Source: Defluviitaleaceae bacterium
GTDB taxonomy: Bacteria; Bacillota; Clostridia; Lachnospirales; WQUN01
DNA: 64,000 nucleotides
Assembly: GCA_009780315.1 (NCBI GenBank)
Contig: WRAH01000005.1
Location: 1 to 64,000 of the forward strand
Direction: 5' to 3'
Shown here: in pieces, positions 1 through 64,000 of the stretch
Layout of the letters: every line of letters starts with the position of its first letter
Numbering within the stretch: the first letter of the stretch is position 1
Position numbers and translations under genes: made by a program
Notes under the pieces: generated by a model
Told to the model about the DNA's origin: nothing
Seen by the model: only the letters and a program-made list of their open reading frames with translations
Database searches by the model: none

Positions 1-579
1 CTTACAATAAGCAATGTTTTCCTCATTGGAACGGTCAAGGAGGTTGTACTGAATCAAAACTGTTTCAAAGCGTCCGCTATCCACGATATAGCGCAGGTTT
101 TCTGCTTTGTCGTGATAAGAAAAGGATATGTGTTTGATTAGTCCTTCGGCTTTTGCCCTTTCAGCAGCTTGGAGTGGGCCATCTTGCAATACTTCCCACG
201 CTTTGAATCCAGCTTGATTGATTCCCCAAAAGTGATAAAAGTCGATATAGTCTGTATCTAATTTTTTCAAAGAAGTTTCAAGACGCTTGCGCCAATCGTC
301 CGCAGATATGTTTTCAATTGGGTTTTTTGTAGAAAGATAAACTTTGTCACGCCAACCTTTTAAGGCTTTACCAACGGCAACTTCGCTATCTTTATTGCAA
401 TAATAAGGTGCAGTGTCAATGTAGTTTACGCCAAGTTCAAAGGCACGATGCATTAAGGGCGTGGCTAAGTCATAGTTAACTTTTGCGTTATCACCTTCAC
501 CAGCCATTGGTAGGCGCATTGCACCAAAACCAAGTGCCGACATTTTAATGCCTGTTTTTCCAAATTCACGATAAAGCAT
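1..579 (-). CDS. Aldo/keto reductase, N-terminal part (cut by window edge)
   Basis: This is the first 193 codons of a NAD(P)H-dependent aldo/keto reductase; the 3' end lies outside the window. The protein opens MLYREFGKTGIKMSALGFGA, the usual AKR first strand. It continues with an 'NYIDTAPYY' segment holding the catalytic Asp/Tyr of the TIM barrel, and 'LDTDYIDFYHFWG', where the active-site His region lies. The ATG is preceded by AGGAGA at a good distance. The protein resembles the 'predicted oxidoreductase' AKR class that often carries a C-terminal ferredoxin-like domain, as does the homologue at 34241-35329, but that end is not visible here. The substrate is unknown. Confidence 0.9.
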   Translation of the reverse strand, partial: MLYREFGKTGIKMSALGFGAMRLPMAGEGDNAKVNYDLATPLMHRAFELGVNYIDTAPYYCNKDSEVAVGKALKGWRDKVYLSTKNPIENISADDWRKRLETSLKKLDTDYIDFYHFWGINQAGFKAWEVLQDGPLQAAERAKAEGLIKHISFSYHDKAENLRYIVDSGRFETVLIQYNLLDRSNEENIAYCK

Positions 580-620
580 AAATTTCTCCTCTCATCAATT
601 ACATGTCGCGTCACAACATA

Positions 621-695
621 ACCTGAAGGAAGCGGAAGTGGGCTTTTACCCACTGTAGTGGCAGAGTTGTAGGGACAGCGTCCCTACTTCAATAG
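621..695. repeat. 75-bp palindromic repeat, copy 1
   Basis: First of two near-identical units between the aldo/keto reductase and rpsT. It contains two hairpins: AGTGGG/CCCACT with a six-base loop, and GTAGGGAC-AGC-GTCCCTAC, a perfect 8-bp stem. It ends in CTTCAATAG like copy 2. The second copy lies 13 bp away. No open reading frame of note. Confidence 0.9.
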
Positions 696-708
696 AGCGC
701 ACAGCGCG

Positions 709-782
709 ACCTGAAGGAAGCGGAAGCGGGCTTTGCCCACTGTAGCGGCAGGGTTGTAGGGACAGCGTCCCTACTTCAATAG
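709..782. repeat. 74-bp palindromic repeat, copy 2
   Basis: Second unit of the tandem pair. It differs from copy 1 by a few substitutions and one base of length in the first hairpin loop; the GTAGGGAC/GTCCCTAC hairpin is unchanged. The first hairpin is kept as GGGC-TTT-GCCC, so the fold survives although the sequence drifts. It abuts the rpsT terminator. Confidence 0.9.
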
Positions 783-809
783 AAAAAAACCCTAACCGTG
801 ATGTTAGGG
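783..809 (-). terminator. Intrinsic terminator of rpsT
   Basis: On the minus strand a CCCTAAC/GTTAGGG stem with a six-base loop is followed by a run of seven T. It lies 27 bp after the rpsT stop codon. Confidence 0.9.
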
Positions 810-835
810 CGTTCCTTCTAAAATATAATGGTTTA

Positions 836-1102
836 TTACACCACGGCTTTGTTGACCATTTTAGTTAGTCTTGATTTCTTTCTTGCGGCAGTATTTTTGT
901 GAATTACACCTTTAGAAGCCGCTTTATCAATTGCCGCAATGGCTTGTACAAGCATAGCTTGTGTATTTGCTACATCACCTGCACCTACTGCCACATTCAG
1001 CTTTTTAACAGCTGTTTTGGTTGTAGATTTAATATGTTTGTTCCGTATTTGACGCTTCGCTGCAACACGAATGCGCTTTTGGGCTGACTTGATGTTTGCC
1101 AA
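836..1102 (-). CDS. rpsT: 30S ribosomal protein S20
   Basis: Primary 16S-rRNA-binding protein of the small subunit. The 88-residue basic protein begins MANIKSAQKRIRVAAKRQ, typical of bS20, and has the expected length and Lys/Arg/Ala-rich helical composition. The start codon is TTG (position 1102), preceded by AAGGAGGT eight bases upstream. S20 in Escherichia coli also starts with UUG and is autoregulated at translation, so this weak start may be functional. The gene is monocistronic: its own promoter overlaps the end of the upstream amidase gene and a terminator follows. Confidence 0.97.
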   Translation of the reverse strand: MANIKSAQKRIRVAAKRQIRNKHIKSTTKTAVKKLNVAVGAGDVANTQAMLVQAIAAIDKAASKGVIHKNTAARKKSRLTKMVNKAVV

Positions 1103-1131
1103 GATTTGTCACCTCCTTGTATTGTCATATT

Positions 1132-1161
1132 ATTGTAACCAGAAAAGACCATGGATGTCAA
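1132..1161 (-). promoter_or_regulatory. SigA-type promoter of rpsT
   Basis: On the minus strand TTGACA is followed after 18 bp by TACAAT, about 30 bp before the rpsT start codon. Confidence 0.7.
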
Positions 1162-1167
1162 GCATAA

Positions 1168-4100
1168 TCAGCTATTTTCCCCATAATATCGCAATAATGC
1201 ATTTACAATCCCCCATACATAATCTACTTGGCGGCGTTCGTTAATCATCCACGAAAAATCTTGGATATTATTCATAAAGCTTGCCTCCAGTAAAATTGAC
1301 GGCGACCATGTAGGGCGTACCACAAAGAAGTTTGCTTGATTTGGTGCGCGGTTGCGGTTTGTACCGGGGTTTACATTATACATACTGCGCATAAACGCGT
1401 CTGCGGCAGGATGGCTGTTAGGGTTTCTGTACCACACTGTAAACCCACGAATATTTGTGGCGTCCGTTGTTTCAGCAGTTGCGTTGTTGTGTAGCGAAAG
1501 AAACATGTCTGGTTTAATTTCGCGGGTGAAGTTTACACGCTCTTGCAGTTCATAAAAAACATCGGTGTCACGCACAAGATGAACCTCTGCGCCAAGCATT
1601 TCCAGACGTTCAGCTAAAAGCAGTGATTGTGTAAGCACAAGATGGGCTTCGGTCATTGCATATGCGCCCATTGCCCCAAGCGCGCCAGAGTCCCGTCCCC
1701 CATGCCCTGGGTCTATAACAAAGGTAAACCCTTCAAATGGATAATTCCCTGGGGTAAGCTGGCGGCGGCGACGTAAGACCAAGTGAACTTGCTCACCTTC
1801 ACGCTCGACATAGAAACCTTCAAGATTTTCCCCTTCACGAAGGGTCATAAAATACGCAGGTGCGCCACGATGTATTCCAATATCTATATTGGAAAACAAG
1901 GTATCTTCAAGATTATAAAAAATTGGCGGTGCAGAATTTTGCATTCCCAAGGTGACAATCAACTGGCTTCCGTCAAACTCTGCAAAAATGGCAGGGAATA
2001 TTTCAGATTCCCAACGAATAATATCTTGAACTTCACCTGGGATATATAATCCTTCAGACAAAAAACCTAAGTCAAACCCTATATTGGGTACATATTTGGG
2101 TGCGATTTCAGTATCGCGGAAAGTACGCATATGGGCTGAATCAAACCACATGCCTGATGTCAAACGCGTCCAATTTCCAGAAATTTGTGCCACTCGGTCA
2201 ACTTGCCCTTGTTGCATCATCCAATGTGAACCACCTGTGGTCGTTGCATTAGGAAATGCCCAAGCCGTATTAGAAGTGATTTCTGCAAAAAATGGAGCTT
2301 CATAACCCAGTTGCCTAATGTGTCCCTCTGCTGTAGCAGATGTGGTTTGTCCGTTCCAAGTCATGCTATACATTGGCCGCCCAATATCGATAATTGCATC
2401 TGGTGGTGCGTCTGCATTCAAAGTAAAGTTTCCTGTAAATTGAGCGGCAACGATATGGGTTTCTGTGGCAACTAAATTTGCATTTGTTTGTGTAAGCTGA
2501 ATGGTTTGCCCGCCAATTTGAGCCGTAACAGTTGCTCCGGCAGGTGCGGTTGCACGTAATGTTAACGTTGTGCCAACCCTTGCCCATTCATCTGTGGCAG
2601 GGAAGGGGGATTGAATGCTAGCTTGTGCCATTGTCGCAGGTGGTGCGGCAGGGGTAGGGGCGTTGTTGGTTATCACTCGGGTAATATCAGATTGACCTGC
2701 TTGAGAAAATGTGAAGCTATTGGTACCTTGCATAAGGGGTAGGAAAATGCTGAAAAAACCTTCGGCAGTGCGGTTCGTTATTTCCTGCCCATTAACGAAC
2801 ACAGGAACATTTGGGACAGCTGAACCAAAGAACCAAAAATTTTCTGCATTAACAATAGACCTATTGGCGGAAGGTTGCGCCACAATAAGTCTATCCATAG
2901 TAATTGTAGGTGCGTCTTGTGGTGGGGTAGGGACTTGCGCTGGAATATGCAAGCCATAAAATTCAGCAATTTGATTACCTACATGGCTGTTCATATGCTC
3001 CGCACGAAAGAAAATACTTCCCCGCACAACATCGGACGTGGCGTTACGCTCAAGCTGGCGCAGAATTTCTCCTTCCCAGTGAGGGCGGGCTAAAACTTCA
3101 CGATAAATAGCTAAACCAATATACAAATCAACATTTGTGCCGCGCACCACATCTTCCCACCAAGAAAGTACCACTTCATAACACGCAGCAGGATTCCCTT
3201 CTGGCCAGTAAATTTGCGGCACAATGTAGTCAACCCAGCCTTCTTGTACCCAGCGGCGGGTATCGGCATATTGCTGATGATAAGATTCCATACCAGCAGT
3301 TGCACTGCCCCGTGAGTCGGTGGTGTCATTCATCCAAATGGCAAAGGGGCTTACCCCAAATCGTGCCCGTGGATTGGTTTCTCTTACGGCAGTTTGCATA
3401 TCACGAATCAATGTATTTACATTCTCACGCCGCCATTCATGAATGTCGGTCATGCCATTGTTATACTGTGCAAAAGTAGCTTGGTCTGGGAAATATCTGC
3501 TGGGGTAAAAATAATCATCCAAGTGGATTCCGTCTAAATTGTACAAACGTAAAAGTTCACGAACGCCATCATTGATTAAATCTCGTACAGCAGGATTGCC
3601 TGGGTCAAAAAATAAGGAATTTCTATATGCAATCACTAAATTATGATTAAGCCGTGCAGGGTGGTTTTCAGAAAGTGCCATAGGGTCTGTAATTTCCTGA
3701 TTGGGAAAAGTGACACGGTAAGGGTTAAGCCATGCGTGTACTTCAATGCCTAATGCATGACCTCGTTCAATCCAGTATGCCAATGGGCTAAAATTGTCCG
3801 TAGGTGCTTGCCCTTGAACATCTGTCAGCAAGTGGGACCATGGGAAAATTTCCGAACGATGCAAAGCATCCGCTGCTGGACGTACTTGAACAAATACTGC
3901 ATTGATACCCTGTGCCGCAGAGCGTTCTAAAATGACATCTATTTCACGACGAAGTTCATCAGGAGAAAGCCCCCGTTGGGAAGGCCAATCTAAATTATAT
4001 GCGGAAGTCACCCATAACCCACGCATTTCTGTTGAAGCTTCAACATGCAAAAGGGGTGCTGCATTTGTTAAAACAACAGGCGGCAGCACTCCAAGCATAA

Positions 4101-4170
4101 GCAAAGCCCCAAGCACAAAAGCTACGGCAGAATGTATAGTGCGTTGAAATCGTTTTCTATGATATATCAT
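1168..4170 (-). CDS. Secreted glycosidase-like (GHL10) / N-acetylmuramoyl-L-alanine amidase fusion
   Basis: A 1000-residue exported cell-wall enzyme. Residues 1-38 form a Sec-type signal (basic start, then a hydrophobic stretch). Residues about 46-430 match the family-10 glycosyl-hydrolase-like domain (GHL10/DUF187): 'EMRGLWVTSAYNLDWP', 'VFVQVRPAADALHRSE', 'DGIHLDDYFYP'. A middle region (about 440-810) looks like beta-rich Ig-like linkers. Residues 814-1000 are a zinc amidase_3 domain with all ligands present: His823 in DPGHGG, Glu841, His894 in SLHNN and catalytic Glu962 in LLEASF. The amidase should cleave the MurNAc-L-Ala bond; the N-terminal domain probably acts on or binds glycan. The gene has its own promoter and RBS GTGGGG. 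The function during growth or sporulation is not determined by sequence. Confidence 0.88.
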   Translation of the reverse strand: MIYHRKRFQRTIHSAVAFVLGALLMLGVLPPVVLTNAAPLLHVEASTEMRGLWVTSAYNLDWPSQRGLSPDELRREIDVILERSAAQGINAVFVQVRPAADALHRSEIFPWSHLLTDVQGQAPTDNFSPLAYWIERGHALGIEVHAWLNPYRVTFPNQEITDPMALSENHPARLNHNLVIAYRNSLFFDPGNPAVRDLINDGVRELLRLYNLDGIHLDDYFYPSRYFPDQATFAQYNNGMTDIHEWRRENVNTLIRDMQTAVRETNPRARFGVSPFAIWMNDTTDSRGSATAGMESYHQQYADTRRWVQEGWVDYIVPQIYWPEGNPAACYEVVLSWWEDVVRGTNVDLYIGLAIYREVLARPHWEGEILRQLERNATSDVVRGSIFFRAEHMNSHVGNQIAEFYGLHIPAQVPTPPQDAPTITMDRLIVAQPSANRSIVNAENFWFFGSAVPNVPVFVNGQEITNRTAEGFFSIFLPLMQGTNSFTFSQAGQSDITRVITNNAPTPAAPPATMAQASIQSPFPATDEWARVGTTLTLRATAPAGATVTAQIGGQTIQLTQTNANLVATETHIVAAQFTGNFTLNADAPPDAIIDIGRPMYSMTWNGQTTSATAEGHIRQLGYEAPFFAEITSNTAWAFPNATTTGGSHWMMQQGQVDRVAQISGNWTRLTSGMWFDSAHMRTFRDTEIAPKYVPNIGFDLGFLSEGLYIPGEVQDIIRWESEIFPAIFAEFDGSQLIVTLGMQNSAPPIFYNLEDTLFSNIDIGIHRGAPAYFMTLREGENLEGFYVEREGEQVHLVLRRRRQLTPGNYPFEGFTFVIDPGHGGRDSGALGAMGAYAMTEAHLVLTQSLLLAERLEMLGAEVHLVRDTDVFYELQERVNFTREIKPDMFLSLHNNATAETTDATNIRGFTVWYRNPNSHPAADAFMRSMYNVNPGTNRNRAPNQANFFVVRPTWSPSILLEASFMNNIQDFSWMINERRQVDYVWGIVNALLRYYGENS

Positions 4171-4224
4171 TTTATTACCCCACTTTTAAGTCTTAAAAAA
4201 TTGACAAAATCTTATACCAGCGGG

Positions 4225-4253
4225 ATTATAACACGCTATACAGTAATTAACAA
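4225..4253 (-). promoter_or_regulatory. SigA-type promoter of the glycosidase/amidase gene
   Basis: TTGTTA and TATAAT with 17-bp spacing on the minus strand, 55 bp before the start codon. Confidence 0.65.
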
Positions 4254-4263
4254 CGGTATACAA

Positions 4264-6129
4264 CTATTCTTCAACTGTAAAATTTGGAAATCCAAATGCT
4301 GTTAATATATCTTGCAAAGATTCCAAATGTTCACCATCAATAGTAAACCCACTCATGAAGCCAAAAGTCCCTGTAGGCAATCTATCAAGGTCTACGATAA
4401 AGCTTACATTAACACTTTCAGGGCGAAAATGTGGGTCAGGCTTCATGGTAAAAAAAGCAGGTTGCCTTTGTTCAACAAATATATCTGCAAAAAAATGCAT
4501 AAGCACTTCTAATTGGGTTGGGTCGTTCACATAAGTGATTGACCCAACTCGACCTCGCCAAATATCATCATCCCAATATCCTTCAGGCATATGATAAAAA
4601 CTAATTTCTGTCACTAATTCTGGATGAGAAAAAATTAGTTGACCAGCCACAATCATTTCTCGGTTATAAACAATATCATTAAACCCAGTACGTTCTGCAA
4701 ATGTGTCAGATATAAGATACATGCGTGTAACTATCCTTCCGCATTCTAATAAGTATGCGATGTGACGATGTCTGCGTTGACTAACATTTGATTGCCGTAA
4801 AGGTGTAATGTTTAAATAGTTTCTTTCATCTAAAATCTTTTCATGGGCTTGGACAGTAAGGTCAATAATATCTGGGTTGCTTACAAAAAGATGTTGATGA
4901 TATGTTGTATCAAAGGTCGTATGCCAAGGCATCCAATTATCAATACTTACACCTACAATGTCACTGCGTGGTGGTATATAATTGATATACGCGCCCATTC
5001 CAACTTGTGTAACAAATAGTGTGATTCCATATAAAGCAACTGCTAAACCAGCAAAATAAGGAAATGATTTAAGCTTTCTTATCATATGAAAGGATTTTTC
5101 TGCAATCATTTGTGAAATAACAAACCCTAGCCCAAAGCCTAATATAAGCCCTATGTGAAACACCAATGGAGGTTGGTCATACATATGAAGGAATCCCCCA
5201 AAAAGAATCATGAAACATAAGGAAACTAGAAAAATCAGTGCATGTTTTACAGGGGTAAATATAATAGAATCTCCTGTGCGTTCGAGTTTACGTAAACGGC
5301 TTATCGTAAATGCAACAATAAACATGACCATAGTTAGTCCACTAAATAATAAATATGGGTTCATGATGGTTTCAAATCTATTGTGGTTTTCCATCATATA
5401 TCGCCATAAAACAGGATTGGAATGGATAAATACTATCATTGAACGGTCTAATACATTAAACGCATGAAACCCAAAGACATAAATTTCCCCAATAATAACC
5501 GCTAAAAAAACTAATGCTGCGGGTAAAAGGTTAAAAAACAACCCTGTCAGAAGCCCAATGACAAAATTACCAGAAAGTGAGAATGCTAACCAGCTTAATG
5601 CAAAATAAAATAGTACTATAATTGTCATTCTTGCAAAAAAGCGTGCCACTACAGGTATTGTGTTAATAACATCACCATGAGCAATGGCATTTGGAAAAAT
5701 AGCTTCATTTTCAAGCAGCCTCATCCATCCCCATCCGCTAACGTAAGGCTCAAGATTATATTCTATAGGTATGAGCAATAATAGCGATGCAATAACAATA
5801 GGAATCATGCAAAGAATTATGCCAGCTAATGCATTGGTAATTCCAATCTGGCTTTTAGTAAGCGGAAGCGCGTAAATTGTGATAGATGCCTTACGGTTGA
5901 AAAATACCCCAAAAGTGAAAGATGCTACTGTTAAAGGAAGGGCAAGAGAGATAATGAGTATTAAATTATCCTCCATAGATAAAATTTCCACCACTCCCTG
6001 CATTGGCGCAAAATCGTAGCCTCGCCCCAAAACAATCACAATCCCAGCAATAATAAACGTCAGAGAAAACAAAAAAGATATCATCCAGAAGCGTTTTAAT
6101 TGCTCGATAAGTAATCCTTTACTAATCAT
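4264..6129 (-). CDS. ABC transporter permease with large C-terminal extracytoplasmic domain
   Basis: A 621-residue membrane protein: several transmembrane helices in the first ~390 residues, then about 230 residues without a clear membrane segment, probably outside the cell. The start overlaps the upstream ATPase gene by 8 nt, so the two are translationally coupled and form one transporter. The arrangement GntR(YtrA type)-ATPase-permease resembles the ytr and bcr operons of Firmicutes, which answer cell-envelope or peptide-antibiotic stress. The substrate here is unknown. The 'NRKASITIYALPLTKSQI' segment after the first helices resembles the coupling region of ABC-2 type permeases. Confidence 0.8.
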   Translation of the reverse strand: MISKGLLIEQLKRFWMISFLFSLTFIIAGIVIVLGRGYDFAPMQGVVEILSMEDNLILIISLALPLTVASFTFGVFFNRKASITIYALPLTKSQIGITNALAGIILCMIPIVIASLLLLIPIEYNLEPYVSGWGWMRLLENEAIFPNAIAHGDVINTIPVVARFFARMTIIVLFYFALSWLAFSLSGNFVIGLLTGLFFNLLPAALVFLAVIIGEIYVFGFHAFNVLDRSMIVFIHSNPVLWRYMMENHNRFETIMNPYLLFSGLTMVMFIVAFTISRLRKLERTGDSIIFTPVKHALIFLVSLCFMILFGGFLHMYDQPPLVFHIGLILGFGLGFVISQMIAEKSFHMIRKLKSFPYFAGLAVALYGITLFVTQVGMGAYINYIPPRSDIVGVSIDNWMPWHTTFDTTYHQHLFVSNPDIIDLTVQAHEKILDERNYLNITPLRQSNVSQRRHRHIAYLLECGRIVTRMYLISDTFAERTGFNDIVYNREMIVAGQLIFSHPELVTEISFYHMPEGYWDDDIWRGRVGSITYVNDPTQLEVLMHFFADIFVEQRQPAFFTMKPDPHFRPESVNVSFIVDLDRLPTGTFGFMSGFTIDGEHLESLQDILTAFGFPNFTVEE

Positions 6130-6862
6130 TTTTTACACCACTTTCATATACATATACAAAAATTTCATCAAGGGTTGGCGGTAAATGTTCGGATATCGCC
6201 TTGGTTTGCATGTCTGCTTTTAATTCATCTAAATCTTGTTCTATTAGCATTGAACCATTTTTTATGATGCCGACTGTATCACATATACCATCCATTTCCT
6301 TTAAATTATGGCTAGAGATAAGCACTGTCATTTGTCTGTCTGCTACATCTTCTATCATCCATGTGAAAATCCGTTTGCGCACAATCGGGTCAAGCCCGTC
6401 TATTGGTTCGTCTAATAAAAGAATATCTGGGCAAATAGACAACGCAAGAATCAAAGCCGCTTGCTTTTGCATTCCTTTGGAAAATCGACTGACACGATTT
6501 TTGGGGTTTAACTCCGTGAGCTTCATAAGCTCTGCAAAACGTTTATCGTTCCATGTAGCATATATGCGTTTATAAAACTGACCTAGCATTTTTAAATTGT
6601 AGGATGGAAAAAAATATAAATCATCAGGCACATAACCAATCCTTGCTTTTGCTTTGGCATTATCATAAACTTCTGCGCCATCCAGGTGTATCGTTCCACT
6701 ATCTGCGCGGTATACTCCTGCCAAATGTTTAATAACAGTTGTTTTGCCAGAACCATTTACCCCCACTAAACCATAAATTGACCCTTTATTTACACTCAAG
6801 TTCAGTCCTTTTATGACTTCATGCCTATCAAAAGATTTTCTTAAATTACTTATCTGAATCAT
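6122..6862 (-). CDS. ABC transporter ATP-binding protein
   Basis: A 246-residue ATPase starting MIQISNLRKSFDRHEVIKGL. Walker A is GVNGSGKTT (about 34-42), the signature is the divergent 'FSKGMQKQ', and Walker B is ILLLDEPIDGLDP followed by an SSH switch His. A longer reading frame extends upstream to 6973, but GAGGTGG lies just before the ATG at 6862 and homology begins there, so this start is preferred. The first bases overlap the 3' end of the GntR regulator gene and the last 8 overlap the permease gene, showing a tightly packed operon. It energises the permease at 4264-6129. Confidence 0.9.
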   Translation of the reverse strand: MIQISNLRKSFDRHEVIKGLNLSVNKGSIYGLVGVNGSGKTTVIKHLAGVYRADSGTIHLDGAEVYDNAKAKARIGYVPDDLYFFPSYNLKMLGQFYKRIYATWNDKRFAELMKLTELNPKNRVSRFSKGMQKQAALILALSICPDILLLDEPIDGLDPIVRKRIFTWMIEDVADRQMTVLISSHNLKEMDGICDTVGIIKNGSMLIEQDLDELKADMQTKAISEHLPPTLDEIFVYVYESGVKND

Positions 6863-7232
6863 TATTGACCACCTCAAATTTCTCTGAAATAAATTTTTGA
6901 ACTTCTGTAATAGTAACACCGCGGAATAGTAACTCATGTATCTGTTCTGCCAATGCCTTATACAATTCAGCAATTTCCTGCTGTGTCAAAGATTCTGGCG
7001 GCGCGGAAATAAAACTTCCTTGCCCAAGCACGGTATAAAAATATCCATTCGTTTCTAATTCACGATAGGCTTTTTGTACTGTATTTGGATTTACACCAAG
7101 GGTTTTTGCCAAATCTCGTATAGATGGTACACGTGAGTCTTGGTTAAGCCCGCCAGATATTATCATTTTTTTAAAATTTTCAACGACTTGCTCGTAAATT
7201 GGCTTACGGTTTTTTAAATCTATCTGGAACAA
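6846..7232 (-). CDS. GntR-family regulator, YtrA subfamily
   Basis: A 128-residue repressor-like protein. Residues 1-75 carry the GntR winged helix: 'KPIYEQVVENFKKMIISG', 'RVPSIRDLAKTLGVNPNTV', 'AYRELETNGYFYTVLGQGSF'. The C-terminal part is only about 50 residues, the short two-helix dimerisation tail typical of the YtrA subfamily. It is first in the operon with the ABC ATPase and permease, and an imperfect palindrome overlaps the operon promoter, so negative autoregulation is likely. The inducer is not known. RBS AGGAGGTG. Confidence 0.9.
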   Translation of the reverse strand: MFQIDLKNRKPIYEQVVENFKKMIISGGLNQDSRVPSIRDLAKTLGVNPNTVQKAYRELETNGYFYTVLGQGSFISAPPESLTQQEIAELYKALAEQIHELLFRGVTITEVQKFISEKFEVVNNDSDK

Positions 7233-7263
7233 TTAGACACCTCCTTCACATTTTGTGATTTAA

Positions 7264-7286
7264 GTGTATTATATGCATTAGTACAC
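7264..7286. promoter_or_regulatory. Putative operator of the GntR/YtrA-type regulator
   Basis: Imperfect inverted repeat GTGTATTA-N7-TAGTACAC (one mismatch), covering the -10 box and much of the spacer of the regulator's own promoter. GTGTA...TACAC is the half-site type described for YtrA-like regulators. Binding is inferred. Confidence 0.6.
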
Positions 7287-7295
7287 ATTTGTCAA
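7268..7295 (-). promoter_or_regulatory. SigA promoter of the GntR-ABC operon
   Basis: Consensus TTGACA (complement of 7290-7295) and TATAAT (complement of 7268-7273), 16 bp apart on the minus strand. The -10 box lies inside the palindromic operator. Confidence 0.8.
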
Positions 7296-7301
7296 GTTTT
7301 T

Positions 7302-7331
7302 TTGCAAAAAGATGCTATAGGGTGATATAAT
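7302..7331 (+). promoter_or_regulatory. Putative promoter of the amidohydrolase-ECF operon
   Basis: TTGCAA and TATAAT with an 18-bp spacer, 36 bp before the start codon. It is back to back with the GntR operon promoter. Confidence 0.55.
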
Positions 7332-7366
7332 CTTTGACGTAGTATTTGTAAATTAACGGAGGGATA

Positions 7367-8665
7367 ATGAAAATGGATATCTTATTCACAAATGCAACGA
7401 TAGTTACCATGAATCCAGAAACACCTATACTAAACAATGTAAATATAGGTATATCAGGAGGTAAAATTACTTTTGCAGTGCCGGAAAAACCACCAGTACG
7501 GACAATTGACTGTACAAATAAAGTCATCATGCCTGGAATGTACAACTGTCATGCACATGTTGCAATGACTATGTTTCGCGGGTATGCAAATGACTTAAAT
7601 CTTGAAGATTGGCTCTTTAAATATATCTTCCCTGCAGAGCGCAAATGGACACCTGCACTGATTCGTACAGGTACAACCCTTGCTGCGGCAGAAATGATAT
7701 CATCTGGCACTATCTCATTTTCTGATATGTATTTTTTTATGGACACAGTAGCACAAGTGGCAGACGAAGTAGGCATGATGGCAAATGTCAGTAATGCTGT
7801 CATAGGTTTCGATAAAGATACCTATGACTTTCACAAGGATAATGTATATGAACAATCATTAAATGCCATAGCCCAGTATCATAAAAAAGGTGATGGACGT
7901 ATTAAAGTTGATGCATCTATTCATGGGGTATATACCTCACATCCTCCTGCGTGGAAACAAGTGATGGACTTCACCCACAAGTATGGACTAGCCATGCACA
8001 TTCACCTTTCTGAAACCAAAACAGAACATGATGGTTGCATAAAAAATTATGGAAAAACACCTGCCCGTGTTTTTTATGAACATGGTGTGTTAGACGTACC
8101 CTGTGTAGCTGCCCATGGCGTGTGGATTACAGAAGAGGATATGGAAATGTTAACAGAAAAAAATGTGACGGTAGCCCATAATCCCCTTTCAAATCTTAAA
8201 CTTGCAAGCGGGCTTGCGCCCATAGTAAAAATGTTAGAAAAAGGGGTAAATGTGGCGATTGGCACAGACAGTGTTGCCTCAAATAATTCTCATGATTTAT
8301 TTGAAGAAATAAAAATGGCATCCTTGTTGCAAAAATATGCAACAGAAGACCCCACTGCATTGCCTGCACTTGAAGCACTAAAAATGGCAACAGTGAACGG
8401 TGCAAAAGCCCAAGGCCGTGCCAAAGAAAGTGGAATGATTGCTGAAGGTTTTGATGCAGATATGCTTGTGATGGATTTTAATAATCCCCGTCAAACTGTT
8501 TGTTATGACCCAACCCTTAATTTGGCATATTCCACAAGCGGACGGGATGTTGAGATGACAATATGCCGTGGACAAGTATTGTACGAAAAAGGGGAGTTTA
8601 AAACCATAGACATAGAGAAAACCTTATATGATGCCCGTAAAGCACAGGAGGTATTTTTATCATGA
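7367..8665 (+). CDS. mtaD: Amidohydrolase, SAH/MTA deaminase-like
   Basis: A 432-residue metal-dependent aminohydrolase of the TrzN/AtzA/MtaD group, expected to deaminate 5'-methylthioadenosine or S-adenosylhomocysteine. Visible metal and catalytic residues: His62 and His64 (NCHAH), His211/His213 and Glu216 (HIHLSET), His250 (AAHGVW) and Asp301 (IGTDSVASNN). The ATG at 7367 sits only 4 nt after GGAGG; a second in-frame ATG at 7373 is 10 nt away, so either may be used. The stop overlaps the next start as ATGA, coupling the gene to an ECF S component. The deaminated purine is known for relatives; chlorohydrolase or cytosine deaminase activity cannot be excluded. Confidence 0.85.
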   Translation: MKMDILFTNATIVTMNPETPILNNVNIGISGGKITFAVPEKPPVRTIDCTNKVIMPGMYNCHAHVAMTMFRGYANDLNLEDWLFKYIFPAERKWTPALIRTGTTLAAAEMISSGTISFSDMYFFMDTVAQVADEVGMMANVSNAVIGFDKDTYDFHKDNVYEQSLNAIAQYHKKGDGRIKVDASIHGVYTSHPPAWKQVMDFTHKYGLAMHIHLSETKTEHDGCIKNYGKTPARVFYEHGVLDVPCVAAHGVWITEEDMEMLTEKNVTVAHNPLSNLKLASGLAPIVKMLEKGVNVAIGTDSVASNNSHDLFEEIKMASLLQKYATEDPTALPALEALKMATVNGAKAQGRAKESGMIAEGFDADMLVMDFNNPRQTVCYDPTLNLAYSTSGRDVEMTICRGQVLYEKGEFKTIDIEKTLYDARKAQEVFLS

Positions 8666-9225
8666 GCGACCGAACGAAGCAATTGACAGCCATGGCAATG
8701 CTAACAGCCATGGCATTCATATTAGGTGCAGTGCTTCGCCTACGCGGAATTTTTCCCATGGCACCATTTTTAACATTTGAGCTAAAAGATGTGGGTATTC
8801 TCATTGGCGGCTTTATGTTTGGGCCACTGGCTGCCCTTTTAATGTCTATTGTTTTGGCACTGCTTGAAATGATTACAATTAGCGAATCTGGTATATTGGG
8901 TGCAATCATGAACGCACTGGGAAGCGCGGCTTTTACATGTACAGCAGCTTTTATCTACAATAAAAAGCGCGGCATGAAAGGGGCGATTGTTGGGCTGGTT
9001 GCTGGTTCGCTAGTGATGACGACGGTTATGATTTTGTTTAATTATGTAATAACCCCCCTTTATGTGCCAGGGGTCACACGAGAAGCCGTGACTTTAATGA
9101 TTTTGCCTGCGCTTTTGCCATTTAATCTAATAAAAGCTGGTGTAAATTCTATTGTTGTATTATTGATTTATAAGCGCGTATCTGTGGCGTTAAAAGCTGC
9201 GGGTTTCTATAAATCTTTAGATTAG
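8662..9225 (+). CDS. ECF transporter S component (RibU-like fold)
   Basis: A 187-residue integral membrane protein with about six helices. The segments 'FELKDVGILIGGFMFGPLAA' and 'GSLVMTTVMILFNYVITPLY' resemble the RibU/YpaA group of energy-coupling-factor substrate-binding subunits. It would need the shared EcfAA'T module, not present in this window. RibU imports riboflavin, but no FMN riboswitch precedes this gene; instead it is translationally coupled (4-nt overlap) to an SAH/MTA-deaminase-like gene, so a nucleoside or purine-related ligand is possible. Its stop overlaps the stop of the convergent GGDEF gene by 3 nt. Confidence 0.8.
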   Translation: MSDRTKQLTAMAMLTAMAFILGAVLRLRGIFPMAPFLTFELKDVGILIGGFMFGPLAALLMSIVLALLEMITISESGILGAIMNALGSAAFTCTAAFIYNKKRGMKGAIVGLVAGSLVMTTVMILFNYVITPLYVPGVTREAVTLMILPALLPFNLIKAGVNSIVVLLIYKRVSVALKAAGFYKSLD

Positions 9226-10217
9226 TTTTCTATTTCCGTAGGGTGAGAGGTTGTTGATTTAAAAAATTCTGTTTCAGCAACCTCGGTATCTTCTTTATTT
9301 AGTGTGTACATTTCTTCCACAGTAATGACTCTATTTCTTCCAAGTGATTTTGCTTTATATAATGCTTTATCAACTTCACCAATAAACTCAGTTGTTGTAT
9401 TTGGACAATTTGACGGTGTTGGAATAATTGAAGATGCGCCAAGGCTTACAGTGATGTTTATAGAGTCATTGCCGCATATAACAGGTGTTGATTGAACATT
9501 AGCACGGATTTTTTCACCTACAAGGCGCGTACCTTCAATGGGGGTATCTGGAAGGATTATCGCAAACTCTTCTCCTCCCCAGCGAAATACATAGTCTGAA
9601 CCACGTTGAACAGATGATGTGAGTACTTGTGACATAGTTTTTAGGGCAATATCTCCATTAAGGTGTCCGTAAGTGTCATTGAATTTTTTAAAATGGTCAA
9701 TATCTATCATTAGCAAACTAAGCCAAGTACCATTGCGAGAGGCTCTTACCCATTCTTTTTGCATTTGTTGCTCGAAATAACGACGATTATTAACACCTGT
9801 TAGCCCATCGGTTAAACTAAAACGTTCAATGGTACGCATTTGCTCAAGAAGTTTTAAATGAATGCCTACGCGCAAAGTGACAATGTCTGCCACAAAAGGC
9901 TTCTTGATGTAATCTACTGCACCGCTGGTTAATGCTCTCACTTCATCCCCTCGTGCTTCACTGCTTGTAATAAAAATAACAGGTATATCTTTTGTTTTAT
10001 CATTCGATTTTAATGTTGCTAGTACGTCATAACCAGACATACCTTTCATAACAAGGTCAAGGATTATCAGCTCTATATCATACTTTTCTGCAATAAGTAG
10101 ACCAGTTTCACCACTGCGGGCAGATTTTACTGTGTATTTTGATGATAAAATTAAATTTAACGCGCTCAACATCATTGGGTCATCATCAATTATGAGGATG
10201 CAATTTTTTTCATTCAT
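9222..10217 (-). CDS. Response regulator with GGDEF domain (diguanylate cyclase)
   Basis: A 331-residue REC-GGDEF protein of the PleD/WspR type that should make cyclic di-GMP when phosphorylated. Receiver (1-120): acidic Asp11/Asp12, phospho-acceptor Asp54 (IILDLVM), Thr84 and Lys106. GGDEF domain (about 135-300): active-site GGEEF at 214-218, and an inhibitory I-site RGSD at 205-208, exactly five residues before it, so product inhibition is expected. The last 30 residues are a low-complexity tail. No histidine kinase gene is adjacent. Convergent with, and overlapping, the ECF gene. Confidence 0.93.
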   Translation of the reverse strand: MNEKNCILIIDDDPMMLSALNLILSSKYTVKSARSGETGLLIAEKYDIELIILDLVMKGMSGYDVLATLKSNDKTKDIPVIFITSSEARGDEVRALTSGAVDYIKKPFVADIVTLRVGIHLKLLEQMRTIERFSLTDGLTGVNNRRYFEQQMQKEWVRASRNGTWLSLLMIDIDHFKKFNDTYGHLNGDIALKTMSQVLTSSVQRGSDYVFRWGGEEFAIILPDTPIEGTRLVGEKIRANVQSTPVICGNDSINITVSLGASSIIPTPSNCPNTTTEFIGEVDKALYKAKSLGRNRVITVEEMYTLNKEDTEVAETEFFKSTTSHPTEIEN

Positions 10218-10273
10218 GCTAGTCCCCCTTTCCCGTTGCCGTCATTGTACTACATTTTTCCTAAAAGTGAAAG

Positions 10274-10310
10274 AAAAAATCTAAGCCGCGCTGAAAATAT
10301 TTAGCGCGGC
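10274..10310 (-). terminator. Intrinsic terminator after the SpoIIQ-like gene
   Basis: GCCGCGCT/AGCGCGGC stem (8 bp) followed on the minus strand by TTAGATTTTTT. It ends the murA-spoIIQ transcription unit. Confidence 0.85.
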
Positions 10311-10336
10311 TTTCTTTAACCCTGATTGAATATATT

Positions 10337-11191
10337 TTAATGCTCACGTGCCTGTAGTAAGTCATATGGATTGACTGGTTCATCATCTCGTGTAACACGT
10401 AAGTGAACATGGGTTCCATCAAGGCTTCCAAAAATAGAGGGTTGTCCTACACCACCAATGATTTGCCCCGACCGAACGATATCACCTTCGGACACCGTTG
10501 CGTTTTCCATCAGTTGACCATAGGTGATTACCCAACCATCACCATGGTCAATTTTTACATAGTTTCCGCGCCTTATATCATTACCTACGGCTACGACTCT
10601 TCCATCTGCCCCTGCACGCACAGGTTCACCTTCTGGTGCGGCAATTCTCAAGTTATCATTTGTCCTAAACTGGTCAAGGGTTGGGTCGAATACCAGTGTT
10701 GTCATACTAAATGGCATTACGATTTCACCATATACAGGCCAAACGAGATTATCACATTCTGTGAATGGCTCAAAAGTTTCTGCTGTGGGTGTTACTGCTG
10801 GCGGTGGTTCTGGTGTTGACGGTTCTGGTGCAGGTGTTTCTGCTGGTGGGTCGCCATTTTGAATGGGGGGTGTTGGCTCATCTTGGGTGGGTAGTGGCGT
10901 TGATTGCGGTCGCTCTTGTGGTGTTTGAGGTTGGTCTGGGGTTGGTTCTGGTGTATTTCGTGGTCTAAACCATGCTTCTTGGTCTACTTGTGCAAGATAG
11001 CTTTCGACTTGGTCTGCCGCTACGTATACTGTATCTTCGGGTTCATATGCCCCTTGGGTTCCGCGCCCATTCCGCGCAGTAAATGTTACTACAAACGCTA
11101 AAACTGCTACTGCTCCTAAACATGAATACAGTGCGATGAAAAATCCTTTTTTACGGAAGATACTGTCTTCCGGGCCTGTTGTATTTTTCAT
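10337..11191 (-). CDS. spoIIQ: SpoIIQ-like M23 (LytM) protein, probably catalytically inactive
   Basis: A 284-residue bitopic membrane protein: TM helix at about 16-38, a Pro/Thr/Glu-rich linker (78-142) and a LytM domain (about 150-280). In LytM peptidases zinc is held by HxxxD and HxH. Here HVH (261-263) is kept, but the first motif reads N178...R182 before 'IAAPEG', so both ligands are lost. SpoIIQ of Bacillus subtilis also lacks the first His; it acts as a forespore partner of SpoIIIAH in the engulfment channel. The position right after murA matches clostridial murA-spoIID-spoIIQ neighbourhoods, although spoIID is missing here. The SpoIIQ name is therefore likely, not proven. Confidence 0.75.
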   Translation of the reverse strand: MKNTTGPEDSIFRKKGFFIALYSCLGAVAVLAFVVTFTARNGRGTQGAYEPEDTVYVAADQVESYLAQVDQEAWFRPRNTPEPTPDQPQTPQERPQSTPLPTQDEPTPPIQNGDPPAETPAPEPSTPEPPPAVTPTAETFEPFTECDNLVWPVYGEIVMPFSMTTLVFDPTLDQFRTNDNLRIAAPEGEPVRAGADGRVVAVGNDIRRGNYVKIDHGDGWVITYGQLMENATVSEGDIVRSGQIIGGVGQPSIFGSLDGTHVHLRVTRDDEPVNPYDLLQAREH

Positions 11192-11246
11192 TCGCTCACC
11201 TCCTGAATAATTTTTATAAATGGATTATTGCCGCTGGTATAAAAAC

Positions 11247-12521
11247 TTAAACCTCATGTTGCTCTCTTTTTATTTTCGCACCTAGTTTATTTAACTGCTC
11301 GTCTAAACGGTCGTAACCACGGTCGATATGGTGTATGCCCGTTATTTCTGTTGAACCTTCTGCACGTAGGGCCGCTAAAACCAGTGCTGCGCCTGCACGT
11401 AAATCACTGGCGGCGACTTGAGTTCCTGTGAGTATATCTACACCTTCAACGATGGCACTGCGGCTTTCGATTTTTATTTCCGCGCCCATGCGCTTTAGCT
11501 CACCAACTTGCATGAAACGATTTTCAAATACGGTTTCTGTGATAATGCTTGTCCCAGAAGCGGTCGCCATCAATGCCATAAACTGTGCTTGCATATCTGT
11601 TGGAAAACCGGGGTAGGGTAAAGTTTTAAGGTCAGCCGCAATAATTTCATTAGCAGAATCATGCCGCACGCGGATACCTGTTTCTAATTCATCAACGATG
11701 ATATGGGCTTCTTTTAGTTTTGCCGTTACAGGTTTTACATGGTCTGCCATAATATTAGTTAGCATGACATCTCCGCGGGTGAGTGCTGCTGCAATCATAA
11801 ATGTTCCTGCTTCAATCCTATCAGGAATAATGCTGTGTTGGGTTGCCTTCATTGCCCGCACACCATCAATTTTTATCGTATCTGTTCCTGCACCACGAAT
11901 TTTTCCGCCAGCTGCATTTAAGAAATTTGCAAGGTCAACAATTTCAGGCTCTACAGCACAATTTTCTAAAATAGTTTGTCCTTCGGCAAGTGATGCTGCC
12001 ATCATAATATTTTCTGTTGCACCTACACTGGGAAAGTCAAGATAGATTTTTGCACCTTTTAATTTTTTTGCACTGACTGTGACACACCCATGGGAATTAT
12101 CCACTTCTGCACCTAATGCTGCAAACCCTTTAAGGTGTAAATCCACAGGGCGGGAACCTATAGCGCACCCGCCGGGAAGCGGTACTTTTGCCCTGCCAAA
12201 CCGTGCCAAAAGCGGCCCCATGACCAAAAATGATGCCCTTAATTTCGCCACAAGCTCATAAGCGGCTTCATGAGAATGGATATCTGAGGTGCAAATTTCC
12301 AAGATGCCTGATTGCTTATCCCATTTTGTTTTTGCACCTAAAGTTTCCATTAACCCACTCATAGATTCAACATCACTCAAGGTGGGAACATTTTGCAAAG
12401 CACAAACATCTCCTGTTAGCATGGTTGCTGCCAACACAGGAAGTACAGCGTTTTTTGCTCCGCCAATTTCTAATGAGCCGCTCAAAGGGCCGCTTGGCTC
12501 GATAATAAACTTTTCTGCCAT
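11247..12521 (-). CDS. murA: UDP-N-acetylglucosamine 1-carboxyvinyltransferase
   Basis: First committed step of peptidoglycan synthesis: transfers enolpyruvate from PEP to UDP-GlcNAc in the cytoplasm. The 424-residue length is normal. Visible marks are Lys23 (GGAKNAVLP), the PEP-binding Cys119 in 'PLPGGCAIGSRPVDLH', and the C-terminal 'HIDRGYDRLDEQLNKLGA'. The cysteine predicts fosfomycin sensitivity as in other MurA proteins. RBS upstream is weak (AGGTGATTGA). A SpoIIQ-like gene follows 55 bp downstream on the same strand. Confidence 0.97.
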   Translation of the reverse strand: MAEKFIIEPSGPLSGSLEIGGAKNAVLPVLAATMLTGDVCALQNVPTLSDVESMSGLMETLGAKTKWDKQSGILEICTSDIHSHEAAYELVAKLRASFLVMGPLLARFGRAKVPLPGGCAIGSRPVDLHLKGFAALGAEVDNSHGCVTVSAKKLKGAKIYLDFPSVGATENIMMAASLAEGQTILENCAVEPEIVDLANFLNAAGGKIRGAGTDTIKIDGVRAMKATQHSIIPDRIEAGTFMIAAALTRGDVMLTNIMADHVKPVTAKLKEAHIIVDELETGIRVRHDSANEIIAADLKTLPYPGFPTDMQAQFMALMATASGTSIITETVFENRFMQVGELKRMGAEIKIESRSAIVEGVDILTGTQVAASDLRAGAALVLAALRAEGSTEITGIHHIDRGYDRLDEQLNKLGAKIKREQHEV

Positions 12522-12607
12522 TCAATCACCTGCTTATATGTCATTTATAATATAGTTTTGCCAGAGAAGTAATGGACATATTCATATATATATGAAAAAC
12601 TAATTTC

Positions 12608-12636
12608 TTGACAATGTCATAGCAGGCACGTATATT
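12608..12636 (+). promoter_or_regulatory. SigA-type promoter of pgmB
   Basis: TTGACA and TATATT with 17-bp spacing, about 50 bp before the start codon. Confidence 0.7.
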
Positions 12637-12684
12637 TACCACAAACCCATAATAGAAAAAATAGCAAAGGATTGGTGAAAGTGC

Positions 12685-13335
12685 ATGAAATACAAAGGCA
12701 TAATTTTCGATTTAGACGGGGTAATCTGTCACACAGATGAGTTTCACTATCAAGCATGGAAAACCATTGCAGATAAGCAAGGTATCTATTTTGATGAAAT
12801 CATCAACAACCGCTTGCGTGGCGTAAGCCGAATGGAAAGTTTAGAAATAATATTAGAACGCTATACAGGTACTCCATTGACTCATGAAGAAAAATTACAA
12901 ATGGCAGATGAAAAAAATGAAGTTTATAAATCTTTACTTATGCAAATGAACGAAACCCATGTGACAAAAATGGTACTGGATACTTTAAAGGATTTACGTA
13001 AAGAGGGTATACAACTTGCCATTGGTTCTTCAAGTAAAAATGCAGAGCTTATTTTAAAACAGATAGGTTTGAATAATTTTTTTGATGCAATCAGTGACGG
13101 TAATAATATTGAATTTTCTAAACCCCATCCTCAAGTTTTCTTACTTGCGGCTGAATATATTGCATTGCCGCCAGAAAATTGTCTTGTCATAGAAGATGCA
13201 CAGGCAGGAATTGAAGCCGCCATTGCAGGAGGTTTTGACAGTGTAGGGCTTGGCGATTGGGCAAAAGATTGTGGTGAAACGTATCATATTCAAAATTTTG
13301 ACGAAATTTTGTCAATCATCAGAAGGAAGTATTAA
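12685..13335 (+). CDS. pgmB: Beta-phosphoglucomutase
   Basis: HAD-superfamily enzyme (216 residues) converting beta-glucose 1-phosphate to glucose 6-phosphate. The nucleophile motif is DLDGV (Asp9, Asp11). The cap segment includes 'LRGVSRMESLEIILERY', characteristic of beta-PGM. Later motifs are IGSSSKNA (Ser and substrate loop), the lysine in 'FSKPHPQVF' and acidic 'VIEDAQAGIEAA'. In most bacteria this gene sits beside maltose, trehalose or kojibiose phosphorylase; none is present here, so the phosphorylase must be elsewhere. It has its own promoter and is followed 54 bp later by an esterase gene. Confidence 0.92.
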   Translation: MKYKGIIFDLDGVICHTDEFHYQAWKTIADKQGIYFDEIINNRLRGVSRMESLEIILERYTGTPLTHEEKLQMADEKNEVYKSLLMQMNETHVTKMVLDTLKDLRKEGIQLAIGSSSKNAELILKQIGLNNFFDAISDGNNIEFSKPHPQVFLLAAEYIALPPENCLVIEDAQAGIEAAIAGGFDSVGLGDWAKDCGETYHIQNFDEILSIIRRKY

Positions 13336-13389
13336 CAAAAATTGAAGTGAACATTGACGCTAAAAGATTGATATAGGAGGGTTCGGGGT

Positions 13390-14184
13390 ATGGCAATAGC
13401 ACAAGTTCATTTTTTCTCAAGAAGTTTAAGCCGTCAAGTAACGGTCAATGCAATTGTTCCTGTCGGTAAGTTCCATATGCCTGATATGCCGGAAAGAGAG
13501 AAAAAACCATTTAAAACACTGTATTTGCTCCATGGTATCTTTGGAAATTATACTGACTGGATGGTTGGTACACGCATTGCCTCATGGGCAGAAGAACGCA
13601 ATTTAGCGGTAATCATGCCATCCGGTGACAATAGCTTTTATGTAGACCATGAAAAGAGCGGTGCGATGTATGGTGATTATTTCGGGCGTGAGCTTGTTGA
13701 AGTTACTCGTGAAATGTTCCCGTTGTCGGATAAACGTGAAGATACTTTTATTGGCGGTTTATCCATGGGTGGGTTTGGAGCCCTTAGAAATGGCTTGAAA
13801 TACCATGAAACATTTGGCGCAATCGCGGCACTTTCCAGCGCACTTGTACTGGACAATGCGGTTCATTCTACCAATGATACACCAACCATTATTGGACGGC
13901 GTGGTTATTATGAATCGGTTTTTGGTGATTTGGATAAGCTTTTAGGCAGCGACAAAGACCCTAAAGCATTGCTGACTGCTTTAAAAGAAAGCGGCGCAAG
14001 CATTCCAAAGCTGTATATCGCTTGCGGCACAGAAGATTCCCTTATTGAAGCGAATCGCGGATATCATAAGTTTCTTGAGGATAATCATGTAGAACATACC
14101 TATGTAGAGGGAACAGGGGCACACACTTGGGAGTTTTGGGATGAATATATCTTAAAAGTACTCCATTGGCTGTCTTTAGCGTAA
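13390..14184 (+). CDS. Alpha/beta-hydrolase esterase (esterase D / tributyrin esterase family)
   Basis: A 264-residue cytoplasmic serine esterase without signal peptide. Features: oxyanion strand 'LYLLHGIFGNYTDW', nucleophile Ser125 in GLSMGG, acid Asp in 'CGTEDSL' and His in 'GAHTWEFW'. Family members hydrolyse short-chain acyl esters (tributyrin, acetylated sugars, S-formylglutathione). Strong AGGAGGG RBS. A paralogue of similar length lies at 53886-54656. The substrate is not deducible. Confidence 0.87.
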   Translation: MAIAQVHFFSRSLSRQVTVNAIVPVGKFHMPDMPEREKKPFKTLYLLHGIFGNYTDWMVGTRIASWAEERNLAVIMPSGDNSFYVDHEKSGAMYGDYFGRELVEVTREMFPLSDKREDTFIGGLSMGGFGALRNGLKYHETFGAIAALSSALVLDNAVHSTNDTPTIIGRRGYYESVFGDLDKLLGSDKDPKALLTALKESGASIPKLYIACGTEDSLIEANRGYHKFLEDNHVEHTYVEGTGAHTWEFWDEYILKVLHWLSLA

Positions 14185-14219
14185 GTCAAAAATTTTTATT
14201 TTAAATAAAAGGAGCATGT

Positions 14220-14579
14220 ATGATGAAATTTGCAGATTATCTTGACCTTGTTGAGAACACGGAAGATGAACAATTGTTGCTAAAGAACGCTGCTGAAATA
14301 AGAGACGATATTGCCAAAGTGACATGGATACCTATTGTAGGCAAAATTTTAACAGCGTTAATTGTTTTAGGGGAATGTGAAAATATTGCAGAATTTAGAC
14401 AATCAGAACAGTATGATGTGATTAAAGACTGGAATATCGAGGTAAGCGACATCAAAAAAGGGCATTTTTCACTTTATCCAAGTGATGCCCATTTACAGAT
14501 AATCAAAACTGTGATAATCGTTGTTGGTGCTGTGTTGACATTACTATGGTTACGTAGAAAATTACGCCGTAAACGTTAA
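14220..14579 (+). CDS. Small membrane-anchored protein of unknown function
   Basis: A 119-residue protein I do not recognise. The first 95 residues are soluble, with one mildly hydrophobic stretch (about 39-51, 'IPIVGKILTALIVLG'). It ends in a strong transmembrane helix (about 97-111, 'IIKTVIIVVGAVLTLLWL') followed by an Arg/Lys-rich cytoplasmic tail (RRKLRRKR). Such a tail-anchored layout, lacking a signal peptide, would leave the N-terminal part outside if the positive-inside rule holds. The start is chosen from the GGAG box at 14211; ATG at 14223 is an alternative. It may share a transcript with the esterase 36 bp upstream. It is convergent with the next gene, overlapping its stop by 4 nt. 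Confidence 0.65.
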   Translation: MMKFADYLDLVENTEDEQLLLKNAAEIRDDIAKVTWIPIVGKILTALIVLGECENIAEFRQSEQYDVIKDWNIEVSDIKKGHFSLYPSDAHLQIIKTVIIVVGAVLTLLWLRRKLRRKR

Positions 14580-14938
14580 AAAAGGTGGCGCAACATTTTA
14601 GCTTTATCAATTTTGTCTTGAATCTCAAGAGAGCGGTCACCAGCAAGACCTTCTAAGTGGTGAACAAGCTCGTGATAAAATACATCTTTAAGCTTTTCAC
14701 GGAACTTTTCGGGACATAAGCGTCCGTAAGCTTGTGTCATAGAGCCATAATGCACCACCACATAACGCCCCAATCCCCGTGGCTGGTAATGGTACTGCCC
14801 TAGTATGATTAAGCCATTTTCATCAAATACCGTTTCCTCTGTGAGGGCGTATCCGCCGTTTAAACCTTTAAAAATTTCTTGCGGGAGGTCTTGGGCAATT
14901 TCGTCTAAGGCCTCTTGTGACGCTTCAAAAGTAAGCAA
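14576..14938 (-). CDS. Putative zinc metallopeptidase (zincin-like, HELVHH)
   Basis: A 120-residue protein with the zinc motif FYHELVHHLEG near residues 87-97, in the small 'metallopeptidase family / DUF1025-like zincin' group found in Actinobacteria and Firmicutes. Other family marks are 'IFKGLNGGYAL', 'GQYHYQPRGLGRYVVVHYGS' and the helix before the motif. The start is TTG at 14938, since no ATG fits; an AGAGGG box lies about 10 nt upstream within the ung stop region. It directly follows ung (6-bp gap) on the same strand. The in vivo role is not established. Confidence 0.78.
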   Translation of the reverse strand: MLTFEASQEALDEIAQDLPQEIFKGLNGGYALTEETVFDENGLIILGQYHYQPRGLGRYVVVHYGSMTQAYGRLCPEKFREKLKDVFYHELVHHLEGLAGDRSLEIQDKIDKAKMLRHLF

Positions 14939-14944
14939 GTTACA

Positions 14945-15610
14945 TCATCCCTCTCCCCAGTGAATTGGCGTTAGTCCATGTTTTTCTAAAAATACGTTGG
15001 TTTTAGAAAAATGTTTACACCCAAAGAACTTCCCTCCCGCAAGAGGGCTTGGGTGGGCTGCTTGCAAAATCAAATGATTTGGGTTTGCTATCATACGCCC
15101 TTTTGATTGCGCGTCTCGCCCCCATAGTAAGAAAACCATAGGCATTTCTCTACGGTCAAGGATGTCCATGACTGCATCCGTAAATTGTTCCCATCCACGG
15201 CCTGCATGTGAGCGGCTTTGTCTTGCTTGAACCGTTAGCACATTATTGAGAAGCAGTACGCCTTGTCTTGCCCAATGTTCCAAATTGCCATTTTGCGGAA
15301 TGGCGCATCCAACATCGTTTGCAATTTCTTTATAAATATTTTGAAGGGAAGGGGGAATTTTTGCCGTTGGCTTTACAGAAAAGGAAAGCCCATGGGCTTC
15401 TCCTGCATTGATATATGGGTCTTGTCCCACAATAACTACTTTGACCTGCCCATAAGATGTAAATTTTAGCGCATTAAAAATATCATGCATGTTTGGATAG
15501 ACTGTGGTTGTTTTATAAGCATTTTTTAGAAATTCCCGCAATGCTAAGTAATAATCTTTGCGGAATTCATCTGCCAAAAGTTCATCCCAGTCATTATCAA
15601 ATTTCACCAT
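14945..15610 (-). CDS. ung: Uracil-DNA glycosylase, family 1
   Basis: Removes uracil from DNA to start base-excision repair. The 221-residue size is normal. Catalytic Asp and stacking residues are in GQDPYINAGEAHGLSFSV; the His of the usual DPYH is replaced by Ile. The uracil-binding 'LLLNNVLTVQARQSRSHAG' and the catalytic His in 'AAHPSPLAGGKFFGCKHF' are present. The gene is followed at once by a zincin-like gene and probably shares its transcript. RBS is weak (GGGTGAT). Confidence 0.95.
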   Translation of the reverse strand: MVKFDNDWDELLADEFRKDYYLALREFLKNAYKTTTVYPNMHDIFNALKFTSYGQVKVVIVGQDPYINAGEAHGLSFSVKPTAKIPPSLQNIYKEIANDVGCAIPQNGNLEHWARQGVLLLNNVLTVQARQSRSHAGRGWEQFTDAVMDILDRREMPMVFLLWGRDAQSKGRMIANPNHLILQAAHPSPLAGGKFFGCKHFSKTNVFLEKHGLTPIHWGEG

Positions 15611-15643
15611 TTATATCACCCAGACAATATCATAACATAATAT

Positions 15644-15672
15644 TTGACGAAAATGTCTATGATATGTATAAT
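15644..15672 (+). promoter_or_regulatory. SigA-type promoter of rplS operon
   Basis: TTGACG and TATAAT separated by 17 bp, 47 bp before the rplS start. Confidence 0.75.
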
Positions 15673-15719
15673 ATACCATTGAATTATAACAAACGGATTT
15701 TGAAACGGAGGATTTACCC

Positions 15720-16088
15720 ATGCACGACATGATAAAAGAACTTGAAGCATCTCAATTAAAGGCAGACGTGCCTAGCTTCAACATTGGTGACACGGTGCGC
15801 GTACATGCAAAAATTGTAGAAGGCGCGAAAGAAAGAATACAGGTGTTTGAAGGTGTAGTACTTAAACGCCAAAATGGGGGAGTACGCGAAACTTTTACAG
15901 TTCGCCGTCTTTCCAGTGGAATTGGTGTAGAAAAAACCTGGCCTTTACATTCACCAAGAGTTGACAGAGTAGAAGTAGTACGTCGTGGTGTTGTTCGCCG
16001 TGCCAAGCTTTTCTATTTGCGTGACAGAATTGGTAAAGCTGCAAAGGTAAAAGAAGCTATTTTTGCTAAACCTAAGAAGAACGCTTAA
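15720..16088 (+). CDS. rplS: 50S ribosomal protein L19
   Basis: Ribosomal protein bL19 at the 30S/50S interface, 122 residues. It is recognised by '[18 protein letters not shown]', '[16 protein letters not shown]' and '[20 protein letters not shown]'. ACGGAGGA lies before the ATG at 15720; a second ATG three codons on is a weaker candidate. First gene of rplS-lepB-rbgA, the distal part of the ffh-rpsP-khpA-rimM-trmD-rplS-lepB-rbgA order found in many Firmicutes. Confidence 0.97.
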
Positions 16089-16094
16089 TGAAGG

Positions 16095-16643
16095 ATGCTT
16101 AAAAATCGCATCGAAAACCCAATGCTAAGAGGCATAGTAGAGTGGTTGATTGCCATTGCATTTGCCGCTCTATTATTCTTTGTGGTGCGTTCATTTTTGT
16201 TTCGTGTTGCCCATGTGAATGGAAATTCAATGGAGCCAACTTTAAGTCATGGTGATATGGTGGTATTAAATAGACTGTCATATTTATTTTCTGTACCTCG
16301 TGTAGATGATATCGTGGCTTTTCCTTTTGCAGAAAACCCGTCTGAATTTTACATCAAACGGGTTATTGCTGTGCCTGGGGATATGGTTGATTTGCAAAAT
16401 GGCGTATTTTTAATTAACGGGATACCCCTTGTTGATGACTTTTCATTAGAACCCATTGTTTCATTTGGTGATATTCGTTTTCCAACTACGATAGAAGCAG
16501 GGCATTTCTTTGTCCTTGGTGATAATAGAAATGCAAGTATGGATAGTCGGTTTGCTTCTGTAGGCAATGTTCCTGCACGTGATATGGTAGGCAGAGTTGC
16601 TGTGCGTATTTTTCCTTTCAATAGGCTAGGGGGGGTGGACTAA
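16095..16643 (+). CDS. lepB: Signal peptidase I
   Basis: Membrane serine/lysine-dyad protease that removes signal peptides at the outer face of the membrane. It has 182 residues with one N-terminal TM helix (about 13-36). Catalytic Ser45 is in 'NGNSMEPTL' and Lys88 in 'FYIKRVIAVPGD'; the conserved 'LGDNRNASMDSR' box follows. The ATG at 16095 overlaps a weak AAGG, so translation may depend on coupling to rplS (6-bp gap). The stop overlaps the rbgA start as TAATG. Confidence 0.95.
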   Translation: MLKNRIENPMLRGIVEWLIAIAFAALLFFVVRSFLFRVAHVNGNSMEPTLSHGDMVVLNRLSYLFSVPRVDDIVAFPFAENPSEFYIKRVIAVPGDMVDLQNGVFLINGIPLVDDFSLEPIVSFGDIRFPTTIEAGHFFVLGDNRNASMDSRFASVGNVPARDMVGRVAVRIFPFNRLGGVD

Positions 16644-17518
16644 TGCAGGACATCCAGTGGTATCCGGGGCATATGACCAAAACCAAACGGATGCTTTTGA
16701 CACAAATGGGACTTATAGATGTAGTCATTGAGCTTTTAGATGCTAGAGTTCCGCTGTCTAGTAAAAATCCTGATATTGACACCCTTGCCAAAGATAAAAA
16801 ACGTGTACTTTTACTCAATAAATCTGATTTGGCTGATGATGTAATGACTGCGCGTTGGGAAGCACATTTCCGCCAGCAGGGTTTTTTTACATTACCTATC
16901 AATGCAAAGGATAATGATAAAAAAAAGAGCGGTACAGCAAAATTATCTACCCTTTTAAAAGAAATCATGCGTCCAAAAGTTGAACAGCAAAAAAAACGCG
17001 GGCGCATTGGTGCGCCCATTCGTGCAATGATTGTTGGTATTCCGAATGTGGGTAAATCTACTTTTATTAACCAGCTATCAGGACGCGCAAGTACAATTGC
17101 TGCCGATAAACCTGGTGTCACTCGGGGACGGCAATGGATTAAAGTAGGCAGTGATTTTGACCTCTTAGACACGCCTGGCGTACTTTGGCCTAAGTTTGAT
17201 GACCAACAAGTGGGCATTCGTCTTGCTTGTACCGGTGCGATTTCAGACGGTGTACTTGACAAAATAACCCTTGCGGCACATTTACTAAACTTATTAACCA
17301 ACATAGACCCTGCTATCATAGAGAAGCGTTATAAGGTAACGGCTGCACATAATGTAGAGGGTGAAGCTGCCCTAACGCTTTTAACGGAAATAGGTAGTGC
17401 AAGAGGTTTTAAAATGAAGGGTGGCATAATAGATTTAGAACGTGCCGCCATCATTCTTTTAGATGAATTTCGTGGCGGCAAACTAGGGCGAATTTCCCTA
17501 GAATGGCCAAATAAATAA
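16643..17518 (+). CDS. rbgA: Ribosome biogenesis GTPase YlqF/RbgA
   Basis: Circularly permuted GTPase required for late 50S maturation (L16 insertion) in Firmicutes. It has 291 residues, with motif order G4 'NKSDLAD' (about 56), G1 'GIPNVGKST' (about 131), then G3 'DTPGVLWP'. The N-terminal 'IQWYPGHMTKTKRML' is the family hallmark. The start overlaps the lepB stop by one base, behind a GGGGGGTGG purine run. A strong terminator follows. Confidence 0.97.
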   Translation: MQDIQWYPGHMTKTKRMLLTQMGLIDVVIELLDARVPLSSKNPDIDTLAKDKKRVLLLNKSDLADDVMTARWEAHFRQQGFFTLPINAKDNDKKKSGTAKLSTLLKEIMRPKVEQQKKRGRIGAPIRAMIVGIPNVGKSTFINQLSGRASTIAADKPGVTRGRQWIKVGSDFDLLDTPGVLWPKFDDQQVGIRLACTGAISDGVLDKITLAAHLLNLLTNIDPAIIEKRYKVTAAHNVEGEAALTLLTEIGSARGFKMKGGIIDLERAAIILLDEFRGGKLGRISLEWPNK

Positions 17519-17529
17519 AGGGCATAATA

Positions 17530-17559
17530 AAAGACGCATACAAAAATGCGTCTTTTTTA
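17530..17559 (+). terminator. Intrinsic terminator of rplS-lepB-rbgA
   Basis: AAAGACGCAT/ATGCGTCTTT, a perfect 10-bp stem with a six-base loop, followed by T residues. It begins 12 bp after the rbgA stop. Confidence 0.93.
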
Positions 17560-17591
17560 TTTTTAGATTTATCTTTGGAGGGATATTGTAA

Positions 17592-17723
17592 ATGGATATT
17601 AACTGCACGCATAAATGCTTCTACCAACATGACGGCAAATGCACCTTAAAAGAACTTTCATCTTACAGTAATACAGCACAAGCGTCACCAGATGTAGATT
17701 GCCCGTATTACTTGGTAAGTTAA
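17592..17723 (+). CDS. Small cysteine-rich protein (43 residues)
   Basis: A short reading frame behind a strong TTGGAGGG box. The product has four cysteines: Cys5 and Cys9 (CTHKC), Cys17 (DGKC) and Cys38 (VDCPYY). The pattern Cx3C-x7-C...C resembles small conserved clostridial Cys-rich proteins, which are sometimes mis-annotated as dehydratases; it may bind metal or an Fe-S cluster. It lies after the rbgA terminator, so it needs its own promoter, and is convergent with the amidase gene whose stop is 8 bp away. No function is known to me. Confidence 0.65.
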   Translation: MDINCTHKCFYQHDGKCTLKELSSYSNTAQASPDVDCPYYLVS

Positions 17724-17730
17724 GCACAAC

Positions 17731-19923
17731 TCATCGATTTGGAGGATGTGTGGCAAAAGATTCAACGATTCCGCTATAAATAGCATGTGCGATTTGCCAC
17801 TGAAATTGTGTTTCGCGCATTCTTGCAGCTTCTTCTATATTGGTAATGAAGCCTAATTCTAAAAGCGCGGCAGGCATATTGGTATCACGTAAAACTACAA
17901 TTTCATTTCCTGCAAATAAACCACGGGAATGGGCATTTGTAGCGTCTATTTTTTGGCGTTGCATGATTGTTGCAAGCTGGCGGCTGTCTATATTATGGTT
18001 GCCAGCTTGTTCACGTGCGCTAATGCTATACCAAGTTTCAATACCATGTACATGGGTGAGATGTGCGTCAACAGCATTTACATGAATTGAGATAAATAAA
18101 TCAGCTTCAAGATTATTTGCAAACTCTGCACGTCTTGGGTTAGCCACTGTTGAATCATCATGACGTGTCATATATGCCCGAATAAATGGGTCAGCATTCA
18201 AAAGTTGCATGACTTTTTGGGAAATTCCAAGTACATAATGGGACTCTACAATACCGTTGTGACTTGTACCAGGGTCACTTCCCCCATGCCCAGGGTCAAT
18301 GACCACAATAAAAGGGAAAATTTCTCTTGGCAAATGGGCGCGTATAATAAAATAATCGGCATTTTCATGGACAGTAAATGTTAAAACTCGGGATGTATTA
18401 AATGTTAGTAATACATCTCCGTTTGCCGCACGTGAAACATTTACAGCGTTAATATAACCATCAAGAATACTAAGTTCACCACGTCCAATGACATCTGCGG
18501 AAGGTGGTAAAACAACCGTATAGCGATATCTCAAGTATTCATCAATATGTTGTACATTATCAATCTGCATTGCAAAATCCCGTGAAATAAGCAATTCTCG
18601 GCGTGTGGAGTCATATCTAACCCCTGTAATTCCATGATGCATGACAAAGACGACAGCATTCGTACTGTGGGCAACGCTGAATGAAGGCCAGTTGTTGCCT
18701 ACAAATACATTGATATAGGACGTACCATTGGCGCGTTGTCCTACTGTGAAATGGGATGCAAAAACGCCATTAGGCACAATACCACCAATGGTTTCTATTG
18801 ACGCATTTTCAATGTTAATGGTTATGAATTGGGGAAAACCCTCTGTTGAAATGCTAATTGAAGGAAGTACATCACCTTGAATCAATAATGAATCTGAAGT
18901 AGTATCTGAATGGGCAATAATTTCTGTAATTCTATTGGGTGAAAATGAAATCGTAAGGACTTGCCTATCAGCAGAAAGTCCTACACTAAATTCTGCTGAC
19001 CCAACAACATCAAAAACTACACGTGTCACCCTTGGTGCTGTATTTGTAAATTGTGATGCACGAACGCCGCTAATTGGCACAGTCGTATCAACATAATGGG
19101 TACCACAAATCAGTGATATTGCATTGTTAATATCCACGACTAATCGATTGTCAGGTAAGACAAAATAATTTGCACCAGTAATAGGTGATGACGCTACAAC
19201 TACATAAGCCGCCGCCCCTGTTTCCTGCGGGGTACGAATGGCGGTTATCATTGTCTCAGGATGGGAGACGGTTGTAATTGGCGTTGTTGATACACTGCGT
19301 GCGAGATTTAGGTCGTTACCTTCTGGCGCAACTAAAATTGCATTGGGTGGCGGCAACTCGTTTGGTGCGCCTTCCCATGGAAGTTCATCTTTATCTGATT
19401 CATAAATATTATTGGGTGGTTCATTAGGTACAGTAGAAGGGGGAAGGGGTATAATTTCTGTTCCATTTTCATCTCCGTTGCCATTATACTCACCATCTGA
19501 ATTTATAATTGCAGAACGTGTGGTTTCGCACCAGTCAACATCCAACCCAAATGCTTCTGCTGGAAATCTTAACGGAATAAGTGTGCGGTCATCAATAACA
19601 ATAGGTGCGACTTGCATCATAATAGACTGTCCATTAAGCCGTGCTTCACGCAAACCAACAGTCATAACAAGCACATCATCAGCATAGCGGACAGTGACTT
19701 GACGATGTCCTTCATGCCAACCTATAACTCCGCCAACGCGCTCAAAAACATCACGTGCAGGTACCATCACACGGTCATCAATAATAACCGGTGATGCAGA
19801 CATATTATGTACTTCTTGCCCATCAATAATCAGTCTAATATTTGTCCCGTAAGCAACCACGGGAAACAAGCTAACAAAAATCATTGCTAATGTGTAAATA
19901 AGTAAAAGTTTCAAGTTTTTCAT
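17731..19923 (-). CDS. Secreted N-acetylmuramoyl-L-alanine amidase with stalk and AMIN domains
   Basis: A 730-residue exported cell-wall amidase. Signal peptide about 1-26. Residues 27-140 are a copper-amine-oxidase-N-like repeat ('PVIIDDRVMVPARDVFERVGG', then 'PIVIDDRTLIPLRFPAEAFG'), a wall- or envelope-binding stalk common in Clostridia. An acidic/Pro/Asn linker follows, then one or two AMIN-like beta domains (about 240-510). Residues 537-730 are the amidase_3 domain, with His in DPGHGG, Glu in 'GIVESHYVL', His in 'SIHVN' and catalytic Glu in 'LLELGF'. All zinc ligands are intact. Expected to act in daughter-cell separation or sporulation. No promoter was pinned down. Confidence 0.9.
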   Translation of the reverse strand: MKNLKLLLIYTLAMIFVSLFPVVAYGTNIRLIIDGQEVHNMSASPVIIDDRVMVPARDVFERVGGVIGWHEGHRQVTVRYADDVLVMTVGLREARLNGQSIMMQVAPIVIDDRTLIPLRFPAEAFGLDVDWCETTRSAIINSDGEYNGNGDENGTEIIPLPPSTVPNEPPNNIYESDKDELPWEGAPNELPPPNAILVAPEGNDLNLARSVSTTPITTVSHPETMITAIRTPQETGAAAYVVVASSPITGANYFVLPDNRLVVDINNAISLICGTHYVDTTVPISGVRASQFTNTAPRVTRVVFDVVGSAEFSVGLSADRQVLTISFSPNRITEIIAHSDTTSDSLLIQGDVLPSISISTEGFPQFITINIENASIETIGGIVPNGVFASHFTVGQRANGTSYINVFVGNNWPSFSVAHSTNAVVFVMHHGITGVRYDSTRRELLISRDFAMQIDNVQHIDEYLRYRYTVVLPPSADVIGRGELSILDGYINAVNVSRAANGDVLLTFNTSRVLTFTVHENADYFIIRAHLPREIFPFIVVIDPGHGGSDPGTSHNGIVESHYVLGISQKVMQLLNADPFIRAYMTRHDDSTVANPRRAEFANNLEADLFISIHVNAVDAHLTHVHGIETWYSISAREQAGNHNIDSRQLATIMQRQKIDATNAHSRGLFAGNEIVVLRDTNMPAALLELGFITNIEEAARMRETQFQWQIAHAIYSGIVESFATHPPNR

Positions 19924-19971
19924 ATTTCACCCTCCCGATTTATGTCGAGTTATCAGGAAGATATCATATAC

Positions 19972-20003
19972 AAAAAAAAACCGCTACGCAATATGCGCAA
20001 CGG
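19972..20003 (-). terminator. Intrinsic terminator of hup
   Basis: Nine-pair stem with G-U pairs (CCGTTGCGC...GCGTAGCGG) followed on the minus strand by nine T, 28 bp after the hup stop. Confidence 0.88.
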
Positions 20004-20030
20004 AATTGTAAGAAATTACACTAAAAAATA

Positions 20031-20309
20031 TTATTTGCTGTTTACAGCATCTTTAAGCTTTTTGCCAACTTTAAAACGTGGTGCTTTTGATGCAGCAATT
20101 TTCATAGGCTCACCTGATTGTGGGTTGCGGCCTTCACGTTCGGCACGTTCTACAACATCAATGGTAAGGAATCCTACCAACTGAACCTTCTGGCCTTCTA
20201 CCAGTGCATTAGTAACGACTTCCTCAAAGGCTGTGAGAAATTTCTCTGCATCCTTTTTTGTTAGGTCGGATTTTGCCGCTACTGCCGCAATAAGTTCCGT
20301 TTTGTTCAT
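20031..20309 (-). CDS. hup: DNA-binding protein HU
   Basis: Histone-like nucleoid protein of 92 residues; the dimer bends DNA. 'MNKTELIAAVAAKSDLTKKDAEKF' and the beta-arm 'RAEREGRNPQSGEPMKIAASKAPRF' are typical, including the intercalating Pro (GRNPQ). RBS GGAGGA. It has its own strong promoter and terminator although it lies in the conserved spoVT-mazG-hup neighbourhood. Confidence 0.97.
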   Translation of the reverse strand: MNKTELIAAVAAKSDLTKKDAEKFLTAFEEVVTNALVEGQKVQLVGFLTIDVVERAEREGRNPQSGEPMKIAASKAPRFKVGKKLKDAVNSK

Positions 20310-20400
20310 TCCATTATCCTCCTTTAATTTGAGCCACTAAGGGCAGAAAAACATTTATACTGCCGTTCCTTATCATTGGTACGGAGTACACTTTCTCGTA

Positions 20401-20429
20401 TTTATAAACTTTTCCACTGCATTTGTCAA
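20401..20429 (-). promoter_or_regulatory. SigA promoter of hup
   Basis: TTGACA and TATAAA with a 17-bp spacer on the minus strand, about 90 bp before the start codon. It sits just after the mazG stop. Confidence 0.8.
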
Positions 20430-20443
20430 GGAAAATTCAGCAT

Positions 20444-20812
20444 TTATCTTAATTTTCGCTCCTTCGCCTTGTTTGCTTCCCAAATTTTAGTAACATCATC
20501 TGCGCTTAGTGCAATGTCATCCCCAAAAACATGCGAATGACGGCGCACTAATTTATGTGAAATGCCATCAAGAATATCATCAAAAGTAAATGCTCCTGCC
20601 TTCTCTGCTAATTTAGAGTGAAAAGCGACTTGTAATAATAAATCGCCTAATTCTTCTTTTAATGATTCCATATCTTTTTTGTCGATGGCTTCTATCACCT
20701 CATTGCTTTCTTCTATCAGATAGGGTTTCATGCTTTCATGGGTTTGTTCTTTATCCCAAGGGCAGCCATTTTCGCCAAGCAAAGTGTCCAATAGTTTTAA
20801 AAATTCGTTCAT
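20444..20812 (-). CDS. mazG: MazG-family nucleotide pyrophosphohydrolase, single domain
   Basis: A 122-residue protein equal to one MazG domain. It contains 'NGCPWDKEQTHESMKPYLIEE', the metal-binding EExxE ('EESNEV') and ExxD ('EELGDLL'), and 'RRHSHVFGD'. MazG enzymes hydrolyse (d)NTPs to monophosphates for pool cleaning. Full-length MazG carries two such domains; here only the N-terminal type is present. Start set at 20812, 5 nt after GGAGG; a further in-frame ATG at 20824 lacks an RBS. Confidence 0.9.
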   Translation of the reverse strand: MNEFLKLLDTLLGENGCPWDKEQTHESMKPYLIEESNEVIEAIDKKDMESLKEELGDLLLQVAFHSKLAEKAGAFTFDDILDGISHKLVRRHSHVFGDDIALSADDVTKIWEANKAKERKLR

Positions 20813-20832
20813 ATATACCTCCAATTCAACAT

Positions 20833-20863
20833 TAAAAAAACCGCGCTAACATTTGCGCGGTTT
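20833..20863 (-). terminator. Intrinsic terminator of spoVT
   Basis: AAACCGCGC/GCGCGGTTT stem with an eight-base loop and a T-run on the minus strand, 10 bp after the spoVT stop. It separates spoVT from mazG. Confidence 0.9.
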
Positions 20864-20872
20864 GAGTATACA

Positions 20873-21418
20873 CTATTGTTCCATTTGCCGTCCAAGAAAA
20901 TTTGCCGCGCTTACTGCAAGTTTGCCTTCTACTTCACCCATTTTTTTATCTGGTGAGAGTAGCACAACGGCTCCAAGGACATCACCCTCGGCGATGATAG
21001 GCGCGATATATTCATTGCTGTAAGTGCTTGGGTCATCTTCTTCAAGAATCGGTACAAAGGTTGCGTCACTGCGCGTTGCAGATACTGCATTGCGCTGATT
21101 GATTGCGCGTTCTAGGGCAGGGGAGATATTTTTATCTAAAAATTCTTTTTTCCCGCCGCCTGAAACGGCAATGATTTGGTCTTTATCTACAATACAGGTA
21201 ATATGACCTGATGTTTGACTAAGTGTTTCAGCATATTCTTTTGCAAATGTGCCAAGTTCGCCAATTGGAGAATATTTTTTCAAAATAATTTCGCCTTCAC
21301 GGTCAGTAAAAATTTCCAATGGGTCGCCTTCACGAATTCTCATGGTTCTTCTAATTTCTTTTGGTATAACAACCCTTCCAAGGTCGTCAATTCTCCTTAC
21401 AATACCAGTCGCTTTCAA
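20873..21418 (-). CDS. spoVT: Stage V sporulation protein T
   Basis: Transcription factor of the forespore and spore-coat/germination programme. It has 181 residues: an N-terminal AbrB swapped-hairpin DNA-binding domain (1-50, 'RRIDDLGRVVIPKEIRRTM') and a C-terminal GAF-like domain (about 55-178). Length and architecture match SpoVT rather than AbrB/Abh, which lack the GAF domain. RBS AAGGAGG. The neighbours mazG and hup recur next to spoVT in Clostridia. In Bacillus it is transcribed by SigG; a SigG-like sequence lies upstream. Confidence 0.96.
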   Translation of the reverse strand: MKATGIVRRIDDLGRVVIPKEIRRTMRIREGDPLEIFTDREGEIILKKYSPIGELGTFAKEYAETLSQTSGHITCIVDKDQIIAVSGGGKKEFLDKNISPALERAINQRNAVSATRSDATFVPILEEDDPSTYSNEYIAPIIAEGDVLGAVVLLSPDKKMGEVEGKLAVSAANFLGRQMEQ

Positions 21419-21475
21419 TCAGTATTCCTCCTTGAATTTCGCTAATATATTAAAATATTTATCTTGAGCTTTTCA

Positions 21476-21505
21476 TATTATCTGTAAAAGTTTCAGTAAA
21501 TATAC
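21476..21505 (-). promoter_or_regulatory. Possible SigG-type promoter of spoVT
   Basis: On the minus strand GTATA is followed after 18 bp by GATAATA, close to the SigG consensus (GHATR...CATNHTA). It lies about 58 bp before the spoVT start. Inference from sequence likeness only. Confidence 0.35.
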
Positions 21506-21535
21506 AAGAAAAGGAGCTGTTAAAACAACAGCCCC
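21506..21535 (-). terminator. Intrinsic terminator of infC-rpmI-rplT
   Basis: GGGGCTGTT/AACAGCTCC stem with a five-base loop, then TTTTCTT on the minus strand, 26 bp after the rplT stop. Confidence 0.88.
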
Positions 21536-21560
21536 CATGAAGTTTAATAAATCTTAATTT

Positions 21561-21911
21561 TTATGCGGTACGCGCCATTTCTGCAAGTTTTGCAAATGCT
21601 TTGGCATCGTTTATAGCCATTTCGGATAAAATTTTTCTGTTGATATCAACACCGGCTTTTTTCAAGCCGCTCATGAAACGGCTATAGCTTAAACCATGCT
21701 CACGTGCAGCGGCATTGATACGTGTAATCCATAAACGGCGATATTCACGTTTTGTCTGCTTGCGCCCTGCAAATGCTGCTGCCATAGCCCGCATTACTGC
21801 TTGTTTGGCTACACGATATTGTTTACTGCGCGCACCGCGATAACCACGGGCAAGCTTTAATGTTTTTTTATGTCTTTTGCGTGAGTGCAATGCACCTTTT
21901 ATTCTAGCCAT
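21561..21911 (-). CDS. rplT: 50S ribosomal protein L20
   Basis: Ribosomal protein bL20, 116 residues, needed early in 50S assembly. '[21 protein letters not shown]' and '[20 protein letters not shown]' are diagnostic. In Firmicutes L20 also represses its own operon by binding the infC leader. Last gene of infC-rpmI-rplT; AGGAGG lies upstream. Confidence 0.98.
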
Positions 21912-21933
21912 ATTTTAAAATCCTCCTTGTAAT

Positions 21934-22131
21934 TTAAGCGTAAGGCAACATTTGCCTTACTGCTGCTTCGTTCGTTTTGTCTACAATACCCGCTTGACGA
22001 AGCCCCATTTTACGTTTAGGGGATTTCTTGGTTAGGATATGCTGTTTACCTGCTTTGCCATACTTAAACTTACCTGTGCCAGTGACTTTAAATCGCTTTT
22101 TAGCCGCCTTTTTTGTTTTTAACTTAGGCAT
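21934..22131 (-). CDS. rpmI: 50S ribosomal protein L35
   Basis: Ribosomal protein bL35, 65 residues, very basic ('[20 protein letters not shown]' and '[16 protein letters not shown]'). The start follows the infC stop by 1 bp; AAGGAG sits inside the infC 3' end, indicating coupled translation. Confidence 0.98.
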
Positions 22132-22132
22132 A

Positions 22133-22708
22133 TTATGACTCCTTATTTTCCAGTTTTTCTTGCTTTTCTCGTTCTTTTTCCATTTTATCTTTTTCCGCTT
22201 GGGTCTTTGGTGCCATAAACATTGCCATAGACCTAGCCTCCATTTTTGGCGGCTTTTCTACATTGCCATGTTCAGCAAGTTTTTGAGCAATGTTATTCAT
22301 GATACCGTATGCTACTTCTGTGCGTCCAAGTTCGCGCCCACGGAAACGGATTGTGACTTTTACCTTGTCTCCATCTTTTAAAAACCCAGTGGCTTTTTTC
22401 ACTTTTACACCAATATCATGAGTGTCTGTGTTTGGAGAAAGGCGAATTTCTTTAATGTCAACCGTCCGCTGTTTTTTTCTGGCTTCTTTTTCTTTTTTCG
22501 ACTGTTCAAACCTGAACTTGCTGTAGTCCATGATCTTACAAACCGGTGGTTTTGCCGTTGGCGAAATCTTTACCAAGTCCAGCCGTTTTTCATCTGCAAG
22601 ACGCTGTGCATCACGCCCAGGCATTACACCCAGCTGCGTCCCATCTGCATCAATAAGCCGTACCTCACGGTCTCGGATTTGCTCGTTGATCATTAAGTCG
22701 GTAATAAT
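22133..22708 (-). CDS. infC: Translation initiation factor IF-3, AUU start
   Basis: IF-3 prevents subunit association and checks start-codon fidelity. The in-frame ATG at 22693 ([15 protein letters not shown]) has no nearby RBS. AAGGAG (complement of 22716-22721) is followed after 7 nt by ATT at 22708, itself just after an in-frame TAG. Starting there gives 191 residues beginning (M)[16 protein letters not shown], which lines up with the longer N-terminus of other Firmicute IF-3 proteins. AUU is the classical rare start of infC, discriminated against by IF-3 itself, giving autoregulation. Conserved '[18 protein letters not shown]' and the C-terminal domain are present. Confidence 0.93.
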
Positions 22709-22747
22709 CTATTCACTCCTTCAAAATTTACAGCCGCTCACGGCAAT

Positions 22748-22880
22748 AAAAAAGTAGACTGCAAAAGTCTACCACTAATTTTCCTGTAATATAGTACATC
22801 AGGCAGGAAAAGAGAATGCATTAAAGTGCAACCCGTTAGCTCAAAAAGGCGTGGGGTGAGAAGTGGTGCTTCTGCTTTGA
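22748..22880 (-). ncRNA. L20-type leader RNA with transcription attenuator (infC operon)
   Basis: The roughly 170-nt 5' leader of infC begins just after the promoter at 22886-22914. Near its end is a terminator, GTAGACT-TTTGC-AGTCTAC followed by six T (complement of 22748-22772), 40 nt before the infC start. A leader terminator in front of infC-rpmI-rplT is the known layout of the Firmicute L20 leader, where excess L20 favours termination. The antiterminator pairing was not worked out. Confidence 0.75.
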
Positions 22881-22885
22881 TAAAA

Positions 22886-22914
22886 ACTATACCATAGGAC
22901 TTTGTCAATGTAAA
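22886..22914 (-). promoter_or_regulatory. SigA-type promoter of infC operon
   Basis: TTTACA and TATAGT with 17-bp spacing on the minus strand. The stretch 22915-23015 between this and the oppA promoter is AT-rich and shows no other feature. Confidence 0.6.
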
Positions 22915-23015
22915 GCTTTTTTAAATTATGAATAATATAAATTTTAAAAATAATTTATGATTTTTTTGCTAATTGATTAAGCCTTTGTTAAATGTAACAA
23001 GAATGTAAAAATACC

Positions 23016-23044
23016 TTGCCTTTTATTGTTGGTTATGATATAAA
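23016..23044 (+). promoter_or_regulatory. SigA-type promoter of the peptide transporter operon
   Basis: TTGCCT and TATAAA with a 17-bp spacer, 69 bp before the lipoprotein start. Confidence 0.6.
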
Positions 23045-23112
23045 TGAAAAATCAGGCATGACAAATTATATGAATCATGTCTAATACATCATCTTAATGA
23101 GGAGGAAATTTG

Positions 23113-24789
23113 ATGTTAAAACGTTTTCTAGCAGTGCTTGCCATTTTGGTTATGGCTACATTTGTGCTTGCAGCTTGCACAGGTGGCAATGGCAACGATG
23201 AACAAGCGGGTACAGCACCTGGAGACCCACCAGCAACAACACCAGCAGACCCACCAGGACAAACAGGTGATATAAGTGCCGCACCTACAGGCCCCGCAGG
23301 TGACACAACACGCACGGACTTCACGATACTTGTAGCTGCATTGCCAGTATCAATGGATCCTATTCAGTCAAATGACAATGCGTCTTCAATGGTTAATAAC
23401 ATGCTGTATTCTACCCTTATTTATCAAAGTTCTGTTGACCTTAGCGTACATCCGTCACTGGCTGAAAGTTGGGAGTTTGTTGATGCGCAAACTTTAAATA
23501 TGGTGCTTCGCCGCGATGTGGTATTCCACAATGGCGACCCAATGACAGCCCATGATATTAAATTCTCCATCGAACGCGGTGCAGTGAGTGACCAAGTTGA
23601 AATTATCCTAGGTATGATTGACAGCGTAACCGTGCATAACGATTATGAATTTACAATTCACCTAGACTTTCCATTTGCTCCAATTTTAAGTCACCTTGCG
23701 CATCCTGCGGCTGGTATCCTTCCAATGAACCACCTTCAAGGTATCTTAGATTCAATGGGTGAAGAAGATGGTTTAGCTCATTTTGCTGATAACCCAGTTG
23801 GTGCAGGGCCATTTGCTTTTAATAGTATTGTTTTAGGTGACGCAGTTACACTTGTAAGAAACAATAACTACTGGGGTCATTTGCCCGTTATTGAGACACT
23901 TATTTATAGACTTGTTCCAGACCCAAGTTCACGTTTAATGGCAGTTGAAACCGGTGAAGCTCAATTTGCACAAGCTGTAGCCCCTGCGGACATTGCTGTA
24001 GCAGAAGCTTCTCCAAATGTAACCATGATGCGCAGACCAAATATGACCATTCATTACATTGGGTTTAATAATAACCGCGCACCATTTGATGACTACCGCG
24101 TACGTCAAGCTATTCACTATGCACTGGATACCCGTGGTATCGTTCAAAACGTATTTATGGGCGCGGGTGCACCAGCACAAGGGCCGCTTTCAAGCCAAGT
24201 ATGGGGATTCCACCCAACACCATCTTTTGATTTAGGCAGCCAAGGTGCAAACTTTGAAAGAGCGCAAGAACTGCTTACCGAAGCAGGATTCCCAGATGGT
24301 TTTGACGCAGCAATTTGGTGGAACATTCCAAATACACAGCGTTCAACAATTGCTGAGATGGTTCAATTCCAACTTGGTCAAATTGGTATTAACGTAAGTA
24401 TTCATTCTTATGAGTGGCCACAAATCCTTGACGAAACTGAAAGAGCAGATGGAGAACATGAGATGTTTATTATGGCTTGGGGAACTGTAACAGGCGACCC
24501 AGACTATGGTTTGTTCCCATTGTTCCATTCATCGAACCACGGTGGCGCAGGTAATAGAACATTTTTCTCTAATGATGAAATTGACAGATTGCTTGACGCT
24601 GGTCGTTTAGAAACAGACCCAGCAGCACGTTTGCCAATTTACGCAGAAGCTATGGAAGTTATTAGAGACCAATCACCATGGGTATTCCTTTGGGAAGGTG
24701 AAGAATTACATGCTGTTTCTAATGATATGAATGGACTGATTCTTAACCCAGCAGGTCATCACAACTTTGCAACAGTTTGGTTTGAGTAA
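23113..24789 (+). CDS. oppA: Peptide ABC transporter substrate-binding lipoprotein
   Basis: A 558-residue extracellular solute-binding protein of family 5 (SBP_bac_5). It has a lipoprotein signal with lipobox LAAC (Cys22), a Gly/Pro/Thr/Asp-rich linker to about residue 70, then the family-5 fold ('SLAESWEFVDAQTLNMVLRR', 'FHNGDPMTAHDIKFSIERG'). ATG at 23113 follows GGAGG by 7 nt; a TTG one codon earlier is not preferred. First gene of an SBP-permease-permease-ATPase-ATPase operon (Opp/Dpp layout). Peptides are the likely ligand; nickel or glutathione binding in this family cannot be excluded. Confidence 0.92.
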   Translation: MLKRFLAVLAILVMATFVLAACTGGNGNDEQAGTAPGDPPATTPADPPGQTGDISAAPTGPAGDTTRTDFTILVAALPVSMDPIQSNDNASSMVNNMLYSTLIYQSSVDLSVHPSLAESWEFVDAQTLNMVLRRDVVFHNGDPMTAHDIKFSIERGAVSDQVEIILGMIDSVTVHNDYEFTIHLDFPFAPILSHLAHPAAGILPMNHLQGILDSMGEEDGLAHFADNPVGAGPFAFNSIVLGDAVTLVRNNNYWGHLPVIETLIYRLVPDPSSRLMAVETGEAQFAQAVAPADIAVAEASPNVTMMRRPNMTIHYIGFNNNRAPFDDYRVRQAIHYALDTRGIVQNVFMGAGAPAQGPLSSQVWGFHPTPSFDLGSQGANFERAQELLTEAGFPDGFDAAIWWNIPNTQRSTIAEMVQFQLGQIGINVSIHSYEWPQILDETERADGEHEMFIMAWGTVTGDPDYGLFPLFHSSNHGGAGNRTFFSNDEIDRLLDAGRLETDPAARLPIYAEAMEVIRDQSPWVFLWEGEELHAVSNDMNGLILNPAGHHNFATVWFE

Positions 24790-24839
24790 TTTTTAGTAGT
24801 AGATTTTATTAAAAAGCAAAAGATTTTAACGCTATTAAG

Positions 24840-24868
24840 GGCGGCAGCGGCACAGTGTCGTTGTCGCC
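24840..24868 (+). other. Intercistronic stem-loop between oppA and oppB
   Basis: A 12-bp stem with some G-U pairs and a five-base loop, without a T-run, 50 bp after the SBP stop. In many SBP operons such a structure stabilises the 5' mRNA segment or partly terminates transcription, giving more binding protein than permease. Role inferred. Confidence 0.65.
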
Positions 24869-24889
24869 TATTTATTAAGAGGTGAGGGT

Positions 24890-25816
24890 GTGCATAAATA
24901 TATTCTAAGACGGCTTTTGATGATGATACCTGTGCTGATAGGTGTTATGTTTATCATCTTTGTGCTGGATTATATACGCCCGGGTTGCCCTTCACGTGTT
25001 ATACTTGGCGAAGCTGCTTCGCCTGAAGCCATAGCCCGTGTACGTGAAGAGTTAAGATTGGATGACCCGTTTTTAATACGATTTGGTAGTTTTGTAGGTA
25101 ATGCACTAACACTTGATTTCGGGCGGTCATGGCAAACAAACCGACCTGTATTTCAAGAAATTTTCGCTCGTTTCCCAAATACTATGCAGCTTGCAGGCAT
25201 GAGTGTTATCTTTGCCCTTTTAATGGGTGTGCCTTTGGGGATATTAAGTGCAACCAAGCAATATTCTATTTTTGACATTATAGCCAATTTTACCGGGCTT
25301 TTAGCCGCCGCTATACCTAATTTTTGGCTGGGTATGATGATGGTTATATTATTTGGTGTTAATTTAAGAATATTTCCCACATCAGGATGGGGTACGCCTA
25401 TGCATTGGGTTATGCCGGTTGTTGCAATAGGTGCATCTTCTGCGGCTATCATCATGCGTATGACAAGGTCAAGTATGCTTGAATGTATCCGTTCAGATTA
25501 TATACGAACAGCTAGAGCAAAAGGGCAAAAAGAAAGTGTGGTCATTTTCAAACATGCTCTGCGCAATGCGTTGATTCCAGTAACCACTGTAGCTGGTCTT
25601 ACATTTGGCGCACTACTTGGTGGTGCAGTTTTGACAGAAACCATTTTTGCTATCCCTGGTCTTGGCAGGTTTATGGTAGAGGCAATATCGCAAATGGATC
25701 AACCTTTAGTACAAGGTGGTGTTTTGCTTATTGCTATCTCATTTAGTTTGGTAAACTTGCTTGTAGATATTTTGTATGCCTTTATAGACCCGCGGATTCG
25801 TTCGCAATACAGATAA
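24890..25816 (+). CDS. oppB: Peptide ABC transporter permease (OppB/DppB)
   Basis: A 308-residue inner-membrane subunit with six helices. It begins with the DppB-type 'YILRRLLMMIPVLIGVMFIIF' and carries the EAA loop 'YIRTARAKGQKESVVIFKHALRNALIPV' that contacts the ATPases. The start is GTG at 24890 behind AAGAGGTGAGGG. Pairs with the next gene to form the channel. Confidence 0.93.
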   Translation: MHKYILRRLLMMIPVLIGVMFIIFVLDYIRPGCPSRVILGEAASPEAIARVREELRLDDPFLIRFGSFVGNALTLDFGRSWQTNRPVFQEIFARFPNTMQLAGMSVIFALLMGVPLGILSATKQYSIFDIIANFTGLLAAAIPNFWLGMMMVILFGVNLRIFPTSGWGTPMHWVMPVVAIGASSAAIIMRMTRSSMLECIRSDYIRTARAKGQKESVVIFKHALRNALIPVTTVAGLTFGALLGGAVLTETIFAIPGLGRFMVEAISQMDQPLVQGGVLLIAISFSLVNLLVDILYAFIDPRIRSQYR

Positions 25817-25831
25817 AGGGAAGGTGAAAAA

Positions 25832-26803
25832 ATGGAAAATCAAAAACCTAAAAAGAAACGTAGTCAATTTCTTGAAGTTTGGCGACGATTTAAACGTAAC
25901 CCTATTGCCTTAGTTGGCATGGGTATTATCATTTTACAAATACTTTTGGCTGTTTTTGCTGATGTTATTGCACCTGGTGATGGTTGGAGTCCTGGTTTTA
26001 ATATGCAAGATTGGGGAAATTCACGTCAATTCCCTTCTGCAGAAAACTGGTTTGGTACAGACCATCTAGGACGAGATGTCTTTAATAGAATCGTACATGG
26101 TTCAAGAATATCGTTGCAAGTGGGTGCTGTCGTTGTGTCTATATCTATGATTATAGGCGTTACGCTGGGTGCTGTTGCAGGATTTTTTGGCGGTGTGGCA
26201 GATAATATTATTATGCGTATTATTGATATTATTTTGGCTGTACCCAATATCTTATTGGCGATTGCAATTTCAGCGGCACTTGGACCAAGTCTTGTCAATG
26301 TAATGATTGCAGTGGGTGTAGGTGCTATCCCTGCATATGCTCGGCAAGTGCGGGCACAAGTTGTTTCTTTACGAGAGCAAGAATTTGTTGAAGCTGCCCG
26401 TTCTATTGGTGCAAGCAATTTTAGGCTCATACGCAGACATATTATGCCAAATGCTATGTCACCCATCATTATTGAAGCAACGATGGGTTTCGCTACCGCT
26501 ATTGCTGTTGCAGCGGCGTTGTCATTCATTGGCTTGGGTCTTGAACCGCCTACACCTGAATGGGGTGCAATGTTGTCTGATGGGCGCAGATATATGCTTG
26601 CTGGATACTGGCATATGACATTATTCCCTGGTCTTGCCATTGCTTTTGTTATTTTTGGCATCAATATGATGGGTGATGGACTTCGTGATGCGTTAGACCC
26701 TAAATTACGCTCTGGCGGTATGTCTAAAGGACGTTTTGAAAAATTAAGACGTGCGCAAATCGCGCTCACGAATAAGGGGGCAGATACAAATGTCAAAAAA
26801 TAA
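25832..26803 (+). CDS. oppC: Peptide ABC transporter permease (OppC/DppC)
   Basis: A 323-residue permease with the N-terminal OppC segment ('FKRNPIALVGMGIIILQIL'), 'NWFGTDHLGRDVFNRIVHGSRISL', and the EAA loop 'EFVEAARSIGASNFRLIRRHIMPN'. Start ATG at 25832 follows AAGGGAAGGTG. Its last 14 bases overlap the ATPase gene downstream. Confidence 0.94.
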   Translation: MENQKPKKKRSQFLEVWRRFKRNPIALVGMGIIILQILLAVFADVIAPGDGWSPGFNMQDWGNSRQFPSAENWFGTDHLGRDVFNRIVHGSRISLQVGAVVVSISMIIGVTLGAVAGFFGGVADNIIMRIIDIILAVPNILLAIAISAALGPSLVNVMIAVGVGAIPAYARQVRAQVVSLREQEFVEAARSIGASNFRLIRRHIMPNAMSPIIIEATMGFATAIAVAAALSFIGLGLEPPTPEWGAMLSDGRRYMLAGYWHMTLFPGLAIAFVIFGINMMGDGLRDALDPKLRSGGMSKGRFEKLRRAQIALTNKGADTNVKK

Positions 26804-27773
26804 TGAAAATTTGCTGAATATTGAAAATCTGTCGATACACTTTTTCATTGAAGAGGGAACAGTTGCTGCGGTTAATGACCTTAACTTTTCCCTAAAGCCA
26901 GGTGAAACCATTGGTTTGGTTGGCGAAACAGGTGCAGGTAAAACTACAACTGCACTGGGAATCATGTCCCTTATCCAAAGCCCTCCGGGATTAGTTGTAG
27001 ATGGCTCAATCATTTATGATGGGCGAAATTTACTTGAGCTTTCTGAAGCAGAAATGCGAGCAGTGCGCGGAAGCCAAATTTCAATGATTTTCCAAGACCC
27101 TATGACCAGCTTAAATCCTGTCTTTCCAATCCGTGACCAAATTGCAGAAGTTGTTATGCTTCACGAAAAAGTTACAGCTGCCCAAGCCATTCAAAGAGCA
27201 GAGGAAATGCTTGATAAAGTAGGTATACGTAAAGAACGTGCAAAAGACTTCCCTCACCAATTTTCAGGTGGAATGCGTCAACGTGTAGGCATTGCTATTG
27301 CACTTGCATGTAATCCAAAGCTTCTTATTGCTGATGAACCTACCACTGCTTTAGATGTAACCATTCAAGCGCAAGTGTTGGAACTTATGAAGGGGTTAAA
27401 GGAAGAAAACAACACTTCTATGATAATGATTACCCATGACCTTGGTATTGTTGCAGAAATTTGCGACAAAGTAGCTATTATGTATGCAGGTAGTGTTGTA
27501 GAAACGGCAGATAAAAAGGAGCTTTTTAACAATCCCAAACATCCATATACTATTGGGCTTTTCAATTCCATTCCAGATATTGAAAAGGATGAAGAGAAGC
27601 TAAAGCCAATTAAAGGTTTAATGCCTGACCCAATGAATCTTCCGTCAGGTTGTTCATTTCATCCTCGTTGTGACCATGCAAAACCCGAGTGTTCGCAAAA
27701 AGTACCTAAACATACGCAAGTCAATGATGGGCATTATGTAAGATGCTTATTATTTGAAGAAGGGGGCGAGTAA
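26790..27773 (+). CDS. oppD: Peptide ABC transporter ATPase (OppD/DppD)
   Basis: A 327-residue ATPase: Walker A 'GETGAGKTT', signature 'FSGGMRQR', Walker B 'LLIADEPTTALD', H-loop 'THDLG'. The C-terminal oligopeptide domain has 'GCSFHPRCDHAKPEC', whose cysteines form the cluster site seen in Opp/Dpp ATPases. The ATG at 26790 behind AAGGGGG is chosen over an upstream in-frame start at 26751 that lies inside oppC and adds non-homologous residues. Confidence 0.94.
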   Translation: MSKNNENLLNIENLSIHFFIEEGTVAAVNDLNFSLKPGETIGLVGETGAGKTTTALGIMSLIQSPPGLVVDGSIIYDGRNLLELSEAEMRAVRGSQISMIFQDPMTSLNPVFPIRDQIAEVVMLHEKVTAAQAIQRAEEMLDKVGIRKERAKDFPHQFSGGMRQRVGIAIALACNPKLLIADEPTTALDVTIQAQVLELMKGLKEENNTSMIMITHDLGIVAEICDKVAIMYAGSVVETADKKELFNNPKHPYTIGLFNSIPDIEKDEEKLKPIKGLMPDPMNLPSGCSFHPRCDHAKPECSQKVPKHTQVNDGHYVRCLLFEEGGE

Positions 27774-27774
27774 A

Positions 27775-28734
27775 TTGTCAGTATTATTGGAAGTAAAAAA
27801 CTTAAAAAAATATTTTAAAACTCCAAGAGGCCCTCTTCATGCTGTTGATGATATCAATTTTAAAATCAAAAAAGGCGAAACTTTAGGGCTGGTCGGTGAA
27901 AGTGGTTGCGGAAAATCTACAACAGGGCGTGTTGTACTACGCCTGATTGAAGCCACAGGCGGACAGGTTATTTTCAATGGTGAAAATATCTTAGATTATA
28001 AGAAAAAGCAAATGGCAAAGTTTAGAGAAAATTCACAAATTGTTTTTCAAGACCCTTTTGCTTCTCTTAACCCGCGTATGAGTGTTTCTGAAATTATTGC
28101 TGAACCGCTTATCATTAACAAAAAGGCAAAAGGTGCTGCGGAGCTTGGTAAAAAAGTTGCAGACCTTATGGACACGGTGGGTTTGGCATCACGCTTAGAA
28201 AATGTATACCCTCATGAGCTTGATGGCGGTCGCCGTCAACGTATCGGTATTGCCCGCGTGCTTGCGCTCAATCCAGAATTTATCGTTCATGACGAGCCTG
28301 TTTCTGCATTAGATGTATCTATTCAGGCGCAAATTTTAAACCTTTTAGATGAATTACAAAGAGATAAAGGGCTTACGTATTTATTTATTTCTCATGACTT
28401 GGGTGTAATTAAGCATGTAAGCAATCATATTGCGGTCATGTACTTGGGTAAAATTGTGGAGATGAGCGACTACAAATCAATTTTTGCAAATCCTAAGCAC
28501 CCTTACACAAAAGCGTTACTTTCCGCTATTCCTGTGCCTAGAGTAGATGATGTAAAGCGGGAAAGAATTATCCTAGAAGGGGATGTGCCAAGCCCAATCA
28601 ATCCACCACCAGGTTGCCGTTTTTACGGTAGGTGCTTCCAACGTCAGGATGCTTGCAAAAATACAGACCCTTTGCTTAATGAAATTTCTTCTGGTCACTT
28701 TGTAGCCTGTCATAGATGTCCTCGTGATGAGTAA
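27775..28734 (+). CDS. oppF: Peptide ABC transporter ATPase (OppF/DppF)
   Basis: A 319-residue ATPase partner of OppD. Walker A 'GESGCGKST', Walker B '[12 protein letters not shown]', H-loop 'SHDLG', C-terminal '[15 protein letters not shown]'. The ABC signature reads 'LDGGRRQR' instead of LSGGQ, so one composite ATP site may be weak. Start taken as TTG at 27775 (2 bp after the oppD stop, behind AGGGGGCGAG); an earlier TTG at 27754 is possible. Confidence 0.92.
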
Positions 28735-29089
28735 AATAGTCAAGCTTATACTACAATATTTTGCTATTGCCTTTGTCATTATCATCATTGTTACTGTGGG
28801 GAGTATCATTTTCTCATTTGTTCGTCTTGGTCAAATGGATATACAGTATATTTTTACAGGAAACTTTGCTACAGGTGGAGTGATTCTGTTCATGGGCATT
28901 GTAGCCTTGATTTTTCCAGCGACATTGGTAGCAGGAAAGGATAAGCTTCTTGACCATTCAACTTTTACTGAACGTGTGATGGGAGTCCGTGAAAAAAAAC
29001 GTGTAAAGGCTTATGATTTGTTGTACGTAGGCATTGGAATTGTCGCTATGACTGGAATAATGGAGTATATCCTTTGGGTGCTGGCTTAA
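28727..29089 (+). CDS. Small membrane protein at the end of the opp operon
   Basis: A 120-residue protein that I do not recognise. It has three probable transmembrane helices (about 7-29, 45-65 and 98-118) and a charged cytoplasmic loop 'GVREKKRVKAYD'. The start overlaps the oppF end by 8 nt (ATG at 28727; GTG at 28724 is the alternative), so it is coupled to the transporter. Its stop codon lies in the loop of the operon terminator. It could be an accessory or assembly factor, but nothing in the sequence shows that. Confidence 0.72.
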   Translation: MSKIVKLILQYFAIAFVIIIIVTVGSIIFSFVRLGQMDIQYIFTGNFATGGVILFMGIVALIFPATLVAGKDKLLDHSTFTERVMGVREKKRVKAYDLLYVGIGIVAMTGIMEYILWVLA

Positions 29090-29104
29090 TGCCAGCACTT
29101 TTTT
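29078..29104 (+). terminator. Intrinsic terminator of the opp operon
   Basis: Perfect GTGCTGGC-TTAAT-GCCAGCAC hairpin followed by six T. The last codons and stop of the preceding gene form the 5' arm and loop. Confidence 0.93.
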
Positions 29105-29117
29105 CTTTGACTTTTTC

Positions 29118-29146
29118 TTGATAAGGTGTAACCTTTTTCGTATAAT
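29118..29146 (+). promoter_or_regulatory. SigA promoter of the A2M-like gene
   Basis: TTGATA and TATAAT with 17-bp spacing, 41 bp before the start codon. Confidence 0.75.
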
Positions 29147-29187
29147 TACAGTATTATTGAGGCATTCATTGAAAGGTATGATTTTGA

Positions 29188-32100
29188 ATGAGAGAAAAAA
29201 TTAAGCCAGTTCATTTTATTATTGTAATGATATTCGTGTTCGTTCTGATGATTTCGCCAATAAATGTAATGTTTGCATCACTACATTCCCCTCTCACACC
29301 TGTCATTGTAACTGCGGCACCCCCTAGAGAGGGATATAGTCTTACGCCAACATTGCAAGGACATTCAGGTATCGGTATCCAAAGTGAATTTATGCTGTCT
29401 ACGCCGCCAATATATGATTCAACACTTCCATCAATCACTATTGACGGACAACCGCAACCGATTATTACCCGTAGGGCAGGGGATGCTTTTACAATTACCC
29501 CTGCTGTACCCCTTTCACATAATGGACTATATATATTTCGGCTTGCCAGAAACGGTCAAGATCATATTACGTGGGCATTTCAAACCACTGTACGTTTTGA
29601 AATAATATCGGTTTTTCCAAGAAATGAATCTACAAATGTACCAGTCAATACAGCAATTGAAATTGAATTTGCAATCAATGAAGACATATCTATCGAAAAC
29701 TTTTTCAGTATATACCCCTATGTGGAAGGGCGGTTTGAACGCCATGAGAATAGGGTAGTTTTTATGCCCTTTAATCCCCTTACACACAGCGAGGTTTACA
29801 CTATTACAATAGCGGCGGGAATTGAATTGCCAAGTACAAATGAAGTTATCGCTGAAAGCCATATTTTTTCCTTTGAAACCGCACCAATACCAACCCAAAA
29901 TATACAAAATCGTACACAGCAATCTACAGTGCGTTTTTCAAATGCATATATAGAGTTTCCGTCTTTTGAACCGCCTACGTTAAATTTTAGAGTGCAATAT
30001 AATTCACAGGCTGGTATTACCCGTCCTATTATTGATGTGAATGTATACCAGTTTCACAATTCCAACGCAGGCGTTAATGCTGCGAAACGGCTTTTACGTC
30101 CGCCAAGCTGGGCGCATCAAGCATGGCGTAATAATCTTATTAGTACTTCTGAACTTGAAAATATCATGTCATTCTATATCACTGAACCACAAAATGTAAG
30201 CAGATGGGGTGTTGAAACATTAGGACTACCCTATCAATTGCCTGAAGGATTTTATTTGGTTCAAGCATCTATCGCAGATTGGCATAGTCAAATGGTTATT
30301 CAAATTACAGATTTAGCTGTGCAGGTCGTTGCTGATGGCGAGCAGACTTTGCTATGGATAAATGATATGCAAACGGGTAGACCTGTTGTAAATGCACAAG
30401 TTTACGACCCAATGGATAGCCGTGAATTTTTAACAGATGCCCATGGTATTGCAATCATTGACCGTCCTATGCCATATTCATCATATGGTGATAGGCTTAC
30501 CATTACATCTACAGAGGGTATGGAAAGTGTTTTATTTTTCTCACAACATTTCAGACATTCAAGGCCTAGTGGTCATGATAGATATTGGACTGCACTACAA
30601 CTTGACCGTACATTATTCCAGCGAGATGATACAGTGAGCTTTTGGGGATTTGTACAAAATCGCCAATATCATGAAGATATCCAATATGTAACGGTTGTGC
30701 TTACCAGTAGCTGGTGGCGGTCTGGCGGCAGACCTATTCTGCAAAGACAAGTCATTCCTGTTTCATATAGTGCATATTCTGGGGAAATGCAATTACCACA
30801 CCTTGACCCAGGTTTTTACAATTTGACTATATATCATGGTGATTTGTCTGTTGGTTCAATGTTTTTTAGTGTTGAAGATTATGTAACCCCGCCATATCAA
30901 CTACTTGTGATACCAGCTCAACACGCCATATTTGCTGGAGAAGACGCATCATTTATGATAAGAACAGAATTTTTTGAAGGTACGCCAGTGGCTGGGCTTG
31001 ATGTGACTTATTGGGCAAGTGGCTGGAACTTAACGACTAATCGTGATGGCAATAATACAACCAATATTGACGGAGAATTTGAAATAAGTACAATGGCTAC
31101 AGTTTCCGATAACCACGCACAAGGGCAAACCACATTAAACTTAGAAGCACATGCAACCCTTCCTGAAGTGGGATGGGTAATGCAACGGGCATCTACACGT
31201 GTATTTATCAATGATATTTACGTTCAATCACGGGCTGTACGTGAGGATACAAATGCTAATCTTTCATTAAACGTTCATTCCATTATCCTTGATAGACTGA
31301 ATGATGGCACGGCTCAAAATAGTCAAGACTTTTTAGATACACCTGTTGCAGGGCAGGAATTTTCTGTTGTCATTCAACGTATCTACTGGGAACGCATACG
31401 CGATGGAGAACGTTATGACAATATTGAACGCAGGGTAATCCCAAGATATCGCAGTGTAAGGCGTGAAGAAGAAATCAATAGATTTACGTTGGTTACTGAC
31501 ACAAGTGGTGCAATTTCTCACGATTTTCAAGTGCCAAATAGAGCGCGTGAAAGCTATAGCGCAACGATAACAACAACAGATGGTAATGGTCGCCAAATAA
31601 TGCAAACGTTATTTATCGGTAGAGACTTCACAAGTTTTTATAATGAGATTGATGAAGACAGACTTTCATTATATGGTGCAAGACCACATAGTGAAGGGTA
31701 TGACATTGGCGATGAAGTGCGTCTGAGTATCAACCGTGGATTAGAACCCCTTACGTCAGGCAATTTCCTGTTTGTAGCTGTTCAAGATGGCATTTTACAT
31801 TATCATGTTGGCTCAAATGCTTTTGTATTCAATTTTGATGAAATGCATTTACCCAATGCCACCGTATATGCATTCTTTTTCAATGGTCACATCTATTATA
31901 GCAATCACCAAATGCGTCAAGAACTTCGTTTTAATAGTGCAAGCCGAAATTTAGTGTTGACAGTAGAAACTTGTCAAGACAGATATAAACCTGGTGACAT
32001 GGCAACCCTCCGAGTGACTGCTCATGATAATCGTGGCAATCCAAAAGCTGCAAGTGTAAATATAGGTCTTGTTGATGAGGCATTGTTTGCCTTACGTGAT

Positions 32101-34182
32101 TACAATGTAAATACACTGAACGCTTTATACCGTACAGTCAATGGGCATTTGCACTTTATAATGACAACCCACAGAACCTTTGCTAGTGATGGCATTGATA
32201 TAGATGTTATAGGATTTGATGAAGAATCAGAGATGATACTTGGGGAAATGTGGGCAGCATCTGATGTAATGTTTGCCCCTGCTCAAGCTGGTGCAGCACT
32301 TATAAGCGAAGAAACCCACATCCGTGAAATCTTTGAAGACACGGCAGTTTTCGCTACAATTCGCACTAACGCACAAGGCGAAGCCACCTTTACATTCCGT
32401 CTTCCGGATAATATAACATCATGGCGCATGACAATCTCTGGAATAAGTGAAGATTTGTATGCAGGCAATTTAGTTGAATCTGTTATTGTGACGCAGCCAA
32501 TGTTTTTAAACTATGCTTTGAACTCTGTTTTTCTCGTAGGTGATATTCCAACCCTTGGCATAAATGTATATGGCACTGCTTTAAACTTTGGCGATAATAC
32601 AACCATCCAAGTTAGAAATGGAAATACTGTCATGGCAACGGCAACAGGTCATGTTTTTGACCGCATAAACATCCCTCTATGGGAACTTACAGAAGTAGGC
32701 GACCATACCATAGTCATTTATGCAACAGCACAAGGGTATAGCGATGCAATAATGCATCATTTCACTGTATTGGAAACCCATCGCCAAATAGACACTGCCA
32801 CTTTTTATGATGTGACTCCAGCTACAATTTTTGCAACCAATCCTACTGGGCTTACAAACATTACTTTTTCAGACCAGGGGCGGAATCAATTTTTAAGCCA
32901 GCTACTTTTCATGCGCTGGGGTTCTAGTGCCCAACTAGAGGAACTTGTAATGCGCCGTGAGGCAGAAAGGCTCTTAGCTGAATATTTCCCCGAAGTCATA
33001 TTAACCCCCACTGTAGGAGGGAATTTCAACCCACGCATGTACCAACAACAGGATGGCGGCATTTCTACCTTACCTCATGGCGAAAGTAGCTTGACCGCAA
33101 CCATCAGACTTATGCCATTTATTATGGATGAAATAAGCACAGTCAATCTTCGAGACTATCTATACAATATTTTTGAAGGAAACTCCCAGTTAAATAAAAT
33201 GCAAGCATTATATGGGCTTGCTATGTTGCAAGAACCAGTCTTATTGTACTTGCAAAGTTATGAACAATTAGAGAATCTCTCAATAAGAGATATAACGTAT
33301 ATCGCTTTAGGCTTTGCAGTACTTGGGGAAATGGATACTGCAATGAGAATTTACAATGAAAGAATCGCCCCGCAAATTCAAAGTATTGGTCAATATTACC
33401 GCATACCTCAAGATGGTTCGCACCCAAATACACTACATGCTACAGCCAGCGCGTCACTTCTAGCTTCAACCCTTGGAATGCCCCACAGTGAAGGGTTGTA
33501 CCGCTACATTGCAAGGCACTACACCAGCGACTTTATGTTAAATGTTGCACGGCTTTCCTTCATTACAAATGAAATTAGTCATGTAAGCGATGTAAACGCC
33601 GAAATAACCTATACGCTTTTTGGTGAAGCATTTACCAGAAGCCTATCTCACTGGCGAGGTTATACCTTGCAAATTCCTGTTCAAAATATGCACGAATTTG
33701 TATTAACCTCTGTAGTAGGGGATGTAGGTGCAACATCTATTCATAGAAAACCCCTGACTAATGAAGGCATTGCAGGAATCACCATTCAACGTGAATTTTT
33801 CCGTGCTGGCGAAACCATAAGTACTACAGACTTTAATCAAGGAGATATCGTTCGCGTACAGATTACTATTGACTATTCCGCACACGCCATGGGTGGCTCA
33901 TATGTAATTACAGATTTTTTACCCGCAGGGCTAGTTGCTATAACTGATTCAGGTGGTTTCGGCTTTAGCAATCAAGGTCAAATACGCCATATAAGAACCG
34001 AAGGGCAACGTATCATGTTTTTTGACCATAATAGAAACTTCAATGATACACGCACGTATTACTATTATGCCCGAGTAATAAACCCTGGCACATTCCTAGC
34101 CGAAGGTACAATGGTACAAAACCTAAGCGCACAAGAATATTTCACCATAGGTACAGATGAAATTATAACTATCCGTGAATAA
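29188..34182 (+). CDS. Secreted alpha-2-macroglobulin-like protein without thioester
   Basis: A 1664-residue surface or secreted protein with an N-terminal hydrophobic signal or anchor (about 9-30). Two Ig-like/SbsA-type domains (about 45-133 and 134-232) are followed by macroglobulin domains, including an MG2-like 'LDRTLFQRDDTVSFWGF', the A2M segment 'NIGLVDEALFAL' (about 953) and 'FRLPDNITSWRMT' (about 1069). The C-terminal half has the helical thioester-domain-like region, but where CxEQ is expected it reads 'WGSSAQLEELV', with no cysteine, so covalent trapping is not possible. Bacterial A2Ms are thought to inhibit host or competitor proteases; a bait region cannot be identified. Monocistronic. 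Confidence 0.85.
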   Translation: MREKIKPVHFIIVMIFVFVLMISPINVMFASLHSPLTPVIVTAAPPREGYSLTPTLQGHSGIGIQSEFMLSTPPIYDSTLPSITIDGQPQPIITRRAGDAFTITPAVPLSHNGLYIFRLARNGQDHITWAFQTTVRFEIISVFPRNESTNVPVNTAIEIEFAINEDISIENFFSIYPYVEGRFERHENRVVFMPFNPLTHSEVYTITIAAGIELPSTNEVIAESHIFSFETAPIPTQNIQNRTQQSTVRFSNAYIEFPSFEPPTLNFRVQYNSQAGITRPIIDVNVYQFHNSNAGVNAAKRLLRPPSWAHQAWRNNLISTSELENIMSFYITEPQNVSRWGVETLGLPYQLPEGFYLVQASIADWHSQMVIQITDLAVQVVADGEQTLLWINDMQTGRPVVNAQVYDPMDSREFLTDAHGIAIIDRPMPYSSYGDRLTITSTEGMESVLFFSQHFRHSRPSGHDRYWTALQLDRTLFQRDDTVSFWGFVQNRQYHEDIQYVTVVLTSSWWRSGGRPILQRQVIPVSYSAYSGEMQLPHLDPGFYNLTIYHGDLSVGSMFFSVEDYVTPPYQLLVIPAQHAIFAGEDASFMIRTEFFEGTPVAGLDVTYWASGWNLTTNRDGNNTTNIDGEFEISTMATVSDNHAQGQTTLNLEAHATLPEVGWVMQRASTRVFINDIYVQSRAVREDTNANLSLNVHSIILDRLNDGTAQNSQDFLDTPVAGQEFSVVIQRIYWERIRDGERYDNIERRVIPRYRSVRREEEINRFTLVTDTSGAISHDFQVPNRARESYSATITTTDGNGRQIMQTLFIGRDFTSFYNEIDEDRLSLYGARPHSEGYDIGDEVRLSINRGLEPLTSGNFLFVAVQDGILHYHVGSNAFVFNFDEMHLPNATVYAFFFNGHIYYSNHQMRQELRFNSASRNLVLTVETCQDRYKPGDMATLRVTAHDNRGNPKAASVNIGLVDEALFALRDYNVNTLNALYRTVNGHLHFIMTTHRTFASDGIDIDVIGFDEESEMILGEMWAASDVMFAPAQAGAALISEETHIREIFEDTAVFATIRTNAQGEATFTFRLPDNITSWRMTISGISEDLYAGNLVESVIVTQPMFLNYALNSVFLVGDIPTLGINVYGTALNFGDNTTIQVRNGNTVMATATGHVFDRINIPLWELTEVGDHTIVIYATAQGYSDAIMHHFTVLETHRQIDTATFYDVTPATIFATNPTGLTNITFSDQGRNQFLSQLLFMRWGSSAQLEELVMRREAERLLAEYFPEVILTPTVGGNFNPRMYQQQDGGISTLPHGESSLTATIRLMPFIMDEISTVNLRDYLYNIFEGNSQLNKMQALYGLAMLQEPVLLYLQSYEQLENLSIRDITYIALGFAVLGEMDTAMRIYNERIAPQIQSIGQYYRIPQDGSHPNTLHATASASLLASTLGMPHSEGLYRYIARHYTSDFMLNVARLSFITNEISHVSDVNAEITYTLFGEAFTRSLSHWRGYTLQIPVQNMHEFVLTSVVGDVGATSIHRKPLTNEGIAGITIQREFFRAGETISTTDFNQGDIVRVQITIDYSAHAMGGSYVITDFLPAGLVAITDSGGFGFSNQGQIRHIRTEGQRIMFFDHNRNFNDTRTYYYYARVINPGTFLAEGTMVQNLSAQEYFTIGTDEIITIRE

Positions 34183-34188
34183 CCACTA

Positions 34189-34220
34189 AAAAGCCCTCAA
34201 TCGGCTGATTGAGGGCTTTT
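34189..34220. terminator. Bidirectional intrinsic terminator
   Basis: Perfect 13-bp stem AAAAGCCCTCAAT/ATTGAGGGCTTTT with a six-base loop, A-rich on one side and T-rich on the other. It serves the A2M-like gene (+) and the aldo/keto reductase gene (-). Confidence 0.93.
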
Positions 34221-34240
34221 ACTATACTACATACATATTT

Positions 34241-35329
34241 TTATTTGAATTTTTTAACGACCACTTGAAGTCTATCTGGAATATCAATATGCTGTGGACA
34301 ATGAGACAAACATATGCCACATCCTGTGCAATCATCAGCACGTCGTCCTTCTGGCAAAGTTTTGTACATCATCGCACGATTCCACTCTGCATCACCACGG
34401 CTCACGTCATTATAAAGAGAAAAACATGATGCAATATCAATTTGCTGTGGGCAATCAGTATGACAGTACTTACAAGCTGTACAAGGAATAGATGCAACTT
34501 TAGACATCTCAACCAATGCACTTTCAATTAAGCCCATTTCTTCAGTGGTAAATGGCTTTAAATTTTTAAAGGTTTTTACATTATCCTGCACATGTTCTAA
34601 AGTTGACATGCCACCTAGCACCAATGTTACACCTTTTAACGTACCTGCATATTGCATGGCCCACGAGGCAATAGAGCGGTCTGGCGCATAATCTTTAAAT
34701 AATTTTTCTGCGGCAGGCGCAAGTTTAGCAAGTGAACCACCCTTAACTGGCTCCATAACTATAATTGGTACATTATACTTTAATCCAAGCTCATGCCATT
34801 CTCCTGCCGGCCCGCGAAGAATATCCATGTAGTTAAGCTGTAATTGCACAAACTCCACTTCTGGATGACGTTTTAATAGTCTATCAAGATACGCTGTTGT
34901 TCCATGAAAGGAAAATCCAACATGCTTCACTAATCCTTTTTTCTTTTGGTCTGCTACCCATGAAAATAATTCCTTCTTTTCAACATCATCTTCACGGCTA
35001 TCATCAAGGGAATGTACAAGATAGTAATCAAAATAATCTATACCCAAGCGCGTTAGAGATTCTTCAAAAATTTTCTTGCAATCCGCATGATTATTCACCA
35101 ACCATGGCGGTAATTTATCAGCAATTACAAAACTATTACGTGGATGACGCGTCACTAATGTTTTCTTTAATGCTTCCTCAGAACCATCATAAATATATGC
35201 CGTGTCAAAGTAATTAGAACCACTATCCAAATATGCGTCAACCATTTTTGAAACCTGTTCAGTGTCAGGTAGCCGCATTGCACCAAATCCCAAAACAGCA
35301 GGATTATCCACATTCAAATAATCAATCAT
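34241..35329 (-). CDS. Aldo/keto reductase with C-terminal 2x[4Fe-4S] ferredoxin domain
   Basis: A 362-residue oxidoreductase: an AKR TIM barrel (about 1-270, 'GFGAMRLPDTEQV', 'NYFDTAYIYDGSEEAL', 'GIDYFDYYLVHSLDD') joined to a ferredoxin-like domain. That domain has Cys motifs 'CTACKYCHTDCPQ' and 'CTGCGICLSHCPQ', each enough for one [4Fe-4S] cluster. This layout is common in anaerobes and suggests electron exchange with an Fe-S donor; the substrate is not known. ATG at 35329 is preferred over TTG at 35335. It follows transketolase by 18 bp, so it probably shares the tal-tkt transcript. Confidence 0.92.
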   Translation of the reverse strand: MIDYLNVDNPAVLGFGAMRLPDTEQVSKMVDAYLDSGSNYFDTAYIYDGSEEALKKTLVTRHPRNSFVIADKLPPWLVNNHADCKKIFEESLTRLGIDYFDYYLVHSLDDSREDDVEKKELFSWVADQKKKGLVKHVGFSFHGTTAYLDRLLKRHPEVEFVQLQLNYMDILRGPAGEWHELGLKYNVPIIVMEPVKGGSLAKLAPAAEKLFKDYAPDRSIASWAMQYAGTLKGVTLVLGGMSTLEHVQDNVKTFKNLKPFTTEEMGLIESALVEMSKVASIPCTACKYCHTDCPQQIDIASCFSLYNDVSRGDAEWNRAMMYKTLPEGRRADDCTGCGICLSHCPQHIDIPDRLQVVVKKFK

Positions 35330-35347
35330 ATACAAGTACCCCCTTTT

Positions 35348-37339
35348 CTAAATGAGTTCTTTTGCCTTTTCAACGACAACATCAACAGTAAATCCAAAGG
35401 ATTTAAACAATGCGGGAGCAGGAGCTGATGCACCAAAAGTATCTATACCGATAACTGCACCGTCAAGCCCTGTGTATTTATGCCACCCAAAGGTCGAAGC
35501 GGCTTCTACTGCCAAACGCGCCCGAATACACTTGGGCATAATCTCTTCCTTATAGTCGTCGCTTTGACGCTCAAAAACCTCCAGCGAAGGCACGCTTATA
35601 ACGCTAGCATAGATTCCGGCAGCTTTTAAAATTGGCTGTGCATTATAAATCAGCTCAACTTCTGAACCACTTGCCATAAGCAAAATATCAGGCTTTCCTG
35701 TGTTAGGGTTAATGTCTTCTTTTAATACATACGCCCCCTTATATGCACCTTTGCCTGTTTCAGGTAGAAGGGGTAGATTTTGACGTGAAAGCACAAGTGC
35801 AGTTGGGCCGTCAACTTTAGTCAGTGCATAAGCCCATGATGCAGCAGTTTCTTTGGTGTCACAAGGACGATACACTGTAAAACCAGGAATACTGCGCAAT
35901 GCAGCAAGTTGCTCTACAGGCTGGTGGGTTGGGCCATCTTCGCCTACACCAATTGAGTCATGAGTCATAATATATATCACAGGTAGCTTCATAAGTGCAG
36001 AAAGACGCATTGCAGGTTTCATATAATCGCTAAATACAAAGAACCCTGCAACATATGGACGAAGCCCTCCATAAGCGGCAAAAGCATTTGCAATGGCAGC
36101 CATTCCATGCTCACGAATACCAAAGTGCAAGTTTGAACCACATGGCGTTTCTTTTGAAAAAGATTTACGGTCTTTCATCAATGATAAAGTTGAAGGCGCA
36201 AGGTCTGCCGAACCACCAAAAAGATTTGGTATATGTTGCGATAACTTATTAAGCACCACTTCTGAAGATGCACGCGTTGCAAGATTGCCCTCGTATTGCC
36301 AAAATTCATCCCAATTATCAAGGTCAATGGGTAGTTTTTTAGCGTGCCAGATTTCCCATGCTTTCCAGTTTTCAGGATAGGCGGCTTTATATTCATCAGT
36401 AAGCTTATTCCAGTCATCTTCCCACTTTTGGGCAATCTTTACCCAATCAGCAGATGTGTCCTTTACATCTTGCGGCACATAAAATGACTCTTCATGTTGC
36501 CAATTCAGCGTTTCTTTGGCTTTTGTTATGCCTTCATCACCAAGGGGCGAACCATGAACACCTGCTGTTCCTTGATTGGGCGCGCCATAGCCAATGATAG
36601 TCTTTATTTCTATGATGGATGGCTTTTCTTTTACAGATTTTGCAGTTTCTATGGCGTTCATAATATCAGATAAATCATTACCATCTGATACTTTTTGCAC
36701 ATGCCAGCCATAAGCTTCAAAACGTTTTCCCACATCTTCTGTAAAGGAAATATTGGTTGCACCTTCGATGGTTATATCATTTGAGTCATACATTAAAATA
36801 AGTTTTCCAAGCCCCAGCGTTGCAGCTAAAGAAACTGCTTCGGCGGCAACGCCTTCTTGCAAACAACCATCGCCGCAAACAACATAGGTGTAATGGTCAA
36901 CAATATTAAAATTAGGTTTATTAAACTTTGCTGCAAGATAGGTTTCTGCCCATGCAAAACCTACTGCATTGGCAATGCCTTGCCCCAGTGGCCCAGTGGT
37001 AATTTCAACACCATCAGTATGCCCAAGTTCTGGATGTCCAGGGGTAACAGAATCCCATTGACGGAAATTTTTTAAATCATCTAAGGTTACATCATATCCA
37101 AAAATGTGCAAAAGACTATATAAAAGTGATGAACCATGCCCTGCGGATAATATGAAGCGGTCACGATTTTGCCAGTTCGGGTTTTTAGGGTTATGTTTCA
37201 TTTCGCCACCCCAAAGTGCTAGTGACATAGGTGCCGCACCAAGAGGTAGGCCAGGATGTCCGCTTTTTGCTTTTTGTACAGCATCTACGCTTAAAAAGCG
37301 CAAGGTATTTACAGTGGTATCATTTACAATCTTATGCAT
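35348..37339 (-). CDS. tkt: Transketolase
   Basis: Thiamine-diphosphate enzyme of the non-oxidative pentose phosphate pathway that moves two-carbon ketol units. The 663-residue length is full. Motifs: '[18 protein letters not shown]', the TPP/Mg site '[18 protein letters not shown]...NDITIEG', and '[21 protein letters not shown]'. It follows transaldolase by 32 bp on the same strand; the two enzymes act in sequence. RBS GAGGAG. Confidence 0.97.
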
Positions 37340-37371
37340 TTATCATTTCTCCTCTCACGTTTCTACAGTTT

Positions 37372-38013
37372 TTATTTCAAAGTTTCCCAGTCTTGTAGGA
37401 ATCGCTCAATTCCGCTATCGGTTAGTGGATGATTAAGCATTTGTACAAACGTTGCATATGGAATAGTGGAAATATGCGCACCAAGACGTGCTGCCATAGT
37501 TACATGAATTGGGTGACGAATGCTGGCCGCAATAATTTCTGTTTCGATACCATGCTCATCAAAAATATCACAAATTTCTTCAATGAGATTCATTCCGTCC
37601 ATGCCAATATCATCTAATCGCCCAAGAAATGGGCTTACATATGTTGCCCCTGCTCTGGCGGCAAGAAGGGCTTGGACTGCGGAAAATATTAAAGTGACAT
37701 TTGTTTTTACACCTTCCGCAGTTAAAATTTTTGTGGCTTTTAATCCCTCAGCAGTCATAGGAATTTTTATTACAATATTTTTATGAATTTTAACCAGCTC
37801 TCTGGCTTCCTTTACCATACCTTCGGCTTGGGTATCGATAACTTCCGCACTAATTGGGCCATCAACTATTGTAGTGATTTCTTTTACGACTTGTGCAAAG
37901 TCGCGGCCTTCTTTTGCAATAAGCGATGGATTGGTGGTTACACCACAAATCACCCCCCAGCTTTCAATTTCGCGAATGTGGTCTACATTGGCAGTGTCAA
38001 TAAATAATTTCAT
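37372..38013 (-). CDS. tal: Transaldolase (small MipB/TalC type)
   Basis: A 213-residue class I aldolase of the short decameric transaldolase family, cytoplasmic. The Schiff-base lysine is in '[15 protein letters not shown]'; '[31 protein letters not shown]' is diagnostic. It transfers dihydroxyacetone between sugar phosphates together with transketolase next door. Fructose-6-phosphate aldolase is a close homologue, but the context favours transaldolase. AGGAGG precedes the ATG; the M15 peptidase gene ends 15 bp upstream. Confidence 0.93.
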
Positions 38014-38028
38014 ACTAAAAATCCTCCT

Positions 38029-39156
38029 TTAATTTAATGTAACCCATGGGTTTCTGCCCACAAATTCTTCTAAACTTAAAATGTTATTGTTGTGCATGTA
38101 CATGGAAATATTCATACCCACATAAGTGATATGCCACGGCTCGTGAATATAGCCTGTAATATGTGTTGTTTCAGCTCTATAACGCACGATAAAACCGTGA
38201 TAATGGGCATTGTTTGCGACCCAAATACCCGTGGGTGATGACCCGTTAAAATCAAGTAGCCCACCAGGGCCCCAAAGGTCTAGGGCACGTCCTGTTTGGT
38301 GTTCGCTGTGATATGTTCGAGCAATTCTACCATCACGTCGCCCTCCGTTCACCCATAGTTCATGCTGGCGTGCAGCTGAACGATAGGCTGATGTTATTGA
38401 TAAATTGAATCCAGCTTGCTGTGCAGAAGCACGTAAGCTATGAAACGCAGCCACTGTTTGTGGTGTAGCACGAAGGTGACAAGTATCACTGTTGACAGGT
38501 ATCATTCCGCTTGGTGAAAATCCTGACGGCAGACGGAAAAATGGACTAATTAAAAGAGGATTGGCATCATCGTTGATTTGGATTCCTTCATAAAAAGGTA
38601 TGTGAAGGGATACATTGACTTTCCACACAACTGTTTCAATATCTAAATCAGGTCTTGCAGCATAAAATTCTGCATAAAATACGGCATTTTCCGCTATGTA
38701 GAATGGTAATACGGAAAATGCATCCATATTTGCAATTCGTGCAGATAAACGATGTTGCTGAGGTTCTGGTGTGGGGGATGGTGTTGGCTCTGGAACTGTG
38801 ATAGGTGCTGGAGAGTCATAGACAATCATCATTATATCATCAGGAGTGTCAGGTAGGATATAAAAATCTGCATAGGATGGAATATCATCAAAGAAGACAG
38901 TCGTTGGTTCAACAATAGTCAATATTTCTGGTTGAAGCGTCTCTGGTGTTTGTGGCACATGGATAAATGCTGGCTGTATATTATCTAACGATACAGTGTT
39001 TCTTGTTGTTGGAATATTGTAATCAAGCATGATAAATACAGCAAGCGCTACGCACACTGTTGCGGCTAGAACCAAAATGCCTGCACCAATGCCTGAAAGA
39101 AGGTTCATTGATTCACTTTTTCGATTTTTTATATTTCTTCGATTTTTTCTGCGCAC
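38029..39156 (-). CDS. Membrane-anchored D,D-carboxypeptidase (M15/VanY family)
   Basis: A 375-residue protein with a short basic cytoplasmic start, one TM helix (about 22-47), a Pro-rich linker and an M15 (VanY) zinc peptidase domain near residues 230-350. Zinc and catalytic residues are in 'SEHQTGRALDLWG' (His, Asp) and 'IHEPWHITYVG' (Glu, His). It should remove the terminal D-Ala of peptidoglycan stems outside the cell. The start is GTG behind GGAGG. It lies directly after sigE on the same strand, suggesting a possible sporulation role; no van genes are near. Confidence 0.9.
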   Translation of the reverse strand: MRRKNRRNIKNRKSESMNLLSGIGAGILVLAATVCVALAVFIMLDYNIPTTRNTVSLDNIQPAFIHVPQTPETLQPEILTIVEPTTVFFDDIPSYADFYILPDTPDDIMMIVYDSPAPITVPEPTPSPTPEPQQHRLSARIANMDAFSVLPFYIAENAVFYAEFYAARPDLDIETVVWKVNVSLHIPFYEGIQINDDANPLLISPFFRLPSGFSPSGMIPVNSDTCHLRATPQTVAAFHSLRASAQQAGFNLSITSAYRSAARQHELWVNGGRRDGRIARTYHSEHQTGRALDLWGPGGLLDFNGSSPTGIWVANNAHYHGFIVRYRAETTHITGYIHEPWHITYVGMNISMYMHNNNILSLEEFVGRNPWVTLN

Positions 39157-39178
39157 TCAAAATGCCTCCAAATAAGCA

Positions 39179-39200
39179 AGGGACTGCTTTTGCAATCCCT
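39179..39200 (-). terminator. Weak terminator-like hairpin after sigE
   Basis: AGGGATTGC-AAAA-GCAGTCCCT with one internal mismatch. There is no real T-run, so it may attenuate rather than end transcription. It lies 16 bp after the sigE stop. Confidence 0.4.
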
Positions 39201-39215
39201 AGTATACCATGGACA

Positions 39216-39956
39216 TCATTCAACTACCATACGATTCATTTCTTTTTTTAGCCTTACGATGATTTTTTTCTCAAGCCGAGAAATATATGATTGGGAAATC
39301 CCCAGTAAATCGGCAACCTCTTTTTGTGTTTTTTCTTCCCCGCCAGGATATAATCCAAAACGAAGTTCTATAATTTTTCTCTCACGATTATTTAATTTTT
39401 CTAATGCTGTATTTAAAAGTTCGCGGTCTACTTCATCTTCCAAATCACGTGAAATAATATCTACATCTGTTCCTAAAATGTCTGACAGCAGAAGTTCATT
39501 ACCTTCCCAATCAACATTAAGCGGCTCATCTATTGAAATCTCAGATTTGGTTCGGGTATTTCGCCGAAGATACATTAAAATTTCATTTTCGATACAACGG
39601 CTGGCATAAGTTGCTAATTTTATTTTTTTGTCTGTTTTAAATGTATTGATTGCCTTGATGAGTCCAATTGTACCTATTGAAATCAAATCTTCCACATTGA
39701 TTCCTGTGTTTTCAAACTTGCGTGCTATGTATACTACAAGCCGCAGGTTTCGTTCGATTAGCGTTGCTTTTGCTTGCGCATCATCTTCGCTTCCAAGCAA
39801 TGCAAGCCATTTTGCCTCTTCGTCCGCATCAAGGGGCGCAGGTAGTACCTCACTGCCACCTATGTAGTAAATACGGTCGTTGTCTTCCTGTGGCTTTATA
39901 AATGCCAATGCATCATAAATCATGTTTCGCGCTTTTGTATAAAGTACATTCAACAT
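39216..39956 (-). CDS. sigE: RNA polymerase sporulation sigma factor SigE precursor
   Basis: Mother-cell sigma factor, 246 residues, made as inactive pro-SigE. The N-terminal pro-sequence (about 1-30) is followed by the conserved 'YYIGGSE' processing region. Regions 2 and 4 are intact ('[20 protein letters not shown]', '[18 protein letters not shown]', '[20 protein letters not shown]'). ATG at 39956 lies 8 nt after AGGAGG; an upstream GTG at 39965 has no room for an RBS. The adjacent spoIIGA encodes the presumed processing protease. sigG, which often follows in Clostridia, is absent here. Confidence 0.97.
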
Positions 39957-39957
39957 T

Positions 39958-40857
39958 TTAGACACCTCCTATGAGTTCGGGGCTAAGTAGCCCTCTATAA
40001 CGTCCATCACCGCTAAGTTTGTCGTTGTAAATGCCAATCACTACATCGACAGGTACATCTTTGCCTATTTGCACCTTATCTGGGCGAAATCCGATGAGCA
40101 TTCCATTGGTTTTGCCAAGGCTTGTGAATGGAATCATTCGGATTCTTGTATAGAAAGACCCTTCGCGGTTTAATAATAACGCGCTAAGGTCGTTTTCCTG
40201 TTTTTCATAAAATAGAATTTTCAGCTTGTCTGGAAGAAAACTTTTTACAAGTTCAAACTCTGCAATAATAACCGATGATTGAGAGATGGGTTCTTTTAAG
40301 CAATGTCCAGTGTCTACCAATGCATCAAATGAACAATCTTTCTCATCTAAAAACACTTGTACATTACATATCATTTGACGCTTTAACAAAAGCTTTTCAT
40401 AAAATCTTATACCTATTTTTATTAAAATATAGCTTGCAACCATGCCCGTTAAAGCTAAATGCCATGAGATAGCACGTGTGAACCCTTCCCAATCTTCTGC
40501 CAATAAATGAACGGCATATGGCAAATCTGTAAGAAAGAACAACGCCATTCCCAACCCACCAATGGTAAATGAAACCCCATAAGCAACGACCATAAGTTTT
40601 AAAAATGGTTTAATGCCTTTTGGATGAAAAACGATTGCTACACCAATAGATAAAATGACTACAGATGCGAGTAGTACATTCATAAATCGCAATGAATAGA
40701 TGACAATAATAAACGTGTATAGCAAAGCCATAACCCCTGCACCAAGTAAAATCCACCTAAACTTACGTGAAATACCCATAATTTTTGCCAACACCCAAAG
40801 TACAAAACCATTCATTATGAAATTCACCAGAAACAACATATCTGCATATACTGTCAT
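39958..40857 (-). CDS. spoIIGA: Sigma-E processing peptidase SpoIIGA
   Basis: Membrane aspartic protease in the sporulation septum that cleaves pro-SigE after a signal from the forespore (SpoIIR). It has 299 residues: five TM helices in the first 155 residues and a cytoplasmic protease domain with catalytic Asp182 in '[12 protein letters not shown]', followed by '[10 protein letters not shown]'. The stop is 1 bp before the sigE start, with the sigE RBS inside spoIIGA, so the two are made together. Confidence 0.95.
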
Positions 40858-40969
40858 ACTGCATCACCTAGGTCAGTATAAGGCTAATGCATATGCGCAA
40901 TTTGTCTTTTCTTTTGATGGAAAGGTGAAATTTTATGTATAAAACTGGAACTCACTTACTTATTGTTAT

Positions 40970-40997
40970 TTGACAAGTTCAAATTTCTGCATATAAT
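40970..40997 (+). promoter_or_regulatory. SigA promoter of the GDPD gene
   Basis: Consensus TTGACA and TATAAT with a 16-bp spacer, 35 bp before the start. Confidence 0.8.
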
Positions 40998-41031
40998 TAT
41001 TAAAGTTTTCTAAATGCTAGGAGAGATTATA

Positions 41032-42075
41032 ATGCAGACTTTGAAGAAAATTTTAAAATGTGCGGGTATTGTCATGGGTACATTCGTATTGCTAGTGTTA
41101 ATATTCCATTTGATTCCCCGCCGTCCAACAATGGAAGCGAATCCATTTATCGTGGGGCGTGGCAATCGTCCTATGGTTGCCGCACATGCTGGTGGGAATT
41201 TAGAATTTCCAGGCAACACACTTGAAGCCATGTTTAATTCATACCATGTTGACCCAAATGTTATGTTTGAGCTTGATGTAAACATGACCCGCGATGGTGT
41301 GATTATATTATCACATTGCCGCACACTTGACCGTAGGTCAAATGTAACAGGATATATACATGACTGGTATTTTGCAGACTTAGTTGAGCAAGAAGTAAGC
41401 TTTGGTTATTTTCATCCTATAGGCTCTAATGGCACCAGACCTCTTGAAATGGATTTGATTCCATATACAAATTATGCAGGGGTTAGCGTCACGCCTCTTG
41501 ACGTTGTATATCCATTAGGCGTTTCTCCGCGTCATGATTACAAATTTTTGGTGACGACATTGGAAGAAGCCATTAGAACATTCCCCAATAATCTGATGAC
41601 TGTAGAAGTAAAACAAAGCGGAGATATTGGATTGCAGTCTGTAGATGCCATTATTGAGCTTATGGAACGTTTAGACGCAGCGTATAACACCTTCGCGCGT
41701 ATAGGGTTAGCATCATTTCATACGTCAAACTTTGAAAGATTTGTGGAGTTGCGTGAAACAACCCACCCTCAACTTATGTTTTCGCCAAGCGGTTCTGGAC
41801 TTAGGCCTGTATATATTGCCCATTGGGTTGGGTTGGACTTCATATATAATCCCCAATTTACTTTAGCGCAAATCCCTACAAGGGAAGGGTCTTTACCATT
41901 GGATACTCGTCATTTTATCCGTGCCCTGCATAGACATAATATAGCTGTGCAATACTGGACTATAAATGATGAAGAAACAATGCGTCATCTTATTTCCCAA
42001 GGTGCTGATGCGATTGTAACAGGCAGACCTACACTGCTTAAAGAAATTTTAGATGAAATTTTTGAACAATATTAA
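41032..42075 (+). CDS. Membrane-anchored glycerophosphodiester phosphodiesterase
   Basis: A 347-residue GDPD-family protein with one N-terminal TM helix (about 12-30), the catalytic domain probably facing outside. Active-site His is in 'VAAHAGGNLEFPGNTLEA'; 'FELDVNMTRDGVIILSHC' supplies Glu, Asp and the second His, although the usual His-Asp of the motif is His-Cys here. 'MTVEVKQSG' and 'YWTINDEETMRHLISQGADAI' complete the barrel. It should release glycerol 3-phosphate from glycerophosphodiesters or lipoteichoic-acid fragments. ATG at 41032 behind AGGAGAG is preferred to 41014. Confidence 0.88.
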   Translation: MQTLKKILKCAGIVMGTFVLLVLIFHLIPRRPTMEANPFIVGRGNRPMVAAHAGGNLEFPGNTLEAMFNSYHVDPNVMFELDVNMTRDGVIILSHCRTLDRRSNVTGYIHDWYFADLVEQEVSFGYFHPIGSNGTRPLEMDLIPYTNYAGVSVTPLDVVYPLGVSPRHDYKFLVTTLEEAIRTFPNNLMTVEVKQSGDIGLQSVDAIIELMERLDAAYNTFARIGLASFHTSNFERFVELRETTHPQLMFSPSGSGLRPVYIAHWVGLDFIYNPQFTLAQIPTREGSLPLDTRHFIRALHRHNIAVQYWTINDEETMRHLISQGADAIVTGRPTLLKEILDEIFEQY

Positions 42076-42863
42076 ATCATTGCTTCAAGTTCACGAATAT
42101 ATGCACCGATGTCATTGATTTGATGTGCATCGGATGCTGTACATATTTTTACATTGTTTTGCTTTAATATATTTAGCAGGTTATTATTTAGTCCAAGTTC
42201 TAAGGCTGGATTGTAGCGCAGTTTTAACCCGCCGTTATTTTCTGTGTACATGTTGTTTTTATTTAACCCGATGGCTAATTTATGATATTGGTCTGTTAAG
42301 TCACAAGTCGGATTATATCCAAAACATTTTATGCTATCAGGATGAGCTAAACCTGTAAATAAACCACTATCACAAAGTTCAAACATAATTTCATAATACC
42401 GATGATACATGTTGTTTACATTTACATTATGCCATAATTCTTTTTGGCTAGGGTCATCAAAAACCCATCCATTGATGGAATGTATACCGCCTGTTAAAAA
42501 GTCGAAACAATATTGTTTTAAAATATTTATCAGCTTGCCAGATGTTTCAGGAATATAGCAAACTTCAAGTCCAAAATTTATTTTAATGGGAAGTTTTCCA
42601 ATAAGGGGTTTAATTGATTGGATAAAATGAAGATAATCTTCTATCGTTCCCCTAAGGTCACTTGTCAACCATTTCCTTTGTGTATGATTGTATTCAATGC
42701 AGGGCGTATAAATTTTTTCAAATTCAAAAAAATGATGGGTATGTTCTAGTAAATATATTTCTTCAAGCCCCATTTCTACTGCCTTTTTTACATAGCTGTC
42801 AAAAAATTCCATACTATAACCGCACTTTGCTCCGTGCAAAAAATGAACATGTACGTCTCTCAT
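42072..42863 (-). CDS. PHP-domain phosphatase, histidinol-phosphatase-like
   Basis: A 263-residue PHP-superfamily metal phosphoesterase resembling HisJ/HisK histidinol phosphatases. Metal-binding motifs are DVHVHF near the N-terminus, 'LLEHTHHFFE', 'FGLEVCYI', 'GGIHSING', 'GLAHPDSI' and 'ASDAHQ'. ATG at 42863 follows GGAGGT; an upstream extension (to 42899) contains the promoter region and is not used. It is divergent from an isolated hisH-hisF-like pair, which supports a pathway link, although that pair may not make histidine. It overlaps the GDPD gene stop by 3-4 nt. Confidence 0.82.
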   Translation of the reverse strand: MRDVHVHFLHGAKCGYSMEFFDSYVKKAVEMGLEEIYLLEHTHHFFEFEKIYTPCIEYNHTQRKWLTSDLRGTIEDYLHFIQSIKPLIGKLPIKINFGLEVCYIPETSGKLINILKQYCFDFLTGGIHSINGWVFDDPSQKELWHNVNVNNMYHRYYEIMFELCDSGLFTGLAHPDSIKCFGYNPTCDLTDQYHKLAIGLNKNNMYTENNGGLKLRYNPALELGLNNNLLNILKQNNVKICTASDAHQINDIGAYIRELEAMI

Positions 42864-42898
42864 ATTCGACACCTCCAAAATAATTATATCATAATCCA

Positions 42899-42927
42899 TT
42901 GACGCATTCTAAGAAGCAATGTATATT
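42899..42927 (+). promoter_or_regulatory. SigA-type promoter of hisH-hisF-like operon
   Basis: TTGACG and TATATT with 17-bp spacing, 33 bp before the GTG start. A TATAAT for the divergent PHP gene lies on the minus strand at 42883-42888. Confidence 0.7.
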
Positions 42928-42959
42928 CTAGTCGAAACCATAACTCGAAGGAGAATATC

Positions 42960-43577
42960 GTGATTAGAATTATTGATTATAAGGCAGGCAACGCCCCAAG
43001 TGTAATGTCCTCAGTGCGGCACTTGGGTTTTAATGCAGAATATGCCAGAAGCGCGCAAGAATTATCTGATGCAACATGTGTAATTTTGCCAGGTGTTGGT
43101 AGTGCAAAAGCAACAATGGAATCACTTAAAGCAATGAATATTTTAACGCAATTAGAAAAAGCAGTTTTAAAAGAAAAAGTGCTATTCCTTGGTGTTTGTG
43201 TAGGTATGCAAATTTTGTTTGAGCATAGCGAAGAAGAAAAGACCGAAGGGCTAGGATGGTTTAAGGGGCGTGTCGTTAAATTTGACCCTGCAAAAGTGCG
43301 TGTTCCCCAAATGGGCTGGAATAAAGTCAAATTTATAAAAAATACACCAGTGCCTACTGAAGATGTGAACAACGCACATTTTTACTATGTAAATTCATAC
43401 CATGCTGTAGTGGATGATAGTGCTGACCTTTGGGGGGTAAGTGATTATAATGGAGAATTAACTGCATGTGTTCAACGTGATAACATCTATGCAATCCAGT
43501 TTCATGCAGAAATAAGCGGTGAAATTGGATTAAAACTGATTAAAAACTTCTTAGATACTGGGGTGAAAATATGTTAA
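42960..43577 (+). CDS. hisH: HisH-like glutamine amidotransferase
   Basis: Class I glutaminase of 205 residues that releases ammonia from glutamine for its partner HisF. Nucleophile Cys80 in 'FLGVCVGMQIL'; His182 and Glu184 in 'QFHAEISG', so the triad is complete. 'DYKAGNAPSVMSSVRHLG' differs from the usual YGMGN. Start GTG behind GAAGGAGA; it overlaps hisF by 7 nt. No other histidine genes are nearby, so the pair could serve another ammonia-dependent reaction. Confidence 0.85.
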   Translation: MIRIIDYKAGNAPSVMSSVRHLGFNAEYARSAQELSDATCVILPGVGSAKATMESLKAMNILTQLEKAVLKEKVLFLGVCVGMQILFEHSEEEKTEGLGWFKGRVVKFDPAKVRVPQMGWNKVKFIKNTPVPTEDVNNAHFYYVNSYHAVVDDSADLWGVSDYNGELTACVQRDNIYAIQFHAEISGEIGLKLIKNFLDTGVKIC

Positions 43578-44350
43578 CAAAGAGACTCATTGCATGTTTT
43601 GATATAATAAATGACCGTGTCACAAAAAATGTGAAGTTTCAAGGTGAACCTGTAGATATTGCCGCTGCGGATACGTTAGCAGCTACAATGTATGCATCAC
43701 AAATTGATGAACTGATGTTATGTGACATAAATGCTGGAAATGAAAAACGCGGAATAAATCTTAATATAATAAAAAAAGTTGCCGCTCATGTGTTTATTCC
43801 CTTTGGGGTAGGGGGCGGCATAAGTGGAATAAGCAGCATGTTTGATGCATTAAAATCTGGTGCAGAGAAAATTAGCCTAGATTCTCTTGCTGTACGCAAC
43901 CCTGAAATAATTAGTGAAGGTGCGAAAGCTTTTGGTGCGCAATGCATTGTTTTACACATTCGTGCGAAAAAAAATGACTTAATGCCTAGCGGATATGAAG
44001 TATATACTGATGGTGCGAAAACCCCTACAAATCTTGATGTTATAACGTGGGCAATAAAAGGTGAATCCCTCGGCGCAGGGGAAATTTGTGTAACAAGTAT
44101 TGACCGTGAAGGTACCTTTCAAGGGTATGACATTTGTTTAATGAAAAAAATTGAATCTGCTGTACGCACTCCGCTCATTGCTTGTGGTGGGGCAGGAAAA
44201 CCTGAGCATTTGCTAGAACTTTTTACAAAAACACAAGTTCAAGCCGCAATCATTAGCAGTATGCTATATTCCCCTTTGCTTAAGGAAAATTACACTGTAA
44301 AATCTTTAAAACAATTCTTATCAGAAAATGGAGTTCCAATGCGCTTGTAA
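43571..44350 (+). CDS. hisF: HisF-like cyclase subunit, second catalytic Asp replaced
   Basis: A 259-residue half-barrel-duplicated TIM barrel homologous to imidazole glycerol phosphate synthase subunit HisF. Conserved are Asp11 (ACFD), Lys19, the gate residues Arg5, Glu47, Lys100 and Glu171, phosphate loops 'GVGGGI' and 'CGGAG', and 'VTSIDREGT'. The second catalytic residue, Asp130 in Thermotoga HisF ('AIDAK'), is Arg131 here ('LHIRAKKN'). Ammonia channelling should be intact but cyclase chemistry is doubtful. Similar HisH/HisF pairs feed ammonia to sugar amidotransferases in some glycan clusters; that role is only a possibility here. Confidence 0.82.
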   Translation: MLTKRLIACFDIINDRVTKNVKFQGEPVDIAAADTLAATMYASQIDELMLCDINAGNEKRGINLNIIKKVAAHVFIPFGVGGGISGISSMFDALKSGAEKISLDSLAVRNPEIISEGAKAFGAQCIVLHIRAKKNDLMPSGYEVYTDGAKTPTNLDVITWAIKGESLGAGEICVTSIDREGTFQGYDICLMKKIESAVRTPLIACGGAGKPEHLLELFTKTQVQAAIISSMLYSPLLKENYTVKSLKQFLSENGVPMRL

Positions 44351-44426
44351 ATTCCAATAGACTTCGCACCGCATATTTCATTCCCGCATACTATGCAAAA
44401 TAGCATATAAACGGGAGTGATTTTTT

Positions 44427-45509
44427 GTGGCAAAAATTGCAATGTATGCAGGACATGGTGGAAGTGACCCTGGCGCAGTTGGAAATGGGCTTATGGAAAA
44501 AAACTTTACCTTAGGAGTCTCAAATCAAGCAAGTAATATCCTGCGTAGTTGGGGATATACTGTGCTTAATAATCGAACGACTGATACTGATAGAAACATT
44601 ACAAGAGACGCAAATCTTGCGAATGAAAATAATGTTGATGCCGTTATAGAATTACATCTCAATAGCAATGCCGGCACTCCAGCCACAGGTACTGAAGCTT
44701 TTATAAGTATCCATGACAAAGGGCAAGCCCGTGCAATTGCAAATGCAATACTCAGCAGAATTGCTACACTAGGATATAGAAACCGAGGCGTAAAAACACA
44801 AGCAAATGCCGCTGGGCAAGATGCTTTTGGTATTATTCGTCAAACTAGAATGCCTGCGGTGCTTGTGGAACTGGCTTTCATAAATAATCCACAAGATATG
44901 GCAAGATTTAATGTAAATGAAATGGCTTTAGCCGTGGCATCGGGTATAAGAGATGTCATACCTATTGGTGAAAATGGAAGCAATAATGGAAGTGGAGCAT
45001 TACCGCCATATCCGGGAACATTGTTGCGTGTAGGGGCAAGTGGAGAATCTGTACGCCAAGTTCAAAGTCGTTTAAACAAAGTAGGGGAGCGTCATTCATC
45101 TATACCTCGTATCAATGAGGATGGTATTTTTGGACCTAAAACTTATGATGCGATAGTTGCTTTTCAAAAACTATTTTCATTAAATCCTGATGGTGTTGTT
45201 GGTCCTTTAACATGGGATAAGCTCATGCAAGAAAGTTATTCAAATGCTGAAAATACTTGCATAATGCCACCATTTGACGGCGTATCAATTCGACCAGGTA
45301 CAACAGGGGAAACTGTACGACAAATGCAATGCTGTTTAAATAGAGTAGGGCAAAGCTATCCTGAAATGTCTCAGTTAGTAGAGGATGGTGTCTTTGGTGT
45401 TAGAACTTTAACTGTAATTACTACATTCCAAAGGATTTTTGGTTTAGTTCCCGATGGAATTGTTGGCTCTTTAACATGGACAGCACTATCACAGGCGTGT
45501 TCGGCATAA
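44427..45509 (+). CDS. Leaderless N-acetylmuramoyl-L-alanine amidase with two peptidoglycan-binding domains
   Basis: A 360-residue enzyme that begins directly with the amidase_3 fold ('MAKIAMYAGHGGSDPGAVGNG'), with no signal peptide. Zinc and catalytic residues: His10, Glu near 24 (LMEKNF), His in 'ELHLNS' and Glu in 'VELAFINN'. Two PG_binding_1 repeats follow (about 202-270 and 287-357; 'GEDGIFG/EDGVFG' style, each with 'TFQ' or 'AFQ' helices). Absence of a signal is known for mother-cell lysis amidases such as CwlC and for phage endolysins. GTG start behind GGGAGTGA. The context has no phage genes. Confidence 0.9.
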   Translation: MAKIAMYAGHGGSDPGAVGNGLMEKNFTLGVSNQASNILRSWGYTVLNNRTTDTDRNITRDANLANENNVDAVIELHLNSNAGTPATGTEAFISIHDKGQARAIANAILSRIATLGYRNRGVKTQANAAGQDAFGIIRQTRMPAVLVELAFINNPQDMARFNVNEMALAVASGIRDVIPIGENGSNNGSGALPPYPGTLLRVGASGESVRQVQSRLNKVGERHSSIPRINEDGIFGPKTYDAIVAFQKLFSLNPDGVVGPLTWDKLMQESYSNAENTCIMPPFDGVSIRPGTTGETVRQMQCCLNRVGQSYPEMSQLVEDGVFGVRTLTVITTFQRIFGLVPDGIVGSLTWTALSQACSA

Positions 45510-45543
45510 AACAACCGAGTCAGTTCCAGATATCTCATAAACG

Positions 45544-45590
45544 AAAACAGCCGTAAAAGCTCTTGATGTCAGAGTTTTTACGGCTGTTTT
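45544..45590. terminator. Bidirectional intrinsic terminator
   Basis: Long 19-bp arm pair beginning AAAACAGCCGTAAAA, with one imperfect position, flanked by A and T runs. It separates the convergent amidase and DUF2785 genes. Confidence 0.92.
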
Positions 45591-45629
45591 ATGATTCAAA
45601 TAGAAGTTTTAATCAAACTTTTTCATAGA

Positions 45630-46481
45630 TTACACTGCTTGTTGGTTATGTGCTTTTTTCCACAGGCTGGATTCATATTCTCTAATAAACAGACGAAGTC
45701 CTGCGGTTGCGGCTTCATCACCTAAGATGAAATGTAGAGAGATTACAAAAGTTTTAATTGTGAACAATGTTTTTACATATGAATGATGTGGGTCTGTGTA
45801 GGTTGGTACGGTAATGTGTGGTATTAAGCTGTTTAACCATTCTGTGATAATAGTGGTATCAAGTCCTTTTTCTACTAATGCAAGTACAACGGCAGCAAGG
45901 CGTTTCTCATCCATATCTGTGAAACTGTGCCCGCATAGCATGTGGATTTTTACACATTCCAAAATTTCCTTTGCAAACGCTATGGGAAATAGGGGACACT
46001 TAACAACCCCGCATAGCATGTCTGCACCATGAGATGCGGCGTGCGCCCATCCCTTACCTGCAACATAGCCACGCCTATCAACTTCACGCTTCATGTAATC
46101 TATGGATTTTTGCAATGCGGTCATATACAACTTTTCTGTTAAAAAGCCTTTATCAACGCCATGCTCTACAAGATAGCCTATGCCAAGAGATGTAAATGAC
46201 CGCCAGAAAACACTGTCGTCCCCTTGCTTACCTAGTCCATTAAACAAATGGCTATCGCTTAAAAAGCTGTTTAGTATTTGTACGCAACTTTCGTTACTTA
46301 AATAATCCAGTTCTAAAAGACCTAGGATATTTTCCCTAAGTAATGAGTTAGGGCTACCTGTATTGTCAAGTAATAGTTTTACAAATTCATCCTCCCCAAG
46401 TTCTGCTATAAGTGCGGGAATGTCTATTTTTCCGTATAAATATGCTTGTTCCATGTCATGTAGTAATTTTTTTAAATCCAT
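45630..46481 (-). CDS. DUF2785 domain protein
   Basis: A 283-residue soluble, mostly helical protein matching the DUF2785 family, whose hallmark 'GKGWAHAASHGADMLCGVV' is present. No catalytic role is established for the family. ATG at 46481 follows AAAGGAGA; a longer frame (to 46502) covers the RBS and is rejected. It is followed upstream on the map by an NCS2-like permease on the same strand (68-bp gap). Confidence 0.8.
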   Translation of the reverse strand: MDLKKLLHDMEQAYLYGKIDIPALIAELGEDEFVKLLLDNTGSPNSLLRENILGLLELDYLSNESCVQILNSFLSDSHLFNGLGKQGDDSVFWRSFTSLGIGYLVEHGVDKGFLTEKLYMTALQKSIDYMKREVDRRGYVAGKGWAHAASHGADMLCGVVKCPLFPIAFAKEILECVKIHMLCGHSFTDMDEKRLAAVVLALVEKGLDTTIITEWLNSLIPHITVPTYTDPHHSYVKTLFTIKTFVISLHFILGDEAATAGLRLFIREYESSLWKKAHNQQAV

Positions 46482-46549
46482 TTTGGAATCTCCTTTATTC
46501 AAATCGTAATTGATTTATAAGATATTTGATTTTTTATTGAATTAACCTA

Positions 46550-47719
46550 TTATAAAAATGGAAAGAAATAGCTACCAATATACCGTACAGCGATTCCCCC
46601 AATAAGTCCAATAAAGGGATTTTTAGTGAGTGCAGTCAACGCCATCGCTGTAGCTGCTTGTGCCGTGTATAGTGGCGTACCTCCACCGTATGCAAAGGCA
46701 TTTCTTGAGTTAACAACAAATGTAGAAAAGAATCCAATGATAAACAAAAACCCTGCAATCGCTTGCACAGGAACATATTTAACAGCCTTTGTCATAAGCC
46801 CTAAAAATAGCAAAAATGCACAAAATAACATCATGACAGCCCCAGCAATGATAGGCCATGGGGACGCTGCCGTAGCAGAAATAATTGCACCAACAGGCGC
46901 ACCACCAAACAACACACTTGGAATATCTGCCAAGGCGTTAATCACGGTTAAGTGGTCCATATTTTGTGCTGTGCCATCGCCTGCAAGATTTGCTGTAATA
47001 TTTCCAAAAGCAATATTAGTACCGATATTTAAACTTATAAATGCCAGTGAGAAATAAATTGCCCCAAAGCTAAATTTAGGCTTCATAAGCTTAAAATCGT
47101 CCCAGTATTCCTTTGTCCAAAATTTAGGATTATCATTTTGTGCCATATCACCAGTGTATCCGTTATCTTGTGCCATTTTAAGCAAGTCAACACGCCTACC
47201 TTGTAAAAACACAAAATCAATTGTTGCAAGTGAAACCGAAATGGCAATGACATAAACAAGCGCGTGTGGATTGCCCATAAATATAATATGAGCCGCCAAC
47301 GCGCTTACAAATGCTATGATTCCAGTTCGCTTTTCTTGATTAAACATGTCTATGCTAATGCCTGCAACCATGAGTCCAACACCAGCCATCATTCCCCACA
47401 CAACGGGATTACCTGCAAATTCTGCAATGCGAGTCACTGCACCTGTCAGCCCCAGTGGAATCATCACAAGGACTGCAATGAGTAATGCACCAATTCTTTC
47501 ATTCACATTTTTCATAAAATGTGAAACGGTCAAAATAGAAGATTGCCCAGAGATTGGCGTAATCGAACCGGTAACAAGATTTCCAACTGCACCGACTAAA
47601 AAAGCAAAGGCGGTCGGCTTCATTTTATATCCCTGCGCCGCCGCCCAGGCCAACATAGTTAGCCCATTAATTGCAACAAATACCACTGCCACTACAAACA
47701 ACCAGATGTCTTGAAACAT
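46550..47719 (-). CDS. NCS2-like membrane transporter
   Basis: A 389-residue protein with about ten transmembrane helices and a short cytoplasmic loop (about 178-215). The early 'SITPISGQSSILTVSHFMKNVN' segment and 'FGGAPVGAIISAT' later resemble the substrate-binding helices of nucleobase-cation symporter-2 (xanthine/uracil permease) relatives, although similarity is distant. The substrate is unknown. It has its own promoter; no purine riboswitch is visible in the short leader. It lies between uvrB and a DUF2785 gene. Confidence 0.65.
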   Translation of the reverse strand: MFQDIWLFVVAVVFVAINGLTMLAWAAAQGYKMKPTAFAFLVGAVGNLVTGSITPISGQSSILTVSHFMKNVNERIGALLIAVLVMIPLGLTGAVTRIAEFAGNPVVWGMMAGVGLMVAGISIDMFNQEKRTGIIAFVSALAAHIIFMGNPHALVYVIAISVSLATIDFVFLQGRRVDLLKMAQDNGYTGDMAQNDNPKFWTKEYWDDFKLMKPKFSFGAIYFSLAFISLNIGTNIAFGNITANLAGDGTAQNMDHLTVINALADIPSVLFGGAPVGAIISATAASPWPIIAGAVMMLFCAFLLFLGLMTKAVKYVPVQAIAGFLFIIGFFSTFVVNSRNAFAYGGGTPLYTAQAATAMALTALTKNPFIGLIGGIAVRYIGSYFFPFL

Positions 47720-47772
47720 AGCATCACTTCTCTCTTTCTATACAGAAAACGACGAGTTGCTCAACAGAGGAT

Positions 47773-47800
47773 ATTTTACTACATCATTAGAAAATGTCAA
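47773..47800 (-). promoter_or_regulatory. SigA-type promoter of the NCS2-like gene
   Basis: TTGACA and TAAAAT with a 16-bp spacer on the minus strand, directly after the uvrB stop. Confidence 0.65.
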
Positions 47801-49774
47801 TCAGTTCATACGTTTTTTTAACATCAAAATTTCATCACGAATGCTGGCGGCTTGTTCAAACTGTAATTCTGCGGCTGCCAATTTCATTTGTTTCTCTAAT
47901 TTTTTAATTTCAACAATAAGCTCCTCACGGCTCATAGACTCTGCATCTTTGGCAAGCGTAGGGGATGCAGTATCTACGGACTTTGTAAGTTGAATACGCT
48001 CTCTGATTTTCTTCACAATAGAACGAGGGGTGATATTATTCACTCTATTGTATTCCTCTTGAATCCCTCGGCGACGATTTGTTTCTGTTATTGCATTATT
48101 CATCGAATCAGTAATCACATCAGCATACATAATAACACGCCCATCAACATGTCGCGCCGCGCGGCCTATGGTTTGGATGAGGGAGGTATTAGAACGTAAA
48201 AAGCCTTCTTTATCTGCGTCCAAAATGGCTACAAGTGAAACCTCAGGAATATCTAAACCCTCTCTCAAAAGGTTGATTCCCACAAGGACATCAAAAACAT
48301 CCATGCGCAAATCACGGATGATTTCTAATCTTTCTAATGTGTCAATATCCGAATGTAAATATCGCACTCGGATACCTGCTTCTTTTAAATAGGATGTTAA
48401 ATCTTCTGCCATGCGCTTTGTTAAAGTGGTGACAAGTATCTTTTGCTTCTTTTCAGTAATGGCGTTACATTCACCAATAAGGTCATCAATTTGCCCTTTT
48501 ATTGGACGCACGACAATTTCAGGGTCTAATAGACCCGTTGGGCGAATAATTTGCTCAACTTCAAATTGTGAGTGTTCTTTTTCATATTTTGAAGGTGTGG
48601 CAGATACAAACAACATTTGGGGAATTTTTGTCTCAAACTCGGTAAATTGCAAGGGGCGATTATCTAATGCAGAGGGTAATCGAAAACCAAATTCCACAAG
48701 GGTGGTCTTGCGGGAACGGTCGCCTTCATACATACCCCTGACTTGGGGTAGGGAAACATGTGATTCATCTGCAATAATCAAAAAATCATCAGGAAAATAG
48801 TCGAGTAGGGTATATGGCATAGACCCTACTTCGCGCCCTGCTAAATGTAAAGAATAGTTTTCAATGCCAGAACAAAAACCAACTTCACGCATCATCTCCA
48901 CATCATAACGGGTACGCTGTAATAATCTTTGCGCCTCTAGAAGCCTATCTTGAGATTTTAAATATGCCAATTGCCCTTCAAGTTCATTTTCAATACGCTG
49001 TATTGCAATTTCCATACGCTCACGGCTGGTCACATGATGGGAAGCAGGGAAAATTACAATATGCTCCCGCGTGGCAATTACTTCCCCTGTCAGTGCGTGA
49101 ACTTCGGTAATGCGCTCAATTTCATCTCCAAAAAACTCTACCCGAATCGCAATTTCTGCCGAATTAGCAAGAAATATCTCTAAAACATCTCCACGGGCAC
49201 GAAATGTAGCGCGCGCAAAGTTTAAATCATTGCGATTATATTGAATCTCAACTAATCGGCGCATGATATCATCTCTGTCACGTATCATCCCCACACGTAA
49301 CGAAAGCATCAATTCCTTATACTCCGTTGGATGTCCAAGTCCATAGATACATGACACAGACGCAATAATAATCACATCGTTGCGCTCAAACAAAGCCGAG
49401 GTAGCCGAATGCCTAAGTCTATCAATTTCTTCGTTGATAGCTGAATCTTTTTCAATAAATGAATCAGTTGAAGGCACATAAGCTTCTGGTTGGTAATAGT
49501 CATAATAACTAACAAAATACTCTACCGCGTTGTTTGGAAAAAACTCTTTAAACTCACCATATAACTGTGCCGCTAAGGTTTTATTATGTGCCATGACAAG
49601 GGTAGGCTTTTGCAATTCCTGAATAATATTGGCCATGGTAAATGTTTTACCAGAGCCTGTAACACCAAGCAAAGTTTGAAATTTCTTTCCGTCACGAAAA
49701 CCTTGTGCCAAAGCCGCAATAGCTTCTGGCTGGTCACCAGTAGGCGCAAAGTCTGATATTATTTTAAATTCCAT
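47801..49774 (-). CDS. uvrB: Excinuclease ABC subunit B
   Basis: Damage-verification helicase of nucleotide-excision repair, 657 residues. Walker A '[15 protein letters not shown]', beta-hairpin region '[21 protein letters not shown]', DEAD-like '[10 protein letters not shown]', motif V/VI '[18 protein letters not shown]' and '[15 protein letters not shown]', and the C-terminal UVR/UvrC-contact helix pair. Start ATG at 49774 behind GGAG. uvrA is not adjacent; an EcsC-like gene precedes it by 29 bp, so the two may be cotranscribed. Confidence 0.98.
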
Positions 49775-49803
49775 AAATGTACTCCTTAAAACTTTTATAA
49801 ATT

Positions 49804-50559
49804 TTATTCTTTTAAATATTCTATACTTGCCAAAGGTAATTCTTTAAGATAATTTTTTAACCGCTTAGACATAGGTTTAAAAAATGCATAAGTGATTCCA
49901 CCAGATGCAACAGCACCCACTATAGGAATAATTTTACCCACGGCTTTTGCAAAAATAGGTTTTGTCATTCTGATACCAATTGCGGCAGATGTTTTTTTAA
50001 TAACAGGATACACTACTCCTTTTGTAAGTGCCTTTCTTATAAGCTGTTTGGGTACATTTTGTGCTGATAATAAAGCAATTTTAGATAATGTTATATTTGC
50101 AGCGTTTACACCTAACATAACACCTAAAAATAAGATAAGTTGATTTTGTGTTTCATCATCAAATCCATCTTCATCACCTAATATTTCTTGCCAACCATAT
50201 AAGTATGCAAGTTTTTGTAAGATTCTGATTATATGTGCAAAAAACTGTATAGAGTCAGCTGTCATGGCTATAGCCATTGTAAAACCACCTGGAATACCTG
50301 CAACAGCTGATAATGCAGAAACCTTTAATGTTTCATTATTGATACAAGCCTTTGCGATACACTCAATGTCTTCAATATTAATTCCAGCCTGTGCTGGACG
50401 TGTTTCTATTGCCTTCTTAACTATATCATCGTCAAAGTACTTTGAAAGTTCTTTTTGTAGAAAGCTTGTACGATTGATTTTTACTCCCGGAAATTCCAGT
50501 GATTTGAGTACAATCTTCTCTAATTTGCCATGGTTGTTTTGATTTGTTTGTTCACTCAT
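49804..50559 (-). CDS. EcsC-family-like protein
   Basis: A 251-residue protein matching the EcsC-like family: central '[28 protein letters not shown]' and 'KLAYLYGW' followed by hydrophobic helices (about 145-165 and 210-228) that suggest peripheral or monotopic membrane contact. EcsC proteins have no established biochemical role; the founding member is encoded with the Ecs ABC transporter. Strong AAGGAGATA RBS. Cotranscription with uvrB is possible but looks fortuitous. Confidence 0.72.
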
Positions 50560-50617
50560 CTAAAATATCTCCTTATATAGAATTAAACGTGACCTTAAAT
50601 AACAACATTAACGCCCT

Positions 50618-50663
50618 CACTTAATCTATTCGCAAAAGTTGTCTTTTGCGAATAGATTAAGTG
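50618..50663. repeat. Perfect 21-bp inverted repeat (hairpin) without T-run
   Basis: Arms 50618-50638 (CACTTAATCTATTCGCAAAAG) and 50643-50663 are exact reverse complements around the loop TTGT. It lies between the thioesterase stop and the EcsC-like gene, both on the minus strand. It lacks a T-tract on either side. Confidence 0.9.
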
Positions 50664-50681
50664 TAGCTAAACCACCCCCTA

Positions 50682-51053
50682 TTATTGGGATAGTTTAGCC
50701 ATAAAGCGTTCTGCATCTACTATAAAGCGTTCATGGGTGCCATTACCTATTTGTGTTTTGTCATCGTTGGCGGTTATTGCAAAAGAAACTTTGCGGCCCT
50801 CGAATTGTGTTATCGTTGCAGTGGCGAATATTTTTGCACCAAGCGGACTGGCGGCAGTATGAACTATATTGATTTGAGTACCTACAGAGGATTGATTATC
50901 TGTTAGTTCATCTGCTAAACACTCACAAGCTGCTTGTTCCATAAGTGCAATCATCATGGGTGTTGAAAATACATCTAAATTGCCGCTTCCTATAGTCTTT
51001 GCTGTGTTTTTTTCAGTCACAGTTGTTGTGACTGTTGCAACTTTTCCTACCAC
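50682..51053 (-). CDS. Hot-dog thioesterase, FlK-like
   Basis: A 123-residue single hot-dog domain resembling fluoroacetyl-CoA thioesterase (FlK) and related acyl-CoA thioesterases. Thr/Glu/His catalytic positions are suggested by 'STPMMIALMEQAA', 'VGTQINIVHTAASPLGAK' and 'GNGTHERFIVD'. Start GTG at 51053, 7 nt after AGGAG that lies inside the M42 peptidase stop region. The acyl substrate is unknown; relatives in Clostridia are housekeeping. Confidence 0.85.
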   Translation of the reverse strand: MVGKVATVTTTVTEKNTAKTIGSGNLDVFSTPMMIALMEQAACECLADELTDNQSSVGTQINIVHTAASPLGAKIFATATITQFEGRKVSFAITANDDKTQIGNGTHERFIVDAERFMAKLSQ

Positions 51054-51063
51054 AAAAACACTC

Positions 51064-52098
51064 CTATTCTTTGCTTGTCAAATAAAGACACAATAATTTC
51101 CAAGCATTTTCTACAGCCTTCATATGACTGCGTTCCATTCCATGGCTAGAAGCAACCCCTGGCCCAATTAAAGCACCTCTTACATCATGCCCAGCATATC
51201 TTGCCGCAGAAACGTCTGAACCGTATCTTGGGTAAATGTCCACGGCATAAGAAAGTGCTGAGTCTTTTGCCAAATTTATAAGTCGCGTGGTCAACGCATA
51301 GTCATAAGGCCCACTGGAATCCTTTGCACAAATTGAGACATCATACTCTGTACACGTTAAATCATCACCAATACATCCCATATCAACTGCTAAAAATTCA
51401 TCTATTTTACATGGCAAATGACTAAGCCCATGCCCTACTTCCTCATAGGTTGAGAAGACGACACAAATATTATGCTCTGGTGTTATATTGTTATCTTTTA
51501 AATATTTGAGCAAAGCAAGAATGATTGCCACAGATAATTTATCATCCAAAAATCTACTCTTGATAAAACCTGTATCGGTTATCATTGCCTTTGGGTCGTA
51601 GCATATAAAATCACCAGGTAAGATTCCAAGTTCTTTTACGTCATCCTCACTTTTTACCTCTTCATCTAATTTTACATGCATATTTTTTGCATTACGTTCC
51701 AATTCAGACGCATCATCATATACATGAGAGGAAGGCGAGTTTGACAAGATAGTACCAGTAAACACCCTACCCCATCGGGTATAAATTTTGCAATATTCCC
51801 CATCTAACGTAGGCATTATCGCGCCTCCGACTTGTGAAAAACTTAAAGTGCCATCGCTCTTATAACCTCGCACCACTAACCCTAGTGTATCCACATGTGC
51901 AGATATACCCACAGTTTTGCTACTTTTGCCTGTTACATTTACAACCAAATTACCTTTGTTTGTTAAATAATTTTCAAATCCCATATCAGATACATAGGAT
52001 TGAAGCTTGTCTACAACTTTCGCCGTATAGCCTGACGGGCTGTCGATAGACAAAATTTTAAGCAAAGTTTCTTTGAAATACCCATTGGGAAAGTTCAT
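51064..52098 (-). CDS. M42-family aminopeptidase
   Basis: A 344-residue dinuclear-metal aminopeptidase (PepA/FrvX/YsdC group), cytoplasmic. Ligand motifs: 'GISAHVDTLGLVV' (His, Asp), 'SRFLDDKLSVAIIL' (Asp), 'YEEVGHGL' (Glu-Glu), 'AVDMGCI' (Asp) and 'ASSHGMERSH' (His). M42 enzymes form dodecameric shells that trim peptides, which fits use of peptides imported by an Opp system. ATG at 52098 follows GGAGG; TTG at 52113 overlaps it and is rejected. Confidence 0.93.
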   Translation of the reverse strand: MNFPNGYFKETLLKILSIDSPSGYTAKVVDKLQSYVSDMGFENYLTNKGNLVVNVTGKSSKTVGISAHVDTLGLVVRGYKSDGTLSFSQVGGAIMPTLDGEYCKIYTRWGRVFTGTILSNSPSSHVYDDASELERNAKNMHVKLDEEVKSEDDVKELGILPGDFICYDPKAMITDTGFIKSRFLDDKLSVAIILALLKYLKDNNITPEHNICVVFSTYEEVGHGLSHLPCKIDEFLAVDMGCIGDDLTCTEYDVSICAKDSSGPYDYALTTRLINLAKDSALSYAVDIYPRYGSDVSAARYAGHDVRGALIGPGVASSHGMERSHMKAVENAWKLLCLYLTSKE

Positions 52099-52171
52099 GG
52101 TTAATACCTCCAAAAGAATTTATCTACCCTATTCTACCATAAACTATTTTGACAAGAAATACCCTAAGAAA

Positions 52172-52199
52172 TTGACAACATGCACAAATGATTTATAAT
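52172..52199 (+). promoter_or_regulatory. SigA promoter of dgt
   Basis: TTGACA and TATAAT, 16 bp apart, 44 bp before the start. Confidence 0.8.
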
Positions 52200-52243
52200 T
52201 TTCTATAGGCAAGCTGTAATCAGCGATTAAAGGAGGCTTTGCC

Positions 52244-53257
52244 ATGACAATAAGAGAGAAAAGAGAACGATGGGAACGCGAATGTTTAAGTTCGATGGCA
52301 ACCAAAAGCGCAGATACTCAAGGGCGTAAACATTCTTCAAAATATTGTGATATCCGCACAGAATTTCAAAGAGATAGAGACAGAATTACCCACTCCAAAG
52401 CTTTTAGGCGGTTGATGCACAAGACACAAGTATTTATTTCTCCTGAAGGCGACCACTATCGCACACGGTTAACGCATACAATGGAAGTTGCTCAAATTGC
52501 CCGTACAATATCGAGCGCGCTTTCATTGAATGAAGATTTAACTGAAGCAATTGCACTTGGACATGACTTAGGACATACACCTTTTGGTCATACAGGTGAA
52601 GACGCGCTCAATCATATTTTGCCTGATGGATTTCGCCACAATGAACAAAGTGTTCGTGTAGTGGAGCTGCTGGAAAATGACGGTGCAGGATTAAATCTGA
52701 CCTTTGAAGTCATTGATGGGATACTCAATCACAGGACATCTTGTAAGCCTGCAACTTTTGAGGGGCAGGTTGTACAAATTTCTGATAAAATTGCTTATAT
52801 GAACCATGATGTGGACGATGCAGTACGGGCAGGGATTCTTAACCCAGCAGATTTGCCAGAATCTGCGTTTAAAATACTTGGCGCAACGCCATCCATCCGT
52901 ATAGATTTTCTTGTGCATAATCTGGTTGAATATACTCAAGCAAATCCTAGAAAAATCGCGCTTTCTCCTGATATTACAAAGGTAATGGGTGAACTGCGCA
53001 GCTATATGTTTAAAAATGTATATGTACATCAACTTCACTCAAAAGAGCGGAGTAAAATTGATAAAATGATTCACTTGTTGTTTGAGCATTACATGGAATA
53101 TCCAAATAAGCTTCCCAAGGAATTGCAAGCGCGTATGAGTGAATCTCCTGCATTTACTGTAGCAGACTATATTGCTGGCATGACTGACCGCTTTGCACTA
53201 AAACAATTCAGCGAAATTTTCATGCCAAATCCATGGGCTGTAGCGAAACAGTCATAG
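52244..53257 (+). CDS. dgt: dGTP triphosphohydrolase
   Basis: HD-domain enzyme of 337 residues that hydrolyses dGTP (or other dNTPs) to the nucleoside and triphosphate. HD motif residues: 'TRLTHTMEVAQIARTI' (His), 'LGHDLGHTPFGHTGE' (His-Asp) and the later Asp in 'AYMNHDVDDAV'. This shorter form without a C-terminal extension is the common Firmicute type, often near dnaG-rpoD; those genes are absent here. RBS AGGAGG. Confidence 0.93.
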   Translation: MTIREKRERWERECLSSMATKSADTQGRKHSSKYCDIRTEFQRDRDRITHSKAFRRLMHKTQVFISPEGDHYRTRLTHTMEVAQIARTISSALSLNEDLTEAIALGHDLGHTPFGHTGEDALNHILPDGFRHNEQSVRVVELLENDGAGLNLTFEVIDGILNHRTSCKPATFEGQVVQISDKIAYMNHDVDDAVRAGILNPADLPESAFKILGATPSIRIDFLVHNLVEYTQANPRKIALSPDITKVMGELRSYMFKNVYVHQLHSKERSKIDKMIHLLFEHYMEYPNKLPKELQARMSESPAFTVADYIAGMTDRFALKQFSEIFMPNPWAVAKQS

Positions 53258-53262
53258 AATTA

Positions 53263-53808
53263 TCATTCAATGAATACTGCTGAATACCAGTTGACCTCAT
53301 CATCAATGGTTTTAGCAACGGATAATGGAAGTTTTAGTTGGTTTACTGTTTTAAACACATCAATACCAACTGAATGAAAAGCCGGTCTTGCCTTTGCTGG
53401 TAAGCGACATGCTTTGTCTTGTACTTTTGAGCATTCCTTGCATAATGCGCAGTCACTCAGCGAAAAAGCAAAATGAAATCCATCTAAAAAGCAAGCCCGT
53501 TCTATTTCGTAAGAAATGTGCTGGCTGGCTTTTTTTTCATTGCTCCCTATAATGATACCGCCTGTGTAATAGGAGAAAACATCTTTATACTGTTCCATGG
53601 TCAGTGGTGAGCGTTGATTAGGGCATGTGTGACTTTTTCCGTAATCTGCACAGCCGAAAATACACTTCAAAATAACACGTGGGTCAAAAACAATATCTGA
53701 GATGTTAAATGAAACTGCATTCTTTGCGCCCATTTCTTTTGCTTGAGTAATATATTTTTCAAAATTCATTTTTGACATACCTTTTTCTAAATTATTTTCA
53801 AAATTCAT
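53263..53808 (-). CDS. DUF2284 cysteine-rich metal-binding protein
   Basis: A 181-residue protein matching DUF2284: 'KCIFGCADYGKSHTCPN' and 'CALCKECSKVQDKACRLPAKARP', with enough cysteines for an Fe-S cluster. Function unknown. Start choice is uncertain: ATG at 53808 (GGAAGGG upstream) is taken. The sequence ATGAATTTTGAAAA is repeated 39 bp later, giving further candidates at 53778 and 53769. Convergent with dgt (5-bp gap between stops), with no terminator in between. Confidence 0.83.
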   Translation of the reverse strand: MNFENNLEKGMSKMNFEKYITQAKEMGAKNAVSFNISDIVFDPRVILKCIFGCADYGKSHTCPNQRSPLTMEQYKDVFSYYTGGIIIGSNEKKASQHISYEIERACFLDGFHFAFSLSDCALCKECSKVQDKACRLPAKARPAFHSVGIDVFKTVNQLKLPLSVAKTIDDEVNWYSAVFIE

Positions 53809-53885
53809 TTTAAAAACTTCCCTTCCCTATGTATTTGTCGTATGATATCATCTATAAGGACAAATTCCAAGGGAGGATTTAATAT

Positions 53886-54656
53886 ATGGCACATATTTCT
53901 GCGCGTATTTTTGCGGCATCTTTGGGACATAGCACTTCTATTGAAGTCATTATTCCGAATAATCCGCTTGCCCCTAAACCAGTTGAAAAGGTATTGTATC
54001 TGCTTCATGGATTAGGTCAAGATTGTACAGCATGGGGACGGTACACGAATATTGAAGCACTTGCCGAAAAATATAATTATGCAGTCATTATGCCTGAGGT
54101 TCATCGCAGTTTTTATGCAAACATGGTTTATGGCAGTGATTATTTTGACTATGTCGCATTCGAGCTTCCTAAAATTTGCGAGCAATTATTTCAAATAAAC
54201 CATGTACGTGAAAAAACATTTGCAGCAGGACTTTCTATGGGAGGATACGGCGCATTACGCTGTGGACTTACGCGTCCTGAATTTTATGGTGCATGTGCTG
54301 GATTCTCTGGTTCAGTAGAACCGCAAGCTAGAGTTGAAGCGTTAGAACAATTTGGTATGGGTAAACAAATCGTGGGCATTTTGGGGCAATCGCTCGCCTA
54401 TCCTGATGAAGCAAATCTGTATAAATTAGCAAGCAAAGTTGCATTCCTTCCTGAGATTGAAAAGCCAAAGGTATTGATAACCTGTGGTGACAAAGATTAT
54501 TTATTAGAGGATAATCGTCGTTTGGACGCGCATATGAAAAAACTTTCTATTCCATACAAATATATGGAGTGGGCAGGAGAACATGATTTTAAATTTTGGC
54601 AGGAATCACTGTCAGTAATGTTTGAATACTTTGAAGAGATAGAAGGAGTATATTAA
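53886..54656 (+). CDS. Alpha/beta-hydrolase esterase (second paralogue)
   Basis: A 256-residue cytoplasmic serine esterase of the same family as 13390-14184. Oxyanion strand 'VLYLLHGLGQDCTAWG', nucleophile Ser117 in GLSMGG, acid Asp in 'CGDKDYLL' and His in 'AGEHDFKFW'. AGGGAGGA precedes the ATG. It is followed without gap by uxaC, whose RBS lies inside this gene, so it may deacylate sugars feeding uronate catabolism; that link is inference. Confidence 0.86.
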   Translation: MAHISARIFAASLGHSTSIEVIIPNNPLAPKPVEKVLYLLHGLGQDCTAWGRYTNIEALAEKYNYAVIMPEVHRSFYANMVYGSDYFDYVAFELPKICEQLFQINHVREKTFAAGLSMGGYGALRCGLTRPEFYGACAGFSGSVEPQARVEALEQFGMGKQIVGILGQSLAYPDEANLYKLASKVAFLPEIEKPKVLITCGDKDYLLEDNRRLDAHMKKLSIPYKYMEWAGEHDFKFWQESLSVMFEYFEEIEGVY

Positions 54657-56063
54657 ATGAGAACTTTTATGGATGAAAATTTTTTACTACACGACGGCAC
54701 AGCGGTTGATTTATACAATGGGATAAAAGATTTACCCATCATAGACTATCACTGTCACCTTGACCCTAAAGCTATTGCGGAAAACGCACGTTTTCGTAGT
54801 ATTACAGAACTGTGGCTTGGGGGCGACCATTACAAATGGCGGTTAATGCGTCACAATGGTGTTCCAGAATCACATATTACAGGTGACGCACCAGACCATG
54901 AAAAATTTGCGGCGTTTTGCGCTACCATGGAAGATGCTATTGGTAATCCTGTGTTTCACTGGGCACACTTAGAACTAAAAAAATACTTTGGTTATGAAGG
55001 AAATATTACTGCTGAAAATGCAGCGGAAATTTATGCATTATGTAATTCCCAAATTGAACGGGAGGATTTTAACGTACACAGTACATTAAAAGCTTGTCGT
55101 GTAGAATGGCTTGCCACTACAGATGACCCGGCGGATGATTTGCAATATCATAAGCAAATTAAAAATGCCAACGCTTTGGGTGTACCCAAAGTGCTACCTA
55201 CATGGCGGCCATCACAAGCATTAGAAGTTGAAAAGCCTACCTACTCTGCTTATATAATAAAACTGGGTAAAATTGCAGGTGTCACCATCACCGATTGGGA
55301 TAGTCTACGCACTGCCCTTACAAACCGCTTAGATTTTTTTGTGGAAATGGGATGTAAACTTTCCGACCATAGCTTAGAACCACCAGTATTTGACGCTACA
55401 GCAACAGATGACGATGCCGCAAATACAATGAAAAAAGCATTGAATGGTGAGACGCTATCAAGTAAAGAAATCATAGCATATAAAACCCGCCTTCTCTCTT
55501 GGCTTGGTGGTGAATATTACAAACGTGATTGGGTCATGCAGTTGCACATGCTTGTACAGCGTAATAATAACACGCGTATGTTTAAATTACTTGGCCCCGA
55601 TACGGGTTATGATGTGATTGCAGATGAAAGTTTTTCCCAAGCTTTAGCACGTATTCTTGACGATATGGAAAGTCGTGATGCCTTGCCCAAAACTGTTTTG
55701 TATTCATTGAATCCAAATTCAGACGATTTGCTGGCAACTATGATTGGTAATTTTGCAGGACGCGGCATTCGTGGACGTATGCAATGGGGTTGCCCATGGT
55801 GGTTTAATGATAATAAAACAGGTATGCAAAAACATCTTACAACCCTTGCAAATCATGGGATGATTTCAACATTTATTGGAATGCTTACAGATTCCCGCAG
55901 TTTTCTTTCATATCCACGGCATGAGTATTTTCGCCGAATCCTTGCTCAACAACTTGGTGAATGGGTTGAAAATGGTGAATATCCACGAAACATGAGCCGC
56001 CTGCATAAAATTGCTGGTGACATTGCTTACTACAATGTAAAAAATTTCTTTCAAGATAAATAG
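54657..56063 (+). CDS. uxaC: Glucuronate (uronate) isomerase
   Basis: Converts D-glucuronate to fructuronate and D-galacturonate to tagaturonate in the cytoplasm. It has 468 residues; the amidohydrolase-like barrel has metal site '[14 protein letters not shown]', and '[17 protein letters not shown]', 'LMRHNGVPE' and the C-terminal '[20 protein letters not shown]' are diagnostic. No uxuA, uxaB or kduI/kdgK is in the window, so the rest of the pathway must be elsewhere. The start follows the esterase stop directly. Confidence 0.96.
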
Positions 56064-56080
56064 AATGCAGAGGTTTTAAT

Positions 56081-56836
56081 ATGGAAATAAATATGGTTTC
56101 ATGGAATGTAAATGGTCTTCGTGCGTGTATGGGCAAGGGGTTTATGGATTTTTTATCTAACAATGATTTTGACCTTGTAGGTTTGCAGGAAACAAAAATG
56201 CAGCCTGACCAAGCAGATTTTAGCTTCTCAGGATACCATGTTTATTGGAATTCTGCTGAGAAAAAAGGATATTCAGGCACTTTAGTGCTTTCTAAGCAAG
56301 AGCCTATTCGTGTGAAGTATGATATGGGTATTGAAGAACACGACCGCGAAGGACGAATAATTGCACTGGAATTTGAACATTTCCACTATATCACTGTGTA
56401 TACACCAAATTCTCAAAGAGGACTCACACGGTTGGATTACAGAATGCGTTGGGAAGATGATTTTAAATCATATCTCAATGCTTTCAAAAAACCTGTAGTG
56501 GTATGTGGTGATTTGAATGTGGCACATAAAGAAATTGACTTAAAAAACCCAAAGTCTAACGTAAAAAATGCAGGGTTTACCCCTGAAGAACGCGCAAAAA
56601 TGACGGATTTATTGGCAGATGGTTATACAGATACTTTCCGTTATCTTTATCCTGATAAAACGGACGCATACTCTTGGTGGTCATATATGGGACAATCAAG
56701 GCAAAGAAATGTTGGATGGCGTATTGATTATTTTTTAGTATCCGATGCTTTAAAAACTACAATTCGTGAAGCTACAATCAGCCCAGATGTTCACGGGTCA
56801 GACCATTGCCCTGTAGGACTCATATTGGATGTTTAA
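56081..56836 (+). CDS. xth: Exodeoxyribonuclease III / AP endonuclease
   Basis: Cleaves DNA at abasic sites, the step after glycosylases such as Ung. The 251-residue length is typical of the ExoA form. Motifs: 'SWNVNGLRA', 'GLQETKMQ' (Glu), 'YTPNSQRG', '[13 protein letters not shown]' (Asp, Asn), 'RIDYFLVS' and 'GSDHCPV' (catalytic His). RBS GAGG. The stop overlaps the next gene start (TAATG). Confidence 0.96.
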
Positions 56837-58389
56837 TGATGAATACAGTCATTCAATCTCAACCTTATGTGTCGCGAGGCATGGAACAAGCGGGTGGTAT
56901 TGAGCAACCCGCTGTTCCTGTTGAAAAACCTACAAAGCTTCCTGAAACAGTTGCATTAAAACCAGATGTAACGCCAATGCAAACAGAACGGCTAACAGAG
57001 CTTTTACGGGGATATGCAATGAAAGCCACAGAAGAAAATATAAATCTTCTAAAAATTATGCTTGAAAATGGAATCCCTCTTACAAAAGAAAATATTTTAC
57101 AAATGAATCAAGCCATGAAACTTGCAGGGTCGCAAGATAATGCACTATTTATGATGGAAAACAATATGCGCCTAACACAATCAAATGCTGCACAACTCGA
57201 TGGGTTTGTCAGTGGGCAAACTAAAATAATGGAACAACTAAGCAACTTAATGAAAGCCATCGAACAGTTGCAAGATAAAACTTTAGTCACACAATTGAAA
57301 CAAATGTTGTCCAATGGCGGAGACAATAATATACATCGAGATGTAACACCCTCTAAAGAATCTGTAATAATGCAATCGCAACCACAGTTGCAAATAAAAG
57401 GGGAAGCAGGATATCAAATATCAAAACAGAATGTATCCCCTACCCTAAACACGCCACCAAGTATACCACCAACGGCACAATCAACAATGCAAATCACAGT
57501 AACGATGGGACCACACCAACCTACTGAGCAAGTAGCTACTCATTTGCAGAGTACAACTCAAGTACTTCCGAATATAGGACAACAAGCCCCGCAATCTCCA
57601 ATTCAAACAGAACAAGTCATGCCATCACCACCTCAAACAGAACAGCATACTCAATTTGTACCGCCCCTTGCTGATGTAGGTGAACTTGTAAAACAAACAC
57701 AACCATCATTTCACCCCTCTACAAAGCAATTTTCTGCACAACCGCAAACACCTCCATCACTAACATCCGAACTAAACCAGCCATCCCCTACTCTACCACA
57801 AGGTCTATTATTTCATTTAGCAGACAGTACGTCAGAAGATATTACTCACTATCTAAATAATTTACGTGAAGCAATGACCCAAATACAACAAACGCTAAGT
57901 AAGCAAGAGTCATCTGAAGATATTACCCGTGTTTTACAAGAAGCACGTGCAGTAGAGACACATATAGACTTTACTACACAAATAAAAAATCAAACTTTCA
58001 TACAGCTACCTATATTTTATAATGGGCAAGAATCTCAAACGGCCTTGCATATTTACAAAGATGCAAAAAAATCATTAAGTAGCAGTTCAGGTTCATCTAG
58101 TGCGTTAATTGCCCTTGAAACTGCTGGAATGGGACATTTTGAAACATATGTACAAAAAAATGTCCGCTCTGTCCATTGTCAGTTTAGATTAGAAAGTGAC
58201 AAAATAGTACAAGCGGTTAGAAATAATATCCACAAGTTGGATGCATTATTAAAAAACTTCGATTACGGGCTTGATAGTTTTTCATTTTTGCCCCCTGGTG
58301 ACCCTTATACCTTACTTGACAATCCAAAAACCTTTGAAGATTTATCTGATACAAAAATCAGTATCCATCATTTTGATAAGAAAGCCTAA
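56836..58389 (+). CDS. FliK-like protein with Pro/Gln-rich middle
   Basis: A 517-residue protein. Residues 1-165 are helical and may be coiled coil ('LTELLRGYAMKATEENINLLK'). Residues about 180-330 are low-complexity Gln/Pro/Thr-rich. The C-terminal 130 residues ('QLPIFYNGQESQTALHIYK', 'LIALETAGMGHFETYV', 'CQFRLESDKIVQAVR') resemble the FliK C-terminal/DUF6240-type domain of hook-length control proteins. No flagellar gene is adjacent, so its job is uncertain. It is coupled to exoIII by TAATG and has no strong RBS. Start at 56836 is preferred; 56806 lies within exoIII. Confidence 0.6.
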   Translation: MMNTVIQSQPYVSRGMEQAGGIEQPAVPVEKPTKLPETVALKPDVTPMQTERLTELLRGYAMKATEENINLLKIMLENGIPLTKENILQMNQAMKLAGSQDNALFMMENNMRLTQSNAAQLDGFVSGQTKIMEQLSNLMKAIEQLQDKTLVTQLKQMLSNGGDNNIHRDVTPSKESVIMQSQPQLQIKGEAGYQISKQNVSPTLNTPPSIPPTAQSTMQITVTMGPHQPTEQVATHLQSTTQVLPNIGQQAPQSPIQTEQVMPSPPQTEQHTQFVPPLADVGELVKQTQPSFHPSTKQFSAQPQTPPSLTSELNQPSPTLPQGLLFHLADSTSEDITHYLNNLREAMTQIQQTLSKQESSEDITRVLQEARAVETHIDFTTQIKNQTFIQLPIFYNGQESQTALHIYKDAKKSLSSSSGSSSALIALETAGMGHFETYVQKNVRSVHCQFRLESDKIVQAVRNNIHKLDALLKNFDYGLDSFSFLPPGDPYTLLDNPKTFEDLSDTKISIHHFDKKA

Positions 58390-58403
58390 GCTAGGAGTAT
58401 AAC

Positions 58404-60146
58404 ATGCTAAAACTTGCACAGTATTTAAAACCATTTTGGTTAGGGCTTATGTTGATAGTCTTATTGCTTCTAGGACAAGCCCTAGCCGAACTATACTTAC
58501 CGACACTGATGTCGGATATCGTAGAAGACGGAATCATTTATGCTTATGTAACAGAAACTCCGCGAACAGAATTTATTTTACAAACCGGAGGCTTAATGTT
58601 GTTTATTGCATTTTTGGCAGGGTCTGCTTCCCTTACTGCAGCATATATTTCACCACGTATTGCCGCAGGCATGGCACGAAACCTCCGCCGTGATTTATTT
58701 ACAAAGGTAGAAAGTTTTTCTCAAGCTGAATTTGATAAGTTCTCTTCTGCATCACTTATTACCCGATGTACAAATGATGTTGCACAGGTACAAGGCCTTG
58801 CTAATATTTTTGCACGAACCCTGCTTTATGCACCAATTATGGCAATTGGCGGAATAACAATGGCACTCACACGTTCGGTTAGTATGGCTTGGATTATTGT
58901 ATTGGCAGTCATTATCCTTCTTGGACTAGTACTTATTATTGTAAATATTGTCATGCCGAAATTTAAAATTGTACAAACGATGGTGGATGCATTGAATAAA
59001 GTTTCCCGGGAAATTTTACATGGACTTATGGTCATTCGTGCATTTGGCACACAAAGTCATGAGAAAATTCGTTTTGAAAAATCCAACGCAGACCTACGCG
59101 ACCTTGGTTTATTTATTGCACGTGTAATGTCAGTTGTTGGCCCAGCAATTACTTTTATCATGGGTGGAACACAAATTCTTGTCATATGGGTTGGTGCTCA
59201 TCAAGTGGCTAATGGTAACTTACCCATTGGCGATATGATGGCGTTTATGCAATATGCTATGCAGGTCATTATTGCGTTTATGATGATTTCAATGGTGTTG
59301 GTTATGGTTCCAAGAGCACAAGTTTCTGCTGCCCGTATATCTGAAGTTTTGCATACAGAATTAACTATCAAAGACCCGCCAAATCCTGAATATTTCACAG
59401 AAACCAGTGTAAATAAGGGGCAAGTTGTATTTAATGATGTGTCGTTTAATTACCCTGGTGCAGAAGCTAGTGTTATTGAAAATATTAGCTTTACAGCACA
59501 ATCTGGACAAACCACTGCAATTATTGGCGCAACAGGCTCAGGAAAATCCACTCTTGCGTTGCTTTTACAGCGTTTCTATGATGTAAGTCAAGGTAAAATT
59601 ACCATTGATGGCTTGGATATTCGCAATGTTCGTCAGGCTGATTTACGTAAAAAAATCGGTTTTGTTCCACAAAAAGGACAATTGATTTCAGGTACAATTG
59701 CTTCAAATATTCGCTATGGCAGACCGAATACTACAGATGAGGAAATGAAAGCGATTGCAACTATTGCCCAAGCAATAGATTTTATCCATGATAAAGAAGA
59801 CCAGTTTGAATCTGAAATTGCCCAAGGCGGAACAAATGTATCTGGTGGACAGCGTCAACGGCTTTCTATTGCACGCGCCCTTGCAAAAAAGCCAGAAATC
59901 ATTGTATTTGATGATAGCTTTTCTGCATTAGACTTTCAAACAGATGCAAAGCTTCGTAAAGCATTAAAAGAACACATTGGCAATGCTACGGTTATTGTCA
60001 TTGCCCAACGTGTAGGTACAATTATTAACGCTGAACAGATTTTAGTGATTGATGAAGGTAAAATTGTTGGGCGCGGTACACATGAAACTTTGTTAAAATC
60101 TTGCCCAGCGTACCATGAAATAGCATCAAGTCAGGGGGTAGTATGA
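58404..60146 (+). CDS. ABC exporter half-transporter, degenerate ATP site
   Basis: A 580-residue multidrug-type exporter: six TM helices (about 1-310) and an NBD (about 335-580). Walker A 'GATGSGKST', signature 'VSGGQRQR', Walker B 'IIVFDDSFSALD'. The residue after Walker B is Asp where Glu is catalytic, as in the non-catalytic half of heterodimeric exporters such as BmrC/YheI or TM287. H-loop His is Gln ('IAQRVG'). It pairs with the gene at 60238, which has the intact site. Substrate unknown (drugs, lipids or peptides). RBS TAGGAG. Confidence 0.92.
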   Translation: MLKLAQYLKPFWLGLMLIVLLLLGQALAELYLPTLMSDIVEDGIIYAYVTETPRTEFILQTGGLMLFIAFLAGSASLTAAYISPRIAAGMARNLRRDLFTKVESFSQAEFDKFSSASLITRCTNDVAQVQGLANIFARTLLYAPIMAIGGITMALTRSVSMAWIIVLAVIILLGLVLIIVNIVMPKFKIVQTMVDALNKVSREILHGLMVIRAFGTQSHEKIRFEKSNADLRDLGLFIARVMSVVGPAITFIMGGTQILVIWVGAHQVANGNLPIGDMMAFMQYAMQVIIAFMMISMVLVMVPRAQVSAARISEVLHTELTIKDPPNPEYFTETSVNKGQVVFNDVSFNYPGAEASVIENISFTAQSGQTTAIIGATGSGKSTLALLLQRFYDVSQGKITIDGLDIRNVRQADLRKKIGFVPQKGQLISGTIASNIRYGRPNTTDEEMKAIATIAQAIDFIHDKEDQFESEIAQGGTNVSGGQRQRLSIARALAKKPEIIVFDDSFSALDFQTDAKLRKALKEHIGNATVIVIAQRVGTIINAEQILVIDEGKIVGRGTHETLLKSCPAYHEIASSQGVV

Positions 60147-60241
60147 TGACAACAATATATTTTGTTCGTCATGCCATATATCCTTTAAATAAAAAAGGAC
60201 TTACAGATGTTAGAATGACGATTGAGGAGGTGATAGTGTGA
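60143..60241 (+). pseudogene. Remnant of a histidine phosphatase (phosphoglycerate mutase family)
   Basis: A 32-codon reading frame from the ATG overlapping the ABC gene stop: it starts MMTTIYFVRHAIYPLNKKGL and ends near 'MTIEEVIV'. 'TIYFVRHA' is the phosphohistidine motif (RHG/RHA) at the very N-terminus of histidine-phosphatase proteins, and 'PLNKKGLTD' matches the 'LTxKGLxD' that normally lies some 15 residues further on. The rest of the ~180-residue domain is gone. The GAGGAGG of the following ABC gene lies inside it. It may still be translated as a coupling peptide. Confidence 0.7.
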
Positions 60242-62076
60242 GTGAGAAAAGGCAAGAAAAACGCCCTACATCTAGTGGCGGAATAGGTTTTGGGCGCGGG
60301 CAAGGAATGCCTGTTGAAAAAGCCAAAGACTTCAAAGGCTCAATGAAGCAGTTGATTGCATATTTGGGTGCAGAGAAAAAAATTATCACTATCACATCAC
60401 TTATTGCTATTGCCTCGACCGTCATGGCAGTATTTGCACCACGTGTCTTAGGGGGTGCTACAGATGAAATTTTTTCAGGACTCATAATTGGTCATTTTAA
60501 CTTCAACCGCATTGCAACAATCATGTTTCAAATCATGGTCCTGCATGGCGTAAGCATCGTGTTTAACTATTTACAAGGCTTTATCATGGCAGGTGTTAGT
60601 GTACGCATTAGCTATCGTTTACGCAATCAACTCAGTGAAAAAATCCATAAGCTTCCACTGAAATATTTTGATAAAAATGCCCATGGAGATGTACTTTCTC
60701 GTATTACTAATGATGTTGATACAATAACCAATACCCTTAACCAAGGGCTTCCAATGTTGTTAATGAGTTTTACAGCCGTTGTAGGTATCATTATTATGAT
60801 GATTACCATTAGTCCGCTTTTAACCCTTGCTGCCATGGGTATTTTACCCCTTTCAGCAATTTCTATGGGTATCATTGTTAAAAAATCGCAAAAGCATTTT
60901 AAAGCACAGCAAGAAGTGTTGGGAAAACTGAACGGACACATTGAGGAAATGTTCACCAGTCACATTATTGTGAAATCTTTTAATGGTGAAGACGCTTCCG
61001 TAGAAGCTTTTGACGTGCAAAATGAGAAACTTTACAATGCTGGCTGGAAGGCAAATTTCTTGTCTGGAATGATGATGCCTATTATAGGGTTCATTAGCAA
61101 TCTTGGATATGTTGCAATTGTAGTCATTGGTGGGGCGTTGGCTGTTGGTGGGCGGCTTTCTATTGGCGGAATCCAAGCATTTATCCAGTATACGCGTCAG
61201 TTTGGGCAACCAGTCGCACAACTTGCAAGTGTTGCAAGCGTTTTTCAACAAACCGCTGCCGCTGCTGAACGTGTATTTAAATTTTTGAATGAAGTAGAAG
61301 AATCTCCTGAATTTGAACATCCTGTGGATAAAATGCAGGTAAAAGGACATGTTATATTCGATAAAGTCAATTTTGGCTATGACCCTGAAACGCCTGTTAT
61401 TCGTGATTTTACAGCTGAAATTAAACCGGGGCAAAAGATTGCCATTGTAGGGCAAACTGGTGCAGGTAAAACGACTATTGTAAAATTACTTATGCGTTTC
61501 TATGATATAGATTCTGGCTTAATTGCTGTAGATGGTGAGAATATAAACCATTATACAAGAGATGGATTGCGATTACATTTTGGCATGGTTTTGCAAGATA
61601 CATGGTTGTTTAATGGAACAATTGCAGACAATATTAGATACGGAAAACTTAATGCTTCAGATGAAGACATGAAAAAAGCGGCTAAAGCCGCTCAAGCACA
61701 CCATTTTATTCGGGTATTGCCAGACAGTTATAATATGATGATAAATGAAGAAGCTGATAATATTTCAGCAGGGCAAAAACAGCTTTTGACCATTGCAAGA
61801 ACCATTTTAGCTGACCCGGATATTCTCATTTTAGATGAAGCAACCAGTAATGTTGATACACGCACAGAAGTTTTAATTCAACGTGCAATGGATAATCTCA
61901 TGAAAGGGCGAACAAGTTTTATTATTGCCCATAGGCTATCAACCATTCGCAGTGCTGATATGATTCTAGTCATGCATGAAGGCGACATCGTAGAACAAGG
62001 TTCTCATGAGCATTTATTGGCACAGAATGGGGTATATACTAAACTTTATAATAGTCAGTTTGATGTAGTTGATTGA
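60238..62076 (+). CDS. ABC exporter half-transporter, catalytic ATP site
   Basis: A 612-residue partner of 58404-60146: an N-terminal charged extension (about 1-38, 'EKRQEKRPTSSGGIGFGRGQ'), six TM helices and an NBD. Walker A 'GQTGAGKTT', Walker B 'ILILDEATSNVD' with catalytic Glu, H-loop 'IAHRLS'. Its signature is the variant 'ISAGQKQL' (first Gly replaced by Ala), so it supplies the intact Walker B site. GTG start at 60238 behind GAGGAGG. Confidence 0.92.
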   Translation: MSEKRQEKRPTSSGGIGFGRGQGMPVEKAKDFKGSMKQLIAYLGAEKKIITITSLIAIASTVMAVFAPRVLGGATDEIFSGLIIGHFNFNRIATIMFQIMVLHGVSIVFNYLQGFIMAGVSVRISYRLRNQLSEKIHKLPLKYFDKNAHGDVLSRITNDVDTITNTLNQGLPMLLMSFTAVVGIIIMMITISPLLTLAAMGILPLSAISMGIIVKKSQKHFKAQQEVLGKLNGHIEEMFTSHIIVKSFNGEDASVEAFDVQNEKLYNAGWKANFLSGMMMPIIGFISNLGYVAIVVIGGALAVGGRLSIGGIQAFIQYTRQFGQPVAQLASVASVFQQTAAAAERVFKFLNEVEESPEFEHPVDKMQVKGHVIFDKVNFGYDPETPVIRDFTAEIKPGQKIAIVGQTGAGKTTIVKLLMRFYDIDSGLIAVDGENINHYTRDGLRLHFGMVLQDTWLFNGTIADNIRYGKLNASDEDMKKAAKAAQAHHFIRVLPDSYNMMINEEADNISAGQKQLLTIARTILADPDILILDEATSNVDTRTEVLIQRAMDNLMKGRTSFIIAHRLSTIRSADMILVMHEGDIVEQGSHEHLLAQNGVYTKLYNSQFDVVD

Positions 62077-62283
62077 GGATTTTATCTTAAAAATGGGAGA
62101 TTATTAAATAGGATGTAATCTGTGGAGGGCGTAAATAACACTGATTCTAAGAACACATCTTATTTTGTAAATCTGATATATGTTAGAATGAGTTTACTAT
62201 CTGAAAAATGGCAGGGCACATTTATGTACCACAGCAAAGCTGTTGTATCGTGCGTAAAATTTATATAATGTGGGTGAGTGTGC

Positions 62284-62943
62284 ATGAAAACTAAACAAAA
62301 AACATTGATACATTGGTGCGGGTTACTTGGTGTGGTAAGTTTTCTTTCCTATGCCGTAGCAGTAATATTTGCCCCCTCTGCTTATCCGGGGTATGACTGG
62401 ATGAGCCAAGCGGTCAGCGATTTAAGTGCAGCTAACGCTCCATCACTTGCTCTTTGGCATCAATTATCAAGTTTGTACGGTGTAGCAGGAATAGTCTGCG
62501 TTATGATGGTTTGCGTTGCCATTCGAGGTGGGCAGAGCAAAATTTTGCAACTGGAAATTTATGCATTTACTGTAATGTTTTGGGTGTCTACAATCGGATA
62601 TGCAATGTTTCCCCTTTCGGAAAGCGGAGGTACAGGAGCGACTTTTCAAGGTACAATGCACATTGTTGTAACTGCACTGGTTGTTCCCTTGTCTATTTCC
62701 TCTTTTGTCTTGGTGATGATTGGGGGGTACGCTAAAAAGAGATTTGTTTCTCTTGCAGTCTGTGCAAGTGTCGCTTTATTTCTTATGCTCGTAGGTGGAA
62801 TAGGAATAGGAATTGCACCATCTGAATACTTCGGTGTATTTCAAAGGTTTAGCAACCTTGTTTCTGTAAATGGATTTCTTGCGGTATTAGGTATATTTTT
62901 GCTTACAGGGGAGTTGGAAGATAGAGTGCATGGTGAAGTATAA
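62284..62943 (+). CDS. DUF998 membrane protein
   Basis: A 219-residue protein with six transmembrane helices matching DUF998: first-loop 'GYDWMSQAVSDLSAANAPS', then 'GYAMFPLSESG' and 'MHIVVTALVV'. No activity is known for the family. ATG at 62284 behind GGGTGAG is preferred to GTG at 62278. The 207 bp before it contain a TATAAT-like box near 62261 but no clear -35; nothing else is visible. The 152 bp after it hold only a short direct repeat (AGAAAGTAAAA twice). Confidence 0.75.
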   Translation: MKTKQKTLIHWCGLLGVVSFLSYAVAVIFAPSAYPGYDWMSQAVSDLSAANAPSLALWHQLSSLYGVAGIVCVMMVCVAIRGGQSKILQLEIYAFTVMFWVSTIGYAMFPLSESGGTGATFQGTMHIVVTALVVPLSISSFVLVMIGGYAKKRFVSLAVCASVALFLMLVGGIGIGIAPSEYFGVFQRFSNLVSVNGFLAVLGIFLLTGELEDRVHGEV

Positions 62944-63060
62944 GCATTATCTACGTTATTTCCACCCCTATCAGCGTTCGTTGTATGATTCTCTTATAGA
63001 AAGTAAAATAGAAAGTAAAACAAGCAGTGATACTGTATTGACCACCTTACAGATATGTAC

Positions 63061-63076
63061 TGGGGCAAATGCCCCA
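63061..63076 (-). other. Short GC-rich hairpin after khpA
   Basis: TGGGGC-AAAT-GCCCCA, a perfect 6-bp stem 18 bp after the khpA stop. There is no T-run, so its role as terminator is doubtful. Confidence 0.4.
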
Positions 63077-63094
63077 TGATTTACATGATTACAA

Positions 63095-63322
63095 TTAAAT
63101 AATTTCTACAGTGACTCTTTTTTCTTCGTGAATGGCGGCGGCTTTAACTAATGTACGAATTGCACGGGCTATACGTCCTTGTTTGCCTATGACTTTGCCC
63201 ATATCTTCTTCGCCTACTTTTAGGCATAGTACAATTACACCATCACGTTCTTCTTCTCTAACTTCTACTAAATCTGGCTTATCAACAAGCTGTTTTGCAA
63301 TTAGGATTAGTAAGTCTTTCAT
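63095..63322 (-). CDS. khpA: KH-domain RNA-binding protein KhpA
   Basis: A 75-residue single KH domain (YlqC/KhpA) with the RNA-binding loop 'VIGKQGRIARAIRTL'. In other Firmicutes it works with KhpB on RNA control and cell elongation. It follows rpsP by 18 bp, as in the ffh-rpsP-khpA order. rimM and trmD, which usually come next, are not here. Confidence 0.95.
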   Translation of the reverse strand: MKDLLILIAKQLVDKPDLVEVREEERDGVIVLCLKVGEEDMGKVIGKQGRIARAIRTLVKAAAIHEEKRVTVEII

Positions 63323-63340
63323 GGAGTTACCCCTCCCCTT

Positions 63341-63577
63341 TTATACGCCAGCTTTTTTAAGCAATGCGCGAACTGTGTCTGTAGGTTGCGCACCTTTAGA
63401 AATCCAATCTTTAGCCGCGTCATTGTCTACACGAAGCACTGACGGAGCTTTTGTTGGGTCATAGATGCCTATTTCTGCAAGCACCTTACCATCACGTGGG
63501 GTGCGGCTGTCCGCTACGACAATACGATAGAAAGGAGCTTTTTTCGCGCCCATTCTTTTCAAACGAATTTTTACCAT
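63341..63577 (-). CDS. rpsP: 30S ribosomal protein S16
   Basis: Ribosomal protein bS16, 78 residues, '[25 protein letters not shown]' and '[13 protein letters not shown]' diagnostic. RBS AGAGGTG. It follows ffh by 43 bp and precedes khpA. Confidence 0.98.
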
Positions 63578-63620
63578 TTTACATACACCTCTTAAAATTT
63601 TTTATTGCGGTCTTGCCGCT

Positions 63621-64000
63621 TTATCCGAAAAAGGGCAGTTTACCCTTTTTGCCGAATTTACCTTTTTTACCGAACATGCCACCACCTGTAAAGTTTTTCA
63701 TCATTTTGCGCATGTCCTCAAATTGCTTTAATAAGCGGTTCACTTCTTGAATTGTACGCCCACTTCCTTTGGCAATACGTTTTTTGCGTGAACCATTTAA
63801 AATAGTAGGATTATGGCGTTCTTCATGGGTCATGGATTGGATAATGGCTTCGGTATGTGCCATAGCTTTTTCATCCACTTCTTGCCCTGCTAATGCGGAT
63901 TGGTCTACACCAGGAATCATGCCAATAAGGTCTTTTATTGAACCCATTTTTTTTATTTGTTGCATTTGGTCTAAAAAGTCTTCTAATGTAAATGCATTAT
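63621..64000 (-). CDS. ffh: Signal recognition particle protein Ffh, C-terminal part (cut by window edge)
   Basis: The last ~126 codons of the SRP GTPase, covering the M domain that binds 4.5S RNA and signal peptides. Recognised by 'FTLEDFLDQMQQIKKMGSI', 'MIPGVDQ', 'MTHEERHNPTILNGSRKKRIA' and 'GSGRTIQEVNRLLKQFEDMRKM'. The N-terminal NG GTPase domain lies beyond the window. The tail is Gly/Lys-rich with 'GGGMFGKKGKFGKKGK', common in Firmicute Ffh. Confidence 0.95.
   Translation of the reverse strand, partial: NAFTLEDFLDQMQQIKKMGSIKDLIGMIPGVDQSALAGQEVDEKAMAHTEAIIQSMTHEERHNPTILNGSRKKRIAKGSGRTIQEVNRLLKQFEDMRKMMKNFTGGGMFGKKGKFGKKGKLPFFG

Follow-up and report, generated by a model that had tools for sequence, protein, structure and literature searches.

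An isolated hisH-hisF pair in which HisF has lost its second catalytic Asp raises the question of what the encoded enzyme makes: imidazole glycerol phosphate (IGP), as in histidine synthesis, or a product of another pathway. We analyzed such a pair in a stretch of 64,000 nucleotides (the window), together with its genome and its relatives. The reading that we consider probable is that the pair is an inherited IGP synthase with a swapped active-site acid, stranded after loss of the histidine pathway and now diverging, either as a relic or on the way to a new role. The features concerned are listed below.

42072..42866, minus strand: gene of a PHP-domain phosphoesterase, divergent from hisH and judged to be a neighbour outside the system (PF02811, 38.8 bits; homologue in the congener G030)
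42960..43577, plus strand: hisH, glutaminase subunit, 205 aa (TIGR01855, 202.1 bits; triad C80/H182/E184)
43512..43514, plus strand: codon ATA of HisH Ile185, at the position of Thermotoga Lys181, beside the catalytic Glu
43571..44350, plus strand: hisF-like gene, cyclase subunit, 259 aa (TIGR00735, 245.8 bits; AlphaFold2 model)
43601..43603, plus strand: codon GAT of HisF Asp11, retained (sequence and alignment)
43880..43882, plus strand: codon GAT of HisF Asp104, at the position of Thermotoga Asn103, end of β4; a group-wide trait
43961..43963, plus strand: codon CGT of HisF Arg131, at the position of Thermotoga Asp130, on β5

The pair and its active-site residues

The coordinates and reading frames given in the initial annotation are correct, as is its description of an isolated HisH/HisF-like pair with no other his gene nearby. 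hisH starts with GTG, preceded by AAGGAG at 42948-42953, and is overlapped by hisF over 7 bases; both frames are intact, and their overlap as a coupled pair suggests recent selection. No riboswitch or T-box match to Rfam was found between 40800 and 45700, and matches in a promoter scan were no commoner than in shuffles (6 found vs. a shuffle mean of 7.1). HisH passes its family cut-off (TIGR01855, 202.1 vs. 105.4 bits) and has the complete Cys80-His182-Glu184 triad that had been annotated. HisF belongs to the HisF sequence family (PF00977, 190.3 bits) and does not reach the equivalog cut-off for hisF (TIGR00735, 245.8 vs. 294.55). Its AlphaFold2 model (pLDDT 94.6) gives TM-scores (query) of 0.84-0.91 among the 50 PDB matches listed, nearly all of which are HisF or HisF-derived.

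The window HisF retains Asp11, Lys19, Asp52 and the quartet Arg5/Glu47/Lys100/Glu171. We take the latter to be the ammonia gate, which is shared with the IGP synthase of Thermotoga maritima; the earlier claim that Asp11 and the gate are kept holds as far as the residues are concerned. The pair also has in common with the T. maritima HisH-HisF (1gpw, 3zr4; TIGR00735, TIGR01855) the fold, the HisH triad, Asp11, Lys19 and the overlap of the genes. It differs in that HisF falls below the TIGR00735 cut-off, the HisH Lys181 position (occupied by Lys in at least 95% of HisH rows other than the window's) is Ile185, and no histidine pathway was found in the genome. For a double mutant at Lys181 and Tyr138, the title of 2wjz suggests a constitutive glutaminase. 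Furthermore, the β4 Asn is replaced by Asp and the β5 Asp by Arg (Gln in relatives), and the codons bear out both of these annotated substitutions. According to passages of PMC11350729 and PMC5919458, HisF has two catalytic acids, Asp11 and Asp130 (numbering of Asn103 and Asp130 as in part of PMC5980557). The window HisF has the first, and Arg in place of the second, while an Asp is found at the Asn103 position.

HisF proteins that pair a β4 Asp with a β5 Gln

These substitutions are not private to the window HisF. Asp at β4 is common to a whole group of relatives, here called ‘Q-type’, in which strand 4 carries Asp and strand 5 Gln, and whose records are titled as 11 phyla. Among 116 aligned HisF proteins, 86 combine β4 Asp with β5 Gln or Arg and 30 combine β4 Asn, Ser or Gly with β5 Asp or Glu, with zero crossed combinations. 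The β5 residue is Gln in all 85 other β4-Asp rows examined, the window alone having Arg. Since one of the two scan patterns used to collect the 80 loci contains the β4 Asp, its share among those loci is biased; the β5 residue is in neither pattern. The phylogeny that the initial annotation called for places the window HisF in this widespread group, next to the HisF proteins of G023, G024 and G026 (SH-aLRT 89, not starred), all of which carry HisB and HisD.

Q-type HisF genes lie within his clusters in G031 (L053), G032 (L039) and G027 (L043/L108) and at L080, L082 and L090. In 32 of 49 sampled Q-type genomes, the Q-type protein is the only acid-complete HisF found, and these are accompanied by HisB in 30, by HisB and HisD in 26, and by a clear HisA as well in 19. 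Over all 49 of these other Q-type genomes, HisB is present in 47 and HisD in 43. The family genomes with a Q-type HisF besides the window's (n = 12) include 11 with HisB and 10 with HisD; none has a second HisF except for the extra Q-type copy of G020, and further matches there are 22-28% identical and HisA-like. Because Q-type genes occur in his operons and supply the only acid-complete HisF in 32 of 49 genomes (26 of them with HisB and HisD), we predict that Q-type HisF most likely makes IGP. For the same reason, seen in many apparent prototrophs, the loss of Asp130 alone is no argument against histidine synthesis. A canonical HisF is also present in 17 of the 49 genomes, and in these the Q-type protein may not be the one that serves histidine synthesis.

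We would give an even chance to the more specific proposal that this many-phyla group makes IGP with its second catalytic carboxylate relocated from β5 (Asp130) to β4 (Asn103 to Asp), with Gln taking the vacated place, and that the window represents a second step, from Gln to Arg, after pathway loss. It is this shifted catalytic pair that makes the finding interesting. If the proposal is true, a catalytic acid has moved naturally within a TIM-barrel active site that is among the best studied; and should a β4-Asp/β5-Gln HisF serve many of the bacteria that appear to make histidine, the mechanism would be more flexible than has been assumed. The paired change offers a direct test, namely N103D/D130Q in Thermotoga HisF. 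Literature searches on natural HisF variants, HisF sequence-similarity networks, HisH/HisF K181 and D98, and hisF/hisH with guaA and pyrG returned no match, and an absence of the swap from the literature is claimed only as far as those searches reach. In practical terms, the hisF equivalog cut-off missed 6 of the 7 Q-type rows tested, window included, and prototrophs may therefore be miscalled; five of the six other rows fall below it (230.2-290), and only the Poribacteria row L131 passes (345.1).

Probable pathway loss and divergence of the window copy

Whole-genome family searches covering HisA, HisB, HisD and HisI found none of the four, nor is there a second HisF, which answers two of the checks that had been proposed. 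The other PF00977 match (21.6 bits) was considered as a second HisF or HisA and set aside, as its ORF reads by eye as FabK-like and lies in a fatty-acid gene cluster. The initial annotation had set against its own proposal the case of a sole HisF in a histidine prototroph; the protein is indeed the sole HisF, but the genome seems to lack a histidine pathway. With a single HisF and no HisA, HisB, HisD or HisI found, it appears to belong to a histidine auxotroph. As the pair is not linked to a histidine pathway and the genome seems to be without one, it is unlikely to serve ordinary IGP synthesis here. The congener G030 (93% complete) has no HisB, HisD or HisI and no match to either the HisF or the HisH protein.

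In mechanistic terms, the pair would be a glutamine-dependent IGP synthase, with ammonia from the HisH glutaminase passing along the HisF barrel, and would belong to the group with the β4/β5 acid and amide swapped (Asp on β4, Gln on β5), in which Asp104 may assume the catalytic role. Relatives most likely use the enzyme to produce IGP and AICAR, for histidine and purines respectively. The window copy would have been inherited from such ancestors and stranded upon loss of hisA, hisB, hisD, hisI and probably hisG, hisC and hisE. With no known supply of PRFAR it appears to be diverging, through Gln131Arg and other active-site changes, and may be a relic awaiting loss or be taking on another role. 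The window would thus hold an amidotransferase pair seemingly caught after pathway loss.

Speaking for this reading are the gene content of the window's genome, set beside its HisB- and HisD-bearing kin and G030, the presence of Q-type genes in his clusters elsewhere, and the departures of both proteins from conserved positions. Of 71 HisF positions conserved to at least 97%, the window protein differs at 10, more than any other of the 86 distinct rows (median 0), and its end branch (0.64) is the longest among Q-type rows; for HisH, the count is 7 of 48, the highest among 73 distinct rows. Speaking against it are the intact, overlapping frames, the ordinary end branch of HisH (0.42 vs. a median of 0.34), the canonical HisF of the 17 genomes above, and identities to G026 (HisF 64%, HisH 60%) within the range of other orthologues (60-74%, four usable genes). 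This overlap means that a rate acceleration of HisF is not upheld as proof of decay.

Alternative roles for the pair

Active-site strand positions account for four of the ten changes in HisF (129, 131, 175 and 205), and a change of function therefore also fits. A repurposed pair, in which HisH still supplies ammonia and HisF, bearing Arg131 and Asp104, uses another phosphorylated compound as substrate for amination or cyclisation outside histidine synthesis, is a possible though less likely explanation. It agrees with intact overlapping genes in a genome lacking a known PRFAR route, with the clustering of the active-site changes, and with a Q-type pair on a Streptomyces plasmid that adjoins not his genes but a HisA/HisF-like gene, two phosphoribosyltransferases, a HAD hydrolase and a class V aminotransferase. 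However, the slot in the window offers no partner gene, and no WbuX-type partner scores above the cut-off in the genome. Both neighbours of the slot, PHP and amidase, are conserved in G030, which has no hisHF and where purB-purA occupy the slot after the PHP gene (antisense and mis-framed ORFs that neighbour clustering also yielded were ignored). The gene facing the pair had been annotated as a HisJ-like phosphatase that may act on a phosphorylated product. It is transcribed divergently from hisH, and its protein is under the HisJ cut-off (TIGR01856, 70.9 vs. 90.2), and a functional partnership was rejected since the gene persists in G030 (75% identical) without hisHF. Its start is likelier at 42866 than at 42899, as the G030 homologue aligns from there.

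It is rather improbable that the pair is an ordinary IGP synthase of a prototroph that tolerates Arg131, with the other his genes hidden in an assembly gap. At 95.55% completeness a his cluster could sit in a gap. Relatives appear prototrophic, and several of them have hisGDCBA-IE together in a single cluster of about 5 kb, so that one gap could hide it; against this, four families are missing together, and G030 lacks HisB, HisD, HisI and any HisF or HisH match too. A hisFH operon placed apart from the other his genes, like the window pair, is described in the part of PMC7478625 on Roseburia, whose authors suggest separate, AICAR-driven expression; unlike the window's genome, Roseburia is there predicted to be prototrophic.

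The proposal that the pair is an O-antigen-type ammonia module for a sugar amidotransferase is very hard to sustain. The sugar acetamidino modules HisF2/HisH2, WbuZ and AglZ (TIGR03572, NF038364) likewise contain an isolated HisH/HisF-like pair, and the matches to them are significant, yet weaker than that to HisF (245.8 bits vs. 206.7 for WbuZ and 176.5 for AglZ/HisF2) and under both cut-offs (299.7 and 310, respectively). No WbuX/WbpG-type sugar amidotransferase in the genome exceeds its cut-off (best 31.5 vs. 203.2 bits). In contrast, the sugar-locus HisF2 of Azospirillum (L212) has an N-acetyl sugar amidotransferase next to it and further sugar genes nearby and keeps an acid at β5 (β4 Asn, β5 Glu), and L181, which scores best as WbuZ yet below that cut-off, lacks Asp11 but retains Asp130, opposite to the window HisF. 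An Acinetobacter plasmid match was dropped as a sugar-type HisF2, having no hisH or sugar genes annotated there.

Engineered HisF Asp130Val reportedly gains phosphoribosylanthranilate isomerase (TrpF) activity. A literature search on HisF D130V gave no match, and a solved HisF D130V+D176V with rCdRP exists (4ewn, by its title); a turn of the window HisF toward TrpF activity is nonetheless scarcely credible, as Arg is unlike Val and the HisH partner has been retained.

The hisH-hisF pair and its HisF group

The window carries two overlapping genes:

42960-43577: hisH, with a GTG start and AAGGAG upstream
43571-44350: hisF, overlapping hisH by 7 bases

HisH scores above its own family cut-off in the profile search and has the Cys80-His182-Glu184 triad. 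HisF retains Asp11, Lys19 and Asp52, together with four residues (Arg5, Glu47, Lys100 and Glu171) that we take to be the ammonia gate. Its AlphaFold2 model (26-row alignment) has a pLDDT of 94.6 and matches solved HisF structures with TM on query of 0.84-0.91, among the 50 matches listed. Published work describes Asp11 and Asp130 as the catalytic residues of HisF (PMC11350729, PMC5919458), with the Thermotoga active-site residues tabulated in PMC5980557. The initial annotation had described Asp130 as replaced by Arg and the usual Asn as replaced by Asp, and the alignment bears this out: Arg131 and Asp104 of the window HisF lie at Thermotoga Asp130 and Asn103, respectively.

Among 38 genomes of the family, 14 HisF copies (the window's included, and two in G020) form one group, the other 13 members being 53-64% identical to the window HisF. 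All 14 have Asp at beta4 (Asn103 position), while beta5 (Asp130 position) is Gln in 13 and Arg in the window; HisF of this group is referred to as Q-type. Eight other family HisF proteins examined, 36-40% identical, carry the canonical Asn and Asp.

A contig scan with the family alignment matched at least 589 stretches, at least 566 of them encoding relatives, and the best 80 loci were kept. Asp with Gln is found at 76 of these 80, and Asn with Asp at 4. By record title, the 76 span 11 phyla (40 are Bacillota); many come from termite-gut MAGs, some titles seem wrong, and some rows may be mis-binned. When rows from all sources are combined (116 after removal of five duplicates of family rows), beta4 Asp pairs with beta5 Gln (85 rows) or Arg (one), and beta4 Asn, Ser or Gly pairs with beta5 Asp or Glu (30), with no mixed rows. 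On a quick ML tree computed without the beta4 and beta5 columns, the beta4 state changes once. A fully supported branch holds 83 Q-type rows, near which three further Q-type rows (L127, L129 and L131) branch; the complete set of 86 has only 22% support, so that the tree does not establish a single origin.

Q-type HisF and histidine synthesis

In the family, Q-type hisF is found within his operons. In G031 it follows hisH in hisH-F-G-D-C-B-A-IE, and in G027 it heads hisF-G-D-C-B-A-IE; G032 has the latter order except that an additional ORF separates D from C, and G023 has hisHF about 4 kb upstream of the remaining his genes (hisC assigned by eye). HisB is present in 11 and HisD in 10 of the 12 family genomes with Q-type HisF, the window genome excluded. 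G020 has a second Q-type copy; all other further HisF-query matches in these 12 are HisA-like (22-28% identical). The second copy of G020 (L041:9637-10398; the other is L040) has Asp11 replaced by Asn and Asp aligned with Lys19, with HisH still adjoining. The HisH query had no match in 5 of the 12 (G019, G021, G025, G027 and G032), and hisH is not alongside hisF in G027 or G032. The HisF of these five (L039 in G032, L043/L108 in G027), Q-type and the sole one found, may perhaps use free ammonia.

Beyond the family, the search covered 50 genomes, which account for 50 of the 80 loci; one (G085) has a canonical-HisF locus, leaving 49 Q-type genomes. Strong PF00977 matches outside known loci were typed by best reference match and residues; the remaining 39 all lie at known loci. 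An additional HisF-scoring protein occurs in 20 of the 49. Three of these lack Asp11 (G070, G071 and G084), that of G071 scoring highest as WbuZ, under the WbuZ cut-off; thus, in 32 of the 49, no acid-complete HisF other than Q-type was found. Thirty of these 32 have HisB (G052 and G069 do not), 26 have HisB and HisD, and 19 have both together with a clear HisA. HisA is clear in 22 and partial or weak in G040, G048 and G079; G038, G053 and G076 have only diverged PF00977 matches as candidates, and none was seen by the PF00977 search in G046, G047, G052 or G069. Gene content thus gives strong but not conclusive support for Q-type HisF as the histidine enzyme in these 32 genomes, since a gene may seem absent because of a gap in a MAG, and these genomes come without completeness figures. 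The other 17 also have a canonical HisF, all with HisB and HisD, and in these the Q-type copy may therefore be an additional one or have a specialised role.

G052 (L067) and G069 (L093) resemble the window, having Q-type hisHF with no HisB, HisD or HisA found. In G084, titled Micromonosporaceae, a HisF-like gene with Gly at the Asp11 position adjoins a HisA gene (L184); the Q-type HisF there may cover its step. HisD was not found in G084.

The window copy and its slot

PRFAR is the substrate of HisF. The window genome (G000; 2.9 Mb, 95.55% complete) has a single HisF, and whole-genome family searches found no HisD, HisB or HisI. The PF00977 search found no HisA; its second match, of only 21.6 bits, falls in an ORF read by eye as FabK-like. 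With both HisA and HisI absent, the genome has no known route to PRFAR. The initial annotation had set its proposal against the case of an only HisF in a histidine prototroph: this is indeed the sole HisF, but its host is apparently no prototroph. In the only congener compared (G030, 93% complete), HisB, HisD and HisI were not found, and the window HisF and HisH queries had no match. We read the window pair as probably a stranded IGP synthase from the swapped-acid group; the main rival, a repurposed pair, we consider unlikely, and a histidine pathway hidden in the same genome more so.

The window HisF, whose nearest relatives on the ML tree are those of G023, G024 and G026 (SH-aLRT 89, not starred), has the longest end branch among Q-type rows (0.64). 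Of 71 positions where the other rows are conserved to 97% or more, it differs at 10, four of them at active-site strands; no other of the 86 distinct rows differs at so many, and the median is 0. Of 48 HisH positions conserved to 95% or more in the other rows, the window copy differs at 7, more than any other of the 73 distinct rows (ORFs of at least 260 residues excluded). At one of the 7, Ile replaces the Lys aligned with Thermotoga Lys181; the visible part of the title of entry 2wjz, on the HisH K181A/Y138A mutant ('displays const...'), is taken to mean constitutive activity. Against simple decay stand the intact frames, the ordinary HisH end branch and the pair's identity to G026, which is within the range of four other genes.

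The initial annotation had also suggested the adjacent PHP enzyme as a functional partner. This does not hold: the PHP and amidase genes that flank hisH and hisF in the window flank purB and purA in G030, which marks PHP as a neighbour (PHP protein 74-75% identical; amidase 75% over the 200 residues present on the G030 contig). Across the 38 genomes, the PHP search matched only G036 besides these two, weakly (23.6 bits).

Neighbours of the 80 loci

HisH adjoins HisF at 69 of the 80 loci, and core his genes lie within the fetched flank (1.18 Mb in total) at five (L053, L080, L082, L090 and L108). The recurrent neighbours are mostly glutamine-using or purine genes: guaA (14 loci), pyrG (11), gatA (8), glnA, carB and dapF (6 each), dapL (5), a relative of a cyanophycin-type ABC transporter (4), purA (3) and purB (2). 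By our own arithmetic, a gene present once in a 2.5 Mb genome would be expected at about 0.5 loci, though the loci are not independent. This set would suit shared nitrogen or AICAR control. In Roseburia, hisF and hisH are reported to form a separate operon, with AICAR demand offered as one explanation (PMC7478625); the likeness is one of gene placement.

At L054, L060, L067, L069, L072 and L074 (MAGs titled Oscillospiraceae, Coriobacteriia, Treponema and Clostridiales), hisHF lies near guaA, pyrG, carB, glnA or gatA genes, a possible glutamine-amidotransferase island. Extra hisF2/hisH2 copies are reported in Bacteroidota and Chlorobiota (PMC8305728). On a Streptomyces sp. NBC_01462 plasmid (NZ_CP109471.1; L050:9342-19910), Q-type hisH-hisF faces a HisA/HisF-like gene, with two phosphoribosyltransferases, a HAD hydrolase, a large methyltransferase-domain protein and a class V aminotransferase; judged by these genes, it looks like a specialised-metabolite cluster with a his-like route.
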